Part shown: positions 1 through 49,784 of the stretch, in pieces
Layout: every line of letters starts with the position of its first letter
Numbering within the stretch: position 1 is the stretch's first letter
Virus record (IMG/VR): IMGVR_UViG_3300027309_000020
Span: 1 to 49,784 of that record
Strand: one strand, 5' to 3'
Source: a virus
Length of the DNA stretch: 49,784 bases
The notes under the pieces: model-generated
Databases searched by the model: none
What the model was told of the DNA's origin: nothing
What the model saw: the letters and a program-made list of their open reading frames with translations, nothing else
Made by a program: the position numbers and the translations under genes

Positions 1-1182
1 TCAGCTGACAGCGCGCAGGGCCGGCTTTGGCTTTTGGTAGTCCTCCCGGATGAACTTGCCGTACGTCCGGTACACCATCTCCACATCCTCATGGCCGAGC
101 TGGCTGGCTACGTACCAAGGGTTCTCGCCTCGGGTGAGCAGGGTAGAGGCGAAGGTGTGGCGGATCTGGTACGGATTGCGATACTCGATCCCGGATCGCT
201 CCATGAGTGGTAGCCAGAGCGTCTTGCGGATCTGGGCATCCGTCGTCCATGGCCGCAGTGTTCGAGGGTTGAGCCAGATCCGGTGGCCGCGCATCTGGCT
301 GATCGGCCGCTGGAGCCTCAGCGCTTCCACGGCCTCCGCGTTCAGCTCTACATCCCGCTTGCCGGCCTCGGTCTTGGGCGCCTTGATGACGCCGACAACC
401 TGGTTGAGCACGATCTGAGCAACGCGCCGCTCCATGTCGATGTGCTCCCAGCGCAGCGCCTGGAGCTCGCCAGGCCGCAGGCCGGTATTGAACCAGAACT
501 GGATCATGGGCCTCTCGTCCTCGCGGCACGCCAACAGGATCTGTTCGCGCTCGGCCTGGGTGAACGGCTGGATCACATAGTCGCTGGCCTTGCTCGTCTG
601 GCGTATCAACTTCGCCAGGGCGATGCGATCGAACGGGTTGAACTCGATCAGCCCGTCATTCAGCGCATCCTCGAACACGCTCCGGAGCGGGGTGAGCATG
701 TTCCGGATGGCTTTGCTGGTGCAGTCCATGCCGGAGATCCAGTCGCGCAATGCCGAGGGCGTGACATCTTCAAGCCGCCACCCGTGCCAGTGGCGCATGC
801 GTTCGCCGGTGATTGCCTTTTTGTAGCCACGCAGGGTGGCTGGCGACATTTTCTCTTCATCGACCTGCCGGGCATAGATCGCCAGCTGCCGTTCCAGGCG
901 CTCCTGCAGCATGGCCTTTTCTTTTTCCTCGGCCTGAGATTTTGCGCGGGGGCTATCCGGGAAATACTCGGCATAGGAGAAATCTCCATCGGCGATTTTC
1001 CGTTTTATCTCGCCGCGTAAGTTGGCTGCATATTGGAGGCTGCTTTTGGTAATCGGCGCCTCGGGCAGCAGCTCCCGGCACTGCTGCCCCTCGAAGACAA
1101 AGAAAATCTGGATGCGCGGCCCAGATTTCATCTCCCGGATGGTTACGCCCGGTGGCGGCATAAGGCTTGCTCTTTTATCCAT
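1..1182 (-). CDS. int: Tyrosine-recombinase integrase
   Basis: Site-specific recombinase that integrates and excises the phage genome. From ATG 1182 it is 393 aa: an arm-type DNA-binding segment (about residues 15-60), a core-binding domain (about 90-190) and a catalytic domain with R236 (in LRPGE), K270, R341, H364 and nucleophile Y374. The first His of the usual HxxR box is Tyr (Y338 in PYQIR), a variant I know from many phage integrases. ATG 1182 is chosen because AAGGA lies 7 bases upstream. The frame stays open to 1329, and ATG 1161 is an alternative. It overlaps xis, so the two are probably translated together. The stop codon is the window edge. Confidence 0.95.
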   Translation of the reverse strand: MDKRASLMPPPGVTIREMKSGPRIQIFFVFEGQQCRELLPEAPITKSSLQYAANLRGEIKRKIADGDFSYAEYFPDSPRAKSQAEEKEKAMLQERLERQLAIYARQVDEEKMSPATLRGYKKAITGERMRHWHGWRLEDVTPSALRDWISGMDCTSKAIRNMLTPLRSVFEDALNDGLIEFNPFDRIALAKLIRQTSKASDYVIQPFTQAEREQILLACREDERPMIQFWFNTGLRPGELQALRWEHIDMERRVAQIVLNQVVGVIKAPKTEAGKRDVELNAEAVEALRLQRPISQMRGHRIWLNPRTLRPWTTDAQIRKTLWLPLMERSGIEYRNPYQIRHTFASTLLTRGENPWYVASQLGHEDVEMVYRTYGKFIREDYQKPKPALRAVS

Positions 1183-1376
1183 GCGTCGGCTTCCTTGATG
1201 TTCACATGCAGGCGGTTCTGGACCGTGGCCAGGTGCTTGCCAACCAGCCAGATCCCTTTTTTCCGGTAGTGGCGGATTGTCTCCACCGGGGTGCCAGTCA
1301 TCTCGAAGTACTTCTCTGCGCGCACCCATTCGGGCTCCACGCTCGCTGGAGCTTCTGTCGTGGCGGTGTTTTTCAT
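1143..1376 (-). CDS. xis: Excisionase-like small DNA-binding protein
   Basis: A 77-aa protein placed directly before int and overlapping it by 40 bases, the usual place for a recombination directionality factor that steers integrase toward excision. Residues 16-70 read like a compact winged-helix/excisionase fold (WVRAEKYFEMTG, then VETIRHYRKKGIWL, then a DAW helix). The RBS GAGGAAG stands just before ATG 1376. Its start overlaps the stop of the upstream gene as ATGA, so translation is probably coupled. The family call rests on context and a general excisionase look, not on a signature residue. Confidence 0.75.
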   Translation of the reverse strand: MKNTATTEAPASVEPEWVRAEKYFEMTGTPVETIRHYRKKGIWLVGKHLATVQNRLHVNIKEADAWIKEQALCRHRA

Positions 1377-1582
1377 GGCTTCCTCACTGAAAAGACTCGG
1401 CCCGCTGGTTGTTGGCGCGGGTCGCGCTCATGCTGATATGCGCCCCACAGCGCCGCCCCGGCATCGCAGCGCTCCTGCGAGCGGGTGATGCCGGCCGCTA
1501 TGCACTGCGGGCACTGAAAGTGGTGGGCCTGATACGCGCGGTCGGCCAGCTCCCAGGCGCTGGCGCGGGGCGGTTCAGGCAT
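1373..1582 (-). CDS. Small cysteine-containing phage protein, unknown
   Basis: A 69-aa protein I do not recognise. It contains a CPQC pair (residues 24-27) and a later Cys, possibly a partial metal site. Its stop overlaps the xis start (ATGA), which supports it as a real gene in the xis-int transcript. Its own start lies directly behind an intrinsic terminator on the same strand, so it is expressed either by readthrough or by a transcript that escapes that terminator. The Arg/Pro-rich tail is typical of small early phage proteins and gives no function. Confidence 0.6.
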   Translation of the reverse strand: MPEPPRASAWELADRAYQAHHFQCPQCIAAGITRSQERCDAGAALWGAYQHERDPRQQPAGRVFSVRKP

Positions 1583-1667
1583 AAAAAATCCCGCTCTCGG
1601 CGGGTTCCCTGTAGTGCTTCTCTTCGTCTCGCAATTTGCGCGCTTGGCGCACGTCTCGCTTGCTCAT
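1575..1667 (-). CDS. Very small basic protein, 30 aa
   Basis: A 30-aa open frame (MSKRDVRQARKLRDEEK...) with a very good RBS (GGAGGA) and an ATGA overlap with the stop of the upstream Lar-type gene, both marks of a translated cistron. It is charged and probably helical. Its last codons run through the terminator hairpin at 1583-1604, so the 3' end may be a by-product of that hairpin, and this keeps confidence moderate. No family is recognised. Confidence 0.45.
   Translation of the reverse strand: MSKRDVRQARKLRDEEKHYREPAESGIFYA
1583..1604 (-). terminator. Intrinsic terminator upstream of the xis-int end
   Basis: On the minus strand CCCGC-CGAGA-GCGGG is followed by ATTTTTT. It lies between the Lar-type gene and the last three minus-strand genes, so leftward transcripts from pL must read through it to reach int. 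Confidence 0.7.
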
Positions 1668-2116
1668 GACGATCCTCCGGTGATGCCCGGCAGCGGGGCA
1701 GTGGCGCCGAGTTCATTCCCGTCGGCATCCCACATGGGAACATGCATGCAGCTGTCGCAGCGGTGGAAGTCGTGGTACGCATTGCAGTCAGCACGGTATT
1801 TGCCGGTTCCGCACCGGGTGCAGGGCAGGCCAATGCGGGAGCGAGAAAGCGCGAGGGCTTGTTGGGCCGCGATGATTTCGGCATCGCTCAGCGGCAGCGG
1901 CTTGCGCGCCTCCAGCTCTGCCCGCCGGTTCCATAGCTCCGCCAGCAGCGGGCGCGGATCTTCACCGCACGCATAGCGCAGCCCTGTGCAGGCCAGGCAC
2001 GCGGAGCACTCGATGTAGTAGCCGCCGCTGAGGTCGGTGTGCTCGTTCTTCGCGGTGACCTTTGCAGATCCGCAGAACGGGCAGGGCAGCAGGGCGGGTG
2101 TTGGTGCTGTGCTCAC
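1664..2116 (-). CDS. Lar-family restriction-alleviation-like protein
   Basis: A 150-aa protein beginning LLPCPFCGSAKV, with a second Cys pair (IECSAC) and the LAELWNRR end motif, the layout of the Lar (restriction alleviation) zinc-ribbon family, whose founder modulates type I restriction. A C-terminal extension carries a second ribbon (PCTRCG, then CDSC), so it is longer than the single-ribbon members. I prefer GTG 2116, which has AAAGGA at proper spacing; ATG 2146 in the same frame has poor spacing. It overlaps the 30-aa gene downstream by ATGA. A role against host restriction is inferred from the family. Confidence 0.75.
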   Translation of the reverse strand: MSTAPTPALLPCPFCGSAKVTAKNEHTDLSGGYYIECSACLACTGLRYACGEDPRPLLAELWNRRAELEARKPLPLSDAEIIAAQQALALSRSRIGLPCTRCGTGKYRADCNAYHDFHRCDSCMHVPMWDADGNELGATAPLPGITGGSS

Positions 2117-2129
2117 GGGGTCTGTCCTT

Positions 2130-2324
2130 TCATCGCTGGCGCCCACGGCGCTGGGTTTCGTCTTTCCACTGGGCGCGCTGGCGGCTTGCGCCGTAGGGGC
2201 CTGGATCGACCATTGATGGCTCGCGCTTGCGCCGGTCCTTCTGCATCGGCGCGGGCTCCGCGTGGGCTACCTGTGCCATCGCCAGCGCAGCCAAGGCGCT
2301 GCTGAGGGATGAGAACCTCTTCAT
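2130..2324 (-). CDS. Small secreted or periplasmic protein
   Basis: A 64-aa protein with a signal-peptide-like N-terminus: KR, then a hydrophobic stretch, then an AHA-type cleavage site near residue 22. A basic, Arg-rich mature part follows. No lipobox Cys is present. RBS AAGGA is well placed and the start overlaps the stop of the ASCH-like gene as ATGA. Function is unknown; a basic periplasmic peptide of 40 residues could act on the envelope, but nothing in the sequence proves it. Confidence 0.6.
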   Translation of the reverse strand: MKRFSSLSSALAALAMAQVAHAEPAPMQKDRRKREPSMVDPGPYGASRQRAQWKDETQRRGRQR

Positions 2325-2962
2325 TGCTGTGGTCCTTTCTGCTGCGCCTGGGCGCGCTCAAACTCCACGACCCAGACCCAGGGGTTCTTGGCCCAGGAGG
2401 CGGGGCCATTGATCGACTCCCAGAGGCTGCGGAACGACTCTCGCGGGCTCAGCGCCCAGTCTTGGCCGGTCTTGTCCAGGTAGTTGCGGTAGCCACATTC
2501 CGGGTCACCTGCCATGCACTCGATTCCCTCGGCGCGGGCATCCTCGTCGCTGATGTCCTGCAGGCGCTCCGCACGCAGAGCTGTGATATCCAGCAGGATG
2601 CGGTTGGCCCATCGAGGCATATGGATGCTCGGTGTCCAGCGCTCGCTAAGGCGTCCCTGCGTAGTGCCGTCTGCCGCGTAGACGAATGGACCCTCCTCAT
2701 CGCGCTTCGCGGCCATCGCGTGGATGCCGTAGGCCCACGTCTCGCGCACCCACAGCCGGTCGCCAACCTCTCCTTGAGGGCAAGGCATCCACACGTCGTC
2801 GTCGCAGTCAGGATGCTCTGCCCATGGCCATAGGGTGCCGTCATCGCGCTCTGCGAAATCGAAGCCCCACTTGAGCTTCAGAATGCGGCGCGTCTGAGTC
2901 TTCGTGCCTGCGAGCAGGGCGCGGACCATCGGCCCGCTGAACAGGATCGGGCGTTCTTTCAT
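2321..2962 (-). CDS. ASCH/YqfB-like phage protein
   Basis: A 213-aa protein beginning MKERPILFSGPMVRALLAGTKT, followed by TRR and later GDRLWVRETW and NRILLDITALRAERLQDI. This pattern is typical of a phage family related to ASCH/PUA-like folds, which are thought to bind RNA or nucleotides. It is frequent in the early region of temperate phages and is sometimes labelled 'morphogenetic' without evidence. It is flanked by ATGA overlaps on both sides, so it is part of a translationally coupled set. The molecular role is not known. Confidence 0.75.
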   Translation of the reverse strand: MKERPILFSGPMVRALLAGTKTQTRRILKLKWGFDFAERDDGTLWPWAEHPDCDDDVWMPCPQGEVGDRLWVRETWAYGIHAMAAKRDEEGPFVYAADGTTQGRLSERWTPSIHMPRWANRILLDITALRAERLQDISDEDARAEGIECMAGDPECGYRNYLDKTGQDWALSPRESFRSLWESINGPASWAKNPWVWVVEFERAQAQQKGPQQ

Positions 2963-3078
2963 GTGCTCTCCTTGTGCCCAGTGGGGCGCAACACCGGCAC
3001 GCTGATGACCAGCGGCCGGGGGATGTAGATGCCTCCGAACATGGCGGCGATGCTCAGGGCCAGGACGCGCTTACGCAT
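2959..3078 (-). CDS. Small membrane peptide, 39 aa
   Basis: A 39-aa peptide starting MRKRVLALSIAAMFGG: basic N-terminus followed by one hydrophobic segment (residues 5-25), so it is probably an inner-membrane peptide or has an uncleaved signal. ATG 3078 is chosen because it follows the upstream stop by overlap; the open frame extends further upstream without reason. Its stop overlaps the ASCH-like start (ATGA). No family recognised. Confidence 0.55.
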   Translation of the reverse strand: MRKRVLALSIAAMFGGIYIPRPLVISVPVLRPTGHKEST

Positions 3079-3457
3079 CGCCCGACCCCTTGGCTGCTGC
3101 CTGGGCTGCGAGGCGGGCGTCGATGGTGGCATCAAGTTCATCGCCACGCAGGACGTCTCCCTTTCCATCAATCACGCTCCAGTGCTGGCCTCGCCGCAGC
3201 AGTCGATAGCGGGCGCTCTCCCGCGCATCCACTTCGGCAACCTCGGCGAACGGGGCGGCATCGTTCATGTGCCGCGCGATTTGGTCGCCCGTGGCGTGCT
3301 GCACCGTCGCGCTGCAGTCGTCGCATCCAAGGAAGAACAGCACTCCCATTTCGTGAGTACGCAGGCGCCCCTGCTGCACGTCGCTGTTGTTGACCACGGT
3401 GGATTGCCAGCGCAGGTTATGGCCGCCGCACTCTTGGCATTTGGTCTTGATCTTCAC
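3071..3457 (-). CDS. Zinc-ribbon protein, unknown
   Basis: A 128-aa protein with CQEC near residue 6 and CDDC near residue 45, which together can make a four-Cys zinc ribbon, followed by an acidic/Ala-rich helical half. The GTG start at 3457 overlaps the stop of the upstream gene (GTGA); the longer open frame reads antisense to that gene and is not credible. It is probably a nucleic-acid-binding early protein, but I do not recognise a named family. Confidence 0.65.
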   Translation of the reverse strand: MKIKTKCQECGGHNLRWQSTVVNNSDVQQGRLRTHEMGVLFFLGCDDCSATVQHATGDQIARHMNDAAPFAEVAEVDARESARYRLLRRGQHWSVIDGKGDVLRGDELDATIDARLAAQAAAKGSGDA

Positions 3458-4209
3458 GCTGCACCGCCTTCCTTGGCCTGGGCTGCGCGGTCTCGGCGTT
3501 CTGCTGCGGTGGTGAACGGCAGCGTGCGCGCGCCGGCCCAGGTGTCCAGCAAGTAGTCGCCGAAGTCCGTAGTGCTGTAGCGTCCAAAGCTGTGCGATTG
3601 CAGGCAGCCGAAGGCACACAGGCGCGCGACGGCTTCCTTGCCGATGTCGTAGCTTTCGTCGTCCTCGGCCGTCTCATGAAAGCGCTGCAGGGCCGCCATG
3701 TCATCCGGCTGGAGCCACGCATCCACTGCAGGGGATGCAGGCGCTGCCGGCGCGGGCAGGGAGGTCAGCAGCACAGCGCCCTCGTCCTGGTACTCGGCCT
3801 GGGCGACATACAGACCGTGTCCGCTATGGCCGTCGCACACAATCAGCCGCACGGTGAGGGCCTCCTCGTATTCGGCAGGATCGCCCAGCATGTCGCGCAG
3901 CAGGCCGGCCTGGTCCTCGTCCAGTGTCACATCCAGGGCAGGCCCAGCCACAGCGGCAGGCTGCTCGGCCAGCAGGCGCTTGGCGGCGGCGCGGATGTCG
4001 GCGCCGATGTCCAGCGTCTCGCCTGGGGCGTCGTACATGCAGCCGTCCCAGCCCTGGGCGATCTGCTCGAGCACGGCGGGCAGTGACGCCACAGCGGCAG
4101 GAGCTGCCCCGGCGAGGCCCTGCAGCATGCTGATGTCGCGGAAGAAGATGTTGCCGTCGCTGTGCACGATTCCGCCAGCGGCGCGGATGGCTTCAAGGGT
4201 GATTGCCAT
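3454..4209 (-). CDS. Early phage protein, unknown, 251 aa
   Basis: A 251-aa acidic protein starting MAITLEAIRAAGGIVHSDG. ATG 4209 has AGGAG at good spacing. Two segments look like separate modules: an N-terminal one (residues 1-75), and a C-terminal one (about 165-235) with the pattern ALQRFHETAEDDESYDI, then VARLCAFG, then GDYLL, which I associate with small proteins of proteobacterial phages. No catalytic motif is seen. It is the first gene after a leftward terminator, and it begins a run of ATGA-coupled genes. Confidence 0.65.
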   Translation of the reverse strand: MAITLEAIRAAGGIVHSDGNIFFRDISMLQGLAGAAPAAVASLPAVLEQIAQGWDGCMYDAPGETLDIGADIRAAAKRLLAEQPAAVAGPALDVTLDEDQAGLLRDMLGDPAEYEEALTVRLIVCDGHSGHGLYVAQAEYQDEGAVLLTSLPAPAAPASPAVDAWLQPDDMAALQRFHETAEDDESYDIGKEAVARLCAFGCLQSHSFGRYSTTDFGDYLLDTWAGARTLPFTTAAERRDRAAQAKEGGAA

Positions 4210-4322
4210 GGTTTCTCCTGTCAGGATTCGATGCGCCAGAGCGCTTTGGTGGTGTTGATGACGTGGCCTGCGCGCTGCAGCAGCAGAGGGCACTGGGGTG
4301 GGGTCGGGGTCATGTGGCAATG

Positions 4323-4355
4323 AAAAAGCCCTCGCGGCATGCCGGGAGGGCTTTT
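4323..4355 (-). terminator. Strong intrinsic terminator, leftward
   Basis: AGCCCTC (4327-4333) pairs with GAGGGCT (4346-4352), with a further CGGC/GCCG stem inside. The minus strand continues as TTTTTC. It stands between the zinc-ribbon gene (4369-4566) and the next gene at 4209. The plus strand ends in TTTT and may also terminate. Confidence 0.75.
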
Positions 4356-4368
4356 GGGAAGGGGAGTG

Positions 4369-4566
4369 TCAGGCGCTGGCGTGTGGCCTTCGGTCTTTCC
4401 TCGGTATGCTCTGATCTGGCGCGTAGATCTCGATCGTGTTGAACAGGGCCCCGCAGCATTTGCACTTGCGGGTTCTGCGTTGCATGATCGCGGCGCCGTC
4501 GCCCGGCCGAGTTTCCGTGACCTGGGTGTCAGCTCCGCATTCGACGCATTTGGGCTTGTTGCTCAT
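4369..4566 (-). CDS. NrdR-like zinc-ribbon protein
   Basis: A 65-aa protein whose ribbon (CVEC, TQVTETR, DGAAIMQRRTRKC, KCCG, LFNTIE) closely resembles the N-terminal zinc ribbon of the NrdR repressor, without its ATP-cone domain. It therefore keeps only the DNA-binding half. Such truncated forms occur in phages and might act on ribonucleotide-reductase promoters or simply be small regulators; that is inference. Start ATG 4566 overlaps the upstream stop as ATGA. Confidence 0.65.
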   Translation of the reverse strand: MSNKPKCVECGADTQVTETRPGDGAAIMQRRTRKCKCCGALFNTIEIYAPDQSIPRKDRRPHASA

Positions 4567-4955
4567 GGCCTGGTCTCCATCGGGATCAGGCCAGCCCATG
4601 GTGATGTGACCTGGCCAGCGCGACGCTTCCTACGCGCGGCCCAGCGGGCGCGGTTCGCGCGGTAGTTGCGCTGGTTTGCGGCCTTGCGGTGCGCCTCATC
4701 GAACGCCGGACGGTCTGCGTCTTTGCCTGGTGCGGCTGCATAGATCGGTGTCTCGCGGCCTTTGCGCCCGACTTGGAACTGCCAGCGGCTGATGCGAAAG
4801 AACTTGCCAGGGTGGTTGGCCCTGGCGTTCGCGAGAGACGCGTTCACCTTGCCGCGTGGCAGGCCGGTGGCTTCAGCTATTTCCTCCGCGCTCATGGGGC
4901 CAAGCTCGCGCAGGGCCGCGACTATGGCTTCGCGCACGACAGGTGGGACTGGCAT
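4563..4955 (-). CDS. Winged-helix DNA-binding protein
   Basis: A 130-aa protein. Residues 5-75 form a winged helix-turn-helix: VVREAIVAALRELGPMSAEE, then an IAEATGLPRGKVNASLANA recognition region, then FFRISRWQF as the wing. The C-terminal third is Arg-rich and ends with WAARRKRRAG. ATG 4955 has AGGAGGAAGC directly upstream. Its stop overlaps the NrdR-like start. It lies just downstream of the exonuclease gene and is probably a regulator or accessory DNA binder of the recombination genes. Confidence 0.7.
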   Translation of the reverse strand: MPVPPVVREAIVAALRELGPMSAEEIAEATGLPRGKVNASLANARANHPGKFFRISRWQFQVGRKGRETPIYAAAPGKDADRPAFDEAHRKAANQRNYRANRARWAARRKRRAGQVTSPWAGLIPMETRP

Positions 4956-4971
4956 GCTTCCTCCTGTTCTT

Positions 4972-5601
4972 TCATGCGGCAGTTTTTGCCAGTGCTGCGC
5001 GCAACTGGTCTTCGTACTGGCCGGCCAGCTTGGCAAAGTCCATTAGGTCGTCCTGAAGCTTCTGGATGGCTTCCTCGTCGCGCGTGATGCGGTGGATGAC
5101 AAGGTGCTGCAGGTCTGGGCACCAGAGCACAAGGTCCACCCACTGGCGGCCCAGCAGCCACAGATAACCCAGGCACTGGTCCATGTACGCGGAGAGGTCG
5201 CCGTCGGCCATGGCGGTGAACAACGTGTCGCTGCTGATCATGGTCTTGATCTCCAGCACGCCGTCGTCATCGATCAAGCCATCAGGGCTCAGGCCAAACA
5301 GGCCATCCTCGGTCTCGAAGAAACCGACCTCGTCCACCAGGTGGCCCGTGCGGCCCTCGTACATGGCGCGCGCGACCGGCTCCTGCTCGTTGCCAGCGCG
5401 CATCGCTGCGTTCTGGAACTTCGACGGAGCGTGGCCGCCGACGCGCTCCCGGGCCACATCGCGGGCATAGTCCAGCGCCGCCTTGCTCGGCCGGCCGTCC
5501 TTCAGCTTGTCGCGGGCAGTGCGGAAGTTGCTGCCGGTGATGTGCGCGCGGCGCGCGGCCAGCCAGTCCGGCGAACCCTGTTCAAGATTGATCCACGGCA
5601 T
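4972..5601 (-). CDS. YqaJ/lambda-Exo family 5'-3' exonuclease
   Basis: A 209-aa nuclease of the YqaJ viral recombinase fold, which resects double-stranded DNA ends to give 3' tails for the annealing protein. Visible signatures are the N-terminal QGSPDWLAARRAHITGS motif, GNEQEP (E74), SPDG (D107) and LEIKT (E117, K119), that is the D-ExK metal site. Length fits the family. It overlaps recT by 20 bases, the standard two-gene recombination unit in phages. Start ATG 5601 is the first in frame after the recT coding end. Confidence 0.92.
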   Translation of the reverse strand: MPWINLEQGSPDWLAARRAHITGSNFRTARDKLKDGRPSKAALDYARDVARERVGGHAPSKFQNAAMRAGNEQEPVARAMYEGRTGHLVDEVGFFETEDGLFGLSPDGLIDDDGVLEIKTMISSDTLFTAMADGDLSAYMDQCLGYLWLLGRQWVDLVLWCPDLQHLVIHRITRDEEAIQKLQDDLMDFAKLAGQYEDQLRAALAKTAA

Positions 5602-6508
5602 TCTTGGCCTCCACGTCGGTTGCTTCTTGCTGTGCAGCCTGGGCCTGCAGCCGCTGCTTATGCGACTTGCAGGCTTGCTTCAGGGCGTCGTGGGCTGGAA
5701 GGTCGTTCGCCAGCTTGCCGTTGTGCTCGGCCCAGTAGGCGTTCAACTCGCCCACCGTCTTCGTGGCGCGGGCGCCATCGATGATGGGCTGCGGGTCGAT
5801 GGCGGCCGCGCGCGCCGGCTGGGCAGCGGCCAGGCCTTCGCCGCCCTCGGTGTTGAGGTGGTGGATGGCTTGGTCGAGGCGGTCGGACTTGGGCCAATAC
5901 TTGTAGGCCCGTTTGACCACCGTCTTCTTGGCCATCTCGCCGTAGTCGGTGTCCCAGGGAGACGACTTGCCCGCCTTCACGGATTCGGAGCGGTTCTTGA
6001 TGGCGTCGATCTCCTCGCGGCTCATGCAGTCCGTGAGGTAGTCGACGCTGGGCGTCTTGACCACCACATACGCACCCACCATCTCGCCGCGCTCTCGGCT
6101 GAACGGGTTGTAGGAGTGCGTGGGCGGCCTGTCGAATCCGTTCAGCGTGAAGGCGTCGCTGGCGTAGACCAGGTCCGCCTGGGCCCACAGGATGGAGCCT
6201 GCCTGCACGGCCAGGTCAATCAACCCCATGTAGCTGATGTCCAGGCAGATCTTTCCCTTGCGCGGCACCAGATAGGCTTGCTTCTTGGCCGGATTCAGGC
6301 TGATCCCGATGGCCGCGATGTTGGTCACGGCATTCACCACGGACTGGCGGTCGCCGGCAGCCAGCTTTGCGATGTAGTCACTGGCCGTCAGCACCTGGAT
6401 GGCGAAGCCGGCCTCGCGCTCGAAGTTGATCGAGCGGTCCACGAGTACGCTTTGGAAGCTGTCTTCCGCGCCGTAGACGAAGTTGGAGATGGTTTGTATG
6501 GCGCTCAT
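5582..6508 (-). CDS. recT: RecT-family single-strand annealing protein
   Basis: A 308-aa RecT-type annealase that coats 3' overhangs made by the neighbouring exonuclease and anneals them to homologous DNA. The core (residues 25-215) shows the family pattern: AIQVLTASDYIAKL, AVTNIAAIGISLNPAKKQAYLVPR, LDISYMGLIDLA, then MAKKTVVKRAYKYWPKSDRL. A Gln/Ala-rich tail follows. It is co-transcribed with, and overlaps, the exonuclease gene. Together they provide phage recombination and possibly genome circularisation. Confidence 0.93.
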   Translation of the reverse strand: MSAIQTISNFVYGAEDSFQSVLVDRSINFEREAGFAIQVLTASDYIAKLAAGDRQSVVNAVTNIAAIGISLNPAKKQAYLVPRKGKICLDISYMGLIDLAVQAGSILWAQADLVYASDAFTLNGFDRPPTHSYNPFSRERGEMVGAYVVVKTPSVDYLTDCMSREEIDAIKNRSESVKAGKSSPWDTDYGEMAKKTVVKRAYKYWPKSDRLDQAIHHLNTEGGEGLAAAQPARAAAIDPQPIIDGARATKTVGELNAYWAEHNGKLANDLPAHDALKQACKSHKQRLQAQAAQQEATDVEAKNAVDQS

Positions 6509-6524
6509 AGAGATCTCGGTTGCG

Positions 6525-6611
6525 CTAGAAGGCGCCTGAGTTGAAAGCGGCCACGGCCAGCGTCAGCGCACTGATGCCGGACCACAGGAACGCGTAGAAG
6601 AGGTGGTTCAT
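6525..6611 (-). CDS. Tiny membrane peptide, 28 aa
   Basis: A 28-aa peptide (MNHLFYAFLWSGISALTLAV...) that is one hydrophobic helix. GGAAAGG serves as RBS, and its ATG overlaps the stop of the upstream gene (ATGA), so it fits the coupled-gene style of this arm. It sits between recT and the next gene and fills what would otherwise be a 100-base gap. Function unknown. Confidence 0.55.
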   Translation of the reverse strand: MNHLFYAFLWSGISALTLAVAAFNSGAF

Positions 6612-6943
6612 GGCATGGCCTTTCCGATCTCTGCCGCGACGTGAACGATGGCGCGGCGCATCTGTTCGCGCTTGTCGTCGCGGAACGTTGTGCAGCCAGG
6701 GATACCTGGGCGTTGCGACTCAACCGTGCAGCCATCGCCCTTGTGCTTGCCAGGCAGAACCGCCAACCTGAGGTCCGTTGCGAGGCGCAACGCGTCTCCG
6801 TCGTCAGTCAATGGACTCCACTGGATGATTCTGTCGTTGTGCATTCCTGCATGCGTGTAGAAAACGGCGCCAGACCATTCCCAGCCATTGAGGCGAATGC
6901 CCGCGGCTTTTGCCGCCAGCTCAAGCAATTCCTTGTCACTCAT
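6608..6943 (-). CDS. Phage protein, possible ABA-sandwich type
   Basis: A 111-aa protein starting MSDKELLELAAKAAGI, with central WSPLTDDGDALRLATDLRL and a C-terminal REQMRRAIVHVAAEIGKAM. This order (N-terminal helix, W-rich strand, 'DDGDALRLA' helix) is common among small phage proteins that I associate with the Phage ABA sandwich fold; the assignment is tentative. RBS AAGGAG. Coupled by ATGA to the genes on both sides. Confidence 0.65.
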   Translation of the reverse strand: MSDKELLELAAKAAGIRLNGWEWSGAVFYTHAGMHNDRIIQWSPLTDDGDALRLATDLRLAVLPGKHKGDGCTVESQRPGIPGCTTFRDDKREQMRRAIVHVAAEIGKAMP

Positions 6944-7134
6944 GGCGTCTCCTTCTGCTGCAGCGCCGCGCGGTAGCCGTTCGCCGTGGCGATGCCCGTG
7001 CCTTCAGTGAGAAAGGCCCAGGTGTGGTGGTACTGCTCGGCTTTGTTGATTACCGGCAAGTACCGAAGCATCTCTCTGCGCAACTGGGCGATCTCTTCCT
7101 GCAGCTCTGCGTATGTGGGCATGTCTGAGCTCAT
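6940..7134 (-). CDS. Small coiled-coil protein
   Basis: A 64-aa protein. Residues 6-30 (TYAELQEEIAQLRREMLRYL) form an amphipathic or coiled-coil helix, followed by a short aromatic region with GTGIATANGYRAAL. RBS GGGAG. Its ATG overlaps the stop of the gene upstream and its stop overlaps the gene downstream. Dimerisation is likely from the heptads; no function recognised. Confidence 0.6.
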   Translation of the reverse strand: MSSDMPTYAELQEEIAQLRREMLRYLPVINKAEQYHHTWAFLTEGTGIATANGYRAALQQKETP

Positions 7135-7523
7135 GACGGCTCCCGTGTCAGCAGTGCTGTGATTGCTTCCTGTGCTGCGCGTGCCGCTTCCTCGCTCGCG
7201 TAGACCCGACCGAGCTTCTGCAGGTCAATTTGAGGATTGAGTACCGGCTCATCGAACCAGCGGAAGACTTGGCCGCTATCGGTGATGTAGTACCCGGGCC
7301 CGCTCATCACAGGCGCCTCGATCTCGCGGTCGCCGATGGGGATGGTTTTGGGCCGGATGCGGAATTCCCGTGGCGTTGTCTCTCCTGTCAGCAAGTCCGC
7401 CAGGGCGTGGTCATTGAGGCTGTTCATGCTTTGCCAAACCCCATCGCCGTTGAATTGGGACTGCACAGTCTCCCCATCTGCGATCCAGCGCAGCACTTGC
7501 GCGTGCGGGTGCTCTTTCTTCAT
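7131..7523 (-). CDS. Early phage protein with conserved N-terminal module
   Basis: A 130-aa protein. The N-terminus (KEHPHAQVLRWIADGETVQS) is a module I know from many phage hypothetical proteins ('HPHAQVLRAIADG...'), probably a small alpha/beta fold. The C-terminus ends with YASEEAARAAQEAITAL, a tail also seen attached to other phage modules. ATG 7523 has AAGGAG; upstream codons of the open frame read antisense to the lipoprotein gene. No catalytic residues are evident. Confidence 0.65.
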   Translation of the reverse strand: MKKEHPHAQVLRWIADGETVQSQFNGDGVWQSMNSLNDHALADLLTGETTPREFRIRPKTIPIGDREIEAPVMSGPGYYITDSGQVFRWFDEPVLNPQIDLQKLGRVYASEEAARAAQEAITALLTREPS

Positions 7524-7524
7524 C

Positions 7525-7782
7525 TCATCTCTCCTTGAGGCAGACCCAGCTGCCGTTATCAAAAACTGGTGTGAGGCCCTCGCAGGCACGGGCCGCGGCG
7601 CGCGCCAGGCGCTGCTCCTGCGGCGTGGGCTTGGGATCCTGTGCGCCGGCCTGGCTGCAGCCGGTGAGGGCCAGTAGGAGCAGGGCGGCCAAAGCGGCGA
7701 TTCCCAGAAGCAGCGAAGCCCGCTTTCTTAGGGCGGGCTTCTTGCGGCGGGGCAGGCGTTGGAGTTGGATGGGCGGGGTCAT
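7525..7782 (-). CDS. Small lipoprotein
   Basis: An 85-aa protein with a long basic N-terminus (RRKKPALRKRA), a hydrophobic helix and an LTGC lipobox with Cys near residue 42, so it is probably lipid-modified at the periplasmic face. The mature part is about 43 aa, helical, with two further Cys that could form a disulfide. RBS AAGGAG before ATG 7782. An envelope protein made from the early operon could act in exclusion or lysogenic conversion, but this is inference. Confidence 0.65.
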   Translation of the reverse strand: MTPPIQLQRLPRRKKPALRKRASLLLGIAALAALLLLALTGCSQAGAQDPKPTPQEQRLARAAARACEGLTPVFDNGSWVCLKER

Positions 7783-8357
7783 GGGGACTCCTTGTTGGCT
7801 TCCTGGGCTGCCGCAATGGATTCGCGCATGGCGTCGGACAGCATTCCATCCACGGGCAACTCGTTCTCTCCGCCGTCTGGGTCAATCAACACCACGCGCC
7901 CGAATCCGCTCTCCAGATCGATGCGGATGGCCCAGCCTTCTGGCAGATCCTCGCAGGCCCGGTAGACCTCGCGGCTCAGAGCCGGGTCAAGATCCCCAGC
8001 AGCATCCAGCCGCTCCCGCAGGGACTTGTTCTCTGCGTCCAGCGCCTGGATTCGGGCGCGCAGTACATCAGCAAGGTGCATTCCTAGCTCGCGCGGTTTG
8101 CATGTTTGTCGCACCCAATTCGTCTTCTCGCACCATTCTTCTGCAACGAATTCGAGAGACCGGACCTTTGCGTCCAGACGCAGCAGTTCCGCCGCAGCCG
8201 CCGCCTCAAGCTGGGTCGGCTCAGGGTATCCCGGGATCGCCTCCTGCAGCTCGTCCGCTAGCCTCAGCGCCTCGCCCCGGCATGGCTTTTTGACTCCAAG
8301 CGCCTCCAGTATTTCCCTATCCTCTGCCGGGATGACGTCGCTCTGTGTCTTGCTCAT
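7779..8357 (-). CDS. Early phage protein with central coiled coil
   Basis: A 192-aa acidic protein. Residues 28-125 are strongly helical, including VLRARIQALDAENKSLRERL (a clear coiled coil), followed by a small strand-rich part (GWAIRIDLESGFGRVVLIDP). The N-terminus begins MSKTQSDVIPAEDREILEALG. RBS GAGGAAA. No family recognised. It overlaps the lipoprotein start by ATGA. Confidence 0.65.
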   Translation of the reverse strand: MSKTQSDVIPAEDREILEALGVKKPCRGEALRLADELQEAIPGYPEPTQLEAAAAAELLRLDAKVRSLEFVAEEWCEKTNWVRQTCKPRELGMHLADVLRARIQALDAENKSLRERLDAAGDLDPALSREVYRACEDLPEGWAIRIDLESGFGRVVLIDPDGGENELPVDGMLSDAMRESIAAAQEANKESP

Positions 8358-8366
8358 GGTGTTTCC

Positions 8367-8714
8367 TCAGATTGCATCGGCGCAGTGCTGGAGCGCCTGG
8401 GGTTTCTTGGCGATGGCCGCGCGCTTCTCGGCATCAGGCCCGCACCATCCGATGCCTTCGCAGGCTTCGCACTCGTCCAGGAACGGCAGCGAGTCCTTGC
8501 CGAGTTGGTGGCTCACGTCGTGGTACACGGTCTTCTTTCCGTCGCCTCCGCACTCCGGGCATTCGTGCGCGTCGTACTCGCGCCATTCCATCGGCTGACG
8601 TTTTCCGCAGGAGTTGCACTCAATGCCATCAGATCTCAGCAGTGAGAAATGAACGGAACCGCAGTCGCATGTGAGCGCCATGTGGTCGCCGATATTCGAA
8701 ACGTTGCTCGTCAT
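8367..8714 (-). CDS. Two-zinc-ribbon protein
   Basis: A 115-aa protein with two metal-site groups: CDCG...CNSC (residues 16-37) and CPECGGDG...CEACEGIG (52-90), the second like a DnaJ-type CxxCxGxG repeat. RBS AAGGAG before ATG 8714; a second ATG lies at residue 12. The last 18 residues (KKPQALQHCADAI end) closely match the end of the next gene upstream, see findings. Probably nucleic-acid or protein binding. Confidence 0.65.
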   Translation of the reverse strand: MTSNVSNIGDHMALTCDCGSVHFSLLRSDGIECNSCGKRQPMEWREYDAHECPECGGDGKKTVYHDVSHQLGKDSLPFLDECEACEGIGWCGPDAEKRAAIAKKPQALQHCADAI

Positions 8715-8728
8715 GGCATCTCCTTGAA

Positions 8729-8923
8729 TCAGATTGCATCGGCGCTGAACTCCAGCGCCTGGGGTTGTTTGGCGAGCGCGGCGCGGACCAGCTCGGGCGG
8801 CATCGGTTCATAAAACTGACGCTGCAGCGCGGCTTCGAGCGTGGCGCAGCGGGCCTCAAGCTCCATCAGCCGGAACTCGGCCAGGGCAGGGTGGCGGGCC
8901 ACAGTTGCGGCGTCAGGCAGCAT
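8729..8923 (-). CDS. Small helical protein, unknown
   Basis: A 64-aa protein: a helix with AEFRLMELEARCATLEAALQ (heptad pattern), then a tail PPELVRAALAKQPQALEF-SADAI. ATG 8923 has GGAGG 7 bases upstream; the longer open frame is antisense to the neighbour. It overlaps the gene upstream by 11 bases. The tail is nearly the same as the C-terminus of the 8367-8714 gene, so the two genes share a terminal module. Confidence 0.55.
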   Translation of the reverse strand: MLPDAATVARHPALAEFRLMELEARCATLEAALQRQFYEPMPPELVRAALAKQPQALEFSADAI

Positions 8924-9209
8924 TGCGGGCCTCCTGCATGTCGCGGCGGGCGCACTGCATTGCAAAGTCGCGCAGCCAGTCATCAATGGCGCTGCAGATG
9001 GCCATGTAGTGACCAGATTCAGCGATGGTGCGCGCCAGGGAGTAGGGCGCTTTGTGCAGCGCCTCTTCCACGAACTCAGGCGCGAACGGCGGGCCGTAGT
9101 GCTCCCGGGTGTAGGCATCAAGAGCAGCGTCCTCGGCGTCGTACTCGCTCTCGCGCGCGGCCAGAGCATCAGCGTCTCGGCTGGCAAGGCATGGGGGACG
9201 GGCGTTCAT
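8913..9209 (-). CDS. Small acidic phage protein, unknown
   Basis: A 98-aa protein, acidic N-terminal half (SEYDAEDAALDAYTREHYG) and a helical second half (VEEALHKAPYSLARTIAES, SAIDDWLRDFAMQCARRD). RBS GAGGAA before ATG 9209. It overlaps the genes on both sides, so is part of the coupled early operon. The 'VxEALxKxPxxLxxxIxES' stretch resembles the shared tail of the two preceding genes, suggesting distant relationship. Function unknown. Confidence 0.6.
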   Translation of the reverse strand: MNARPPCLASRDADALAARESEYDAEDAALDAYTREHYGPPFAPEFVEEALHKAPYSLARTIAESGHYMAICSAIDDWLRDFAMQCARRDMQEARNAA

Positions 9210-9973
9210 GATTCCTCTGCCTCGACAAATGCGCCGTCCTCATCCAGCGCATACCAGACGCCGGGCTTGATGCCGTCCTGGCCGACCATCGCGGCTTTCA
9301 CGCCAAGCAGGTTGCCGTCGTCGTCACGATGGGCGATTACGATGGCGCCACCTCCGCCGGCCATGGCCTTGCCACGTCGGCCGAGGACGGCTGACACGGC
9401 CCCTTCGCCCGTCGTCGCTGCGTTGGCCCGGTAGCCCGTCGTCGCTGCGTTGGCCCCTTCGCCCGTCGTCGCTGCGTTGGCCCGGTAGCCCGTCGTCGCT
9501 GCGTTGGCCCCTTCGCCCGTCGTCGCTGCGTTGGCCCCTTCGCCCGTCGTCGCTGCGTTGGCCCGGTAGCCCGTCGTCGCTGCGTTGGCCCAGTTGCCCG
9601 TCGTCGCTGCGTTGGCCCAGTTGCCCGTCGTCGCTGCGTTGGCCCCTTCGCCCGTCGTCGCTGCGTTGGCCTTGTCTTCTGTGGACACGCCAGGAGCACC
9701 CGCCGCTTGCTGTTCAGCAATCAGCTTTTCGTCCGCGCCGGCAATCTGCGTCACCAGCTTGACACGCAGTTCCGTGCCGATTTCCGGAAAGAGCTTGCCC
9801 ATCAGCCAGTCAGCATCACTGCCACGGCCATCACGGACCAAATGCTGGTAGACCGGCACAAACTCGGCCTTGGCGGGCTTGTAGTTCTCCAGGAACCAGC
9901 TATATCCAGATGAGCATGCTTCCCATGCTTTGACTCGGGCCTTGGTGATGAGTGTGCTTTGGGCTTCAGACAT
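9206..9973 (-). CDS. Repeat protein with ten ANAATTG nonapeptides
   Basis: A 255-aa protein. Residues 1-100 are a helical domain (ending ADEKLIAEQQAAG). Residues 102-191 are ten exact-length 9-residue repeats ANAATTGxx, where xx is EG, NW or YR. Residues 192-255 form a C-terminal domain with AMAGGGGAIVIAHRDDDGNLL and PGVWYALDEDG. This layout is known in phage proteins with beta-solenoid-like 'AATTG' repeats; I recall no proven role. ATG 9973 has AGGAG; upstream in frame runs through a terminator, so it is excluded. Confidence 0.75.
   Translation of the reverse strand: MSEAQSTLITKARVKAWEACSSGYSWFLENYKPAKAEFVPVYQHLVRDGRGSDADWLMGKLFPEIGTELRVKLVTQIAGADEKLIAEQQAAGAPGVSTEDKANAATTGEGANAATTGNWANAATTGNWANAATTGYRANAATTGEGANAATTGEGANAATTGYRANAATTGEGANAATTGYRANAATTGEGAVSAVLGRRGKAMAGGGGAIVIAHRDDDGNLLGVKAAMVGQDGIKPGVWYALDEDGAFVEAEES
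9401..9670 (-). repeat. Ten tandem 27-bp repeats
   Basis: A perfect-length tandem array inside the 9206-9973 gene, ten units of 27 bp with three versions differing mainly in the last two codons. In protein order the variable dipeptides are EG, NW, NW, YR, EG, EG, YR, EG, YR, EG. Units keep reading frame, so copy-number change by slippage or recombination would lengthen or shorten the protein without frameshift. Confidence 0.95.
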
Positions 9974-10004
9974 GATTTCTCCTGTGTGCGGCCCGCAGGC
10001 CATG

Positions 10005-10030
10005 AAAAAAGGCCCTGCATTGCAGAGCCT
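10005..10030 (-). terminator. Intrinsic terminator in the leader of the repeat gene
   Basis: On the minus strand a stem AGGC-TCTGC / GCAG-GGCCT with one mismatch and an ATT-type loop is followed by TTTTTT. It lies about 30 bases upstream of ATG 9973, so pL transcripts must pass it to express the genes beyond. Confidence 0.65.
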
Positions 10031-10108
10031 GGGTGTAAAGAGCCGCGTGGTGCGCGCCACGTTCCGTGCGATCAATCCCCGATTCCTGGGCGCGCGCGGC
10101 TGGAAAAC

Positions 10109-10261
10109 CATCACAGATAGGGGCCGGATGCGATCCCGGCACAGAAGCGAGCGCTGTTTTTCATGGCAGCCGCATGGCCCTCGCGGGTACGGCCTAGGAA
10201 GTCTGTCGCTCCGGTTGCTTCCATTCCCCGCGCGTCGCCCGCGCATTCCCTATCTGTGATG
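10109..10261. repeat. 14-bp inverted repeat bracketing a leader region
   Basis: CATCACAGATAGGG at 10109-10122 is repeated exactly in inverse orientation at 10248-10261, 125 bases apart. The arms enclose the possible 37-aa peptide. In RNA the arms would close a large stem-loop in the leftward transcript upstream of the terminator at 10005-10030. Confidence 0.8.
10111..10224 (-). CDS. Possible 37-aa peptide inside an inverted repeat
   Basis: A 37-aa open frame (MEATGATDFLGRTREGHAAA, then MKNSARFCAGIASGPYL). It has a protein-like composition, but the RBS is poor (GGGGA abuts the ATG). Its last codons form one arm of the 14-bp inverted repeat. This is the only credible reading frame in the 314-base gap between the genes at 9973 and 10288. 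It may instead be part of a structured leader. Confidence 0.35.
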   Translation of the reverse strand: MEATGATDFLGRTREGHAAAMKNSARFCAGIASGPYL

Positions 10262-10287
10262 GGCCCTGGGCTTGCCAGGGCGGGGGA

Positions 10288-10599
10288 TCAGGCGTCGATA
10301 CCGCCGTGCAAATCAAGCTCTGCCTGCAGAACTTCGACCGGGACGTATCCGTAGACGGTTTCGGTCGGCTTCTCTGATTCCGCGGCGAACTCCATCAACG
10401 CATCCGAAGGGCGATCGCTCGGGAATCCTGCCTCCATTTCACGCCAGGGCCCTTGGTTGTCGCGAGGTGTGCAATACAGGCCGCGGCCAGCCTGAATCGA
10501 AATGGAGAATCCATCCTTGCACTTGATGCGCGGGAAGGAATCAAGCACCCCGGGGATGACTTCTATCTGGTGTGCTGCTATGTACTCAGCGAGGTTCAT
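10288..10599 (-). CDS. Early phage protein, unknown, 103 aa
   Basis: A 103-aa protein starting MNLAEYIAAHQIEVIPGVLD. It mixes strands (GFSISIQAGRGLYCTPRDNQG) with an acidic helical tail, and looks like a compact single-domain fold. RBS AAGGAG before ATG 10599. No close family recognised. It lies second or third in the leftward operon, a place rich in anti-host proteins, but no sequence motif supports a specific target. Confidence 0.65.
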   Translation of the reverse strand: MNLAEYIAAHQIEVIPGVLDSFPRIKCKDGFSISIQAGRGLYCTPRDNQGPWREMEAGFPSDRPSDALMEFAAESEKPTETVYGYVPVEVLQAELDLHGGIDA

Positions 10600-10618
10600 C
10601 TCTCATCTCCTTGTTGTG

Positions 10619-10637
10619 CCCCGGCTACGAGCCGGGG
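10619..10637 (-). other. Intercistronic hairpin without U-tract
   Basis: CCCCGGCT (10619-10626) and AGCCGGGG (10630-10637) make a perfect 8-bp stem with a 3-base loop between the genes at 10645 and 10599. No T-run follows on either strand, so it is more likely an mRNA stability or processing hairpin than a terminator. Confidence 0.5.
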
Positions 10638-10644
10638 GAGGGGG

Positions 10645-10938
10645 TCAGGCGTCCCAGTCGTTGCCGCCGGGCATTGCGTAGTCGATGTAGGTGGTCTCGC
10701 CGTCTTCGTCTTGCTCAGAGCACTGGCCGAACAGGCTGTTGAACCACTCGCGCTTGGTCATCAGGCGGAAGCCGTCGGGCATTTCCTCATCCACGAACTT
10801 GGCGATGCGGTCGCGGAATTCCTGCTCTGTCGGGAAACAGGCATGGCCCATCCCGATGGTCACGACGCCGTCCTGGCTCCCATTGGTGATCTTGATCTTC
10901 AGATCGATCTGGATGGGCGCTTTCATCTTCGCTGTCAT
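10645..10938 (-). CDS. Early phage protein, unknown, 97 aa
   Basis: A 97-aa acidic protein beginning MTAKMKAPIQIDLKIKITNG. The first third is strand-rich, the remainder helical with FRDRIAKFVDEEMPDGFRLM and an acidic tail. ATG 10938 has AGGAG 9 bases upstream; a second ATG 12 bases on is possible. It is the first clear gene of the leftward operon after a leader terminator. No family recognised. Confidence 0.65.
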   Translation of the reverse strand: MTAKMKAPIQIDLKIKITNGSQDGVVTIGMGHACFPTEQEFRDRIAKFVDEEMPDGFRLMTKREWFNSLFGQCSEQDEDGETTYIDYAMPGGNDWDA

Positions 10939-10957
10939 GCTGTGCTGCTCCTGTGTT

Positions 10958-10989
10958 AAAAAAACGAAGCGCACTCGCCGAATGCGCTT
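10958..10989 (-). terminator. Intrinsic terminator in the leftward leader
   Basis: AAGCGCA (10967-10973) pairs with TGCGCTT (10983-10989); the minus strand then reads CG followed by seven T. It lies 20 bases upstream of the first main gene of the operon. Together with the boxA-like site upstream this suggests attenuation or antitermination control. Confidence 0.75.
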
Positions 10990-11065
10990 TGGTCTTTCCC
11001 CTGTTTACGTACAGGGTGGACGGCTGGCATCTCCCGGTTTCCCGGCTCCAGCACGCGTTTTTGAT

Positions 11066-11242
11066 CTAGCCCCAGCTGGGCCCGGCTCGCGAGTGTTGGT
11101 TCTCGCGCCACCTGTCTTTTGCTTCTGCCGACAGATCACGGGGGCAGGGCCTAATCTGGTGGAATTCCACCGTTTTGGCCTGTTCATCCTTCTGGGCTGA
11201 TGTGATTTGGGGAGGCGGCCGAACTATGGTCTGCGCACGCAT
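11066..11242 (-). CDS. Possible leader-encoded small protein (N-like position)
   Basis: A 58-aa frame (MRAQTIVRPPPQITSAQKDE, then a segment with DLSAEAKDRWRENQ). The middle is protein-like, charged and helical. GGAG lies 12 bases before ATG 11242; an in-frame GTG at 11278 is an alternative start. As the first frame of the pL transcript it has the position of lambda N, but no clear Arg-rich boxB-binding helix is seen. Low-to-moderate confidence. The rest of 10990-11510 holds leader DNA and no other credible gene. Confidence 0.4.
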   Translation of the reverse strand: MRAQTIVRPPPQITSAQKDEQAKTVEFHQIRPCPRDLSAEAKDRWRENQHSRAGPSWG

Positions 11243-11355
11243 AGCTACTGGACCGCTCCGCAACTTTCGGGGGATCACGCAGTCGCCCCTAGGAATCGGT
11301 TAAAGCCACTGTCGACTTTTCATCGCCGCCGCCTCTCCAAATCACACCAGCTGCT

Positions 11356-11367
11356 TGTTAAAGACCA
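11356..11367 (-). promoter_or_regulatory. boxA-like antitermination element
   Basis: The minus strand reads TGGTCTTTAACA, one base different from the rRNA boxA TGCTCTTTAACA bound by NusB/S10. It lies about 150 bases downstream of pL. A weaker copy, GTGGCTTTAACC, follows 54 bases further on (11296-11313 region). This supports Nus-dependent readthrough of the leftward terminators. Confidence 0.6.
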
Positions 11368-11510
11368 GTCAGCGCCCGGCCGATCCCGTGACACCCGCCG
11401 CCGCAACACGCACGCCCCTTGAGGCTCGACCTGCCCTCTGCTTCCTGTCGGGCTTCCCGGCTCCGTATCGCTTGCCGAGGTCGTTTCGCGTTTGTTGCTG
11501 CGATGGGTGA

Positions 11511-11539
11511 ATTTAAACACCATGTTGCGCAAATGTCAA
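11511..11539 (-). promoter_or_regulatory. pL: leftward early promoter
   Basis: On the minus strand TTGACA (11539-11534), a 17-base spacer and TTAAAT (11516-11511) form a near-consensus sigma-70 promoter reading toward the left arm. Operator-like palindromes overlap both the -10 and -35 boxes, so the repressor would shut it off directly. Confidence 0.85.
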
Positions 11540-11561
11540 CACAGTGTTTGAACATGATGTT
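11516..11561. promoter_or_regulatory. Three operator-like palindromes at pL
   Basis: Three 11-bp sites fit AACAYnRTGTT: 11516-11526 (overlaps the -10), 11538-11548 (overlaps the -35) and 11551-11561. Centres are 22 and 13 bp apart. The pR region has the same arrangement with 23 and 13 bp, which identifies them as the binding sites of the prophage repressor and/or Cro-like protein. Confidence 0.8.
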
Positions 11562-11574
11562 TTTGAGGAGACGC

Positions 11575-11597
11575 AAAAAAGCCCCGTCGCGCGGGGC
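11575..11597 (-). terminator. Terminator insulating pL
   Basis: GCCCCG (11581-11586) pairs with CGGGGC (11592-11597); the minus strand continues with TTTTTT. It stops any leftward transcript coming from the Fic region before it reaches pL. Confidence 0.75.
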
Positions 11598-11940
11598 CTG
11601 TGTGTTGCGGGGGCGGGTGGCTCAGTTGGCTGATGGTGCCGGGGTGGGGTGCCTTGGCGCAGCCGCTGGACCCGGTCAGAGGGGGAGTTGGCCGGATCAG
11701 TTGGAGTTAGAGTTTGAACGAGGCGCTGCGGATCGCAAGATCCCTGCTGCAGGGCTAGAGTGGGGGATCAGCCGGCTGTTGTGGGGCGGACGGATTCGTT
11801 CGCTACTCAACAAAATTTTTACTTAGTAAACGCAGGTTAGTCGACTAAAGCATCGACTTAATTTTTGTAAGTTGTTGATTTTGCTGGTGTATTTGCTTAA
11901 TTTTTAAGATGATACAATTTACTGTTCAACTTGTTTAGCT
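11598..11940 (+). promoter_or_regulatory. Leader of the fic gene with two palindromes
   Basis: The first 200 bases are G+C-rich with no credible gene. From 11800 the DNA turns AT-rich and carries two adjacent palindromes, TTTACTTAGTAAA (11818-11830) and TTAGTCGACTAA (11837-11848). Loose promoter matches follow (TTGATT about 11875; TTAATT and TACAAT further on), ahead of ATG 11941. The palindromes could be operators of a regulator of fic. No exact promoter can be fixed by eye. Confidence 0.5.
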
Positions 11941-13086
11941 ATGCCTAACTTTGTTCATCACGACCTGCGCCTGCTTAACCCTAGCTTCGACTCCCCTCTG
12001 TTGGATGTGTTGACAGAGCTTGAGCACCTTCGTCGACTGGAACTCTCTGGCGATACGCCGCTAGCGGTGTTCTTCCAGCTGAAGCAAGTGTTCCATCTTC
12101 TCGAAAGCTTAGCTTCTGCTCGTATCGAAGGCAATCACACCACGCTGGCGGACTATCTTGAGGCGCCCGAGCCGCAAGGGCAAGACCCCAGCGACAGGAT
12201 AAGAGAAATACAGAACATTGAATCAGCGATGAGCTACATCGATGAGCACATCTCAAGAGGAGATGCGCTCACCGAGCACTCTATTCGAGAGATGCACCAA
12301 ATGACAGTTCAATCGCTGATCAGGGAGGGCGACAGAACTCCAGGCGCTTACAGAAGCGGTCAAATATCCATATCACAGTCAGAGCATCTCCCGCCTGAGC
12401 CTTCATTCGTGTCAGCCTATATGAAGGAGTTATTCGATTTCATCAACAACCCTGACCCTCCAAAATACGATCTGATGAAGGTTGCTCTGGCACATCACAG
12501 ATTTGCCTGGATCCACCCATTTGGCAATGGAAATGGTCGCGTGGTTCGCTTATTAACATATGCCATGCTGATTAAGTATGGCTTTAAAGTAAATGGCGCT
12601 GGCAGGCTGCTAAATCCTGCTGCTGTGTTCTGCGCAGATCGGGAGAAATACTATCGAATGCTCTCAACCGCTGACTCTGGTGAAGATTCAGGCCTCGAAG
12701 CTTGGTGTACATATGTCCTATCTGGCGTGAAAACAGAGATGGAGAAGATCAACAAACTTGTTGATTATTCGTACTTATCAAAGAATATTCTGAACCCTGC
12801 AATTGAATACTGCGTTGACAGACAAACCATTAATGGTGTGGAGGCAACGGTTCTAAAAATAGCAGTTGAAAAAAGAGAGGTCAAATCTTCCGACTTGTCT
12901 CCAGCCATGGAGGGGCTAAATCAACAGCAAAGAACATATCAAGTTAGAAAGCTAGTTGATTCTAATTTGCTTTTTCCGGCGAGAGATGGCGCCAGAAGCT
13001 ATGTAGTAGGGATCAGGAATAAACTACTTCTTCGTGGTGTGGTTCACTCCTTAACGAAGGAAGGGTTTATAAATGAAAGCCTTTGA
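11941..13086 (+). CDS. Fic-domain protein, inhibitory-helix (class II) type
   Basis: A 381-aa Fic protein, a family that transfers AMP (or another phosphate group) from a nucleotide onto a target protein. The complete active loop HPFGNGNGRVVR is at residues 192-203. The N-terminal inhibitory motif SARIEGN (S59, E63, G64) is present, so activity is probably auto-inhibited. TPGAYR at 133-138 matches the target-docking flap region. Residues about 300-380 look like a winged helix. It is AT-richer than the phage around it and stands alone on the opposite strand between pL and the repressor: a typical lysogeny-expressed cargo gene. Its target is unknown. Confidence 0.9.
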   Translation: MPNFVHHDLRLLNPSFDSPLLDVLTELEHLRRLELSGDTPLAVFFQLKQVFHLLESLASARIEGNHTTLADYLEAPEPQGQDPSDRIREIQNIESAMSYIDEHISRGDALTEHSIREMHQMTVQSLIREGDRTPGAYRSGQISISQSEHLPPEPSFVSAYMKELFDFINNPDPPKYDLMKVALAHHRFAWIHPFGNGNGRVVRLLTYAMLIKYGFKVNGAGRLLNPAAVFCADREKYYRMLSTADSGEDSGLEAWCTYVLSGVKTEMEKINKLVDYSYLSKNILNPAIEYCVDRQTINGVEATVLKIAVEKREVKSSDLSPAMEGLNQQQRTYQVRKLVDSNLLFPARDGARSYVVGIRNKLLLRGVVHSLTKEGFINESL

Positions 13087-13187
13087 AAAACATAGGTTAA
13101 GGCATTCGCCTTCCTTTGCCAAATGTCCTAAGCCCTTGGCGCCCGTCTTCCCCGCTGCTCTACAACCTCGCGGCGTTGGCCGTGCGC

Positions 13188-13616
13188 TCAGCGGCCTGAG
13201 GCATAGGTGACTAGGTTGTTCTCAGTCTTGACCATGAGTCCAGAAGTCCATTCCATGGTTTGTGCGCCGGTCGCAGAAGTCTCGGTGTTGGCGGGCCTTC
13301 CACACCGACGGATCACGGCCTCGCGGGTCATGCCCACTTGGATGTCCTTGCCGCAGGCCTTGACCAGGGCGTCCTCTGTGGCGGTTATTGCTCGCTCCAT
13401 TGAAGCCACGAACATCGGGTACTGCGCGCGGGCAACGATCATGGGCATGTTGCCCACCGAGTCGAGGTTCACGAAGGTCTCGGACAGGCTCATGGACATC
13501 TTCTTCTGGAAGGTCACACCGCTCACAGTCGATCCGGTCACTATGTGATAGTTCGCAGCCACCAGCACCAGGGCGGCCACAGCAACAGCCCCCGACACAA
13601 TCCAAGCCTTCTTCAT
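13188..13616 (-). CDS. Membrane-anchored protein with OmlA/SmpA-like segment
   Basis: A 142-aa protein: one N-terminal membrane helix (residues 5-24), then a periplasmic-type domain of about 115 aa. The stretch VGMTREAVIRRCGRPAN resembles the 'G(M/W)T..EV...LG.P' core of the SmpA/OmlA (BamE-like) fold. Two Cys (near residues 90 and 110) could pair. ATG 13616 has GAAGGAG at good spacing. It follows the lipoprotein gene on the same strand, likely a two-gene cargo operon expressed in the lysogen that alters the envelope (inference). Confidence 0.6.
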   Translation of the reverse strand: MKKAWIVSGAVAVAALVLVAANYHIVTGSTVSGVTFQKKMSMSLSETFVNLDSVGNMPMIVARAQYPMFVASMERAITATEDALVKACGKDIQVGMTREAVIRRCGRPANTETSATGAQTMEWTSGLMVKTENNLVTYASGR

Positions 13617-13705
13617 CCCTCGCTCCTTCGCCTGGCTCAGAAATCCTTGGCGCCGGCCTTGGTTTGGCGCTTGTAGCTCAGGAAGTACAAGCCCCATGGC
13701 CATTT

Positions 13706-14638
13706 TTACTGCAGCTTGAGCTCAACCCGCTCATCGTCCATGAGCTGCACACTTGCATCCAGCAACGCCTGACCAGAGATTTCCTTGTCTTTGTATTTAC
13801 GTACTGCCTGCGATGGCATCAGGAACCTGTACTCGACCTTTTTCGGCAAGGCATACTTATCAGTAAAGCTCTTTGTCTGCCCATAGATAATCACGTCATA
13901 CCCGTAAAATCCCTTTGGCAGCACAAGGTTGTCATTCAGCGGTGTCAGAATCTTTCTAATAGAGTCATCGAAAAGCGTTTTTCCAATGTCGTATTTATTA
14001 AGCTTTAGTGAGTTATAGACATTTCCGCTATTCAGCTTCAATTGAAGATAAGACTTTCCCTTGAAGTCGGAAACACCTATTCCTCCAAGCGCAACCTCTG
14101 TATCCACAAGGATACTTTGCAGCTTAATAACCTCTAAGAATTTCAGAACCCCGGCTTTCGCTTCTTGGTTCGCCTTGCCTGCGTCAAGAGTTGTGCTTAA
14201 GTAGTCAGCTGGCTTGAGCAAAACTATCTTGATTTGAGACCCGGATGAGTCTTTTATGACGCCCCCAGCGTTGGAGAACCCACTAGCCGTAGTCTTGTAG
14301 AAGCCTTCTTTTTCAGCAACCAATTTAGCTGTCGAAGAGTAGCTTGTCACATATGTGTACGTTGTATCTCGATTGACTTTGTAGAGCATGTCTGGACACT
14401 TGCCCGCCTCATTCGTGAGACAGTTGAGGATCTTCTCCTCGGTGTTCTGACCGCTGAGTGTGGTCACTACCGTGACCCCAGGCATGGGTTGGCCCTTCGC
14501 GTCCACCACGTTCACGGTGTAGTTGTGATACGTGTACTGAGAACCACTCTGACTGCCCGAGACGCCATATGAACTAGGCATGGGCGCGCACGCAGAAAGG
14601 CTGGCCAAGATCGTGGCTGCCACAATAAATTTCGTCAT
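13706..14638 (-). CDS. Large lipoprotein, unknown function
   Basis: A 310-aa protein with a signal peptide and lipobox LSAC (C17), so it is predicted to be a lipoprotein. After a Ser/Gln/Tyr-rich linker, residues 42-150 contain YTVNVVDAKGQPMPGVTVVT, the hallmark of a carboxypeptidase-regulatory/beta-sandwich (Ig-like) domain. The rest (about 150-310) is a mixed fold I do not recognise. RBS GGAGGGG before ATG 14638. The gene is clearly AT-richer than the phage core and lies next to the repressor gene, so it is probably acquired cargo made by the lysogen, for example for surface change or superinfection exclusion. Confidence 0.65.
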   Translation of the reverse strand: MTKFIVAATILASLSACAPMPSSYGVSGSQSGSQYTYHNYTVNVVDAKGQPMPGVTVVTTLSGQNTEEKILNCLTNEAGKCPDMLYKVNRDTTYTYVTSYSSTAKLVAEKEGFYKTTASGFSNAGGVIKDSSGSQIKIVLLKPADYLSTTLDAGKANQEAKAGVLKFLEVIKLQSILVDTEVALGGIGVSDFKGKSYLQLKLNSGNVYNSLKLNKYDIGKTLFDDSIRKILTPLNDNLVLPKGFYGYDVIIYGQTKSFTDKYALPKKVEYRFLMPSQAVRKYKDKEISGQALLDASVQLMDDERVELKLQ

Positions 14639-14683
14639 ATCCACCCCTCCGGGCAATGAGCTGTAGGTGTGACGGATCGTAAC

Positions 14684-15352
14684 CTACTCGATCTCAGGAA
14701 CCCACTTGCCAATGACGACACCGCAGATGGTTGCCTCCCCATCAATGGGCGTAAGCCTGGGCTTCCAATCTGGATTCAGGGCGCGCAGGAACTTGCGGCC
14801 ATCCTCTTCGAGGTACTGTTTGAAGGTGGCCTGCTCTTGATTGTCAAGGCGCACCACCACGCGATCACCTGGCTGCGCGGCCCTCCCGGGATCCACAAAG
14901 ATGATGTCCCCAGGCTCATAGGACGGACGCACACCCGGGTTGCTCATGCTTTCACCCTCCACAGCGAGGCAGAAGGTATTTGGACCGTGGCGCACTGGAC
15001 AAGGCAACCATTTTTCCGCGTCTCCTGGCTGGAAGCGATCAACGATCTCTGACCAGTTTCCAGCTTGGACGGATGAGATGAGGGGGATCAGGGGCACATG
15101 CGTGGGTGCCGGCGCCTGAGGGACGGGCGATCCATCTTCCATGGTGCCCTCCCCGTACTTCATCCATCGCATGTTGATGCCGCGCTCGGCAGCAGCAACC
15201 AAGCCGTCGCTGGACGGCCCGCGAGTCTCCCAGTTCTTCGCGGTCTGGGAATTTGCCAAGCCGAGAAATTGCGAGACATCAGTCGGCCCGACAGCGGGCT
15301 TTCCTGTGATGTGCGCTATGGCTTGATAGATGCGTTCAGTCACGGGATGCAT
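14684..15352 (-). CDS. CI/LexA-type prophage repressor (S24 peptidase)
   Basis: A 222-aa repressor that keeps the prophage silent by binding the operators at pL and pR. Residues 5-70 are a helix-turn-helix domain (VGPTDVSQFLGLANSQTAKNW). Residues 88-222 are an S24 autoprotease with cleavage site A97-G98, nucleophile S135 (EGESM) and K178, so RecA-stimulated self-cleavage and SOS induction are expected. No Shine-Dalgarno stands before ATG 15352 or the in-frame TTG 15367; a leaderless message, as for lambda cI, is possible. It diverges from the Cro-like gene across the operator region. Confidence 0.93.
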   Translation of the reverse strand: MHPVTERIYQAIAHITGKPAVGPTDVSQFLGLANSQTAKNWETRGPSSDGLVAAAERGINMRWMKYGEGTMEDGSPVPQAPAPTHVPLIPLISSVQAGNWSEIVDRFQPGDAEKWLPCPVRHGPNTFCLAVEGESMSNPGVRPSYEPGDIIFVDPGRAAQPGDRVVVRLDNQEQATFKQYLEEDGRKFLRALNPDWKPRLTPIDGEATICGVVIGKWVPEIE

Positions 15353-15378
15353 ATCAATATTGTTCAACAGTTCGTTTA

Positions 15379-15425
15379 AACGCGCCGTTTCAACACGGTG
15401 TTGCGCAAGCTTCCAACATGGTGTT
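15379..15425. promoter_or_regulatory. Three operator-like palindromes at pR/pRM
   Basis: Three 11-bp sites: 15379-15389 (AACGCGCCGTT, the weakest), 15392-15402 (AACACGGTGTT) and 15415-15425 (AACATGGTGTT). Centres are 13 and 23 bp apart. The last one is identical to the promoter-proximal pL site. They lie between the divergent repressor and Cro-like genes. Confidence 0.8.
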
Positions 15426-15429
15426 TAAT
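15401..15429 (+). promoter_or_regulatory. pR: rightward early promoter
   Basis: TTGCGC (15401-15406), a 17-base spacer and TTTAAT (15424-15429). The -35 touches the middle operator and the -10 touches the right one, the same geometry as pL. Transcription starts just before the Cro-like gene. Confidence 0.65.
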
Positions 15430-15436
15430 ACGTGGC

Positions 15437-15652
15437 ATGAACACCGCTGCAACTGAACTGATCAACCGCCTTGGCGGGAGCACCGCTGTAGCCAATCGCT
15501 TGGGCTGGCGAACGCTCAACGGATCTCGCCGCGTGAACAACTGGAAGCGCCGGGGCATCCCCGCGAGCGTGCAGCTGGAGAACGACTGGCTGAACGTCTC
15601 TGCGAAGCGCCGCCGCGCCCCCGCCCAGCCCAAGGAGCAGGCCCATGGCTGA
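15437..15652 (+). CDS. Cro-like regulator
   Basis: A 71-aa protein, first gene rightward of the operators and divergent from the repressor, the place of Cro. Residues 3-40 form a helix-turn-helix of the Cro type (ATELINRLGGSTAVANRLGW, then NNWKRRGIPA). A basic tail follows (KRRRAPAQ). ATG 15437 is preferred over an upstream frame that begins inside the promoter. Its transcript leader is only a few bases long, so translation may be leaderless or weakly initiated. It overlaps the next gene by 8 bases. Confidence 0.8.
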   Translation: MNTAATELINRLGGSTAVANRLGWRTLNGSRRVNNWKRRGIPASVQLENDWLNVSAKRRRAPAQPKEQAHG

Positions 15653-15923
15653 ACAACAGTACCGCTTCGGCGGGCCCATCCCCGAGGGCGCGCGCCGGCT
15701 GAAGGAGCGCCGCGAGGCCAGGGAGCAAGAGGCTCTCTGGCGCGAGGTTGAGGCGCGGCGCTCTGGCTGTGTCAGCCGTTCTTCAGGCCCTCTGCAGCAC
15801 GCCATATCTCCCAGTACGCCTCCTGGATCGTGCGGCACAGGTTCTCCTGCTTGCCCTTCTCTGGGTCGTTCTGAATCTGCGCCGCAGCAATCTGCGCAGC
15901 CGCAGCCATCCACATGTCGTTGA
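15645..15923 (+). CDS. Small protein, 3' part questionable
   Basis: A 92-aa frame starting MAEQQYRFGGPIPEGARRLK with AAGGAG as RBS and overlapping the end of the Cro-like gene. The first 42 residues are a plausible charged helix. The remaining 50 are Ser/Pro/Gly-rich and lie exactly opposite a better-looking minus-strand gene (15772-15936), so they look non-coding in character. Either the two genes truly overlap tail to tail, or this gene lost its normal end when the minus-strand gene came in. Confidence 0.5.
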   Translation: MAEQQYRFGGPIPEGARRLKERREAREQEALWREVEARRSGCVSRSSGPLQHAISPSTPPGSCGTGSPACPSLGRSESAPQQSAQPQPSTCR

Positions 15924-15936
15924 CCTTGAGTTTCAT
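15772..15936 (-). CDS. Small helical protein antisense to the rightward operon
   Basis: A 54-aa protein (MKLKVNDMWMAAAAQIAAAQ, then CRTIQEAYWEIWRAAEG), two amphipathic helices. The RBS AAGGAGGG is excellent, which strongly supports translation on the minus strand although all neighbours read rightward. The residue pattern is far more protein-like than the plus-strand frame across it. It could be a regulator expressed in the lysogen, or an antisense control of the early right operon. Not recognised. Confidence 0.6.
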   Translation of the reverse strand: MKLKVNDMWMAAAAQIAAAQIQNDPEKGKQENLCRTIQEAYWEIWRAAEGLKNG

Positions 15937-16048
15937 GCTCGCCCTCCTTGGCGCTGGTTGTGTCGGAACTTCCAGCATAGCCCAGCGAGTGGCGAGCACC
16001 TTTTCCTGATTTCCACCCAACAACAACCGCCTGGAGGGCATACCAACC

Positions 16049-16300
16049 ATGACATACCGCAACCGTGACCTCATCCGTGAACCCCTCTGCATGCTGCGTG
16101 CCAGCAAGGAGGAGCGGGAGAAGCTGATCGCTTGGGCCGAGCGCCGGTCCAACGGGGGAGCGGTTGCCCCGACGTTGCTGGACGCATTGCTGCGCCTGGC
16201 CGACGAAGAGATCCATCAAGAAGAGCGTTCGCATCGGACAAATGCTACGCAGCGCCACGGCCTTGACAGGAACGCCTTCGGCGCTCTCCTGGCCGCGTGA
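16049..16300 (+). CDS. Small helical regulator-like protein
   Basis: An 83-aa protein. Residues 1-55 (YRNRDLIREPLCMLRASKEE, then REKLIAWAERR...LLDALLRLADEE) read like a short strand followed by two helices, as in ribbon-helix-helix proteins (strand 'PLCMLRAS', then two helices). GGAGG precedes ATG 16049 by 11 bases. It could be a small DNA-binding protein of the early right operon; this is inference from shape only. Confidence 0.6.
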   Translation: MTYRNRDLIREPLCMLRASKEEREKLIAWAERRSNGGAVAPTLLDALLRLADEEIHQEERSHRTNATQRHGLDRNAFGALLAA

Positions 16301-16321
16301 TGGCTTCTTCGGACCCGCCCC

Positions 16322-16546
16322 ATGACCCAGAAAGAAGCCACCCCCATGACCGAACCGCCGATGCAAATCGACTTCGGCAGCGCGTCGCCTGAACAGGTGC
16401 GCGCTCTCCAAAAGCTAGCAGACCGCGCGGGCTTGTCCTTCGAGGACTTCGCTTTGAAGCATCTGCTCGCCCTGGCCGAACACGACGAGAAAAAGCCCGT
16501 GCAGGGCCCTATTGGGCGACTGCTGGGTTTCCGCCGCGCTCACTAG
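16322..16546 (+). CDS. Small phage protein, unknown, 74 aa
   Basis: A 74-aa protein with a helical core (SPEQVRALQKLADRAGLSFE, then DFALKHLLALAEHDEK) and a basic C-terminus (LLGFRRAH). A second ATG at residue 9 is possible. It follows the previous gene by 21 bases. No family recognised. The pattern 'EQVRALQKLADRAGLSFEDFALKHLL' would also suit a small ribbon/helical regulator. Confidence 0.55.
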   Translation: MTQKEATPMTEPPMQIDFGSASPEQVRALQKLADRAGLSFEDFALKHLLALAEHDEKKPVQGPIGRLLGFRRAH

Positions 16547-16582
16547 GCCGTCACTTTCCAGTTACTGCAAAGCAGCAATCAC

Positions 16583-16747
16583 ATGAAGCCCACCGCATTC
16601 CACATCCCCAGCAAGTCCGTGATGGCCGGTGCAAAGCCGTACAAGCCGGTCGCGCTGAATCCCTGCAATTACTTCCGCGTCGTCGGCCGGCCCATCAGCC
16701 AGGCCGAGAACGACCGGCGCAGCGCCATGCGAAAGGCCTCGATATGA
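16583..16747 (+). CDS. Small phage protein, 54 aa
   Basis: A 54-aa frame (MKPTAFHIPSKSVMAGAKPY, continuing with FRVVGRPISQAENDRRSAMRKA). It has a phage-like composition and continues the plus-strand operon; the longer minus-strand frame over the same bases looks like a shadow. No strong RBS is seen. The 'GRPISQAENDRRSAMRK' end suggests a helix. Function unknown. Confidence 0.5.
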   Translation: MKPTAFHIPSKSVMAGAKPYKPVALNPCNYFRVVGRPISQAENDRRSAMRKASI

Positions 16748-16759
16748 AAGGGCAAAAGC

Positions 16760-16793
16760 AAAAACGCCTGCAGCTGGAGAGCTAGCAGGCGTT
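16760..16793 (-). terminator. Hairpin with U-tract on the minus strand
   Basis: AACGCCTGC (16763-16771) and GCAGGCGTT (16785-16793) form a perfect 9-bp stem. The minus strand continues GTTTTTGC-like (T-rich), the plus strand CTAGG. So it can terminate leftward antisense RNA; for the rightward operon it is simply a strong hairpin ahead of the replication genes. Confidence 0.55.
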
Positions 16794-16891
16794 CTAGGAG
16801 TCTGGTCTCGGTTGCAGCCGGGATTCAGACGAATCTCAAAAAGACATGCGCATTTTATGGCCCCACGGGGCCAGCGCACAAGAGGAAATTA

Positions 16892-17740
16892 ATGGCTCGC
16901 GCAAGGAACATCAAACCCGGCTTCTTCGCCAACGAAAAGTTGGCGGAGTGCGACCCACTGGCCCGGCTGCTATTTGCCGGCCTGTGGTGTCTCGCCGACC
17001 GTGAAGGCCGTCTGGAGGACCGCCCGAAGCGCATCCGCGCCGAGGTGCTGCCCTACGACGCCTGCGACGCGGAGGCACTGCTGGAGCAACTGGAAGAGCA
17101 CGGTTTCATCCTCAGGTATGAATCGTGCGGCTCCCGCTACATCCAGGTGCTGAACTTTGACAAGCACCAGAACCCCCACATGAAGGAAGCGAAGAGTTCG
17201 TTTCCTGCACCGGATGGATTCGGTGCCCATGCCGATGCTGCCGCGAATGGATCGGAACAAGCACCAGACAAGCACTGTGCAATCACCTGCCAGGTCAATG
17301 AGCAGAACCAGAAGAGCCCTGCTGATCCCGGATTCCTGATTCCGGATTCTCTGATCCCTGATTCCTTGAAAGAGCCGGGCAAGCCGTCTCGTCCCTCTGC
17401 CGGACTGAAGACCTTGAAGACCTATCTGGCCGAGTGCGAGGAGCTGGGCGTGAAGCCGGTTCCTGACGAACACTCGATCCGCAAGTTCATGGTCAACGCT
17501 GGGATCTGCGACGAGATGCAGCAACTGGCCTGGATGCGTTTCCGTGAGGAGCACACCCACGGCACGCGCAAGGACAAGCGCCAGAAGGACTGGCCGGCGA
17601 CGTTCGCCAACTCGGTGAAGGACCGTTGGTACAGGTTGTGGTTCATCCAGGCTGATGGCCCCGCGCAGTGGACCACCGAAGGCCTGCAGGCCAAGCGCGT
17701 GGCGGACGCGGCCAACGAAGACCAGCAGGAGGCAGCATGA
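16892..17740 (+). CDS. Phage replication initiator-type protein
   Basis: A 282-aa protein. Residues 1-105 begin ARARNIKPGFFANEKLAECD and continue LFAGLWCLADREGRLEDRPKRI, the N-terminal winged-helix domain found in phage replication proteins. A variable linker (105-165) follows. The C-terminal part (about 170-260) resembles DnaT/replisome-organiser modules that contact helicase. It precedes and overlaps dnaB by ATGA, as lambda O-P type pairs do. The linker codes for FLIPDSLIPDSL, produced by DNA repeats that may be the origin. RBS GAGGAAA. Confidence 0.8.
   Translation: MARARNIKPGFFANEKLAECDPLARLLFAGLWCLADREGRLEDRPKRIRAEVLPYDACDAEALLEQLEEHGFILRYESCGSRYIQVLNFDKHQNPHMKEAKSSFPAPDGFGAHADAAANGSEQAPDKHCAITCQVNEQNQKSPADPGFLIPDSLIPDSLKEPGKPSRPSAGLKTLKTYLAECEELGVKPVPDEHSIRKFMVNAGICDEMQQLAWMRFREEHTHGTRKDKRQKDWPATFANSVKDRWYRLWFIQADGPAQWTTEGLQAKRVADAANEDQQEAA
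17322..17363 (+). repeat. Three 13-bp iterons, candidate replication origin
   Basis: CTGATYCCKGATT occurs at 17322-17334, 17336-17348 and 17351-17363, in direct orientation with 14- and 15-base steps, inside the replication initiator gene. Lambda-type origins lie in the same place, as iterons within gene O. Confidence 0.5.
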
Positions 17741-19107
17741 ACGCTATCGACCTGCCTGAGTACGAGCTGCTGTTTTCGAACGAGGCCGAGTGCGCGGTGC
17801 TGGGTGCCATCCTGTGCAACGGGGCCGAGGCCTACGATGCAGCCGCCGGCATCATCACCGCCGACTCGTTCTGCGTGCCTCTGCATCGCCTGGTGTGGGA
17901 GGCTGCCCAGAAGCTGATCCTGGCGGGCAAGTTCGTGGACCCGGTGGCTGTCATGGAGCACCTGCGCGGCCATGAAGTGGATCTGGTCGAGGTCAACGAC
18001 ATCGCGCAGAGTTACTCCACAGTGCGCGCGGTCCCGGGCCATGCCGAGATCATCGCCAACTACGCGAAGCAGCGCGCGCTGCGCACCGCGGCGTTCCAGG
18101 TGTCGGGTTTCGTGTCCGACGAGACGCTGGCCATCGAGCAGCGTGTGGGCCAGTCCGTGGCCGCTCTGGAGGCTGTGGTGGCTGACCGCATTGGCGGCGA
18201 CCCGCTACCGGTGTCCGCGTTCGCGGCCGAGTTCATCGACCGCCTCGTGAGCCGCGCCGACGGCGAGACCAAGGCCGGCCGGCCCACTGGTATCCCGTAC
18301 CTGGACCGGTTGATGCCGAACGGCCTGGGTGACGGAAAGCTGGTCGTGGTCGCCGCGCGCCCGTCCGTGGGCAAGTCCAGCCTGGCCCAGCAGATTGCCT
18401 GCTTCCACGCCTCGGAGGGCTATCCAGCCGCGTTCTTGGGCATGGAGATGGAGAACTACGAGGTAGTGGACCGCACGGTGGCCAACAAGGGCCGCGTGCA
18501 GCTGGACGGAATCATCACCGGCAAGCTGTCTGACGACGAGTGGACGCGCATCACTGAGGCGCTGGAAGGCATCCGCAACCTTCCGCTCTACCTCTACGAC
18601 GTGCCCGGCCTGACGCTGCACGAAGTGGTCTCCAAGGCCCGGTTCCTGGTGCGCAAGTACGGCATCAAGACGCTGGTCGTGGACTACCTGCAGTTGATGC
18701 TCGGCACCGACCAAAGGAAGGAGCGCCGCTTCCAGTTGGAAGAGATCACCCGTGGCCTCAAGCGCGCCGCCAAGCAGCTGGGCCTCACCGTGATCCTCCT
18801 GTCCCAGCTCAACCGAGAGGTGGAGAAGCGCACGAACCCACGCCCGCAGATGTCCGACCTGAAGGAATGCGGCGCGATCGAGGAAGACGCGGATGTCGTC
18901 CTGGCGCTGTGGGACCACGTCAAGGGTCTCGACGGCCAGCCATCAATCAAGGGCGCTGTGCTCCTGAAGAACCGCGGCGGCTCCAAGGGCGAAGTCGCGC
19001 TGCACTTCGAGGGCCAGTACCAGCGCTGGACCGAATCCACTGCATCCCTCTCCGCTCCAACCAAGGCCGAGCCCGAATCGAAACCCCGCTACGCGAAGGA
19101 ATGGTGA
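17737..19107 (+). CDS. dnaB: Replicative DNA helicase, DnaB family
   Basis: A 456-aa hexameric helicase that unwinds the fork during phage replication. The N-terminal DnaB domain (residues 8-110; ECAVLGAILCNG) is followed by the RecA-like motor (about 185-445) with Walker A ARPSVGKSS (about 206-214), Walker B LVVDYLQLM (about 310-318) and the LSQLNREVEKR motif. ATG 17737 overlaps the initiator stop (ATGA) and has AGGAGG upstream; the longer frame is antisense-free but unneeded. A separate loader is not seen, so the initiator may load it. Confidence 0.95.
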   Translation: MNAIDLPEYELLFSNEAECAVLGAILCNGAEAYDAAAGIITADSFCVPLHRLVWEAAQKLILAGKFVDPVAVMEHLRGHEVDLVEVNDIAQSYSTVRAVPGHAEIIANYAKQRALRTAAFQVSGFVSDETLAIEQRVGQSVAALEAVVADRIGGDPLPVSAFAAEFIDRLVSRADGETKAGRPTGIPYLDRLMPNGLGDGKLVVVAARPSVGKSSLAQQIACFHASEGYPAAFLGMEMENYEVVDRTVANKGRVQLDGIITGKLSDDEWTRITEALEGIRNLPLYLYDVPGLTLHEVVSKARFLVRKYGIKTLVVDYLQLMLGTDQRKERRFQLEEITRGLKRAAKQLGLTVILLSQLNREVEKRTNPRPQMSDLKECGAIEEDADVVLALWDHVKGLDGQPSIKGAVLLKNRGGSKGEVALHFEGQYQRWTESTASLSAPTKAEPESKPRYAKEW

Positions 19108-19109
19108 AC

Positions 19110-19826
19110 ATGAACGCACTGCAAAAAATCGCGCCCGCGCTGACCATGAGCAGCCGGGAGATTGCCGAAGAGACCGGCAAGGAGCACTTCCATGTCATGC
19201 GGGATCTTCGCGCGCTGGAGAAACAACTGGGGCCGCTGTTTGGGGGGTCTATCCAGCGTTGGATACACCCCCAGAACGGCGTGAGCTACGAGGAGTTCCT
19301 TGTGGAAAAGGACACCTGCCTGACCCTGTTGCTGGGCTATGACGCCGTGGCACGCATGAAGGTCGTCAAGCGCTGGCAGGAGTTGGAGGCTGCCCAGGCA
19401 AAGACGCCGGCCGAGCTGTCCCGCATGGACATCCTCCGCCTGGCCATGGAGTCGGAGCAGGCCCGAATCCAGGCCGAGTCCGAGCGCGATCACGCCATCG
19501 CCACCAAGGCAGAGATCGGCAGCCGGCGCGAAGCCACGGCCATGGCCACCGCTTCGGCGAAGTCCCGCGAGGTCGCCCGCCTGCAGCATGAGCTGGGCCG
19601 CAACCAGCAGCACGCCACCGTGATCGCCGTGGAGAAGGCGACTGGAATGGCATTCCCGAAGAACACCTATGTGGACCTGCGTCGTGTAACGCAGAAGTAC
19701 GGCCTGCAGGCGGTGTCCGTGGTGGACGCGCGCTACGGCTCCGTAAAGGCCTGGCCCGCCGTGGCTTGGCGCGAGTGCCACGGCATCGAGCTTTCGGACC
19801 TGTTCCCCGGGCAGGAGGCTGCATGA
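19110..19826 (+). CDS. rha: Rha-family phage regulatory protein
   Basis: A 238-aa protein. Residues 5-95 are a pRha domain (LTMSSREIAEETGKEHFHVM, then NGVSYEEFLVEKDTCLTLLL, then VVKRWQELEA). Residues 105-165 form a long helix/coiled coil, and the C-terminus (170-238) is a second DNA-binding-like module (MAFPKNTYVDLRRVTQKYGL). Rha proteins are phage regulators whose expression can hinder growth in hosts lacking IHF; role here is by family. ATG 19110 fits AAGGA spacing; ATG 19101 is too close. Confidence 0.85.
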   Translation: MNALQKIAPALTMSSREIAEETGKEHFHVMRDLRALEKQLGPLFGGSIQRWIHPQNGVSYEEFLVEKDTCLTLLLGYDAVARMKVVKRWQELEAAQAKTPAELSRMDILRLAMESEQARIQAESERDHAIATKAEIGSRREATAMATASAKSREVARLQHELGRNQQHATVIAVEKATGMAFPKNTYVDLRRVTQKYGLQAVSVVDARYGSVKAWPAVAWRECHGIELSDLFPGQEAA

Positions 19827-20200
19827 CCACTCACGAAATCAAGTGCCCGTTCCATTCATGGGGCTTCGGCGAGGAAGACGGCTGGGCGCCGGGCTGCCGA
19901 GTAGAGACAGGCGAAGAGTATGCCGGCCATGCGTTCGGCGAGGCGACATGGAGAAAGACCCACACCTACATGGCCGACGCATGGGGACAAATGGTCATCC
20001 GAGAAGTCCAGCGAGTGAGCATCACTGGCTTCGAGGACCGGATTTTCTATGTGCGCACGTGGCGCGATCCGGATGGCGTTGAGTTTGGCAAGAAGGGGCT
20101 GAAGTGCAAGGGCGCGCGCGCCTTCGCCAGGATGCTGAAGGGGTGGCGCCACCCGTTCTATATGGATGGCGAACTTGTCAATGCACTGGAGTCCCCATGA
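19823..20200 (+). CDS. Small phage protein, unknown, 125 aa
   Basis: A 125-aa protein starting MTTHEIKCPFHSWGFGEEDG. It is rich in aromatic and Gly residues, with C8, H10 and C24 that might hold a metal, followed by strands (REVQRVSITGFEDRIFYVRTW) and a C-terminal ARAFARMLKGWRHPFYMDG. GGAGG RBS; ATGA overlap with rha. Not recognised; looks like a single small beta-rich domain. Confidence 0.65.
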   Translation: MTTHEIKCPFHSWGFGEEDGWAPGCRVETGEEYAGHAFGEATWRKTHTYMADAWGQMVIREVQRVSITGFEDRIFYVRTWRDPDGVEFGKKGLKCKGARAFARMLKGWRHPFYMDGELVNALESP

Positions 20201-20391
20201 CCACCTGCATCACCTGGCAGCCCAAGAAAACAGACGCCGGCATGCGCCGTCACTGCTTCGCGCAGTGCATGAAGCGCGCCAAGGGCCACACGTACAGCGC
20301 AACCGCGCCGGCATGCGAACAGCACAAGGCAGTAACTCAAGAGCAGGCCACCAAGCGGGCCGAGTGGATCAACAAAGGAGTGGGGCAATGA
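20197..20391 (+). CDS. Small Cys-containing phage protein
   Basis: A 64-aa protein (MTTCITWQPKKTDAGMRRHC...) with four Cys (C4, C20, C24, C39) and two His that could form a zinc finger, and a basic helical end (QATKRAEWINKGVG). The start overlaps the stop of the previous gene as ATGA. The short spacing and good RBS show that it is a true cistron of the nin-like region. Function unknown. Confidence 0.6.
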   Translation: MTTCITWQPKKTDAGMRRHCFAQCMKRAKGHTYSATAPACEQHKAVTQEQATKRAEWINKGVGQ

Positions 20392-20621
20392 GCAAGACAG
20401 CAAATTTGGCCGAAGCAATTCGACAGTACGACGACCTTCGCGATGCGATGAGCGCGCAGTCGGGTTGCATGGACGGCGGTTGTCTGGTGAAGCGCCCCAA
20501 GGGTATGCACACGAACGGCGGCTGCAAATGCCACCGTGACCAAATCGTTTCCCAGCGAATGATGTACGCCGGCCAGCGCCTGGCTGATGTCGTCCGCGCT
20601 TTCGTGCAGGAGGCAGCATGA
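20388..20621 (+). CDS. Small Cys-rich phage protein
   Basis: A 77-aa protein starting MSKTANLAEAIRQYDDLRDA. A helix is followed by CMDGGC...GGCKCH, a compact Cys/His cluster that can bind zinc, then another helix (LADVVRAFVQEAA). RBS AAAGGAG before ATG 20388, ATGA overlaps at both ends. Typical nin-region gene with unknown role. Confidence 0.6.
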   Translation: MSKTANLAEAIRQYDDLRDAMSAQSGCMDGGCLVKRPKGMHTNGGCKCHRDQIVSQRMMYAGQRLADVVRAFVQEAA

Positions 20622-21148
20622 CTGCCGTCATCACCCTGGACGAGATCAAGGCCCGCTGCGAGGAAGTGGGCGACTGCTGGATCTGGCAAGGCGCCACCAG
20701 CGATACCGGCTATCCCATCATGAAGCGCGGCGGAGGCCCATGTCTGCTGGTGCGCCGTGTGGTGGCGGGCATCAAGGGAACACCGCCTGCGGCCCGCCAG
20801 CCGGTGGTCGTGACCTGTGGCGAGAAGTGCTGCTGCAATCCAGCACACGTCCGCCTCTCGACCATCAAGAAAGTGGCCGAGGCCGCAGCGAAGGCTGGAG
20901 CGTATTCGAGCATCGACCGCTGCGCCAAGGTAGCCAAGGCTCGCCGCGCTGCGCCTGGCGCCAAACTCAACGAAGGCAAGGCGCGCGACATCCGTCTGTC
21001 CGCGAAGACCAGTGCGGCGCTGGCCACCGAGTACGGGGTCAGCCTGAGCCTCATCAAATCGATACGCGCCGGCCGGGCATGGAAGGACTACGCTAGCCCG
21101 TTCGCCGGCCTGGGTGCGCGCATCCAGCAGGGGAGGGCCGCAGCATGA
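20618..21148 (+). CDS. HNH-nuclease-like protein, probably inactive, with HTH
   Basis: A 176-aa protein in two parts. Residues 15-85 have the outline of a phage HNH nuclease: GDCWIWQGATSDTGYP, then VVVTCGEKCCCNPAHV. In active relatives a His stands two residues before the first of these Cys; here it is V65, while H77 of NPAHV is kept. So catalysis is doubtful. Residues 110-160 (LNEGKARDIRLSAKTSAALA, TEYGVSLSLIKSIRAGRAW) are the helix-turn-helix commonly joined to such proteins. It may be a DNA-binding remnant of a homing nuclease. Confidence 0.7.
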   Translation: MTAVITLDEIKARCEEVGDCWIWQGATSDTGYPIMKRGGGPCLLVRRVVAGIKGTPPAARQPVVVTCGEKCCCNPAHVRLSTIKKVAEAAAKAGAYSSIDRCAKVAKARRAAPGAKLNEGKARDIRLSAKTSAALATEYGVSLSLIKSIRAGRAWKDYASPFAGLGARIQQGRAAA

Positions 21149-21396
21149 CTCCCATAGGAATCGAAGCCCTGGTGTGTGCAGACATCGCGCGCCGTCAGGC
21201 CCTGGGAATTGCGAAGTACGGCACGACCGTGGCCGAAAACCCCCTGGAACTGCGCCAGTGGCTGCAGCACCAGTACGAAGAACTGCTGGACGCTGCCGTC
21301 TACACGCGCCGCGCCATGGCCGAGCTCGACACCATCCTGGCGCGCGACGAGCTGGCCGACATGGTGCGGGCGGGGAAGGGGCTCAGGCATGACTGA
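21145..21396 (+). CDS. Small all-helical protein, possibly MazG/DUF5664-like
   Basis: An 83-aa helical protein: EALVCADIARRQALGIAKYG, then NPLELRQWLQHQYEELLDAA, VYTRRAMAEL. The order 'R...G..KYG...WL.H..EELLDA..Y' recalls small phage proteins related to MazG-type nucleotide pyrophosphohydrolases (DUF5664). The EExxD-like metal cluster (EELLD) is present once. The assignment is tentative. Overlaps both neighbours by a few bases; RBS GGGAGGG. Confidence 0.6.
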   Translation: MTPIGIEALVCADIARRQALGIAKYGTTVAENPLELRQWLQHQYEELLDAAVYTRRAMAELDTILARDELADMVRAGKGLRHD

Positions 21397-21805
21397 ACGC
21401 CTCGAAATCGAGCTCTTCAGCCGACAGCAGGCCTGGGTCGCCATCAAGGCACAGCTGTTCCCGTTCCTGAAGCAGGTTCTCCAGGGCTCTGGCCGCTGGG
21501 TGCTGACCGTCACGCGCCGCAAGCGCACCAAGGCCCAGAACAAGCGGTACTGGGGGCAGGGCGTGCTGGCCCAGGTGGCCGCGCAAGCAGTCGTCAACGG
21601 CAAGCAGTACGACGCTGAGGTGTGGCACGAAATGATGAAGCGCCTCTTCATCGGTGTGGTGGAGCTGCCCAACGGCGAAGTCGTTGGCAAGAGCAGCGCA
21701 GACCTGAGCACGGCCGAGTTCTCCGAGTTCTGCACCCGGGTGGAGGCCTACGCAGCTACGGAGCTGGGCGTGACGTTCTATGACCTGTGGGAGGGCGACA
21801 AATGA
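21389..21805 (+). CDS. ninB: NinB recombination protein
   Basis: A 138-aa protein of the NinB (Orf) family, which in lambda binds single-stranded DNA with SSB and substitutes for RecFOR in phage recombination. Family features are the central TVTRRKRTKAQNKRYWG, HEMMKRLFIG and the end FCTRVEAYAATELGVTFYD. ATG 21389 overlaps the previous stop by 8 bases; longer frames are shadows. Together with NinG and the RecT/exonuclease pair it completes a lambda-like recombination set. Confidence 0.9.
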   Translation: MTERLEIELFSRQQAWVAIKAQLFPFLKQVLQGSGRWVLTVTRRKRTKAQNKRYWGQGVLAQVAAQAVVNGKQYDAEVWHEMMKRLFIGVVELPNGEVVGKSSADLSTAEFSEFCTRVEAYAATELGVTFYDLWEGDK

Positions 21806-21810
21806 GATTC

Positions 21811-22104
21811 TTAGTCTGCAAATGTCAGATGGTCTTTGACTCGGGCCTGAAGTTCCTCATGCCGCTCAACGTCGGCAGTGCGGCCTTGTCTGTCGTCTGG
21901 CTCAGATTGAATCGTAGCGATCCTTCGCTCAATACCCCGGAGCATTTCACCGAGAGTTTCTTTGTGCTTGGTCGCCACATCGGAACAAGCTTCTGCTTCT
22001 GCAATTGCAGGAAGGAACCCTTTGGCCACGTTGGCAGCTGCTTCCTCTGCAATCTCTTGCTCAATGTCTGTCAGGCTGTCTTCCCAGTATCCATATTGGC
22101 CCAT
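21811..22104 (-). CDS. Minus-strand acidic helical protein between ninB and ninG
   Basis: A 97-aa acidic, fully helical protein (MGQYGYWEDSLTDIEQEIAE...). GGAGGT lies 8 bases before ATG 22104, a strong argument for translation. It reads against the plus-strand operon and stops 5 bases after the ninB stop. Its local DNA is less G+C-rich than ninB/ninG. No family recognised. It may be a cargo gene or an antisense regulator; the plus-strand frame over it (21787-22167) looks like a shadow. Confidence 0.65.
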   Translation of the reverse strand: MGQYGYWEDSLTDIEQEIAEEAAANVAKGFLPAIAEAEACSDVATKHKETLGEMLRGIERRIATIQSEPDDRQGRTADVERHEELQARVKDHLTFAD

Positions 22105-22163
22105 CGAATTAACCTCCATTGGGGTGAAATGGCAAAGGATAGCTGGTTGTTGGGAGGGGGCCA

Positions 22164-22760
22164 ATGACCTTCCGTCGCACACGCTGCGCCCACTGCCGCG
22201 CCAAGCTCACCCCTGAGCGCCCCAGCCAGATCGTCCACGCCGAATGCGCCGAGCCTTATGCCATCGCCAAGCGCGAGAAGGAAGAACGGGCACAGGCCAA
22301 GGCTGACCGCATGGCTGCCCGGGTAGCCAAGGCCGAGACGCGCCGGCTCAAGGAGGAGCAGAAGAACCTGCGCACGCTCTTGGCCGAGGCGCAGACGGCC
22401 TTCAACGAGTTCATCCGCCTGCGCGATGCCAGCCTTCCCTGCATCTGCTGCGGCATGCCGTTCGAGCCGATGAAACCCGGCGGATCGATGGATGCGGGCC
22501 ACTTCCGCTCTCGCTCCGCCGCGCCGCATCTGCGCTTCAACGCGGACAACGTTTTCGGCCAGCGAAAGAACTGCAACCGACCCGGCGGTACGACCTATTC
22601 CAAGTTCCGTGCCGGGGTGCTCGCGCGCATCGGCCAGTCGCGCCTGGAAGCCGTCGAGACCAACTACACCGACCACAAATGGACCCGGGATGAAGTCCGA
22701 GCAATTCGGGACCACTACCGAGCCAAAGCCAAGCAACTGAAGAAAGAGAGCCAGCAATGA
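22164..22760 (+). CDS. ninG: NinG/Rap recombination nuclease
   Basis: A 198-aa protein of the NinG (Rap) family, a structure-specific endonuclease that resolves branched recombination intermediates in lambda. N-terminal zinc ribbon (CAHCRAKL), a long Arg/Lys/Glu helix (about 35-85), then the HNH-like core CICCGMPFEP, DAGHFRSRSAAPHLRFN and NCNRPGG. Length matches the family. GGGAGGGGG precedes ATG 22164. It is followed by the Q-like gene with a 4-base overlap. Confidence 0.92.
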   Translation: MTFRRTRCAHCRAKLTPERPSQIVHAECAEPYAIAKREKEERAQAKADRMAARVAKAETRRLKEEQKNLRTLLAEAQTAFNEFIRLRDASLPCICCGMPFEPMKPGGSMDAGHFRSRSAAPHLRFNADNVFGQRKNCNRPGGTTYSKFRAGVLARIGQSRLEAVETNYTDHKWTRDEVRAIRDHYRAKAKQLKKESQQ

Positions 22761-23200
22761 CCGAAGAACGCTACCTCTGCGCCACTGGTGCAACCAATCT
22801 GCAGGACGTGCCCCACCGGATCGGCCAGGTTGATCTGGTGAAGGCCAACGGCATGAGCGCCAGCAACATGGCCAGCCACTTCATGCGACTGGTCAGCAAG
22901 CCCACCAAAGCCGACATGACCCGGGTCTATGCCGCGCTGCTGTACGTGGCGCACAAGCGCAAGTTTGTGGAGCCAGCCGCCGCCATCACGGCCGCCATCG
23001 ATTGGATGCTGGACCCGAGTTGCAAGGTCTGCTCTGGCACGGGCGAAATCGAGCGCAAGGGGCGCATGCACAAGTGCCCCAAGTGCAAGGGAGAGAAGCT
23101 GCGCAGGGAGCCGGCCAGCCGCGACGCGCAGTACCTGATCGACCATGTGAGCGACTGCCGGCGCGCCCTGAGCGGCCGCGTGCGTAAGCTGATGCGCTGA
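22757..23200 (+). CDS. Zinc-finger protein in late-antiterminator (Q) position
   Basis: A 147-aa protein: helical N-terminal part (residues 20-85), then a DnaJ-like finger CKVCSGTGEIERKGRMHKCP followed by KCKG (CxxC...CxxC), then a basic helix. It is the last gene of the early right operon, directly before a promoter, a long leader and terminators, which is exactly where lambdoid Q antiterminators stand; some Q families also have such a zinc finger. I infer late antitermination. ATGA overlap with ninG. Confidence 0.65.
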   Translation: MTEERYLCATGATNLQDVPHRIGQVDLVKANGMSASNMASHFMRLVSKPTKADMTRVYAALLYVAHKRKFVEPAAAITAAIDWMLDPSCKVCSGTGEIERKGRMHKCPKCKGEKLRREPASRDAQYLIDHVSDCRRALSGRVRKLMR

Positions 23201-23201
23201 T

Positions 23202-23230
23202 TTGATTTTCACGCATTTATGTGGTAACGT
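23202..23230 (+). promoter_or_regulatory. Candidate late promoter (pR'-like)
   Basis: TTGATT (23202-23207), 17-base spacer, TAACGT (23225-23230) with an extended TGG just before the -10. It begins 2 bases after the Q-like stop codon and reads into the structured region and late genes. Confidence 0.6.
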
Positions 23231-23231
23231 T

Positions 23232-23867
23232 GGCCCCGCGTTGAGTCTGAAAATTCTCAATGAGGGGCTGTGCTTAGGCCTCCCCACTGTCCAATTCGCT
23301 CCCTCCGCTTTGTTGACGTAGGCAGGACCGAGATGGACAGACGCGCCCGTAGAAATCGGGGCGTTTATCCCGCACGCCAGGGTATGGGCGCGAGGCCGTT
23401 GCGAGGACGCCGGCCCATCCCAGCGGCTGAAAAGGCTGGGGCCATCACGAAGGAAGATTGGACACGGTTCGACTCCGTGGGCAACACCGATGCGCCTTGC
23501 GCGCTAGGTCTTGGCGGCCCAGTCTTTCCTTGTGATGGTCAAGCGGCATAGGCAAATCCCGTGCCGTAGGGTTGTGACAACGCGACCGCCACAAGCGCTG
23601 AAAGTGCGCAAGCCATCCGGGTGCAAGGCTCCTGGAGCCAATACCAAGCCTCGATTGCTCACGCAGTCGGGGCTTTTCCATTTGCGCCCGAACCAGCCGG
23701 GACGCGCGCTGAGGGGAACAGGCGCGCGGGAATGTCTCGCCACAAGCTGCGGAGCTGGTCAGCGAACGGCATCCCCCCAGCGCCCCAGCAGGCGTAAGTC
23801 CGATGGGGTGAACCACGCCAGAGCCACACAGTGGCCGCCAAGCAAGCCGCCCAAGTGGCGGTTTTTT
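23232..23867 (+). ncRNA. Candidate large structured phage RNA, about 630 nt
   Basis: No convincing gene lies in these 630 bases, which run from a promoter to a terminator. Many local stems are visible: GCCCC/GGGGC enclosing TTGAG/CTCAA (23233-23268); ACGC-CCCG/CGGG-GCGT with one bulge (23341-23364); GGC and CCCAGC paired to GCTGGG and GCC (23412-23443); CACGG/CCGTG closing a tRNA-T-loop-like TTCGACT (23463-23479); GGCT/AGCC (23627-23639); CGCGCGC/GCGCGCG (23703-23728). The open frames here are Arg/Pro-rich, and one runs through the terminator. It could be a GOLLD/ROOL-like giant phage RNA, or a long antitermination leader. The class is not recognised by eye. Confidence 0.5.
23847..23867 (+). 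terminator. Intrinsic terminator ending the structured region
   Basis: CCGCC (23847-23851), loop CAAGT, GGCGG (23857-23861) and TTTTTT. It would end a promoter-proximal RNA of about 630 nt unless antitermination is active. Confidence 0.85.
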
Positions 23868-23892
23868 CGTTTCTCAGAATGAAAGAGCAGCC

Positions 23893-24477
23893 GTGAAGCA
23901 GTTTGTCTACGTGATGAAGTCCATATCGGGACTTGTGAAAATCGGCGTTTCGGCCAGGCCGGACGTCAGGCGCGCCGCCCTAGAAACCGGCAGCGGGTTT
24001 TCTGTCTCGATCGTGGAGACGTTCGGTCCATTCAACCGGGCGACCGCAATCGAGTCTGCCGCCCATGATTCCCTATCCAGCCGTCGCCAGTGTGGAGAGT
24101 GGTTTGATTGCGAAGCCAGCGCTGCAACCGATGCTGTGCGGCGAGCGATCGATGGCTTCGTTGACGCGCCTGATGGAGACCCGGCCAAGGAACAGGCCGC
24201 GATAGAGGAGTTGGCGAAGTGGGCCGCCTCAGGAATTGTGCGGCCCGTCGAGCAGTTCGCCGACGCCGCACAGGAGGTTCTTTGTCGGTATGAGAACCTG
24301 TCTGGACGGTATGTTGAGCTGACGGATCAATTTGTCGAGGCGTGCGAGTTGGTGGAGTTCTACTCCGACCACGCAAAACACGCTGTGTTCATTGCGCAGA
24401 AGTCGATGGACCAGATCAAGCGCCTTGAGGGTGAGCTTTCAGCCTTGAAGGCTGCTGGCTGCGCTGCAACCCAGTAA
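23893..24477 (+). CDS. GIY-YIG-like (T5orf172/MUG113) domain protein
   Basis: A 194-aa protein. Residues 3-75 match the T5orf172-type GIY-YIG fold: FVYVMKSISGLVKIGVSARP, then R and E positions ending in GEWFDC, expected to give a metal-dependent nuclease. The remaining 120 aa are helical with a coiled-coil end (QKSMDQIKRLEGELSALKAA). The GTG start follows GAAAGAGCAG. It is the first gene after the structured region and ends in its own terminator, so it may belong functionally with that RNA or be a selfish element. Confidence 0.75.
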   Translation: MKQFVYVMKSISGLVKIGVSARPDVRRAALETGSGFSVSIVETFGPFNRATAIESAAHDSLSSRRQCGEWFDCEASAATDAVRRAIDGFVDAPDGDPAKEQAAIEELAKWAASGIVRPVEQFADAAQEVLCRYENLSGRYVELTDQFVEACELVEFYSDHAKHAVFIAQKSMDQIKRLEGELSALKAAGCAATQ

Positions 24478-24498
24478 CCACACTGCTCTTTCGTGGTT

Positions 24499-24520
24499 GC
24501 CCGCTTCGGCGGGCTTTTTT
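24499..24520 (+). terminator. Strong intrinsic terminator
   Basis: GCCCGC, TTCG tetraloop, GCGGGC (24499-24514) and six T. It separates the GIY-YIG gene from the late genes. Confidence 0.9.
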
Positions 24521-24608
24521 ATTCCGCCACCGCTCGGGCGCATCCGCCACGCCTCATACGCCAGGGACGCCTTGCCCGCAGCGGTGGCACCTATTTACAG
24601 GAGACTCC

Positions 24609-24950
24609 ATGTCGAGATTCAACGATATGTCCGCAGGCGAGGCCTGCTCCATGTTGTTTGGCGGCTTCGTCGCCTTCCTTCTGAGCATCGTCTGGGTGGG
24701 GTTCTTTGTGGGCCTGCTGCTTTCCACCCTGTGGGGTTGGTTCATCGTCCCGGTGTTTGGGCTGCCCACGATTTCCATCATCCAGGCGTGGGGCATCGCT
24801 CAGGTGTTCCGGTGTCTCCAGGGGCTCAAGCTGTCCGAGGAGAAGTCCAAGGATGGATTTGGCATTGCTCTGGCAAAGGCGTTCCTCGCCGTGCCCCTGG
24901 CCGTAGCCGTGATCATGGGCATCGCCTGGGTGGTGAAGTCCTGCATGTGA
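24609..24950 (+). CDS. Small membrane protein, 113 aa
   Basis: A 113-aa hydrophobic protein with about three membrane helices (residues 12-32, 33-55, 88-109) and a short charged loop (LSEEKSKDG). AGGAG precedes ATG 24609. It stands at the head of the late block, away from the lysis genes at the right end. It could be a holin-like or exclusion protein, but neither can be shown from sequence. Confidence 0.65.
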   Translation: MSRFNDMSAGEACSMLFGGFVAFLLSIVWVGFFVGLLLSTLWGWFIVPVFGLPTISIIQAWGIAQVFRCLQGLKLSEEKSKDGFGIALAKAFLAVPLAVAVIMGIAWVVKSCM

Positions 24951-24957
24951 GGCTGCC

Positions 24958-25194
24958 ATGAAAGTCCGAGCACTGAAGAGGCGCGCCGGCCCCAGGTTGC
25001 GCCGTGTGATCAAGCGGCGGCAGTGGGATCGGGCCTGGAGTGACTTTGCTGCCGAGATGGCTGAAGCGCTGTCGCCGAAGCGGGCCGAGCAAGCCGCGCA
25101 GCAGTTTGCGAAGGGTTTGTTTCGCGCAATGTTCCCTCCCGACCTGTTCCTGATCCAGGAGGCAAGCCATGAGCACCAGGGCAATCAAGCGTAG
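24958..25194 (+). CDS. Small basic protein, unknown
   Basis: A 78-aa protein with a strongly basic N-terminus (KVRALKRRAGPRLRRVIKRR) followed by amphipathic helices (FAAEMAEALSPKRAEQAAQQ). It begins 7 bases after the membrane protein stop, with GAGG as RBS, and overlaps the next small gene. DNA or RNA binding is possible from the charge. No family recognised. Confidence 0.6.
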   Translation: MKVRALKRRAGPRLRRVIKRRQWDRAWSDFAAEMAEALSPKRAEQAAQQFAKGLFRAMFPPDLFLIQEASHEHQGNQA

Positions 25195-25336
25195 ATCCCA
25201 GCGTCGCTTGGGCGCTTGGATCCGCTTCAAGAACCGCTGGGATCTCTGGGACATGGATGCGGCGCCGGTGTTCGCCTGCATGGATGACGCCATCGCCTTC
25301 CTTGAAGGCCTGCGGCGGAAAGAGGTGGCCTCATGA
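25169..25336 (+). CDS. Small protein, 55 aa
   Basis: A 55-aa protein (MSTRAIKRRSQRRLGAWIRF, then WDLWDMDAAPVFACMDDAIA). The RBS CAGGAGG is excellent; it overlaps the preceding gene by 26 bases in another frame and ends in an ATGA overlap with the next. Basic N-terminus and Trp-rich middle. It is a real small cistron but of unknown role. Confidence 0.6.
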   Translation: MSTRAIKRRSQRRLGAWIRFKNRWDLWDMDAAPVFACMDDAIAFLEGLRRKEVAS

Positions 25337-25593
25337 GCGATGCAGTGCGCATTACCCGGGACTTCCTGCAAGCCCGCCTGGATGCGGAGTTCGCCAAGGA
25401 GGTCGAAGGGGTGGACGCCGATGGGCGCTTGGTGGCGGCCATGCAAGCGCTCTCCAGTGAAGTCGCCATCGCATCGCAGGTGTTCAGGCAACGGACTGGG
25501 CACACATGCGACCTGAAGCTGGAGTGGGTTGACGACGCAACAGAGCGAGGGCTTCGAGTGTTTGTGAAGCCCATTCCTCCTGAACAGAACTGA
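25333..25593 (+). CDS. Small phage protein, unknown, 86 aa
   Basis: An 86-aa protein: helix (ITRDFLQARLDAEFAKEVEG), second helix (AAMQALSSEVAIASQVFRQR), then strands (CDLKLEWVDDATERGLRVFV). Compact alpha/beta appearance. ATGA overlap with the gene before; GGAAAGAGG as RBS. No known family. Confidence 0.6.
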   Translation: MSDAVRITRDFLQARLDAEFAKEVEGVDADGRLVAAMQALSSEVAIASQVFRQRTGHTCDLKLEWVDDATERGLRVFVKPIPPEQN

Positions 25594-25606
25594 GAAAGGG
25601 CCTGCC

Positions 25607-26239
25607 ATGGCAACACCGGCAAAGGCAAAGCCGGCTGCTGTCATCGGCACCCGGCCATATCCACCCGCTGACCTGTGGCGCTACGTCCCGGCAGAAGGGG
25701 TGGCGGAGTGGGTGCAGGCGGAGATCCTTGCTCAGGATGGCAGCATCCACAACCCGGACCACGCGCACCTGATAGACGCTGACCTGGTCTTCCTTTGGGC
25801 GCCTGACGGATTCACCAAGGCCATGAAGACCGTGATCGGTCAGGCCGAGGAAGTGATGATCCGCGCCGGTGGGTGGCAGAAGGGGCGACAGGAGCAGCAG
25901 CTCTACGACTGGTTCGGCCGCGTGCCCGCTTTCATGATCACCCTGGACGCCAGCCACTGCGCACAGTGCTCGGATGCCGAGTGGTGCGCGCTGGTGGAGC
26001 ATGAGCTCTACCACGTCGCCCAGGCGCTGGATGAGTTCGGCGCGCCCAAGTTCGGCAGAGACGGCAAACCCAAGCTGAAAATCCGCGGCCATGACGTTGA
26101 GGAGTTCGTCGGCGTGGTCAAGCGCTACGGCCCCTCGTTTGACGTGAAGCGACTCGTGGATGCGGCGAACGCCGGTCCGGAGCTGCGCCTGGGGAGCATT
26201 GCTCACGCATGCGGCACCTGTCTCAAGGTTTCGGCATAA
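25607..26239 (+). CDS. Putative phage metallopeptidase
   Basis: A 210-aa protein with a zinc-peptidase HExxH motif, VEHELYHV, near residues 130-137, preceded by DASHCAQCSDAEWCALVEHE and followed by an acidic/His segment (RGHDVEEFVGVVKRYG). This is the putative phage metallopeptidase family often found just upstream of terminase. Substrate unknown; it might process a virion or host protein. GAAAGGG stands before ATG 25607. Confidence 0.8.
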   Translation: MATPAKAKPAAVIGTRPYPPADLWRYVPAEGVAEWVQAEILAQDGSIHNPDHAHLIDADLVFLWAPDGFTKAMKTVIGQAEEVMIRAGGWQKGRQEQQLYDWFGRVPAFMITLDASHCAQCSDAEWCALVEHELYHVAQALDEFGAPKFGRDGKPKLKIRGHDVEEFVGVVKRYGPSFDVKRLVDAANAGPELRLGSIAHACGTCLKVSA

Positions 26240-26269
26240 CATTCACCACTCATATACAGGAGAGCGCAT

Positions 26270-26734
26270 ATGGCGAGGCTCGATGAGGCGGTCAAGCGCT
26301 TCATTGTGCAAGCGCTCGCCTGCTACGACACGCCGTCTCAGGTGGCTGAGGCGGTCAAGGAGGAATTCGGCTTGGTGCTGGACCGTGCGCACGTGGCGGT
26401 CTACGACCCGACCAAGGCGTCGGGCAAGGACCTGTCCAAGAAGTGGCGGGACGTGTTCTTCGCCACGCGCGACGCGTTCAAGAACGAGATCACCGAGATC
26501 CCGATTGCCCAGCGCTCCTACCGGCTGAAGGTGCTGCAGCGCATCGTCTCGAAGGCCGAGTCCATGAAAAACATGCCGTTGGCTCTTCAGGTGCTGGAGC
26601 AGGCGGCGAAGGAGTGCGGCGACATGTACGTGAACCGCAAGCCTCTGGATGGTGATGGCAAGGGTGGCGAGGCTCCGCAGCCGGTCAAGGTCGTCGTGCA
26701 GGTGCAGGACGCAAGCGCCGATGCAGACCGTTAG
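26270..26734 (+). CDS. Terminase small subunit, DUF2280 family
   Basis: A 154-aa protein of the DUF2280 type, which serves as the small terminase subunit that recognises phage DNA for packaging. The N-terminal part (VKRFIVQALACYDTPSQVAE, AVKEEFGL) is a helix-turn-helix. The middle (DPTKASGKDLSKKWRDVFFA) and YRLKVLQRIVSKAESMKN match the family outline. AGGAG before ATG 26270. It overlaps terL by 14 bases. The cos or pac site is probably near here but not identified. Confidence 0.85.
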   Translation: MARLDEAVKRFIVQALACYDTPSQVAEAVKEEFGLVLDRAHVAVYDPTKASGKDLSKKWRDVFFATRDAFKNEITEIPIAQRSYRLKVLQRIVSKAESMKNMPLALQVLEQAAKECGDMYVNRKPLDGDGKGGEAPQPVKVVVQVQDASADADR

Positions 26735-28007
26735 CCCGCGCCTGAATGTCCCCCAGTCCCGCTTCCTCGCTCTGCCCCACAAGTTCCGCGCCTTCGTGGC
26801 AGGGTTCGGGTCGGGCAAGACCTGGGTGGGGTGCTCGGGCCTGTCGGCGCATGCCTGGGAGTTCCCGCGCATCAACGCCGGCTACTTCGCCCCGAGCTAC
26901 CCGCAGATCCGCGACATCTTCTTCCCGACCATCGAGGAGGTGGCGCATGACTGGGGGCTGAGGACCGAGATCAGGGAGTCGAACAAGGAGGTGCACCTCT
27001 ACTCCGGCCGCCAGTACCGCACCACGGTGATCTGCCGCTCCATGGACCGACCCGAGTCCATCGTGGGCTTCAAGATCGGCCAGGCGCTTGTGGATGAGCT
27101 GGACGTGATGGCCAAGCAGAAGGCTGAGCAGGCCTGGCGCAAGATCATCGCGCGGATGCGCTACAACGTAGACGGCCTGAAGAACGGCGTGGACGTGACC
27201 ACGACCCCCGAGGGGTTCAAGTTCACTCACCAGCAGTTCGTCAAGGCGGTGCAGGACAAGCCGGAGCTGGCAAAGCTGTATGGGCTGATCCAGGCCAGCA
27301 CGTTCGAGAACGCCAAGAACCTGCCGGCCGACTACATCCCGTCGCTGTTCGACAGCTACCCGAAGCAGCTGATCGACGCCTACCTGCGCGGCCTGTTCGT
27401 CAACCTGACCTCGGGCAGTGTCTATCCCGACTTTGACCGCAAGCTGAACAACAGCTTCGAGTCGCTGCAGGAGGGCGAGCCTGTAATGCTCGGCATGGAC
27501 TTCAACCGCCTGCACATGGCGGCTGTAGCTTACGTGTTGAGGGATGGCTGGCCGGTGGCGGTAGACGAGATCACGGACGGCCGGGACACGCCCTACATGG
27601 CTCGGTTGTTCAGGGAGCGCTACCAGGACAAGGGCCATGCCGTCACGGTGTACCCAGATGCCTCTGGACAGAACAGCAGCAGCAAGAACGCCAGCGAGTC
27701 GGACCTGTCGATCCTGAGGGATCACAACCTGACTGTGCAAGTGAACGGCACGAACCCAGCGGTGGCCGACCGCATCAACGCCGTCAACGCCCTGATCCTG
27801 AATGGGGAGGGCGTGCGGCGCCTGAAGGTCAACACGCTGCGCTGCCCGAAGCTGACCGAGGCCCTGGAGCAGCAGGCCTATGACAAGAACGGGCTGCCGG
27901 ACAAGTCAAGCGGTGTGGACCACGTGATCGATGCGGCGGGGTATCCCCTCGCGTACATGTGGCCCATCGTGAAGAAGATCGCCACAGTGCAGCAGTTCAG
28001 GTGGTAG
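26721..28007 (+). CDS. terL: Terminase large subunit
   Basis: A 428-aa packaging motor ATPase and nuclease. Walker A GFGSGKT is at residues 28-34, Walker B ALVDE at 122-126, and the RNase H-like nuclease begins near residue 255 (MLGMDFN) with a later acidic GVDHVIDAAGYP. Length fits DUF2280-linked TerL proteins. I start at ATG 26721 (MQTVSPRLNVPQSRFLALPH); the frame extends upstream into the small subunit gene without need. Acts at the portal to fill proheads. Confidence 0.95.
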   Translation: MQTVSPRLNVPQSRFLALPHKFRAFVAGFGSGKTWVGCSGLSAHAWEFPRINAGYFAPSYPQIRDIFFPTIEEVAHDWGLRTEIRESNKEVHLYSGRQYRTTVICRSMDRPESIVGFKIGQALVDELDVMAKQKAEQAWRKIIARMRYNVDGLKNGVDVTTTPEGFKFTHQQFVKAVQDKPELAKLYGLIQASTFENAKNLPADYIPSLFDSYPKQLIDAYLRGLFVNLTSGSVYPDFDRKLNNSFESLQEGEPVMLGMDFNRLHMAAVAYVLRDGWPVAVDEITDGRDTPYMARLFRERYQDKGHAVTVYPDASGQNSSSKNASESDLSILRDHNLTVQVNGTNPAVADRINAVNALILNGEGVRRLKVNTLRCPKLTEALEQQAYDKNGLPDKSSGVDHVIDAAGYPLAYMWPIVKKIATVQQFRW

Positions 28008-28021
28008 GTTGCCAAGAAATG

Positions 28022-28222
28022 CTAGACGGCTATTGCTTGTTTGCTTTCGTGGAGTCTCTGGAATTCCGCTTTTGGGATCATGTCGATGTAGCGATTGTCC
28101 GCCACCTCAATAGAAACAAGATCGGCAATCGACACGTCATATGTGCCAGGTTCAATCTGAAATACTTCACCGCTTAGAACTCTGACTTGGCATTTCTGAA
28201 ATTTGTATGACACAGTGCGCAT
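28022..28222 (-). CDS. Minus-strand small protein between terL and portal
   Basis: A 66-aa protein (MRTVSYKFQKCQVRVLSGEV, then DVSIADLVSIEVADNRYIDM), mostly strands. GGAG precedes ATG 28222 by 6 bases. The DNA is visibly AT-richer than terL and portal, and the gene reads against the late operon: features of a recently added cargo gene (moron). It is followed on the plus side by a terminator. No family recognised. Confidence 0.6.
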   Translation of the reverse strand: MRTVSYKFQKCQVRVLSGEVFQIEPGTYDVSIADLVSIEVADNRYIDMIPKAEFQRLHESKQAIAV

Positions 28223-28273
28223 TGGTAGCTCCGAAGTTATTGATGCTCTAATGTAATTCGTAAGGCACAACCG

Positions 28274-28302
28274 ACCCGCCCAGGCAACTGGAGCGGGTTT
28301 TT
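28274..28302 (+). terminator. Terminator directly before the portal gene
   Basis: ACCCGC (28274-28279) and GCGGGT (28293-28298) followed by TTTTT, ending 2 bases before ATG 28305. No separate RBS is visible between, so the hairpin is very close to or overlaps the portal gene ribosome site. Confidence 0.8.
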
Positions 28303-28304
28303 CT

Positions 28305-29669
28305 ATGGCAACTCAGGTCAACCAAGTAGACGCGCCGATTGCTCGAATGCAGGCCGATTGGGCTGTGATCGATGCGCTGCTCGGTGGCACGCCGGCAATG
28401 CGGAAGGCGGGCAAGAAGTATCTACCTCAGCAGCCCCGGGAGTCGAATGAAGACTACGAGTACCGGCTGAGCACCTCGACGCTGTTTCCTGCCTTCGAGC
28501 GCACCCTGGCGGTGATGGCTGGCAAGCCGTTCTCCAAGGAGGTGACGCCATCCGACGAGCCGCAGGCGGTCCTGGACCTGCTGCCGAGCATCGATGACAA
28601 GGGCTCGTCCCTTCACACGTTCGCCTTCCGGGCCTTCCGCGAGATGGTGAGCCACGGCTTCGGCGGCATCCTCGTGGATCACACGAAGACCGAGGGCCAG
28701 GCGGTGACGGTGGCGGATACGAAGCGTATGGGCGCCCGTCCGTACTGGGTGCACTACAAGCACAACCAGATCCTTGGCGCACGCTTCGCGCAGAGCGCCA
28801 ACGGCCTGCAACTGGTGCTCCTGCGCCTGTTGGAGACGGTCGAGGAAGAGGACGGCGATTACGGCAGCCAAGAGGTGCAGCAGGTGCGGGTTCTGCGGCC
28901 CGGCACGTGGGAGATCCATCGCAACGGCAACGACGGGTGGGTGCTTCACGATAGTGGCACCACCACGCTGGATCGCATTCCCTTTGTGTTCCTGGTGGCC
29001 AACCCCATCGGGCCGATGGAAGGCAGGCCGCCGCTCAAGGACCTGGCTTACCTGAACGTCAAGCACTGGCAGCAGCAGAGTGACCAGGACGAGTCTGCCC
29101 GGTTCTGCCGCAAGCGCCTGCTGGTATTCACTGGCCTGACGAGCCAGGACGAGATCACCGTGGCCTCGGACATGGCGGTGCGCCTGCCAAAGGATGCGGA
29201 CGCCAAGATCGTGGAGGGCTCTGCGGAGTCCATCGAGGTCGGGCGGTCGGAGCTGGAAGCGCTGGAGCAGCAGATGATCCAGACCGGCGCCGAGTTGCTG
29301 GTTGCCAAGCCCGGTCAGCGCACAGCAACGGAGGCATCGAACGATGCGGAGGCAAACAAGAGCAGCCTGCAGAGTCTGGTCGAGGACTTCGAGGACGCGC
29401 TGGATCAGTGCCTGCAGTTCTCGGCCGACTGGCTCAAGGCAGGCGAGGGCGGCTCTGTCTCACTGTTCAAGGACTTCGGCGCCGCCACTCTGTCGGATGC
29501 ATCCGCGCAGCTGGTGTTCAACATGGTCGGCGCCGGCTGGCTTTCCAAGGTCACAGGCATCAAGGAGATGCAGCGCCGTGGCACGCTGGACCCGGCCGTC
29601 GATCCTGAGCAGGAGATCGCTGCAGCTGAAGCAGAGGGGCCGGCACTCGGAACCATCGGAGGTGAGTGA
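28305..29669 (+). CDS. Portal protein, DUF4055 family
   Basis: A 454-aa protein of the DUF4055 family, used as portal in several proteobacterial phages: the dodecameric ring at the capsid vertex through which DNA enters and leaves. Typical parts are the N-terminal RESNEDYEYRLSTSTLFPAF, ERTLAVMAGKPF, PYWVHYKHNQILG, and the clip/helix region LAYLNVKHWQQQSDQDESAR. Length fits. It lies between terL and the head morphogenesis gene, the expected order. Confidence 0.88.
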   Translation: MATQVNQVDAPIARMQADWAVIDALLGGTPAMRKAGKKYLPQQPRESNEDYEYRLSTSTLFPAFERTLAVMAGKPFSKEVTPSDEPQAVLDLLPSIDDKGSSLHTFAFRAFREMVSHGFGGILVDHTKTEGQAVTVADTKRMGARPYWVHYKHNQILGARFAQSANGLQLVLLRLLETVEEEDGDYGSQEVQQVRVLRPGTWEIHRNGNDGWVLHDSGTTTLDRIPFVFLVANPIGPMEGRPPLKDLAYLNVKHWQQQSDQDESARFCRKRLLVFTGLTSQDEITVASDMAVRLPKDADAKIVEGSAESIEVGRSELEALEQQMIQTGAELLVAKPGQRTATEASNDAEANKSSLQSLVEDFEDALDQCLQFSADWLKAGEGGSVSLFKDFGAATLSDASAQLVFNMVGAGWLSKVTGIKEMQRRGTLDPAVDPEQEIAAAEAEGPALGTIGGE

Positions 29670-30778
29670 TGGCCTCGGTCAATGACCTAATTCTCTCGGA
29701 AGCCATCCGGCACATGGTCGCGCTGCAGCGGTACGACAACGGAGTCGTGGCGCGCATCATCGCGCTGCTGAACCGCTCTGACCAACGGCTGATGGCTGAA
29801 CTTGCCGCCAGGCTGGAAGACCTGGACGCTGGCACCTTCACCATGCAGCGCCTGGAGTCGCTGTTGACCAGCATCTGGTCACTGAACAGCGAGGCCTACG
29901 CCCAGTTGGGCCGAGCCCTGACCGAAGAGCTGAAGCAGTTCGTTCCCTACGAAGTCAGCTACCAGGAGCAGATGCTCAAGACACATTTGCCGGTGGGCGT
30001 ACATGTGGCGGCAGTATCGGCGGAGCAGGTCTATGCGGCGGCACTGTCCCAGCCATTCCAGGGCGTGCTGCTGCAGGGCGTCTGGAGCGATCTGGACGCC
30101 GGCAAGCTCAAGCGCGTGAGGCAAGCCATCGCCCAGGGCTTTGTCGAGGGCAAGACCACCGACCAGATCATCCGGGAGCTGCGCGGTACTCGGGCCAAGG
30201 GCTACATCGACGGGTTGATCCAGAAGGACCGCCGTGACATCGAGGCGGTCGTGAGGACTGCGCTTGCCCACACGGCCGGCGTGGCTCAGGACAACGTGAT
30301 GGAGGCAAATGCAGACCTGATCAAGGCGGCCATGTGGTCATCGACTCTGGACCTGCGCACGTCGCCCATGTGCCGCATCCGCGATCGTTTGCTGTACACG
30401 CCCGACACGCACAAGCCTATCGGTCACAAGGTGCCCTGGCTGAGCGGGCCGGGCAGGCTGCACTGGCGCTGCCGCTCCGGCCAGGTGCCGGTGCTCAAGA
30501 GCCACAAGGAGCTGGGCATTGATCTGCCGGACATTGAGGTCAACGGGCGCACCCGGGCCAGCATGGACGGTCAGGTGCCGAAGGAAACGAGCTACGCCGA
30601 CTGGCTGAAGAACCAGTCCCTGGCGCGCCAGACCGATGTGCTCGGCGAGACCCGGGCCAGACTGATGCGTGACGGCAAGTTGGGTATGGATGCGATGTAC
30701 GACTCGAAGGGCCGCTATCTCACGCTCGATGAGCTGAGGCAGCGGGACGCTGAGGCTTTCAAGCGGGCCGGCTTATAG
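29669..30778 (+). CDS. Head morphogenesis protein (Mu gpF / SPP1 gp7-like)
   Basis: A 369-aa minor head protein. The C-terminal half contains the Phage_Mu_F signature: AVVRTALAHTAGVAQDNVME, then AMWSSTLDLRTSPMCRIRDR and GPGRLHWRCRSGQVPV, with Cys and His residues of the small metal-site module. The N-terminal 180 aa are helical. Such proteins are packed in small numbers and help DNA ejection or prohead assembly. ATG 29669 overlaps the portal stop. Confidence 0.88.
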   Translation: MASVNDLILSEAIRHMVALQRYDNGVVARIIALLNRSDQRLMAELAARLEDLDAGTFTMQRLESLLTSIWSLNSEAYAQLGRALTEELKQFVPYEVSYQEQMLKTHLPVGVHVAAVSAEQVYAAALSQPFQGVLLQGVWSDLDAGKLKRVRQAIAQGFVEGKTTDQIIRELRGTRAKGYIDGLIQKDRRDIEAVVRTALAHTAGVAQDNVMEANADLIKAAMWSSTLDLRTSPMCRIRDRLLYTPDTHKPIGHKVPWLSGPGRLHWRCRSGQVPVLKSHKELGIDLPDIEVNGRTRASMDGQVPKETSYADWLKNQSLARQTDVLGETRARLMRDGKLGMDAMYDSKGRYLTLDELRQRDAEAFKRAGL

Positions 30779-30791
30779 GCAGAATGGCGCT

Positions 30792-31064
30792 ATGAACTCC
30801 ATATCCAACGCTTTCCAGGGCGACCAGGCGGGCCAGAGCTTGATGCATGAAGTGCTGACCCGGATGGCGTCGCAGGAGAAGTTGAAGCGTGAAGACTTCT
30901 CGGCTTTGGCTGAGCTGATGCCAGGCGCTACGGCGATAGGTGCGGCTGCTATGGATATGGATGTACCGGCATTCCTGCGCGAGCTCAGTAGTGGCGGGTT
31001 TAGGCCATTGCCTGTCTTGCTCGCGATGGCCGACCACCTCCAGAACCGATCCAAAGCGCACTGA
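30792..31064 (+). CDS. Small helical protein, unknown, 90 aa
   Basis: A 90-aa protein starting MNSISNAFQGDQAGQSLMHE. It has helices with KREDFSALAELMPGATAIGA and a C-terminal helix. The RBS is weak. Its DNA is slightly less G+C-rich than its neighbours, and it stands between head genes without a known structural role, so it may be cargo. Unrecognised. Confidence 0.55.
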   Translation: MNSISNAFQGDQAGQSLMHEVLTRMASQEKLKREDFSALAELMPGATAIGAAAMDMDVPAFLRELSSGGFRPLPVLLAMADHLQNRSKAH

Positions 31065-31075
31065 AGCGTTTTCTG

Positions 31076-31396
31076 GTGACTGACAAGCCGAAGCATCTCT
31101 CCCTCGTCCCGCCAGCCGAGCCAGACGCCAAGACCGCCCTGATAGAGCGCGTCAAGGCGCGGTATCGGCCGCCGGGCATGCTCCAGTGCCCAAAGTGTGG
31201 CGGCCGGGCCGTGATGACCGTGGTCAATGGCTCATGGATCGATGAGAAGGGCCGCTACCAGCGAGGCACCATGGTCGAAGACCGGATCTGCTACACCTGC
31301 GACAAGCAGGGCATCTGGTCGCCCATGATGCCGCCCGAGTTCAAGGTGGCGAAAGAGCCGAAGCCCAGGCGCACAAAGCCGAAGGCCGTGAAGTAG
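31076..31396 (+). CDS. Zinc-ribbon protein in the head gene block
   Basis: A 106-aa basic protein with a CPKC...CYTC four-Cys ribbon (residues 38-75), a Pro/Arg-rich N-terminus and a Lys-rich tail (KPRRTKPKAVK). The only plausible start is GTG 31076, 11 bases after the stop of the previous gene. Such ribbons are frequent in phage head regions and may bind nucleic acid. Function unknown. Confidence 0.55.
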   Translation: MTDKPKHLSLVPPAEPDAKTALIERVKARYRPPGMLQCPKCGGRAVMTVVNGSWIDEKGRYQRGTMVEDRICYTCDKQGIWSPMMPPEFKVAKEPKPRRTKPKAVK

Positions 31397-31423
31397 CATC
31401 CTCACTCCACTACCGGAGTTGAG

Positions 31424-31636
31424 ATGGACTACAAGATTCTGCAGATGCTGCCTGGAACCGGCTGGTTCGCGACCTACCACGGAGAAGACGCTCTTCTTGA
31501 TCCACTTGTATGCCTTGCACTGATCGAAGACCCAAGCGGTCAGTTCATCGTGCCCATGATCTCCGTCGAAGACCAGATCGTTCGCGCTGACGAATCGTCC
31601 AAGTACGCCGGATTGCTGCACGAGTCAGAGATTTGA
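31424..31636 (+). CDS. Small phage protein, unknown, 70 aa
   Basis: A 70-aa acidic protein (MDYKILQMLPGTGWFATYHG, then LALIEDPSGQFIVPMISVED), a small mixed alpha/beta domain with a W-rich strand pair. CCGGAG stands 7 bases before ATG 31424. It is followed by two terminators. Not recognised; it may be a cargo gene with the two genes before it. Confidence 0.55.
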   Translation: MDYKILQMLPGTGWFATYHGEDALLDPLVCLALIEDPSGQFIVPMISVEDQIVRADESSKYAGLLHESEI

Positions 31637-31661
31637 CAGCAGGCCTTTAGCCGGACAACAC

Positions 31662-31688
31662 AGCCCGCCACGTGCGGGCTTTCTTTTT
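31662..31688 (+). terminator. Intrinsic terminator, first of a tandem pair
   Basis: AGCCCGC (31662-31668), loop, GCGGGCT (31674-31680) followed by TTCTTTTT. Confidence 0.8.
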
Positions 31689-31692
31689 CCCC

Positions 31693-31723
31693 GCCCGCCC
31701 TGAGCAATCACGGCGGGCTTTTT
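31693..31723 (+). terminator. Intrinsic terminator, second of a tandem pair
   Basis: GCCCGCC (31693-31699) and GGCGGGC (31712-31718) followed by TTTTT, only 5 bases after the first terminator. Confidence 0.85.
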
Positions 31724-31759
31724 CATGCTCAAACACGGATGTGGGAGAGCGCAACGGGC

Positions 31760-31774
31760 CGGATGGCCCATCCG
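31760..31774 (+). other. Perfect hairpin in the scaffold leader
   Basis: CGGATGG, one base, CCATCCG: a 7-bp near-perfect palindrome 37 bases before the scaffold ATG, in an 85-base leader behind the tandem terminators. No U-tract follows. Possibly translational control of the scaffold gene. Confidence 0.45.
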
Positions 31775-31810
31775 TCCACGGTTGGATGACCGTGAAGAAA
31801 GCACCAAACC

Positions 31811-32581
31811 ATGCCATTCAAGTACGACGCCAACGGCGCAATCGTTCTCCAAGAAGTCAACGGCCAGAAGCTACCCGTGTTCGTCCATCCGGACGGCAAG
31901 GAAGTGGCCTTCGACGGTGACGGAACGCTCTCGACCATCTCTCGCCTCAATGGCGAGGCCCGTGGACACCGTGAGCGCGCCGAAGCCGCCGAAAGCGCGC
32001 TCAAGCCCTTCAAGGATGCCGGGATCGAAGACCCCGTGGCAGCCGCCAAGGCGCTGAGCACCGTCAAGAACCTGGACGACAAGAAGCTGGTGGATGCCGG
32101 CGAAGTCGAAAAGGTCAAGGCGGAGGCTATCAAGTCCGTGCGCGCCGAGTTCGACCCCGTTGTGCAGGAGCGCGACAGCCTGAAGAACGAGCTGTATTCC
32201 GAGAAGATCGGCGGCGCTTTCGCCCGCTCGAAGTTCATCGGGGAGAAGGTGGCCATGCCGGCCGACTTCGTGCAGGCGGCCTTCGGCAAGAACTTCAGCA
32301 TCGAGGGCGGGAAGGTTGTGGCCAAGGACGCGAATGGACAGCCACTGTTCAGCCGCACCCGTCACGGCGAGCCCGCCAACTTTGAAGAGGCGCTGGAAAT
32401 CCTCATCGACACCCATCCGCATAAGGACTCCATCCTCAAGGGGAGCGGGGCATCCGGCAGCGGGGCGGGTGGCGGCGGCGGTGCTGGCGGTCAGAAGACC
32501 ATGGGCCGAGCCCAGTTCGAGCAGTTGGACCCTGCTGGCCGCGCAGCGGCTGTCAAGGCGGGAACGACTGTCACCGACTGA
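31811..32581 (+). CDS. Scaffold-type head protein
   Basis: A 256-aa acidic, helical protein placed right before the coat gene, the position of the scaffold that shapes the prohead. N-terminus with strands (MPFKYDANGAIVLQEVNGQK), central coiled coil (GHRERAEAAESALKPF, EVEKVKAEAIKSVRAEFD), a folded part ending GEPANFEEALEILIDTH, then a Gly-rich linker and a short C-terminal helix (MGRAQFEQLDPAGRAAAVKA) that would bind coat protein. The layout matches DUF6651-like phage scaffolds. Confidence 0.8.
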   Translation: MPFKYDANGAIVLQEVNGQKLPVFVHPDGKEVAFDGDGTLSTISRLNGEARGHRERAEAAESALKPFKDAGIEDPVAAAKALSTVKNLDDKKLVDAGEVEKVKAEAIKSVRAEFDPVVQERDSLKNELYSEKIGGAFARSKFIGEKVAMPADFVQAAFGKNFSIEGGKVVAKDANGQPLFSRTRHGEPANFEEALEILIDTHPHKDSILKGSGASGSGAGGGGGAGGQKTMGRAQFEQLDPAGRAAAVKAGTTVTD

Positions 32582-32602
32582 GCAAAGTCAATCTCCCATC
32601 CG

Positions 32603-32624
32603 GGCCGCCTTGTGCGGCCTTTTT
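32603..32624 (+). terminator. Terminator before the coat gene
   Basis: GGCCGC (32603-32608) and GCGGCC (32614-32619) followed by TTTTT, 18 bases before ATG 32643. Confidence 0.75.
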
Positions 32625-32642
32625 CGTTTCCGAAAGACCCAT

Positions 32643-33950
32643 ATGAAGTCCTTCCTCTCCAAGCTGCGCGTCGCCGCACTCGTGTCCATCGCCATGGCGG
32701 TGGTGTCCTATCCCGCTGCCGTCGTTGCCGCTGCTGCTGCGAAGGTTTACGGCTTCATGGCCGGCCTGGCCGTGCCGCAGGGCGGTGCTGTGCTCGGCGC
32801 CAACACGCTGACGGGCCTGATTCCGACGCTGTACAACGCGCTGGATGTCGTGTCCCGTGAGCTGGTCGGCCTGATCCCGGCCGTGTCCTCGGATATGACC
32901 TTCGAGCGTGCCGCTGTCGGCCAGACGGTCAAGTCGCCCGTGGCGCCTGCTGCGTCCGCCACTGACATCACGCCCGCCGTGACGCCGCCCAATGACGGTG
33001 ACCAGAACATCGGCTCGACCGACATGACCATCACCAAGGCCCGCCGCGTCCCCATTCGCTGGAACGGCGAAGAGAAGCGCGGCCTGGACAACAACGGTGC
33101 CAGCTACAACATCATCCTGCGCGACCAGTTCGCCCAGGGCATGCGCACGCTGGTCAACGAAATCGAGTCCGACCTGGCTGGCCTGCACATCTACGCTTCG
33201 CGCGCCTACGGCACGCCTGGCACGACGCCGTTCGCCACCAACCTGGCAGATACGGCCCAGGGCCGCAAGATCCTGGCAGACAACGGCGCCCCCATGGGTG
33301 ACCTGCAGGCTGTGATCGACACTTCGGCCGGCGCTTCCATGCGCACCCTGACCCAGTTGAGCAAGGCCAACGAGGCCGCCGACACCAGCCTGCTGCGCCG
33401 CGGCGTGCTGCTGGACGTGCACGGCTTCGCCATCCGCGAGTCTGCCCAGATCAAGACGGCCACGGCCGGCACGGGCGCTGCTGCCACGACCAACGCGGCC
33501 GGCTACGCGGTGGGCGCAACCACCATCACCCTGGCCTCGGCTGGCACCGGCACCATCGTGGCTGGCGACGTGATCTCGTTCGCGGGCGACCCGAACAAGT
33601 ACATGGTGCTCACGGGTGACACCGACGTGTCCAACGGCGGCACTGTCACCCTGATGTCGCCCGGCCTGCGCAAGGCGATCCCGGCTGCTGCCACAGCTGT
33701 CACCGTGGCTGCGGTATCGACCCGCAACATGCTGTTCGCTCGCTCGGCCATCGCCCTGGCCACCCGCGCTCCGGCACTGCCGGCGCAAGGCGACAGCGCA
33801 GTTGACCGCATGGTGATCACCGATCCGGTGAGCGGCCTGTCCTTCGAGGTCAGCGTGTATGCCCAGTACCGCCAGATCCAGTACGAAGTGGCCATCGTCT
33901 GGGGCGTGGCCGCCGTCAAGCGCGAGCACATCGCTCTTCTGCTGGGTTGA
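32643..33950 (+). CDS. Major coat protein, P22-coat-like, with odd N-terminus
   Basis: A 435-aa HK97-fold coat protein of the P22-gp5-like type. The family match starts about residue 53 (NTLTGLIPTLYNALDVVSRE) and continues with DITPAVTPPNDGDQNIGSTD, RRVPIRWNGEEKRGLDNNG and an inserted Gly/Thr-rich domain (about 270-345). Relatives usually begin near NTLTGL. Here about 50 residues come first, starting MKSFLSKLRVAALVSIAMAV, which look like a signal peptide or hydrophobic helix. RBS GAAAGA supports ATG 32643; ATG 32757 (residue 39) is an alternative start that would remove this odd part. Confidence 0.88.
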   Translation: MKSFLSKLRVAALVSIAMAVVSYPAAVVAAAAAKVYGFMAGLAVPQGGAVLGANTLTGLIPTLYNALDVVSRELVGLIPAVSSDMTFERAAVGQTVKSPVAPAASATDITPAVTPPNDGDQNIGSTDMTITKARRVPIRWNGEEKRGLDNNGASYNIILRDQFAQGMRTLVNEIESDLAGLHIYASRAYGTPGTTPFATNLADTAQGRKILADNGAPMGDLQAVIDTSAGASMRTLTQLSKANEAADTSLLRRGVLLDVHGFAIRESAQIKTATAGTGAAATTNAAGYAVGATTITLASAGTGTIVAGDVISFAGDPNKYMVLTGDTDVSNGGTVTLMSPGLRKAIPAAATAVTVAAVSTRNMLFARSAIALATRAPALPAQGDSAVDRMVITDPVSGLSFEVSVYAQYRQIQYEVAIVWGVAAVKREHIALLLG

Positions 33951-33960
33951 TCGAAATGCT

Positions 33961-33976
33961 GGGGGCTTCGGCCCCC
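33961..33976 (+). other. Hairpin after the coat gene
   Basis: GGGGGC, TTCG tetraloop, GCCCCC. No U-tract, so it is more likely a 3' stabiliser of the coat message than a terminator. Confidence 0.55.
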
Positions 33977-33997
33977 GGCCTCACCTGAGGAATCAAC

Positions 33998-34177
33998 ATG
34001 GAAACCATCAAGGTCAAGCCCTGGGGCAAGGATCAGGGCGATTTCGTCATCATCAACAAGGACGACTTCGATCCCGAAGTGCATGAGCCGCACGAGGCAA
34101 AGGCTGATGAAGCGAAGCAGGGCCGCGCACCGCGCGCCACCAAGCCGGCACAGGAGCCGCACGAGGCAAAGGCCTGA
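33998..34177 (+). CDS. Small acidic/basic linker protein, 59 aa
   Basis: A 59-aa protein (METIKVKPWGKDQGDFVIIN...) with GAGG before ATG 33998. After a short strand part it becomes a charged, Pro/Ala-rich tail in which EPHEAKA occurs twice. Its place right after the coat gene is typical for small head-completion or decoration-related proteins of this phage type. Probably largely unstructured. Function unknown. Confidence 0.6.
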   Translation: METIKVKPWGKDQGDFVIINKDDFDPEVHEPHEAKADEAKQGRAPRATKPAQEPHEAKA

Positions 34178-34179
34178 CC

Positions 34180-34596
34180 ATGGCGCTGATCGTTGCCCCG
34201 GCTGAGGGCTATGACAGCCTCGTGACCCTGGCCGAGGCGGCGACGTACATGGCGAACTACGGCCATGCATGGCCAGCCGACGAGCCGGCCCAGGAGGTCG
34301 CGCTCCGGCGCGCCACGCAGTACATCCTGAGCAACTACGCCCTGGATCCGCAGTACCTCGACCCCGTGGCCCAGAAGGTCAAGGATGCGTGCTGCGAAGC
34401 CGCCTGGCGCGCTGCCAAGGGCGAGCTGTTCAAGGACAGTGACGGTCGGATCATGACCGAGCGGACCGTGGACGTGATCACGACCAAGTGGGCCGAGGGC
34501 CAGCAGGGCGGACAGATGCGGTTCGCTGTCATCGACGCGCTGCTGAGCGGGCTGACCACGGGCGGCGCGATGAACATCCGTCTGGTGAGGGGGTAG
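34180..34596 (+). CDS. Head-tail connector, DnaT-like family
   Basis: A 138-aa protein of the family labelled 'DnaT-like ssDNA-binding', which in phages stands at the head-tail junction gene cluster and is better read as a connector (gp6-like adaptor). N-terminal YDSLVTLAEAATYMANYGHA and helices with ALRRATQYILSNYALD are typical. It begins 2 bases after the small gene before it. Role assigned by position and pattern. Confidence 0.72.
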   Translation: MALIVAPAEGYDSLVTLAEAATYMANYGHAWPADEPAQEVALRRATQYILSNYALDPQYLDPVAQKVKDACCEAAWRAAKGELFKDSDGRIMTERTVDVITTKWAEGQQGGQMRFAVIDALLSGLTTGGAMNIRLVRG

Positions 34597-34599
34597 GGC

Positions 34600-34980
34600 A
34601 TGGCGAAGCGTGACACCCGGCCGCCCAAGGTCAAGTTCCAAGAGAACGAGCCACTGCAGGACTACTACCACGACGGCAAAGGCTGCTGGTACTCGGTGGC
34701 CAGGCTGCTGGACGACACGAAAGACCTGCCAGTGTTCGACATGCCACTGGCCGGAATCGACCTCGACCATGTGATCTGGCGTGACTGCGACATGCTGGGA
34801 CTGGCCCGACACGTGAAGCAGTGCATGGACGCCGACCTGGACTGCCCCATCTTGCTGGACTGGCACGGCTCCATTGCCGACGGCCGGCACCGCGTGCTCA
34901 AGGCCATCGCTCTGGGCAAGCGGACCATCAAGGCCAGGCGCATGACCTGGAAGCCGGACCCGTGCCGGCGCGAGGAGTGA
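34600..34980 (+). CDS. ParB/sulfiredoxin-fold domain protein
   Basis: A 126-aa protein with the ParB-type nuclease-domain core: CPILLDWHGSIADGRHRVLK followed by AIALGKRTIKAR, that is the D-G-x-H-R box. The N-terminal part contains YSVARLLDDTKDLPVFDMPL. No helix-turn-helix is attached, so it is not a plasmid-type partition protein. Such single-domain forms sit among phage head genes and might bind CTP or cut DNA; which one cannot be told from sequence. Confidence 0.7.
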   Translation: MAKRDTRPPKVKFQENEPLQDYYHDGKGCWYSVARLLDDTKDLPVFDMPLAGIDLDHVIWRDCDMLGLARHVKQCMDADLDCPILLDWHGSIADGRHRVLKAIALGKRTIKARRMTWKPDPCRREE

Positions 34981-34983
34981 GCC

Positions 34984-35091
34984 ATGGCGAATTTCTGGAT
35001 GGGCCTCCGTGGGGGCGTGGCGATGATTGGCATCGGGGCCTGTTGCTTCGGTCTTCTTGTGCTGTTTGCTGGAGCACTCCATGCCCATTGA
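34984..35091 (+). CDS. Small membrane peptide, 35 aa
   Basis: A 35-aa peptide (MANFWMGLRGGVAMIGIGAC...) forming one hydrophobic helix. GAGGAG lies 6 bases before ATG 34984, and it overlaps the connector gene downstream by 11 bases. Probably a genuine small membrane protein; function unknown. Confidence 0.5.
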   Translation: MANFWMGLRGGVAMIGIGACCFGLLVLFAGALHAH

Positions 35092-35443
35092 CTACAACGA
35101 GATCGCCGTGGGCGCGCTGGAGTCCATCGCTGAGGCGGGCCAGCCCGTCACGCTGCACCGCAAGGGGCCGCCCGGGACGTTCGTTCCTGGCCAGCCGGTC
35201 ACGCCCACCGTGCTCGACTATCCCGGCACTGGCGCGCTGTTCGGCTACAAGCAGCGCGACATCGACGGCACGCTCATCAAGCACGGCGATCAACGCCTGC
35301 TCCTGGCCCCTCAGATCGAGGTTGCCCCGAAGACGGGCGACACGGTGACCGTGGGCGCCAAGGCCTACAACGTGGTCGATGTCGGGATCGTTGCGCCGGC
35401 CGGCGTGGCGGTGCTCTACAAGCTGCAGCTGCGAGGTGTGTGA
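35081..35443 (+). CDS. Head-tail joining protein
   Basis: A 120-aa protein in the position of the stopper/neck component between adaptor and tail-completion genes. It is strand-rich (PVTLHRKGPPGTFVPGQPVT, GTLIKHGDQRLLLAP, TGDTVTVGAKAYNVVDVGIV), as expected of an SH3-like stopper fold, with a loop near residues 75-80. ATG 35081 follows GGAG by 7 bases. Family inferred from place and fold pattern. Confidence 0.7.
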   Translation: MPIDYNEIAVGALESIAEAGQPVTLHRKGPPGTFVPGQPVTPTVLDYPGTGALFGYKQRDIDGTLIKHGDQRLLLAPQIEVAPKTGDTVTVGAKAYNVVDVGIVAPAGVAVLYKLQLRGV

Positions 35444-35844
35444 TGGGGTTTGCTGCTGATCTGCGCGCGCTGTGCGAGCGTGCCGGCGACAAGGCCGAGA
35501 TGGTCGTGCGTGGCGCTGCGCTGGAGCTGGGTGGCCAGATGGTGGACCGCTCGCCGGTTGACACAGGCCGCTTCAAGAACGCTTGGGTCACGTCCACGGG
35601 CGCCGCTGACAAGTCCCAGCCGGAAGGCGCTGACAAGTCGGGCGCCCGGGCTCTGGCTGCCCTGAACGAGAAGGTGGCCGGCTGGAAACCTGGGCAGACC
35701 ATCTGGATCCTGAACAACTTGCCCTATGCGAAGCGCCTGGAATACGGTTGGTCTCAGCAGGCGCCCGGAGGCATGGTTCGCCTGGCCGTGCAGAACTACT
35801 CCCAGGCCATCAAAAAGGCTGCAGACCAAGTGAGGCGCACATGA
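35443..35844 (+). CDS. Tail-completion protein, HK97 gp10-like
   Basis: A 133-aa protein. Helical start (FAADLRALCERAGDKAEMVV) then the characteristic MVDRSPVDTGRFKNAWVTS and LNNLPYAKRLEYGWSQQAPG, the signature of HK97 gp10/tail-completion proteins that join tail to head. The start overlaps the previous stop (TGATG). Length and place agree. Confidence 0.82.
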   Translation: MGFAADLRALCERAGDKAEMVVRGAALELGGQMVDRSPVDTGRFKNAWVTSTGAADKSQPEGADKSGARALAALNEKVAGWKPGQTIWILNNLPYAKRLEYGWSQQAPGGMVRLAVQNYSQAIKKAADQVRRT

Positions 35845-36245
35845 GCATCGTTGCCATCGAGACCGCGCTGGAAGAACGCCTGCAGACGCTCCCCACGCCG
35901 CCGCCCATCGCCTGGGAGGACGTTGCCTTCGAGCCGACGACCGGCCAGGGCTATCTGCGCGTGCACCACCTACACAACCACCCGCGCGATCTTTTCATAG
36001 AGGGTGGGCCGGCTGAGCTGCCGGGAATCTTCCAAGTGGATGTCGTGTGGCCCGCAGGCCTGGGCAAGGTTGAGGCGAAGCAGATGGCCGAGCAAGTGGC
36101 TGCGCTGTTCGCCCCGGTCCAGAGCCTGGATGCCGGCAACCACCGCATTGACTTGGCGCAGACGCCGGCCATCGCAGGCGGCATGCCCGACGAGGGCTGG
36201 TACACCGTGCCGGTCTCCATCAACTGGCGGGCCATGCCGGCCTGA
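35841..36245 (+). CDS. Tail terminator protein (DUF4128-like)
   Basis: A 134-aa protein with helix SIVAIETALEERLQTLPTPP and strands VAFEPTTGQGYLRVHHLHNH, then GIFQVDVVWPAGLGKVEAKQ, ending GWYTVPVSINWRA. This matches the DUF4128/tail-terminator pattern: the ring that ends tail-tube growth. ATGA overlap with the gp10-like gene. Position just before the tail tube gene agrees. Confidence 0.82.
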   Translation: MSIVAIETALEERLQTLPTPPPIAWEDVAFEPTTGQGYLRVHHLHNHPRDLFIEGGPAELPGIFQVDVVWPAGLGKVEAKQMAEQVAALFAPVQSLDAGNHRIDLAQTPAIAGGMPDEGWYTVPVSINWRAMPA

Positions 36246-36246
36246 A

Positions 36247-36495
36247 ATGAATCGAGTGCACATGGACCAAAACGCCGCCGAATCGAATGGGCGCTTGGCT
36301 GACCGCTTGCGCAAATTGGCCGACAGGATTGAAGCTCGCGAGGAGCGGCTTTATTGCTCGGCCGGTGCGCAAATACCCGATCCCGTGGCCGTGGCCGTGG
36401 GGGCGGACGGCGAACTCAGCTACCAGAGGCCCTGCCCGATAAACCTTGTCATTGTTATCGGAGACGAAGAGTTCGTCTCCAAGGAAAGCCGATGA
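36247..36495 (+). CDS. Small protein with coiled-coil start
   Basis: An 82-aa frame; the start may be ATG 36247 or ATG 36262 (MDQNAAESNGRLADRLRKLA). Helix (RLADRLRKLADRIEAREERL) followed by a strand pair. It lies between tail terminator and tail tube genes, without a known structural role in that position, so it may be an inserted small gene. ATGA overlap with the next. Confidence 0.5.
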   Translation: MNRVHMDQNAAESNGRLADRLRKLADRIEAREERLYCSAGAQIPDPVAVAVGADGELSYQRPCPINLVIVIGDEEFVSKESR

Positions 36496-36590
36496 GCCCT
36501 GCAACCCAAGACCTGCACCGTGCGCTGATCCGCCTTGCGAAGGGCGCCATCACTGCATGGGAGAAGTGGCTGGAAAGCCTCTCCCATTGA
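36492..36590 (+). CDS. Tiny helical peptide, 32 aa
   Basis: A 32-aa peptide (MSPATQDLHRALIRLAKGAI...) predicted to be one amphipathic helix with two Trp. AAGGAAAG precedes ATG 36492, and the start overlaps the stop before it (ATGA). Likely translated; function unknown. Confidence 0.5.
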   Translation: MSPATQDLHRALIRLAKGAITAWEKWLESLSH

Positions 36591-36667
36591 CCCCTATCTC
36601 TCAACCCTGCCTCGCAGGCCCGCCACTCCATCACAGGACTCGCGGCCATAACGCCTCGCAGAAATCT

Positions 36668-36687
36668 GCCCCGACAGGGGCTTTTTT
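36668..36687 (+). terminator. Terminator before the tail tube gene
   Basis: GCCCC, loop GACA, GGGGC (36668-36681) and six T, 18 bases before ATG 36706. Confidence 0.85.
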
Positions 36688-36705
36688 CATAGCGAAAGGC
36701 CCACC

Positions 36706-37353
36706 ATGGCACGCACTCCGAACGGCACGATCACGTCCGTTGCAACCGTCCTCGCGACAGCAAAAACCATCTCCGCCATCACCAACGCCGCCGAGGCTGT
36801 GGCATCGAGCACCGCTCACGGCTACAGCGTCGGCGATGTGCTGTTGATCTACAGCGGCTGGGGTCGTCTGAACTTCCGTGCCGCGCGCGTCAAGACCGTG
36901 ACCACGGACTCCTTCACGCTGGAAGGCATCGACACCAGCAACACAGAGCTGTTCACGCCTGGCAGCGGCGCCGGCTCCGCGCGCAAGGTCACCACCATGG
37001 TTGACCTGGACCGCACCATGAACCACTCCAGCTCCGGCGGCGACGCCAAGACGGTGAACGTGAAGTTCATCGAGTCGGACGTGGAAATCGTGCTGAACGA
37101 CGGCTTCAACGCCGTGCAGCGCACGTTCGACATGGACGCGGACATGATCGGCACACCGGCATACACCGCGCTGAAGATGCTGTCGGATACCAACGCCGAC
37201 ACCGTGGTGCGCCGCCGCGCCAAGACCGGCGCCGTGTCGCTGATCCCGGCCAAGGTCTCCTTCAACGAGGAAGAAACCCTCACCGAAGGCCAGGCCGTGA
37301 CCGTCAAGGGCACGTTCAACGCCCAGAACATCAGCACGCGCTACGCCGCCTGA
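36706..37353 (+). CDS. Major tail tube protein
   Basis: A 215-aa tail tube protein that stacks as hexameric rings. Strand-rich with GYSVGDVLLIYSGWGRLNFR, VKTVTTDSFTLEGIDTSNTE and later VVRRRAKTGAVSLIPAKVSF, the pattern of siphovirus tail tube proteins. It lies after the tail terminator and before the frameshifted chaperone gene, the canonical order. RBS GAAAGG. Confidence 0.85.
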   Translation: MARTPNGTITSVATVLATAKTISAITNAAEAVASSTAHGYSVGDVLLIYSGWGRLNFRAARVKTVTTDSFTLEGIDTSNTELFTPGSGAGSARKVTTMVDLDRTMNHSSSGGDAKTVNVKFIESDVEIVLNDGFNAVQRTFDMDADMIGTPAYTALKMLSDTNADTVVRRRAKTGAVSLIPAKVSFNEEETLTEGQAVTVKGTFNAQNISTRYAA

Positions 37354-37360
37354 TCCCCCT

Positions 37361-37376
37361 CCCGCCACGTGGCGGG
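37361..37376 (+). other. Hairpin after the tail tube gene
   Basis: CCCGCC-ACGT-GGCGGG, perfect, followed by only a weak pyrimidine run (TGTCTCTTC). It could be a leaky terminator that lets little transcription or a processed end pass to the chaperone gene. Confidence 0.55.
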
Positions 37377-37489
37377 TGTCTCTTCGCCCTTCCGGGCATC
37401 CCCTTGCACCGACGCAGCCGCTTCGCTCCTTCAGCGGGGCGGACGGTTGCGCACGGGCATTCATCTTCCTCCGCTGAAAGAAATCAATC

Positions 37490-37906
37490 ATGGCCAAGCC
37501 TGCAACCAAGTCCATCGCCGCATCCAGCATCAAGAGCCTGGGCGGCGCCGCGCCTACCTTCGAACTGCCCGTGACCATCGCGCGCCGTGACGGCACCAAT
37601 GCCGTAATCACGCTGAAGGCCAATGGCATGCGCAAATCCGAGTGGGCCGCGCTGCGTGACGAGCATCTGAAGGTGCTGCGCGAAACGGACAAACCCATGG
37701 AGGGCGATTTCTCCTTCGCTGCCCTGGTGGGCGAACGCGCCAAGGAAGCCCTGTCCGTGGTGCTCAAGGGCGCGGCCGGCTGGGACCTGGATGACGACTT
37801 CACCACCGAAAACCTGGCTGAGTTGGAGGACGTGATCCCCGGCTCCGTGCAGTCGATGCTGGTCGCCCTCGACTCCGCACTGTTCCACGGCCGCCTGGGA
37901 AACTGA
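37490..37906 (+). CDS. Tail assembly chaperone (gpG-like)
   Basis: A 138-aa chaperone that coats the tape measure during tail assembly. Core: FELPVTIARRDGTNAVITLK, GMRKSEWAALRDEHLKVLRE, and acidic C-terminal helices. The last codons contain the slippery sequence GGGAAAC directly before the stop, so a fraction of ribosomes make a longer product. Position (tail tube, chaperone, tape measure) agrees with lambda G. Confidence 0.85.
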   Translation: MAKPATKSIAASSIKSLGGAAPTFELPVTIARRDGTNAVITLKANGMRKSEWAALRDEHLKVLRETDKPMEGDFSFAALVGERAKEALSVVLKGAAGWDLDDDFTTENLAELEDVIPGSVQSMLVALDSALFHGRLGN

Positions 37907-38238
37907 AGGCCATCGCCCGCGCGCTGTTTGAGCCACCCATTACCGAGCAAGAAGCCAGGGCAGAAGGCTTCGAGCTGGAGGACTACGAGACCAGCATCGT
38001 AGAGGTGTGGCCGGACAACGAGCAGGCGTATGAGCTGTTCCGGCGCGTGGGCACGCGCTGGGCGCTACCACCCATGGGCGGCGTGCCGATTGGCCTGCGC
38101 TGGGAGGCCATGTATCCGCTGATGGACCGCATGGGCCTGGACGCAGACGACTGGAACGACCTGCACGACTGCCTCATGGTGATGGAATGCGAAGCCATTG
38201 CGACGATGCATGAGTTCGCTCCGAAGAGCAAAGAGTAG
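37490..38238 (+). CDS. Frameshifted tail chaperone fusion (gpGT-like)
   Basis: The -1 product joins 138 residues of the upstream chaperone to 111 residues read in the next frame (249 aa). The second part starts within the chaperone stop region and includes IARALFEPPITEQEARAEGF and WEAMYPLMDRMGLDADDWND. It has no start of its own with RBS in a sensible place, which supports the frameshift. In lambda the T part recruits tail tube protein to the tape measure-bound G. Confidence 0.85.
37897..37903 (+). promoter_or_regulatory. Programmed -1 frameshift site GGGAAAC
   Basis: In the chaperone frame the bases read G-GGA-AAC-TGA, the classic X-XXY-YYZ heptamer with the zero-frame stop right behind it. 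Slipping back one base gives GGG-AAA-CTG and opens the frame to 38238. Lambda G/GT uses GGGAAAG at the same point. Confidence 0.9.
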
Positions 38239-38254
38239 ATCAGCTGGTGATCTA
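38236..38254. promoter_or_regulatory. Inverted repeat before a small inserted gene
   Basis: TAGATCA and TGATCTA, separated by 5 bases, begin in the chaperone stop codon. TAATAC follows immediately and could be a -10 box. It may be an operator or promoter of the small gene at 38268. Confidence 0.45.
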
Positions 38255-38267
38255 ATACGCTCCGAAT

Positions 38268-38567
38268 ATGGAGTTGTATATGGATTGCGCAGAAAAGATA
38301 AAGCTTGTTTTGGATCTTGTCTCTGTTGCTGCGGCAGCGCTGGCTGCTTTGAAATGGTATCGGTCAGCTACTGTAGAAGTCCAGTACAAGGAGCCGCCAG
38401 TAGGTGATGGTATGCAGTCCGCCGCCATCATTGTGAATGGAGCGGACTTTGTCGAGACATCCAAGCGACAGAGCCAGCTTGGCCGAGAGGGTGCGATGGC
38501 GGCAGCCTGGGCTGCTGCCGCACAGGCGGCCTCCATCGGGATCGGCATACTGGCAAAGCTTATCTAA
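38268..38567 (+). CDS. Small membrane protein, likely cargo
   Basis: A 99-aa protein with a hydrophobic first helix (residues 11-28; VLDLVSVAAAALAALKWY) and a Gly/Ala-rich hydrophobic C-terminus (85-99). The DNA is AT-richer than the tail genes, the RBS is poor, and a palindrome with a possible -10 box precedes it. A terminator follows. These are the marks of an inserted moron between chaperone and tape measure genes. Unknown function. Confidence 0.55.
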   Translation: MELYMDCAEKIKLVLDLVSVAAAALAALKWYRSATVEVQYKEPPVGDGMQSAAIIVNGADFVETSKRQSQLGREGAMAAAWAAAAQAASIGIGILAKLI

Positions 38568-38592
38568 GCGTCATCTAAATTCTTCATTGTCA

Positions 38593-38616
38593 AGCCCGCC
38601 ACTGTGCGGGCTTTTT
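38593..38616 (+). terminator. Terminator after the inserted gene
   Basis: AGCCCGC (38593-38599), loop, GCGGGCT (38606-38612) and TTTTT. Confidence 0.85.
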
Positions 38617-38632
38617 CTATTCCGGAGGCAGT

Positions 38633-39013
38633 ATGGAATTCAAACCGAAAGCGTCGGCCGCTGTATCCGGCATGGCAGCAATGTGTGCGAGCGCGAATGC
38701 CGTCCATGCACGGCTGGCGGCGGACGCTGCAGAAGCGTACGCCCGCCGGCTCGAGATCGCCGACAAGGCCAAGGCCTACGGCTTCAGCCATGACGATGTC
38801 TTGCGCGCGCTGGACGCTGCCGCTGCGCGGAAGTTCGCAGCCGTCGACATGCTCGCCGAGGTGCACCCTGGCCAGGCCATCGTGCCGCCCGCATTCGATC
38901 CCTGGCCGGATGCCATGGCCACGGGCCGCGAGCTTGTGCGGCTCAACACCCAGATCGCCCAACTGTTGGCCCGCTGGGATGGTGACGGAGTTCCCCAAGT
39001 CCGCGGCCACTGA
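38633..39013 (+). CDS. Small protein sharing the tape measure C-terminal module
   Basis: A 126-aa protein. GGAGG precedes ATG 38633. Residues 48-124 match the last part of the tape measure protein next door: YGFSHDDVLRALD against YGFSERDVLAALD; AIVPPAFDPW against AIVPAAFNPW; LVRLNTQIAQLLARWDGDGV against IVRLNSQVARLLQRWDGDGM. The N-terminal 45 residues are an Ala-rich helix. It could bind where the tape measure tip binds, or be a duplicated remnant. Two terminators follow before the tape measure gene. Confidence 0.7.
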   Translation: MEFKPKASAAVSGMAAMCASANAVHARLAADAAEAYARRLEIADKAKAYGFSHDDVLRALDAAAARKFAAVDMLAEVHPGQAIVPPAFDPWPDAMATGRELVRLNTQIAQLLARWDGDGVPQVRGH

Positions 39014-39024
39014 ATACGACCCCA

Positions 39025-39045
39025 ACCGCCCTCTGAGGCGGTTTT
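39025..39045 (+). terminator. Terminator, first before the tape measure gene
   Basis: ACCGCC (39025-39030) and GGCGGT (39037-39042) followed by TTTCTTTT. Confidence 0.8.
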
Positions 39046-39053
39046 CTTTTCCC

Positions 39054-39078
39054 AAGGCTCGCTTCGGCGGGCCTTTTT
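39054..39078 (+). terminator. Terminator, second before the tape measure gene
   Basis: AAGGC-CGC, TTCG loop, GCG-GCCTT with one G-T pair, followed by TTTT, 16 bases before ATG 39094. Confidence 0.75.
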
Positions 39079-39093
39079 CGTTGTGAGGCCGCC

Positions 39094-42000
39094 ATGGCAG
39101 AAGATGTAGCAAGCATCGGCGTCAAATTCGAGACCGATGACATTGCCCGCGGCAAGGCGTCTCTCGAAGCGCTGGCACAGCAAGGCCCCAAAGTCGAGAA
39201 GGCAATGGCTGGCGTCGAGGGCGCGGCCGCCAAGACAGGCAAGAGCCTGAAGACCCTCGGCGATGGCGCCGGCAAGGGCCTGGACGACATCGGCAAGACC
39301 GCGCCGAAGGCCGCTGAGGGCGTGGGCCGTGTGGCCAAGAGTGCCGACGATGCCAAGAAGGCGCTGGCCGGCATCGGTTCGTCTGCCGCTAACCTGGGAC
39401 AGGTATCCAGCGCTGCAGCCTCCTCGGCTCGCGGTATGGCCGGATTTAGCGCTGCCTTGCAATCGTCCCAGAAGACGCTGCTCGACCTGCAGGCGCAGGT
39501 GCGTGCTGCTGCAGCTTCCGTGGCACAGCTTGGCGGAGCCGTCTCCACCGCGCTGCCCTCGATGCAGGCCGTGGTCAAGGCACAGTCCGATGCCGCCAAG
39601 AGCGCGCTGGACATGGGGGCTGCGTTCAAGGGCTCGGCCGACCAGATGCGCGCCTACTCGGCATCGTCGGCCGGCGTGGCTGATGCCAGTGCGAAAACAG
39701 CCCGCTCCCTGGACGCCACCGCCACGGCGGCACGCGCGTTCACGACCGCTATGGCCGTGGCCGGCGTGGGCTTCGGCGCAAACGAGCTGATCGCCATGGT
39801 GGACGGCTATACCAAGTTCACGGCGCAGCTGAAGCTGGCGACGAAGGGCGCTTCGGACTACGGCGTCGCCATGGTGTCCGTGAAGCGTATTGCCACCGAC
39901 GCACAGCAGGGCCTGGGCGAGGTGGGCACGCTGTACGCCCGCATTGCCAATGGCACGGCCGAACTCGGACTGAACCAGCGCAAGCTGGCGGACATCACCG
40001 AGACCGTTTCGCTCGCCCTGAAAGTCAGCGGCGCAACCGCTTCCGAATCGTCCTCGGCCATGCTGCAGCTGTCCCAGGCTTTCGCCTCGGGTGTGCTGCG
40101 CGGCGAGGAATTCAACTCGGTCAACGAGGCCGCCCCCCGCCTGATGAAGGCGCTCGCGGACGGCATCAACGTGCCAGTGGGCGCACTGCGCAAGATGGCA
40201 GAAGAGGGAAAGCTCACCTCTGCCGTCCTGTCCGAGGCTCTGCCGAAGGCCCTGGGCCAACTGCGCGAGGAAGCCAAGGAAGTCCAGACCATCGGCGGCG
40301 CCTTCACGGTGTTGAAGAACAACATCATGGAGATGGTGGGCGCGCAGTCCAACGCCAGCGGCACGACCAAGGCGTTTGCCTCGGGCATCAACGCCCTGGC
40401 CAACAACCTGGATCTGCTGGCCGCTGCCGGCGGTGCCGTGGCTGTGGTGCTGGGGGCGCGCTTCGCCGCCTCGATCACTGCGTCGGGCGTGGCCTTTGCT
40501 GCCTCTGCAGTGCAGGCTGCCCGCTACCAGGCCGCCCTGGCCAGCATGGCTGGCGTCAGCACGACCGCTGCGGCTGGCCTGGTCACTGTGGGCGCGGCCG
40601 CACGGGGCGCATCTGCCGCCATGTCGCTGCTTGGCGGCCCGGTGGGTGCCGTGCTGACGGCTGTTGGCCTGGCCGCAACCGCCTTCTACACCTTCGGCGA
40701 CAGCGCCAGTGCGCTGGCCAAGAGCATCGGCGGCCTGGATCAACCCCTGGAAGACCTCAAGCGCAAGATCGACGCACTGCCGCCAGAAAAGCGCATCTCC
40801 ATCATCATGGAGATCAAGGAAGACGCCGTGAAGCAGGCCAAGACGGCCGAGGCGTCCTTCGTGGAGCTGGGCAACTCCGTCATGAGTGCCTTCACTGGCA
40901 TGGGGGCCGTCACTGGCGCCACCATGAAGGAGGTGCAGGGCCTGAACGACCGCCTGCGCGACGCACAGCGCACCGGCGCGGACATGACGCCCATCCTGCA
41001 GGAGGCGGCGAAGTCAGCCGGCGTGAGCCAAGCCACGCTCAAGAGCTGGCTGGACCTGGCGTCGAACATCCGTGCCGCGCGCAATGCCGCCAACGACAGT
41101 CAGAACCTGGCTGCATCGGCTACGGCGGGCATCGCTGGCCCGGGCGACTTCCCGTCGCCTGGCGCGTCTCAGGCTGCCTGGATGAAGCAGCAGGAGGCCG
41201 CACAGAAAAAGCTGCTGGAGATCAGTGCGCGGCAGAACGGCGTCACCAAGCAATTCACTGACGACCTCAAGGCGTATCAGGACGCGTTGCGCACAGGCGT
41301 GATTTCCGAGAAGGAGTACGCCGATGCAGTCACCCACGCCAACAAAAAGCGCTACGAGGGCACCGAGGCCGGCAAGGAGGCTGCCAAGCAGGCTCGTGCC
41401 GGCGCCGCAGCGACCAAGACTGAGGCTTCGGCTTATGCAACCCTTCTTGCCTCCTACCAGGCCAAGATCGACCTAAACCGTGAGGAGGTTGAGTTCACGG
41501 GCCGGCTGAACGAAGCGCAGAAGGCGGAGATCAAGCTGGATGCGGACATCGCTGCTGGCAAGGTCAAGCTCTCCCGCGCGCATGAGGCTGAGCTTCGTGC
41601 GCGGATCGCCATCTGGAAGGAGCAGGAAAAGGCCAAGGACCAAGCCAAGCGCGAGGTCGTCTATTACCAGGAGCAATCTGCAGCCGCCCAGCAACTGGCC
41701 GACGACTACGTGAAGCAGTCGAAGGCAAAGGAGGCTGTGCGCGTCGCGAGCGACCGGGCTGATGCTGAGCTGAAGGACCAGATCGACCGCATGAATGTCG
41801 AGTTGTCCACGATCGGGCAGACCACTGCCGCGCGAGAACTGGCAGTCGCCCAACTGGATGCCGAGATTGAGCGTCGCAAGGCCTTGAAAGCGCTGGACGA
41901 CAACCTCGATCTGGACGAGCCAACCAGGCAAGAGCAGCGTATCAAGGTCGAGGAGCGGTATGCCAAGCGTTTGGCACTGGCTCAGCAAAAAGTCTTCGTC

Positions 42001-44688
42001 TCTGAGTGGGACAAGACGAGCCAGATGATCAGCGATACCCTCACCGACTACATCATGAGGGGCGGGGGGAGTGCTGCTGAGTACCTGAAGCGGCTGTTCG
42101 CCACTCTCGTCTTGCGCCCCGTCGTCCAGTACGCAGTCGGATCCCTTATGGGCCCTGGAGGCGGCGGGGCCGCGGGGGCTGGCGGCATCGGAGGAGGGGG
42201 CAACGGCATAGGCGGACTCTTCGGCGGCGGCTCATTCACGCCTGGAGCCTCTGGTTTGGGTGGGCTCGCGGGGTCATTCAATGCGGGCATGGCCGGCGGA
42301 TGGGTTGGCTTTGAAGGCGGTATCTCGATGATGCAGGGCGGCCAGTGGGCCGCGGGGGGCATGCAGGCACTCGGCGCGGCTGCTCCCTACATCGGTGCCC
42401 TGATCCAGATCGGGCAGGGTAAATACGGCTCTGGCGTCGGCATGGCTGCTGGCGCGTACATCGGCTCGATTGTTCCTGTGATTGGGACCGCCATTGGCGC
42501 GCTCATTGGCGGCATTGTTGGCGGCCTGTTTGATGGTGGCGCGAGAGGCGCGAATCACGCAGGCGGCGTTGCGTCAACAGCGACCACAAATCGAGATGAG
42601 GCCGTCAAGCAGGTACTGGGTACTGATGCGTGGGGCAACACGCTCACCGACTTCACTGATCGCGGCAACAAGGACCTTGACAAGCAGCTCGACACGACCG
42701 TCAAGGGCATGCTTGAGCTGTACAAGTCGCTTGCAAAGATCGGTGGCGGCAAAGCGCGCGATATCGACATAGCGGCTGGCTTTTCGGTAAATCCGAAGTA
42801 CGGCGATGAAGGAGCCATGGGCTTCTTTCAGATCCTGGACAAGCAGACCGGAGAGGTGCTCAAGAAGTACAAAAACCGGGACTTGGATACCGACCCTCAG
42901 AAGGCTTGGGCGCAGTTTGTAGCCGATATGGGAGGCGAGTTGGTCAACGAGATCAAGAAGGGCGATATCCCGGGCTGGATGCGGGATGAGCTTGATGCAC
43001 TCGGCGAGAACGTCACCCTGGAAGGGCTAAACACCGCGATCCAAAAGATCGCCGTGATCGATGCCTCGTTCAAGAGCTGGGGCAACACCCTGGTCGGCTT
43101 CAATGACCTGAACGCCAAGGCGCAGACGGCGTTGCTGAAGACCTCGGGCGGCATCGAGGCGCTGACGGGCAACATCAATGCCTTCTATGCCGGGTTCTAC
43201 AGCGAGGCCGAGCGCGCCGAGATCCTGCAGCGTCAGGTCCGCGAACAGCTCAAAGGCCTGGGCGTGGATATCGACCCCAAGGATGGCGAAGCGGCAAAGA
43301 AAGCTTTCAGGAAGCTCATCGAAGACGCGCTGGCCTCTGGCAACACTGAGCTGGCTGCGAAGCTGCTTGCGCTCGCGCAGTTGTTCGGAGTTGCGGCCGA
43401 TGCGGCTCAAAAGGCTGCGGAAACTGCGGCGGATGCGGCAAAGACGGCAGCTGACGAAGCGGCGCGCGCACTGGAGGAGGCCAAGCAGAAAGCCAAGGAC
43501 GCCGCGCTTGCCAACTTCGAGGCGGCCGTCGCGCGCGAGCAGGAGTATTGGCAGCGGATCGTGACGGACTCGCTGGCAGCAGTGCAGGCGATATCCAGCA
43601 TCCTGACACCGCTGAAGCAGAACGCGAAGGAGCTGTTTGGCTCCATCGATGCTGCCCAGCAGATGCAGGCCGCTGCGGGCATGGTGTACATCGAGCAGGC
43701 TCTCGCGGGCGTGCGCGGTGGGGCCAAGCTCTCCAGCTACGACGGGCTCACGGACGCGATCAGCGCGGCGCGCGGAGGCATCACATCGGGCCGCTACGCA
43801 TCGCAATTCGAGCGCGACCGAGACGCCCTGGTGCTGGCTAACCAGCTCAGCCAGATCGCTGGCTATGGCGACTTGCAGCTCAGCGTCGAGGAAAGGCAGC
43901 TGAAGAACTCGCAAGAGCAGTTGCAGCGCCTGGACAAGACGCTCAGCTACTGGCGCGACCTGCTGGACGGCAACAAGGCTCAGATTGATGCAACGCTCAG
44001 CGTTGAAAAGGCGATCGAGGCGCTGAAAGCCTTGATATTCCCGGAAACCCCGGCAACAGGTGGTGGAGGCAAGGGCCCGCAGCCCAGTTGGGGTAGCGGT
44101 GGCGGTGGTGGCGGCGCAGGCACGCCAAGTTGGGGCAGCGGCACTGGCTCGTCGGGCAAGTACAAGCTGCCCACCGCGATCCTGCCGGATGGCTCGGTGA
44201 TCTACGAGAACGCTGGAGCCGACAAGGAAAAGCACCTCGATAGCCTGTCCGACATCTTCAACCGCTACAGCGGAACGGGTGACTTCGTTGGCCTTGCCAA
44301 TGCCATCCGGGATGCCGGCGGCACTGCAAATGACTTGGCATACCTCTACGGATTCAGTGAGCGCGACGTGCTGGCCGCACTGGATCGCAATGGAATCCCG
44401 CGCTTCGATGTTGGAACCAACCGCGTGCCGCAGGACATGCTGGCCATGGTCCACAAGAACGAGGCCATCGTGCCGGCAGCGTTCAACCCATGGGCGGGCG
44501 GCACAGGCATGGGGGGCGGGAACAACAACGCTCGGCTGGAGGCCTTGGTTGCCCAGTTGATCGATGAAAACCGCACACAGGCCGGGAAGATCGTCCGGCT
44601 CAACTCACAAGTGGCGCGGCTGCTGCAGCGCTGGGACGGCGACGGAATGCCTCAGCCGCGAAAAGAAGGAGAGGGGGTTGCAGCATGA
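39094..44688 (+). CDS. Tape measure protein
   Basis: An 1,864-aa protein that sets tail length and is ejected during infection. The N-terminal region is Ala/Gly-rich helix. Residues about 330-400 hold the tape-measure signature (GEEFNSVNEAAPRLMKALAD, then VGALRKMAEEGKLTSAV). Hydrophobic stretches lie at about 445-545 and 1070-1150, with a Gly-rich segment near 1020. Long coiled-coil helices follow (about 1430-1480). A Gly/Ser linker (about 1656-1690) leads to a C-terminal module with AIVPAAFNPW that is also found in the gene upstream. Length suggests a long flexible tail, roughly 250-300 nm at 0.15 nm per residue (inference). Confidence 0.95.
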   Translation: MAEDVASIGVKFETDDIARGKASLEALAQQGPKVEKAMAGVEGAAAKTGKSLKTLGDGAGKGLDDIGKTAPKAAEGVGRVAKSADDAKKALAGIGSSAANLGQVSSAAASSARGMAGFSAALQSSQKTLLDLQAQVRAAAASVAQLGGAVSTALPSMQAVVKAQSDAAKSALDMGAAFKGSADQMRAYSASSAGVADASAKTARSLDATATAARAFTTAMAVAGVGFGANELIAMVDGYTKFTAQLKLATKGASDYGVAMVSVKRIATDAQQGLGEVGTLYARIANGTAELGLNQRKLADITETVSLALKVSGATASESSSAMLQLSQAFASGVLRGEEFNSVNEAAPRLMKALADGINVPVGALRKMAEEGKLTSAVLSEALPKALGQLREEAKEVQTIGGAFTVLKNNIMEMVGAQSNASGTTKAFASGINALANNLDLLAAAGGAVAVVLGARFAASITASGVAFAASAVQAARYQAALASMAGVSTTAAAGLVTVGAAARGASAAMSLLGGPVGAVLTAVGLAATAFYTFGDSASALAKSIGGLDQPLEDLKRKIDALPPEKRISIIMEIKEDAVKQAKTAEASFVELGNSVMSAFTGMGAVTGATMKEVQGLNDRLRDAQRTGADMTPILQEAAKSAGVSQATLKSWLDLASNIRAARNAANDSQNLAASATAGIAGPGDFPSPGASQAAWMKQQEAAQKKLLEISARQNGVTKQFTDDLKAYQDALRTGVISEKEYADAVTHANKKRYEGTEAGKEAAKQARAGAAATKTEASAYATLLASYQAKIDLNREEVEFTGRLNEAQKAEIKLDADIAAGKVKLSRAHEAELRARIAIWKEQEKAKDQAKREVVYYQEQSAAAQQLADDYVKQSKAKEAVRVASDRADAELKDQIDRMNVELSTIGQTTAARELAVAQLDAEIERRKALKALDDNLDLDEPTRQEQRIKVEERYAKRLALAQQKVFVSEWDKTSQMISDTLTDYIMRGGGSAAEYLKRLFATLVLRPVVQYAVGSLMGPGGGGAAGAGGIGGGGNGIGGLFGGGSFTPGASGLGGLAGSFNAGMAGGWVGFEGGISMMQGGQWAAGGMQALGAAAPYIGALIQIGQGKYGSGVGMAAGAYIGSIVPVIGTAIGALIGGIVGGLFDGGARGANHAGGVASTATTNRDEAVKQVLGTDAWGNTLTDFTDRGNKDLDKQLDTTVKGMLELYKSLAKIGGGKARDIDIAAGFSVNPKYGDEGAMGFFQILDKQTGEVLKKYKNRDLDTDPQKAWAQFVADMGGELVNEIKKGDIPGWMRDELDALGENVTLEGLNTAIQKIAVIDASFKSWGNTLVGFNDLNAKAQTALLKTSGGIEALTGNINAFYAGFYSEAERAEILQRQVREQLKGLGVDIDPKDGEAAKKAFRKLIEDALASGNTELAAKLLALAQLFGVAADAAQKAAETAADAAKTAADEAARALEEAKQKAKDAALANFEAAVAREQEYWQRIVTDSLAAVQAISSILTPLKQNAKELFGSIDAAQQMQAAAGMVYIEQALAGVRGGAKLSSYDGLTDAISAARGGITSGRYASQFERDRDALVLANQLSQIAGYGDLQLSVEERQLKNSQEQLQRLDKTLSYWRDLLDGNKAQIDATLSVEKAIEALKALIFPETPATGGGGKGPQPSWGSGGGGGGAGTPSWGSGTGSSGKYKLPTAILPDGSVIYENAGADKEKHLDSLSDIFNRYSGTGDFVGLANAIRDAGGTANDLAYLYGFSERDVLAALDRNGIPRFDVGTNRVPQDMLAMVHKNEAIVPAAFNPWAGGTGMGGGNNNARLEALVAQLIDENRTQAGKIVRLNSQVARLLQRWDGDGMPQPRKEGEGVAA

Positions 44689-45602
44689 GCATTTCATCGC
44701 TCGTCGTCATCGCGCCGCTTGTTGTTACGCCGGCCATGCTGGTGAGCACGAATGTGCCCGAGACAGACTATCCAGAGTGGGCGGCCGGCACGACCTACAC
44801 GAAGGGCCAGCGGGTGATCCTTGCCGCCCAGCACAAAGTCTACGAGAGCACGGCGGACAGCAACACGGGGAACAACCCCACGACGCCGTCTTCCGAGCCC
44901 AAGTGGGTCGAGGTCGGGCCGACAAACCGCTGGCGTCCTTTCGATAAGTCGGTCAGCAGTCAGGTCAAGCAGGCCAACAACATCAGCTATCGGATCAAGC
45001 CGGGCCAGGCGATCACATCGCTCGGCTTGCTCAACGTCACGGGTGCCACGAGCATCCGGGTGCGGTTGATTGATCCGACGTTCGGCACCGTCTACGACAA
45101 GACAACCGCGATGTCTCCAGTACCTGTTGCTGTGGGCTGGTGGGAGTGGTTTTTTGGGGAGCGGCGCACTCCGACGCAAGCCCTCTTGCAGGACCTGCCC
45201 AGCTTCCCGGCTGCCGACGTCCTGATCGATGTCACCGGCACGGCTGACCTGGCTGTTGGCGTGATCTTGATGGGGCAGCGCCGCACGTTCTCGCTCGGCG
45301 TCAAGTCGGGCGCGCGTGTGAGCTTCCAGGACTACTCGATCAAGGATCGCAACGAGTTCGGCGACGTCATCCTGCTGGAGCGCGGATTCGCCAGGCGCGC
45401 GGCCTTCCAGATGCTTCTGTCCTCCAAGGAAGTCGATGCGTTCAACGACTTCCTGATTTCGGTGCGGGCCACGCCGTGCCTCTGGATTGGCTCCGGTCGA
45501 TTCGAGGCAACGGTGGTCTATGGGTTCTGCAAGAACTACGAAATTCTTCTCTCTTACTACGACTATGCAGACTCCGAGTTGGAGCTGGAAGGGCTGACAT
45601 GA
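44685..45602 (+). CDS. Tail tip protein with carbohydrate-binding-like module
   Basis: A 305-aa protein after the tape measure gene, place of the distal tail component. Residues 28-70 (YPEWAAGTTYTKGQRVILAA, then VYESTADSNTGNNPT) are a CBM5/12-type small carbohydrate-binding fold with conserved Trp/Tyr. The remainder is beta-rich, ending YADSELELEGLT, as in tail tip proteins of this phage type. GGGGG-rich RBS and ATGA overlap. Probably touches cell-surface sugar. Confidence 0.75.
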   Translation: MSISSLVVIAPLVVTPAMLVSTNVPETDYPEWAAGTTYTKGQRVILAAQHKVYESTADSNTGNNPTTPSSEPKWVEVGPTNRWRPFDKSVSSQVKQANNISYRIKPGQAITSLGLLNVTGATSIRVRLIDPTFGTVYDKTTAMSPVPVAVGWWEWFFGERRTPTQALLQDLPSFPAADVLIDVTGTADLAVGVILMGQRRTFSLGVKSGARVSFQDYSIKDRNEFGDVILLERGFARRAAFQMLLSSKEVDAFNDFLISVRATPCLWIGSGRFEATVVYGFCKNYEILLSYYDYADSELELEGLT

Positions 45603-46621
45603 CAGACATCGTTACGCCAACCCCGATTTATGCGCTGCCGCCGGCACCGTCTCCCGGGGACACGCCGGCAGAGTTCAATGCAAAGAGCTTCCCGTTTGTC
45701 GCGGCCGAGGTTGCCATGGTGCCGCAGATCAACACTGCGGCGGCCCAGACGAACCAGAACGCCACAGCGGCCAATGAACGAGCGATCGCGGCTGATGCCT
45801 CGGCGGATGCAGCTGCGGTCGAGGCAGATCTGGCTATGGGATATCGCAACACGGCCAACGCTGCAGCCGGGACCGCAACAACCCAGGCGGGGATTGCCAC
45901 AGGTGCGGCCGGCACGGCAACAACTCAGGCTGGACTTGCCAGCACTGCGCGCACGGGTGCCGAAACGGCCCGAAGTGGCGCCGAAGCTGCACGCGATGCC
46001 TCAGTCACCGCCAAGGGACAGTCCGAGGCGGCGCGCGACGCAGCCCAGGCCTACCGCGACCAGGCCGAAGTCTTCGCAAGCGGCCAGCTCAAGGGCAGCA
46101 GCACGACGAGCGTGACGCCCGGGGCTGGTGCCAAGAGCTTTGCGATAGAGCCCTCTCGCTCTTTTGTGACGGGCATGTACCTGGTGTCCACATCCACCAG
46201 CGATCCAGCAACGAGGATGAGCGGCTACGTGCAGAGCTATGACGCCGGCACAGGCGCTCTGGTCATCGGCGTGGACACGTTCGCTGGTGCGTCGGCAAAA
46301 GCGGACTGGGTGATCGGCGTGGCCGCGCCTGGGGCCTCGGACTCGATGACTGTGCAGGTCATCACGGCGAGCGCGAATGCCGTGCCGGGGGTGTTTTACA
46401 TCTTCGCGACTGCCGGGGTCACCCTCACGATTCCCACGAACTTCAGTGCGGGCCAGACGTTCGGCTTCGGCATGTCGCGCGCGATCACCACGGCAAACAT
46501 CAACTGGCAGAGCAACAAGCTCAAGGGCCGCAGCCCTGGCGTGATGCAGCTCCTGTCGCAAAACGACACGGCGGTATGCCGCTGGACCAATTCAACTGAT
46601 GGATTCATGGAGGCCGCATGA
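45599..46621 (+). CDS. Tail fibre-like protein with Ala-rich coiled coil
   Basis: A 340-aa protein. After an N-terminal anchor (TPIYALPPAPSPGDTPAEFN), residues 45-155 are Ala-rich heptad-like repeats with Asn/Gln/Thr (AAQTNQNATAANERAIAADA, GTATTQAGIATGAAGTATTQ), a trimeric fibre stalk. Residues 165-340 are a beta-rich domain. Such stalk-plus-head layouts are typical of receptor-binding fibres. The adhesin gene next to it probably supplies the tip. Confidence 0.78.
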   Translation: MTDIVTPTPIYALPPAPSPGDTPAEFNAKSFPFVAAEVAMVPQINTAAAQTNQNATAANERAIAADASADAAAVEADLAMGYRNTANAAAGTATTQAGIATGAAGTATTQAGLASTARTGAETARSGAEAARDASVTAKGQSEAARDAAQAYRDQAEVFASGQLKGSSTTSVTPGAGAKSFAIEPSRSFVTGMYLVSTSTSDPATRMSGYVQSYDAGTGALVIGVDTFAGASAKADWVIGVAAPGASDSMTVQVITASANAVPGVFYIFATAGVTLTIPTNFSAGQTFGFGMSRAITTANINWQSNKLKGRSPGVMQLLSQNDTAVCRWTNSTDGFMEAA

Positions 46622-47403
46622 GCGTTTTTAGCGAATATTTCGGTGGCGGCGGTGGCAAGCTGCGCTACCAAGATTTCCCTTCATCGGGAACATTCACGCC
46701 GCCGGCTACGCTGGTTGCCAATGGCGGCCAGTGCTTTGTGCTCATCGTCGGCGGAGGTGGCGGCGGAGGTTGCCAGCAAAGCGGTGCGGGCGGCGGTGGT
46801 GGCGGCGGCGCAGTCGTGCAGCTGTACATGACCATCACAGCCGCCGCGACCGTCACGGTAGGTGCTGGGGGCGCTGGCGCATCGACCTTCGGCATGGGGG
46901 GCAACGGCTCCGCGTCGTCTGTGGGCTCAGTAAGCGCGCCAGGTGGCGGCGGCGGTGGCGGCAGCGTGTCGGGCTCCTATGGAGTCGGCAACAGTGGAGG
47001 CTGTGGTGGCGGTGGCTCTGCGTCTGGCGCGGGCGGCGGTGGTGGTGGCATGGGAGGTTCCGGCATCCCGCCGACGGTGGTCGGCAGCACGTTCGCGCAA
47101 GGCGGAGCTGGCACATACGGCGGTGCTGGCGCGCGCGGAGGATCTGGCGCGATGACGGACTCATCGCATGGCGGCATCGGCTTGGCCGGATACGGCGGCG
47201 GAGGTGGTGGTGGCGGCGGATCTGTCGCCGCATCCCCGGGCGGCAATGGCCTGTCCGGGGGCGGCAATGGTGCCACTGCGGGCACGACTGCTGCGACTGC
47301 AGGCCGCGCAAACAGCGGTGGCGGTGGCGGTGGTGGCGGCACGGGCGGCACAGCAGGTGCCAACGGTGGCTCGGGATTCGTGCGGATCGGGTGGTACGAA
47401 TGA
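46618..47403 (+). CDS. Glycine-rich adhesin-like protein
   Basis: A 261-aa protein in which poly-Gly runs (up to nine Gly) alternate with short aliphatic or Ser/Thr-rich segments. The start (MSVFSEYFGGGGGKLRYQDF), FVLIVGGGGGGG and the end GANGGSGFVRIGWYE are folded edges. Glycine-rich tip adhesins with polyglycine-II type packing are known from T-even gp38 and related phage fibres; this is the same style. RBS GGAGG, ATGA overlap with the fibre gene. It likely determines receptor choice. Confidence 0.72.
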   Translation: MSVFSEYFGGGGGKLRYQDFPSSGTFTPPATLVANGGQCFVLIVGGGGGGGCQQSGAGGGGGGGAVVQLYMTITAAATVTVGAGGAGASTFGMGGNGSASSVGSVSAPGGGGGGGSVSGSYGVGNSGGCGGGGSASGAGGGGGGMGGSGIPPTVVGSTFAQGGAGTYGGAGARGGSGAMTDSSHGGIGLAGYGGGGGGGGGSVAASPGGNGLSGGGNGATAGTTAATAGRANSGGGGGGGGTGGTAGANGGSGFVRIGWYE

Positions 47404-47834
47404 TCAAAGACTACGCACTCATCAAGGACGGCCGCGTTGCGCAAGTCATCGTCGCCGATGCTGGCTTTGTGGCCGGCATTCAAGACATGTGGGACCACAT
47501 CGAGCCGGCATCGGCAGGGGCTGGTGTCGGCTGGGCATGGACAGCGGAGGGGTTTGAGCCTCCTCCGCCAGGTCCGCCACCACCGCCGCCGCCTGCTCCA
47601 CACAGCTGCACCCGTCGCCAGGGCCAGCTCGCGTTGCTGAGTTACGGGTTGCTCGATGACGCGGAGGCGGCAATTGCTGCCATCGCTGACCCAATGGGCC
47701 GGCGCGCCGCGCAGATCGAGTACGACGCGGACACGTGGGAGCGAAGCAACCCGTTCCTCGTGCAGCTCTGGACGCAGATCGGCGGAACACCAGCATCGCT
47801 CGATGAAGCCTTCGCACTCGCTGTGACGCTCTGA
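47400..47834 (+). CDS. Tail fibre accessory/assembly protein
   Basis: A 144-aa protein starting MIKDYALIKDGRVAQVIVAD, with WTAEGFEPPPPGPPPPPPPA as a poly-Pro hinge (residues about 47-66), then helices (RQGQLALLSYGLLDDAEAAI, WERSNPFLVQLWTQIG). The 'YALIKDGRV..VI' start is common in small genes behind phage fibres, taken as assembly chaperones. ATGA overlap with the adhesin gene. The role is from position. Confidence 0.68.
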   Translation: MIKDYALIKDGRVAQVIVADAGFVAGIQDMWDHIEPASAGAGVGWAWTAEGFEPPPPGPPPPPPPAPHSCTRRQGQLALLSYGLLDDAEAAIAAIADPMGRRAAQIEYDADTWERSNPFLVQLWTQIGGTPASLDEAFALAVTL

Positions 47835-47852
47835 CCGACACCACTCCACAAC

Positions 47853-47874
47853 AACCCGCTTCGGCGGGTTTTTT
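47853..47874 (+). terminator. Terminator between tail and lysis genes
   Basis: AACCCGC, TTCG loop, GCGGGTT (47853-47870) with TTTT continuing. The endolysin start is 20 bases downstream. Confidence 0.9.
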
Positions 47875-47893
47875 CATGTCCGAAAGGAACCCC

Positions 47894-48307
47894 ATGAGCA
47901 CCCCACGCGGTATCCGCAACAACAACCCCGGCAACATCGACCGCACTGCAGAGAAGTGGCAGGGCATGGCGGCTGACCAATCCAGCGATTCGCGCTTCGT
48001 GGTGTTCTCTGCGCCGGTCTGGGGCCTGCGCGCCCTGGCCAAGGTGCTTCTGAGCTATCAGCGCAAGCACGGCCTGCGCACGCCTGCAGCGATCATTGGC
48101 CGCTGGGCGCCGCCCGTCGAGAACGATACCGGCGCCTACGCGCGCCAGGTGGCAAAGGCGCTGGGCGTCGGCGTCGGTGACCAGATCGACCTGCAGCAGC
48201 CCGAAACGCTCCAGCGCATCCTGCCCGCCATCGTCCAGCACGAGAACGGCCAGCAGCCATACCCTGCGGCCCTGATTGCCGAGGCCGTGCGCCTTGCGCT
48301 GGAGTAA
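47894..48307 (+). CDS. Endolysin, lytic-transglycosylase-like
   Basis: A 137-aa protein with the N-terminal STPRGIRNNNPGNIDRTAEK motif of the phage lysozyme-like family often called 'structural protein P5', which cleaves peptidoglycan. W29 and the central WGLRALAKVLLSYQRKHG are typical. ATG 47894 has GAAAGGA; an ATG 18 bases upstream lies in the terminator T-tract. No signal peptide is present, so it needs a holin. Short but complete for the family. Confidence 0.8.
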   Translation: MSTPRGIRNNNPGNIDRTAEKWQGMAADQSSDSRFVVFSAPVWGLRALAKVLLSYQRKHGLRTPAAIIGRWAPPVENDTGAYARQVAKALGVGVGDQIDLQQPETLQRILPAIVQHENGQQPYPAALIAEAVRLALE

Positions 48308-48313
48308 CAGCGC

Positions 48314-48694
48314 ATGGATGCACCAGATCTCAACAGCCTACCAGGCGGCCCCTTGGGTGCGCTCACGGCCGCCCTTGCTGCAATCAGCGGCGGCTTCATC
48401 TTCCTGCGGCAGTACCTGAGCCGCGGCGCTGCTGACCGTGCAGACGATGCAGGCCGGGTCTCGGCCATCAACGTCTACAAGGAGCTGCTGGAGGCAGAGC
48501 GAGCCGCCCGCGCCTTGGCCGACAAGCGCGCCGACGACTTCGCGCGTGAGCGCAACGAGGCCATCACGATGATGGGCAAGCTGCAGGGCCAGCTCGAAGG
48601 CATGCAGCGACAGCTGCAGCAGGCCACCGAGGAAATTGCAGGCCTGGAAAACCGGGTCCGCCAACTCACGGAGCAAGTCCATGCAAAAAGCTGA
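48314..48694 (+). CDS. Holin-like or accessory lysis protein, one TM plus coiled coil
   Basis: A 126-aa protein with a membrane helix at about residues 14-34 (LGALTAALAAISGGFIFLRQ) and then a long charged coiled coil (YKELLEAERAARALADKRAD, LEGMQRQLQQATEEIAGLEN). With the endolysin just before it and spanins after, a holin or lysis accessory role is plausible. One TM with a long cytoplasmic coiled coil is unlike classical small holins, so I keep this tentative. Confidence 0.55.
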   Translation: MDAPDLNSLPGGPLGALTAALAAISGGFIFLRQYLSRGAADRADDAGRVSAINVYKELLEAERAARALADKRADDFARERNEAITMMGKLQGQLEGMQRQLQQATEEIAGLENRVRQLTEQVHAKS

Positions 48695-49091
48695 TTTGCA
48701 CAAGGCGCGCGACCTGGCCACCGGCCTGCTGCTGCTGGCCACGCTGCTGGGCAGTGGCGCCGGTCTGGGCTACTGGCTCGGCACAGAGAACATGCGCACT
48801 CTGCTGGTGGAGGCGCGGCAGGCGCACGTCGATGAGATCGGACGGCTGCAAGAGGCGCATCGGACTGCGCTGCAGGCCGTGTCTGGGACGTTGCAGCGCG
48901 CGGCGGCCGACACCGCCCAGGCGGCAGACACGGCGGCAGCAGCGGCAGAGACGGCCCAAGGCGCGGCGGCCATTGCGGGGAAGGCGGCCAAGGCTGCAGG
49001 CCTGCCAGCGGCAGCCATAGAGCGTGACCGCAAGGCTATCAACTCGACTATTCAGCGCGCGAATGAGCGCATCGGGGAGGGCCAGCGATGA
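48681..49091 (+). CDS. Inner-membrane coiled-coil protein, i-spanin-like
   Basis: A 136-aa protein: membrane anchor at residues 12-34 (ATGLLLLATLLGSGAGLGYW) followed by an Ala-rich coiled coil to the end, the architecture of i-spanins. It overlaps by 4 bases a lipoprotein gene (49088-49309), also a spanin-pair hallmark. A second, more typical Rz/Rz1 pair follows, so this may be a separate complex or a lysis regulator. GGAG RBS. Confidence 0.6.
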   Translation: MQKADLHKARDLATGLLLLATLLGSGAGLGYWLGTENMRTLLVEARQAHVDEIGRLQEAHRTALQAVSGTLQRAAADTAQAADTAAAAAETAQGAAAIAGKAAKAAGLPAAAIERDRKAINSTIQRANERIGEGQR

Positions 49092-49309
49092 TCCGCATAC
49101 CCTTCCTTGCGCTGCTGTTGGTCGGCTGTGCCGAGGCCCCGCAGCCGCCCGCGCCCGCGCCTGCGGAGCTCCACGTCATCGAGGTGCGCCGCGAGTGCCC
49201 GCCACTGCCCGAGCTGCGCGCCGGGGCATCGGGCGTAGAGCGCCGCATCCACACCCAAACCATCGTCCGGATGTACGCGGCGTGCGCAGGAGGCTCCCAT
49301 GATCGCTGA
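49088..49309 (+). CDS. Small lipoprotein, o-spanin-like
   Basis: A 73-aa protein with a short signal peptide and lipobox LVGC (C14), then a Pro-rich stretch (APQPPAPAPAEL) as in Rz1-type outer-membrane spanins. The mature part is about 60 aa with two further Cys. It overlaps the coiled-coil gene before it and the Rz gene after it. It could pair with either. Outer-membrane lipoprotein by inference. Confidence 0.62.
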   Translation: MIRIPFLALLLVGCAEAPQPPAPAPAELHVIEVRRECPPLPELRAGASGVERRIHTQTIVRMYAACAGGSHDR

Positions 49310-49784
49310 CAAGCTGAAGGCCTACGGCTGGCAGGCACTGGCCCTGGTCCTGGCGGCCTTGCTGGCTTGGCAGGCCGTCGCGCGCCTCGGCGCCGAGCGC
49401 GATGCGGCCCTGGCCCGCGCCGAACTGGCCGGCGCGCGAGAGGCGGCGGCCACGGCCGCGCGCCAAGCATCTGAGAAATACCGCGATCTGGAGGACAAGC
49501 ACCGTGACGACATCCGCACCATCGACACCCAGGCCCGGCAGGAGCTTGCGCGTTCTGCAGCTGACGCTGACGCTGCCCGCGCTGCTGCTGGCCGGCTGCG
49601 CGGCGACCTCGCCGACTACATCACCGCCCACCGTGCCGCCGCCCAGGCTCGCGCCGCTGCCGGACAGTGCACGCCAGACACCGCAGCCCTCGATCTGCTC
49701 GCCGAGCTGCAGCGCCGCGCTGACGAGCGAGCGGGAGCGCTGGCGCGCATTGCTGACGACGCCCGCCACCGAGGCAGCGCCTGC
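49299..49784 (+). CDS. Rz: Rz-like i-spanin (DUF2514-like), 3' end cut by the window
   Basis: At least 162 aa: one membrane helix (residues 10-27; GWQALALVLAALLAWQAVAR) and a long Ala/Arg/Glu coiled coil in the periplasm, ending GSAC at the window edge with no stop yet. With an outer-membrane partner it fuses the two membranes at lysis. GGAGG precedes ATG 49299. A lipoprotein gene is nested in its +1 frame (49504 on), the exact arrangement of lambda Rz/Rz1. Confidence 0.85.
   Translation, partial: MIADKLKAYGWQALALVLAALLAWQAVARLGAERDAALARAELAGAREAAATAARQASEKYRDLEDKHRDDIRTIDTQARQELARSAADADAARAAAGRLRGDLADYITAHRAAAQARAAAGQCTPDTAALDLLAELQRRADERAGALARIADDARHRGSAC
49504..49784 (+). CDS. Rz1: Nested Rz1-like o-spanin, 3' end cut by the window
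   Basis: In the +1 frame of Rz, GTG 49504 has GGAGG 9 bases upstream. The product has a basic n-region, hydrophobic QLTLTLPALLLAGC with lipobox Cys at residue 32, and a Pro-rich mature part (TSPTTSPPTVPPPRLAPLPD). These are the defining features of Rz1, and wholly embedded Rz1 genes are well known. The frame is open to the window end (at least 93 codons). Confidence 0.8.
   Translation, partial: MTTSAPSTPRPGRSLRVLQLTLTLPALLLAGCAATSPTTSPPTVPPPRLAPLPDSARQTPQPSICSPSCSAALTSERERWRALLTTPATEAAP

Follow-up and report, generated by a model that had tools for sequence, protein, structure and literature searches.

The PR'-tR' late leader of phage lambda (6S RNA) is about 190 nt in length, and leaders of this type are usually regarded as antitermination devices. 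In Shiga-toxin phages, the terminated PR'-tR' leader is known to yield StxS, a processed, Hfq-binding sRNA that is used in lysogeny (PMC7873438), a precedent for a stable RNA originating from such a leader. Another phage leader RNA, put of HK022, is a two-stem RNA of about 70 nt at the early promoters, which works without need for a phage antiterminator (PMC9378689). GOLLD and ROOL are structured phage RNAs situated in non-coding stretches with tRNAs nearby. We analysed a window of 49,784 nt (IMG/VR virus record IMGVR_UViG_3300027309_000020, positions 1 to 49,784), in which the interval 23232-23867, as read from the window sequence, lies between a Q-position gene and the late genes. Like the lambda late leader, the locus has a Q-like gene, a putative late promoter, an untranslated leader and an intrinsic terminator before the late genes. 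The initial annotation of this DNA had offered a long antitermination leader comparable to 6S RNA as its alternative reading, and as to the setting this was right. We consider it rather probable that the interval forms the untranslated leader of a Q-controlled late operon and that folded RNA modules use this leader as a docking site.

The Q-position gene directly follows NinG and encodes a zinc-ribbon protein of 147 aa. In a profile search based on nine relatives, the lambda antitermination protein Q was the top PDB sequence match (E 0.078). Similarly, in a Foldseek search using a predicted structure (mean pLDDT 68.5) as the query, lambda Q accounted for the first three PDB fold matches, with a best probability of 0.98 and an E of 0.047. 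A different protein, found at the Q position of the relative L018, matched the PHROG anti-termination Q-like family at 4e-5. Each of these scores is weak, but all of them indicate lambda Q and the gene occupies the genomic position of Q, so that it likely encodes a lambda-Q-like antiterminator. The sequence TTGATT-17-TAACGT, with TG before the -10 element, was seen by eye here and in relatives, and L015 carries TTGACA-17-TAACGT at the matching position; a generic promoter scan did not flag it. This agrees with the extended -10 promoter annotated previously, and we infer that it is used as the late promoter, with a predicted transcript start at about 23237. The features of the region are given in Table 1.

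Table 1. Features of the late leader and its upstream flank, in window coordinates.
Feature	Position	Strand	Basis
NinG gene, directly before the Q-position gene	22164-22760		
Q-position gene, zinc-ribbon protein, likely lambda-Q-like late antiterminator	22757-23200	+	position after NinG; profile and fold matches
Putative late promoter: -35 TTGATT (23202-23207), 17 nt, TG-G, -10 TAACGT (23225-23230)	23202-23230	+	sequence; counterpart in L015
5'-terminal hairpin of the transcript	23232-23269	+	fold
Module B core, promoter-proximal: outer helix UGUCCA..UGGACA and inner hairpin	23283-23348	+	covariation; placed by model R3
Module C: long hairpin GCCATCAC..GTGATGGT, variable insert with T-loop-like TTCGACT	23440-23541	+	fold, covariation
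Module E: pair of small predicted hairpins, each with a GNAA loop closed by U-G	23588-23640	+	sequence common to L005, L008, L010, L035
T1: internal terminator-like hairpin (13 pairs, 23646-23675) and T-rich tail	23646-23680	+	terminator scan
Domain D: structured RNA, six helices including a pseudoknot	23684-23813	+	models R1/R2, covariation
D helix P1	23693-23697/23754-23758		
D helix P2	23703-23709/23722-23728		
D helix P3	23740-23743/23749-23752		
D pseudoknot	23767-23769/23800-23802		
D helix P4	23775-23778/23805-23808		
D helix P5	23781-23784/23791-23794		
T2: intrinsic terminator (hairpin 23844-23864) before the first gene 3' of the leader	23844-23868	+	terminator scan

The leader of 643 nt folded at -306 kcal/mol, as compared with -268 ± 7 in shuffled sequences (z = -5.1), and the leaders of two relatives gave z values of -3.2 and -3.4, in keeping with the structured interval described initially. 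The strong intrinsic terminator of that description corresponds to T2, and the internal hairpin T1 had been missed. The proposed promoter-to-terminator unit holds as regards its promoter and terminator, but not as one simple transcript, the layout being promoter - RNA - T1 - RNA (D) - T2. The interval had also been said to contain no gene, with one open frame running through the terminator hairpin, and both statements were borne out. Although the interval contains open frames of 93 and 123 aa, and the ORF at 23511-23882 extends through T2, no ORF across 23232-23867 had a match in Pfam. In addition, the members of the domain D family range from 119 to 135 nt and their lengths fall in all three phases (13/9/9 of 31), so that no reading frame is kept in D. 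For these reasons we rejected a coding reading, and an unrecognised gene or pseudogene, which the open frames might suggest, appears hardly credible, as the compensatory changes track RNA pairs. The two findings named beforehand as contradicting a structured RNA, a conserved protein in the interval and uncompensated loss of its stems, were looked for, and neither occurred.

At the gathering threshold, neither the window nor the leaders of eight relatives matched any family of Rfam 15. Lax thresholds gave nothing consistent for the window, a D homologue alone lacked even a weak match, and no tRNA or tmRNA was recognised in the interval by ARAGORN and Rfam. Membership of GOLLD, ROOL or another listed giant RNA would be in accordance with the location in a phage late region and with the tRNAs of sister leaders, but these Rfam results make it most improbable. 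The suggestion of a large structured phage RNA of unrecognised class can be retained insofar as the class is unlisted and covariation was found among relatives in three modules (D, C and the inner hairpin of B); a single giant RNA of the GOLLD/ROOL type it is not, the modules being separable and shuffled.

On the 3' side of the leader, a GIY-YIG/T5orf172 gene (23893-24514) is bracketed by the terminators T2 and 24499-24514, and its slot holds other genes or none in relatives. A further strongly folded element (GCCACCGC..GCGGTGGC; z = -3.9) lies at 24524-24592, just 5' of the next gene. It is kept in L001 and other relatives, and L067 has near D a hairpin with different letters.

The Q gene was common to five viral contigs and the GIY-YIG gene that follows to one, and the 3' part of the interval was common to thirteen viral contigs, partly the same as those matching the Q gene. 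The Q gene was also present in one Comamonas genome, and the bacterial genomes around that genome yielded many further relatives; relatives of the leader occur in prophages of Comamonas-type bacteria. When the whole interval or other leaders were used as DNA queries against deposited phages and plasmids, no match was obtained. Two weak phage/plasmid matches of a Comamonas leader span just about 35 nt at its terminator hairpin, one of them falling in the late leader annotated in LESphi2. We discarded genome matches of low score (for example L026-L034 and L051-L053), which were due to chance or to terminators only.

In a sequence-based alignment, the inner hairpin of module B showed double changes in 8 of 9 pairs, with 80% of cells paired. 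The outer helix is misaligned between types in this alignment (44% paired) and was read sequence by sequence, as CUGUCCA/UGGACAG in the window, UCAAUCC/GGAUUGA in L015 and CUAUCCGUC/GAUGGAUAG in L006; model R3 was used solely for locating B in the window. When the leaders were read by eye, B was found to accompany the zinc-ribbon Q families, two other Q families having other short leaders instead, and the B type followed the Q family, while D occurred with all four. This pattern suggests that B probably belongs to the Q/promoter machinery.

Module C gave a fold z of -4.05, and its arms covary across 15 copies. The T-loop-like TTCGACT in its insert (about 23469-23475) is present as annotated at the outset, but it is not conserved in most relatives of the hairpin, and the tRNA-like reading was discarded. 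At other genomic sites, C-like RNAs were also found, in one case near a CI-like repressor and in another near the phage protein DUF2303. The C-type hairpins outside late leaders (L110-L115) have a conserved insert (GCGGCGGCGTGGA..GGAATCAAGCCCGGCC), and a short repeated RNA-like element (GCAGCAGGTGGAAGCCCTGC) lies beside some of them.

In domain D, the best supported of the modules, 92.7% of the cells of the six-helix structure were paired among 28 distinct sequences, and double changes were seen in 20 of the 27 base pairs. The covariation score was 0.337, as compared with 0.113 ± 0.011 in shuffles, and none of 500 shuffles reached the observed values; as the sequences are related, this count is not a probability, and the stronger points are the double changes and the slide control, in which shifting the partner by one to three columns reduced the pairing to 28-48%. 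The pseudoknot was 98.8% paired, with the compensations CGG/CCG, CAG/CUG and AGG/CCU, and its cells paired and covariation score were likewise reached by 0 of 500 shuffles. This result is not built in, because the alignment model did not include the pseudoknot. In helix P1, CC/GG was replaced by CA/UG in 9 sequences of the wider set. A pairing of GCUGG with the second CCAGC, given by RNAalifold for the first 14 D sequences, was rejected, since the wider set favours P1. These compensatory patterns indicate that D is a new structured RNA family of its own, pseudoknotted and absent from Rfam 15. The literature on late-leader RNAs, GOLLD/ROOL-like RNAs and Delftia/Comamonas prophages (subscription papers aside) contained nothing on a modular RNA chain or D.

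The first D model, built from 14 sequences, matched 19 of 400 genomes, one of which (G221) holds a CRISPR spacer and no D locus. With the second model, and with the spacer genome left out, D was found in 17 of the 53 genomes (species) of the genus of the Comamonas reference, and outside that genus none of about 347 genomes sampled throughout the order had it, suggesting that D is, as far as sampled, confined to phages of that genus group. An exact sequence pattern for D gave no match among genome contigs. A Q-position protein, belonging to one of four Q families, was encoded 0.1-2.3 kb upstream on the same strand in 17 of the 20 D loci, the other three (L090, L094 and L102) having no Q match, and in several D loci the terminase or DUF2280 of the window follows. 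In a strict scan, a terminator hairpin ended 7-11 nt before D in 16 of 31 cases and a terminator followed D in 18 of 31; several further flanking terminators with larger loops were seen by eye.

The position of D between terminators at many loci could be explained by antitermination in cis, in which B and/or D would bind the elongating polymerase, as HK022 put does, or aid Q, resulting in the passage of T1, T2 and later terminators. Like putL (PMC9378689), B lies close to the promoter, and its correspondence with the Q family would also be consistent with such a role. However, put needs no phage antiterminator protein, yet the great majority of D loci have a Q-position gene upstream. D would moreover be made only after T1, it accompanies four Q families, it is missing from the leader of L046 in which B is present, and a pseudoknotted RNA of 130 nt is unlike the 70-nt, two-stem put. 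We consider this explanation unlikely.

Two individual loci deserve mention. L090 (G001) contains two D copies about 1.5 kb apart, scoring 86.8 and 39.5 bits, with no Q match in the stretch examined. In G221 (L024:1502-1535; contig C43, 74932-74967), 34 nt of D form a perfect CRISPR spacer, the repeat of which (GTTTCAATCCACGCGCCCGCACGGGGCGCGAC) is of the type I-C kind. The protospacer of this spacer in the window is bordered by TTC on the crRNA-sense strand, which we take to be the PAM expected for type I-C.

We found that modules come and go among the relatives. Relatives having the same Q share the promoter and B. Module C is variably present, with a differing insert and, in L005, two copies. 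The order after C is E, T1, D and then a slot that holds genes or tRNAs, and genes for tRNA-Arg, tRNA-Gly and tRNA-Met lie inside sister leaders in the same slot. The minimal leaders (L093, L105 and L107) consist of promoter, B, terminator and D. Taken together, these comparisons showed that the leader is built from exchangeable RNA modules, which are shared and shuffled among phages. In the minimal leaders no other RNA module separates D from the coding part, the fold of D is compact and pseudoknotted, and tRNAs requiring processing lie in sister leaders; D might instead serve the stability or processing of late mRNA, protecting or maturing the 5' end of the late transcript once leader and tRNAs are cut away. 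T2 and further cassettes come after D in the window and in many relatives, however, and such a role seems improbable.

Other inserts were noticed in individual leaders. The leader of L003 contains a stretch (6840-6950) that resembles a tRNA, its T-arm (CTGGGTTCGAATCCCAG) being perfect and its acceptor arms matching, and that ARAGORN does not call. In the leader of the Comamonas prophage, a probable HNH endonuclease gene (L021:5623-6111) separates module B from module C.

For the leader as a docking site of RNA modules, we propose that the promoter and terminators are used as follows. RNA polymerase starting at the late promoter would transcribe the 5' hairpin, B, C and E. In the absence of Q, T1 would stop most of this transcription, and a terminated leader RNA of about 440 nt would result in lysogeny, like lambda 6S RNA and StxS; in the presence of Q, the polymerase would pass T1, transcribe D, pass T2 and enter the late genes. 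B would probably act in cis with the promoter/Q system, and D, C and E, together with the tRNA genes of sister phages, may be exchangeable cargo, most likely stable RNAs acting in trans. Three observations lead us to favour action in trans for D: it is independent of the Q family, some leaders lack it, and tRNAs use the same slot. Its position after T1, with synthesis in quantity expected mainly in the presence of Q, would fit a cis role on late mRNA as well. We tentatively suggest, as a possibility short of an even chance, that D is the first representative of a new class of phage RNAs that are pseudoknotted and act in trans, for example in host RNA metabolism or defence, and that are carried as late-leader cargo with C and tRNAs.

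If this reading of D is true, the late leader is a slot for RNA genes, as other slots serve extra protein genes. Should these RNAs work in trans, phage RNAs would be expressed in lysogens from a promoter that is not counted as a gene, and new RNA classes could be sought in other late leaders too. The covariance model of D and its host range make the function directly testable.

The late-leader setting itself is already known from the lambda late leader and StxS, while Rfam 15 contains neither the modular RNA chain nor the D family. Pseudomonas phage LESphi2 (OQ594955.1) has a similar arrangement, with an annotated Q, a tRNA-Met and a terminator followed by holin and terminase, but its late leader is without D. 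In the LESphi2 region L120 (OQ594955.1 14921-19957), a RelE-like toxin gene with a regulator lies with the tRNA-Met between Q and holin. HK022 put resembles the present leader in its promoter-proximal structure (here B), and differs from it in that the present leader is in a late position with a Q gene and that D, with which the comparison was made, has a six-helix pseudoknotted fold. In contrast to GOLLD and ROOL, the leader described here has no Rfam match and consists of separable modules of about 60-130 nt. As compared with StxS, to which no sequence link was found, D and C are compact covarying folds. Finally, in contrast to the lambda PR'-tR' leader, the present leader is about 640 nt in length and has two terminators and covarying modules that are exchanged between phages, its compensatory mutations showing that it holds a chain of folded RNAs.
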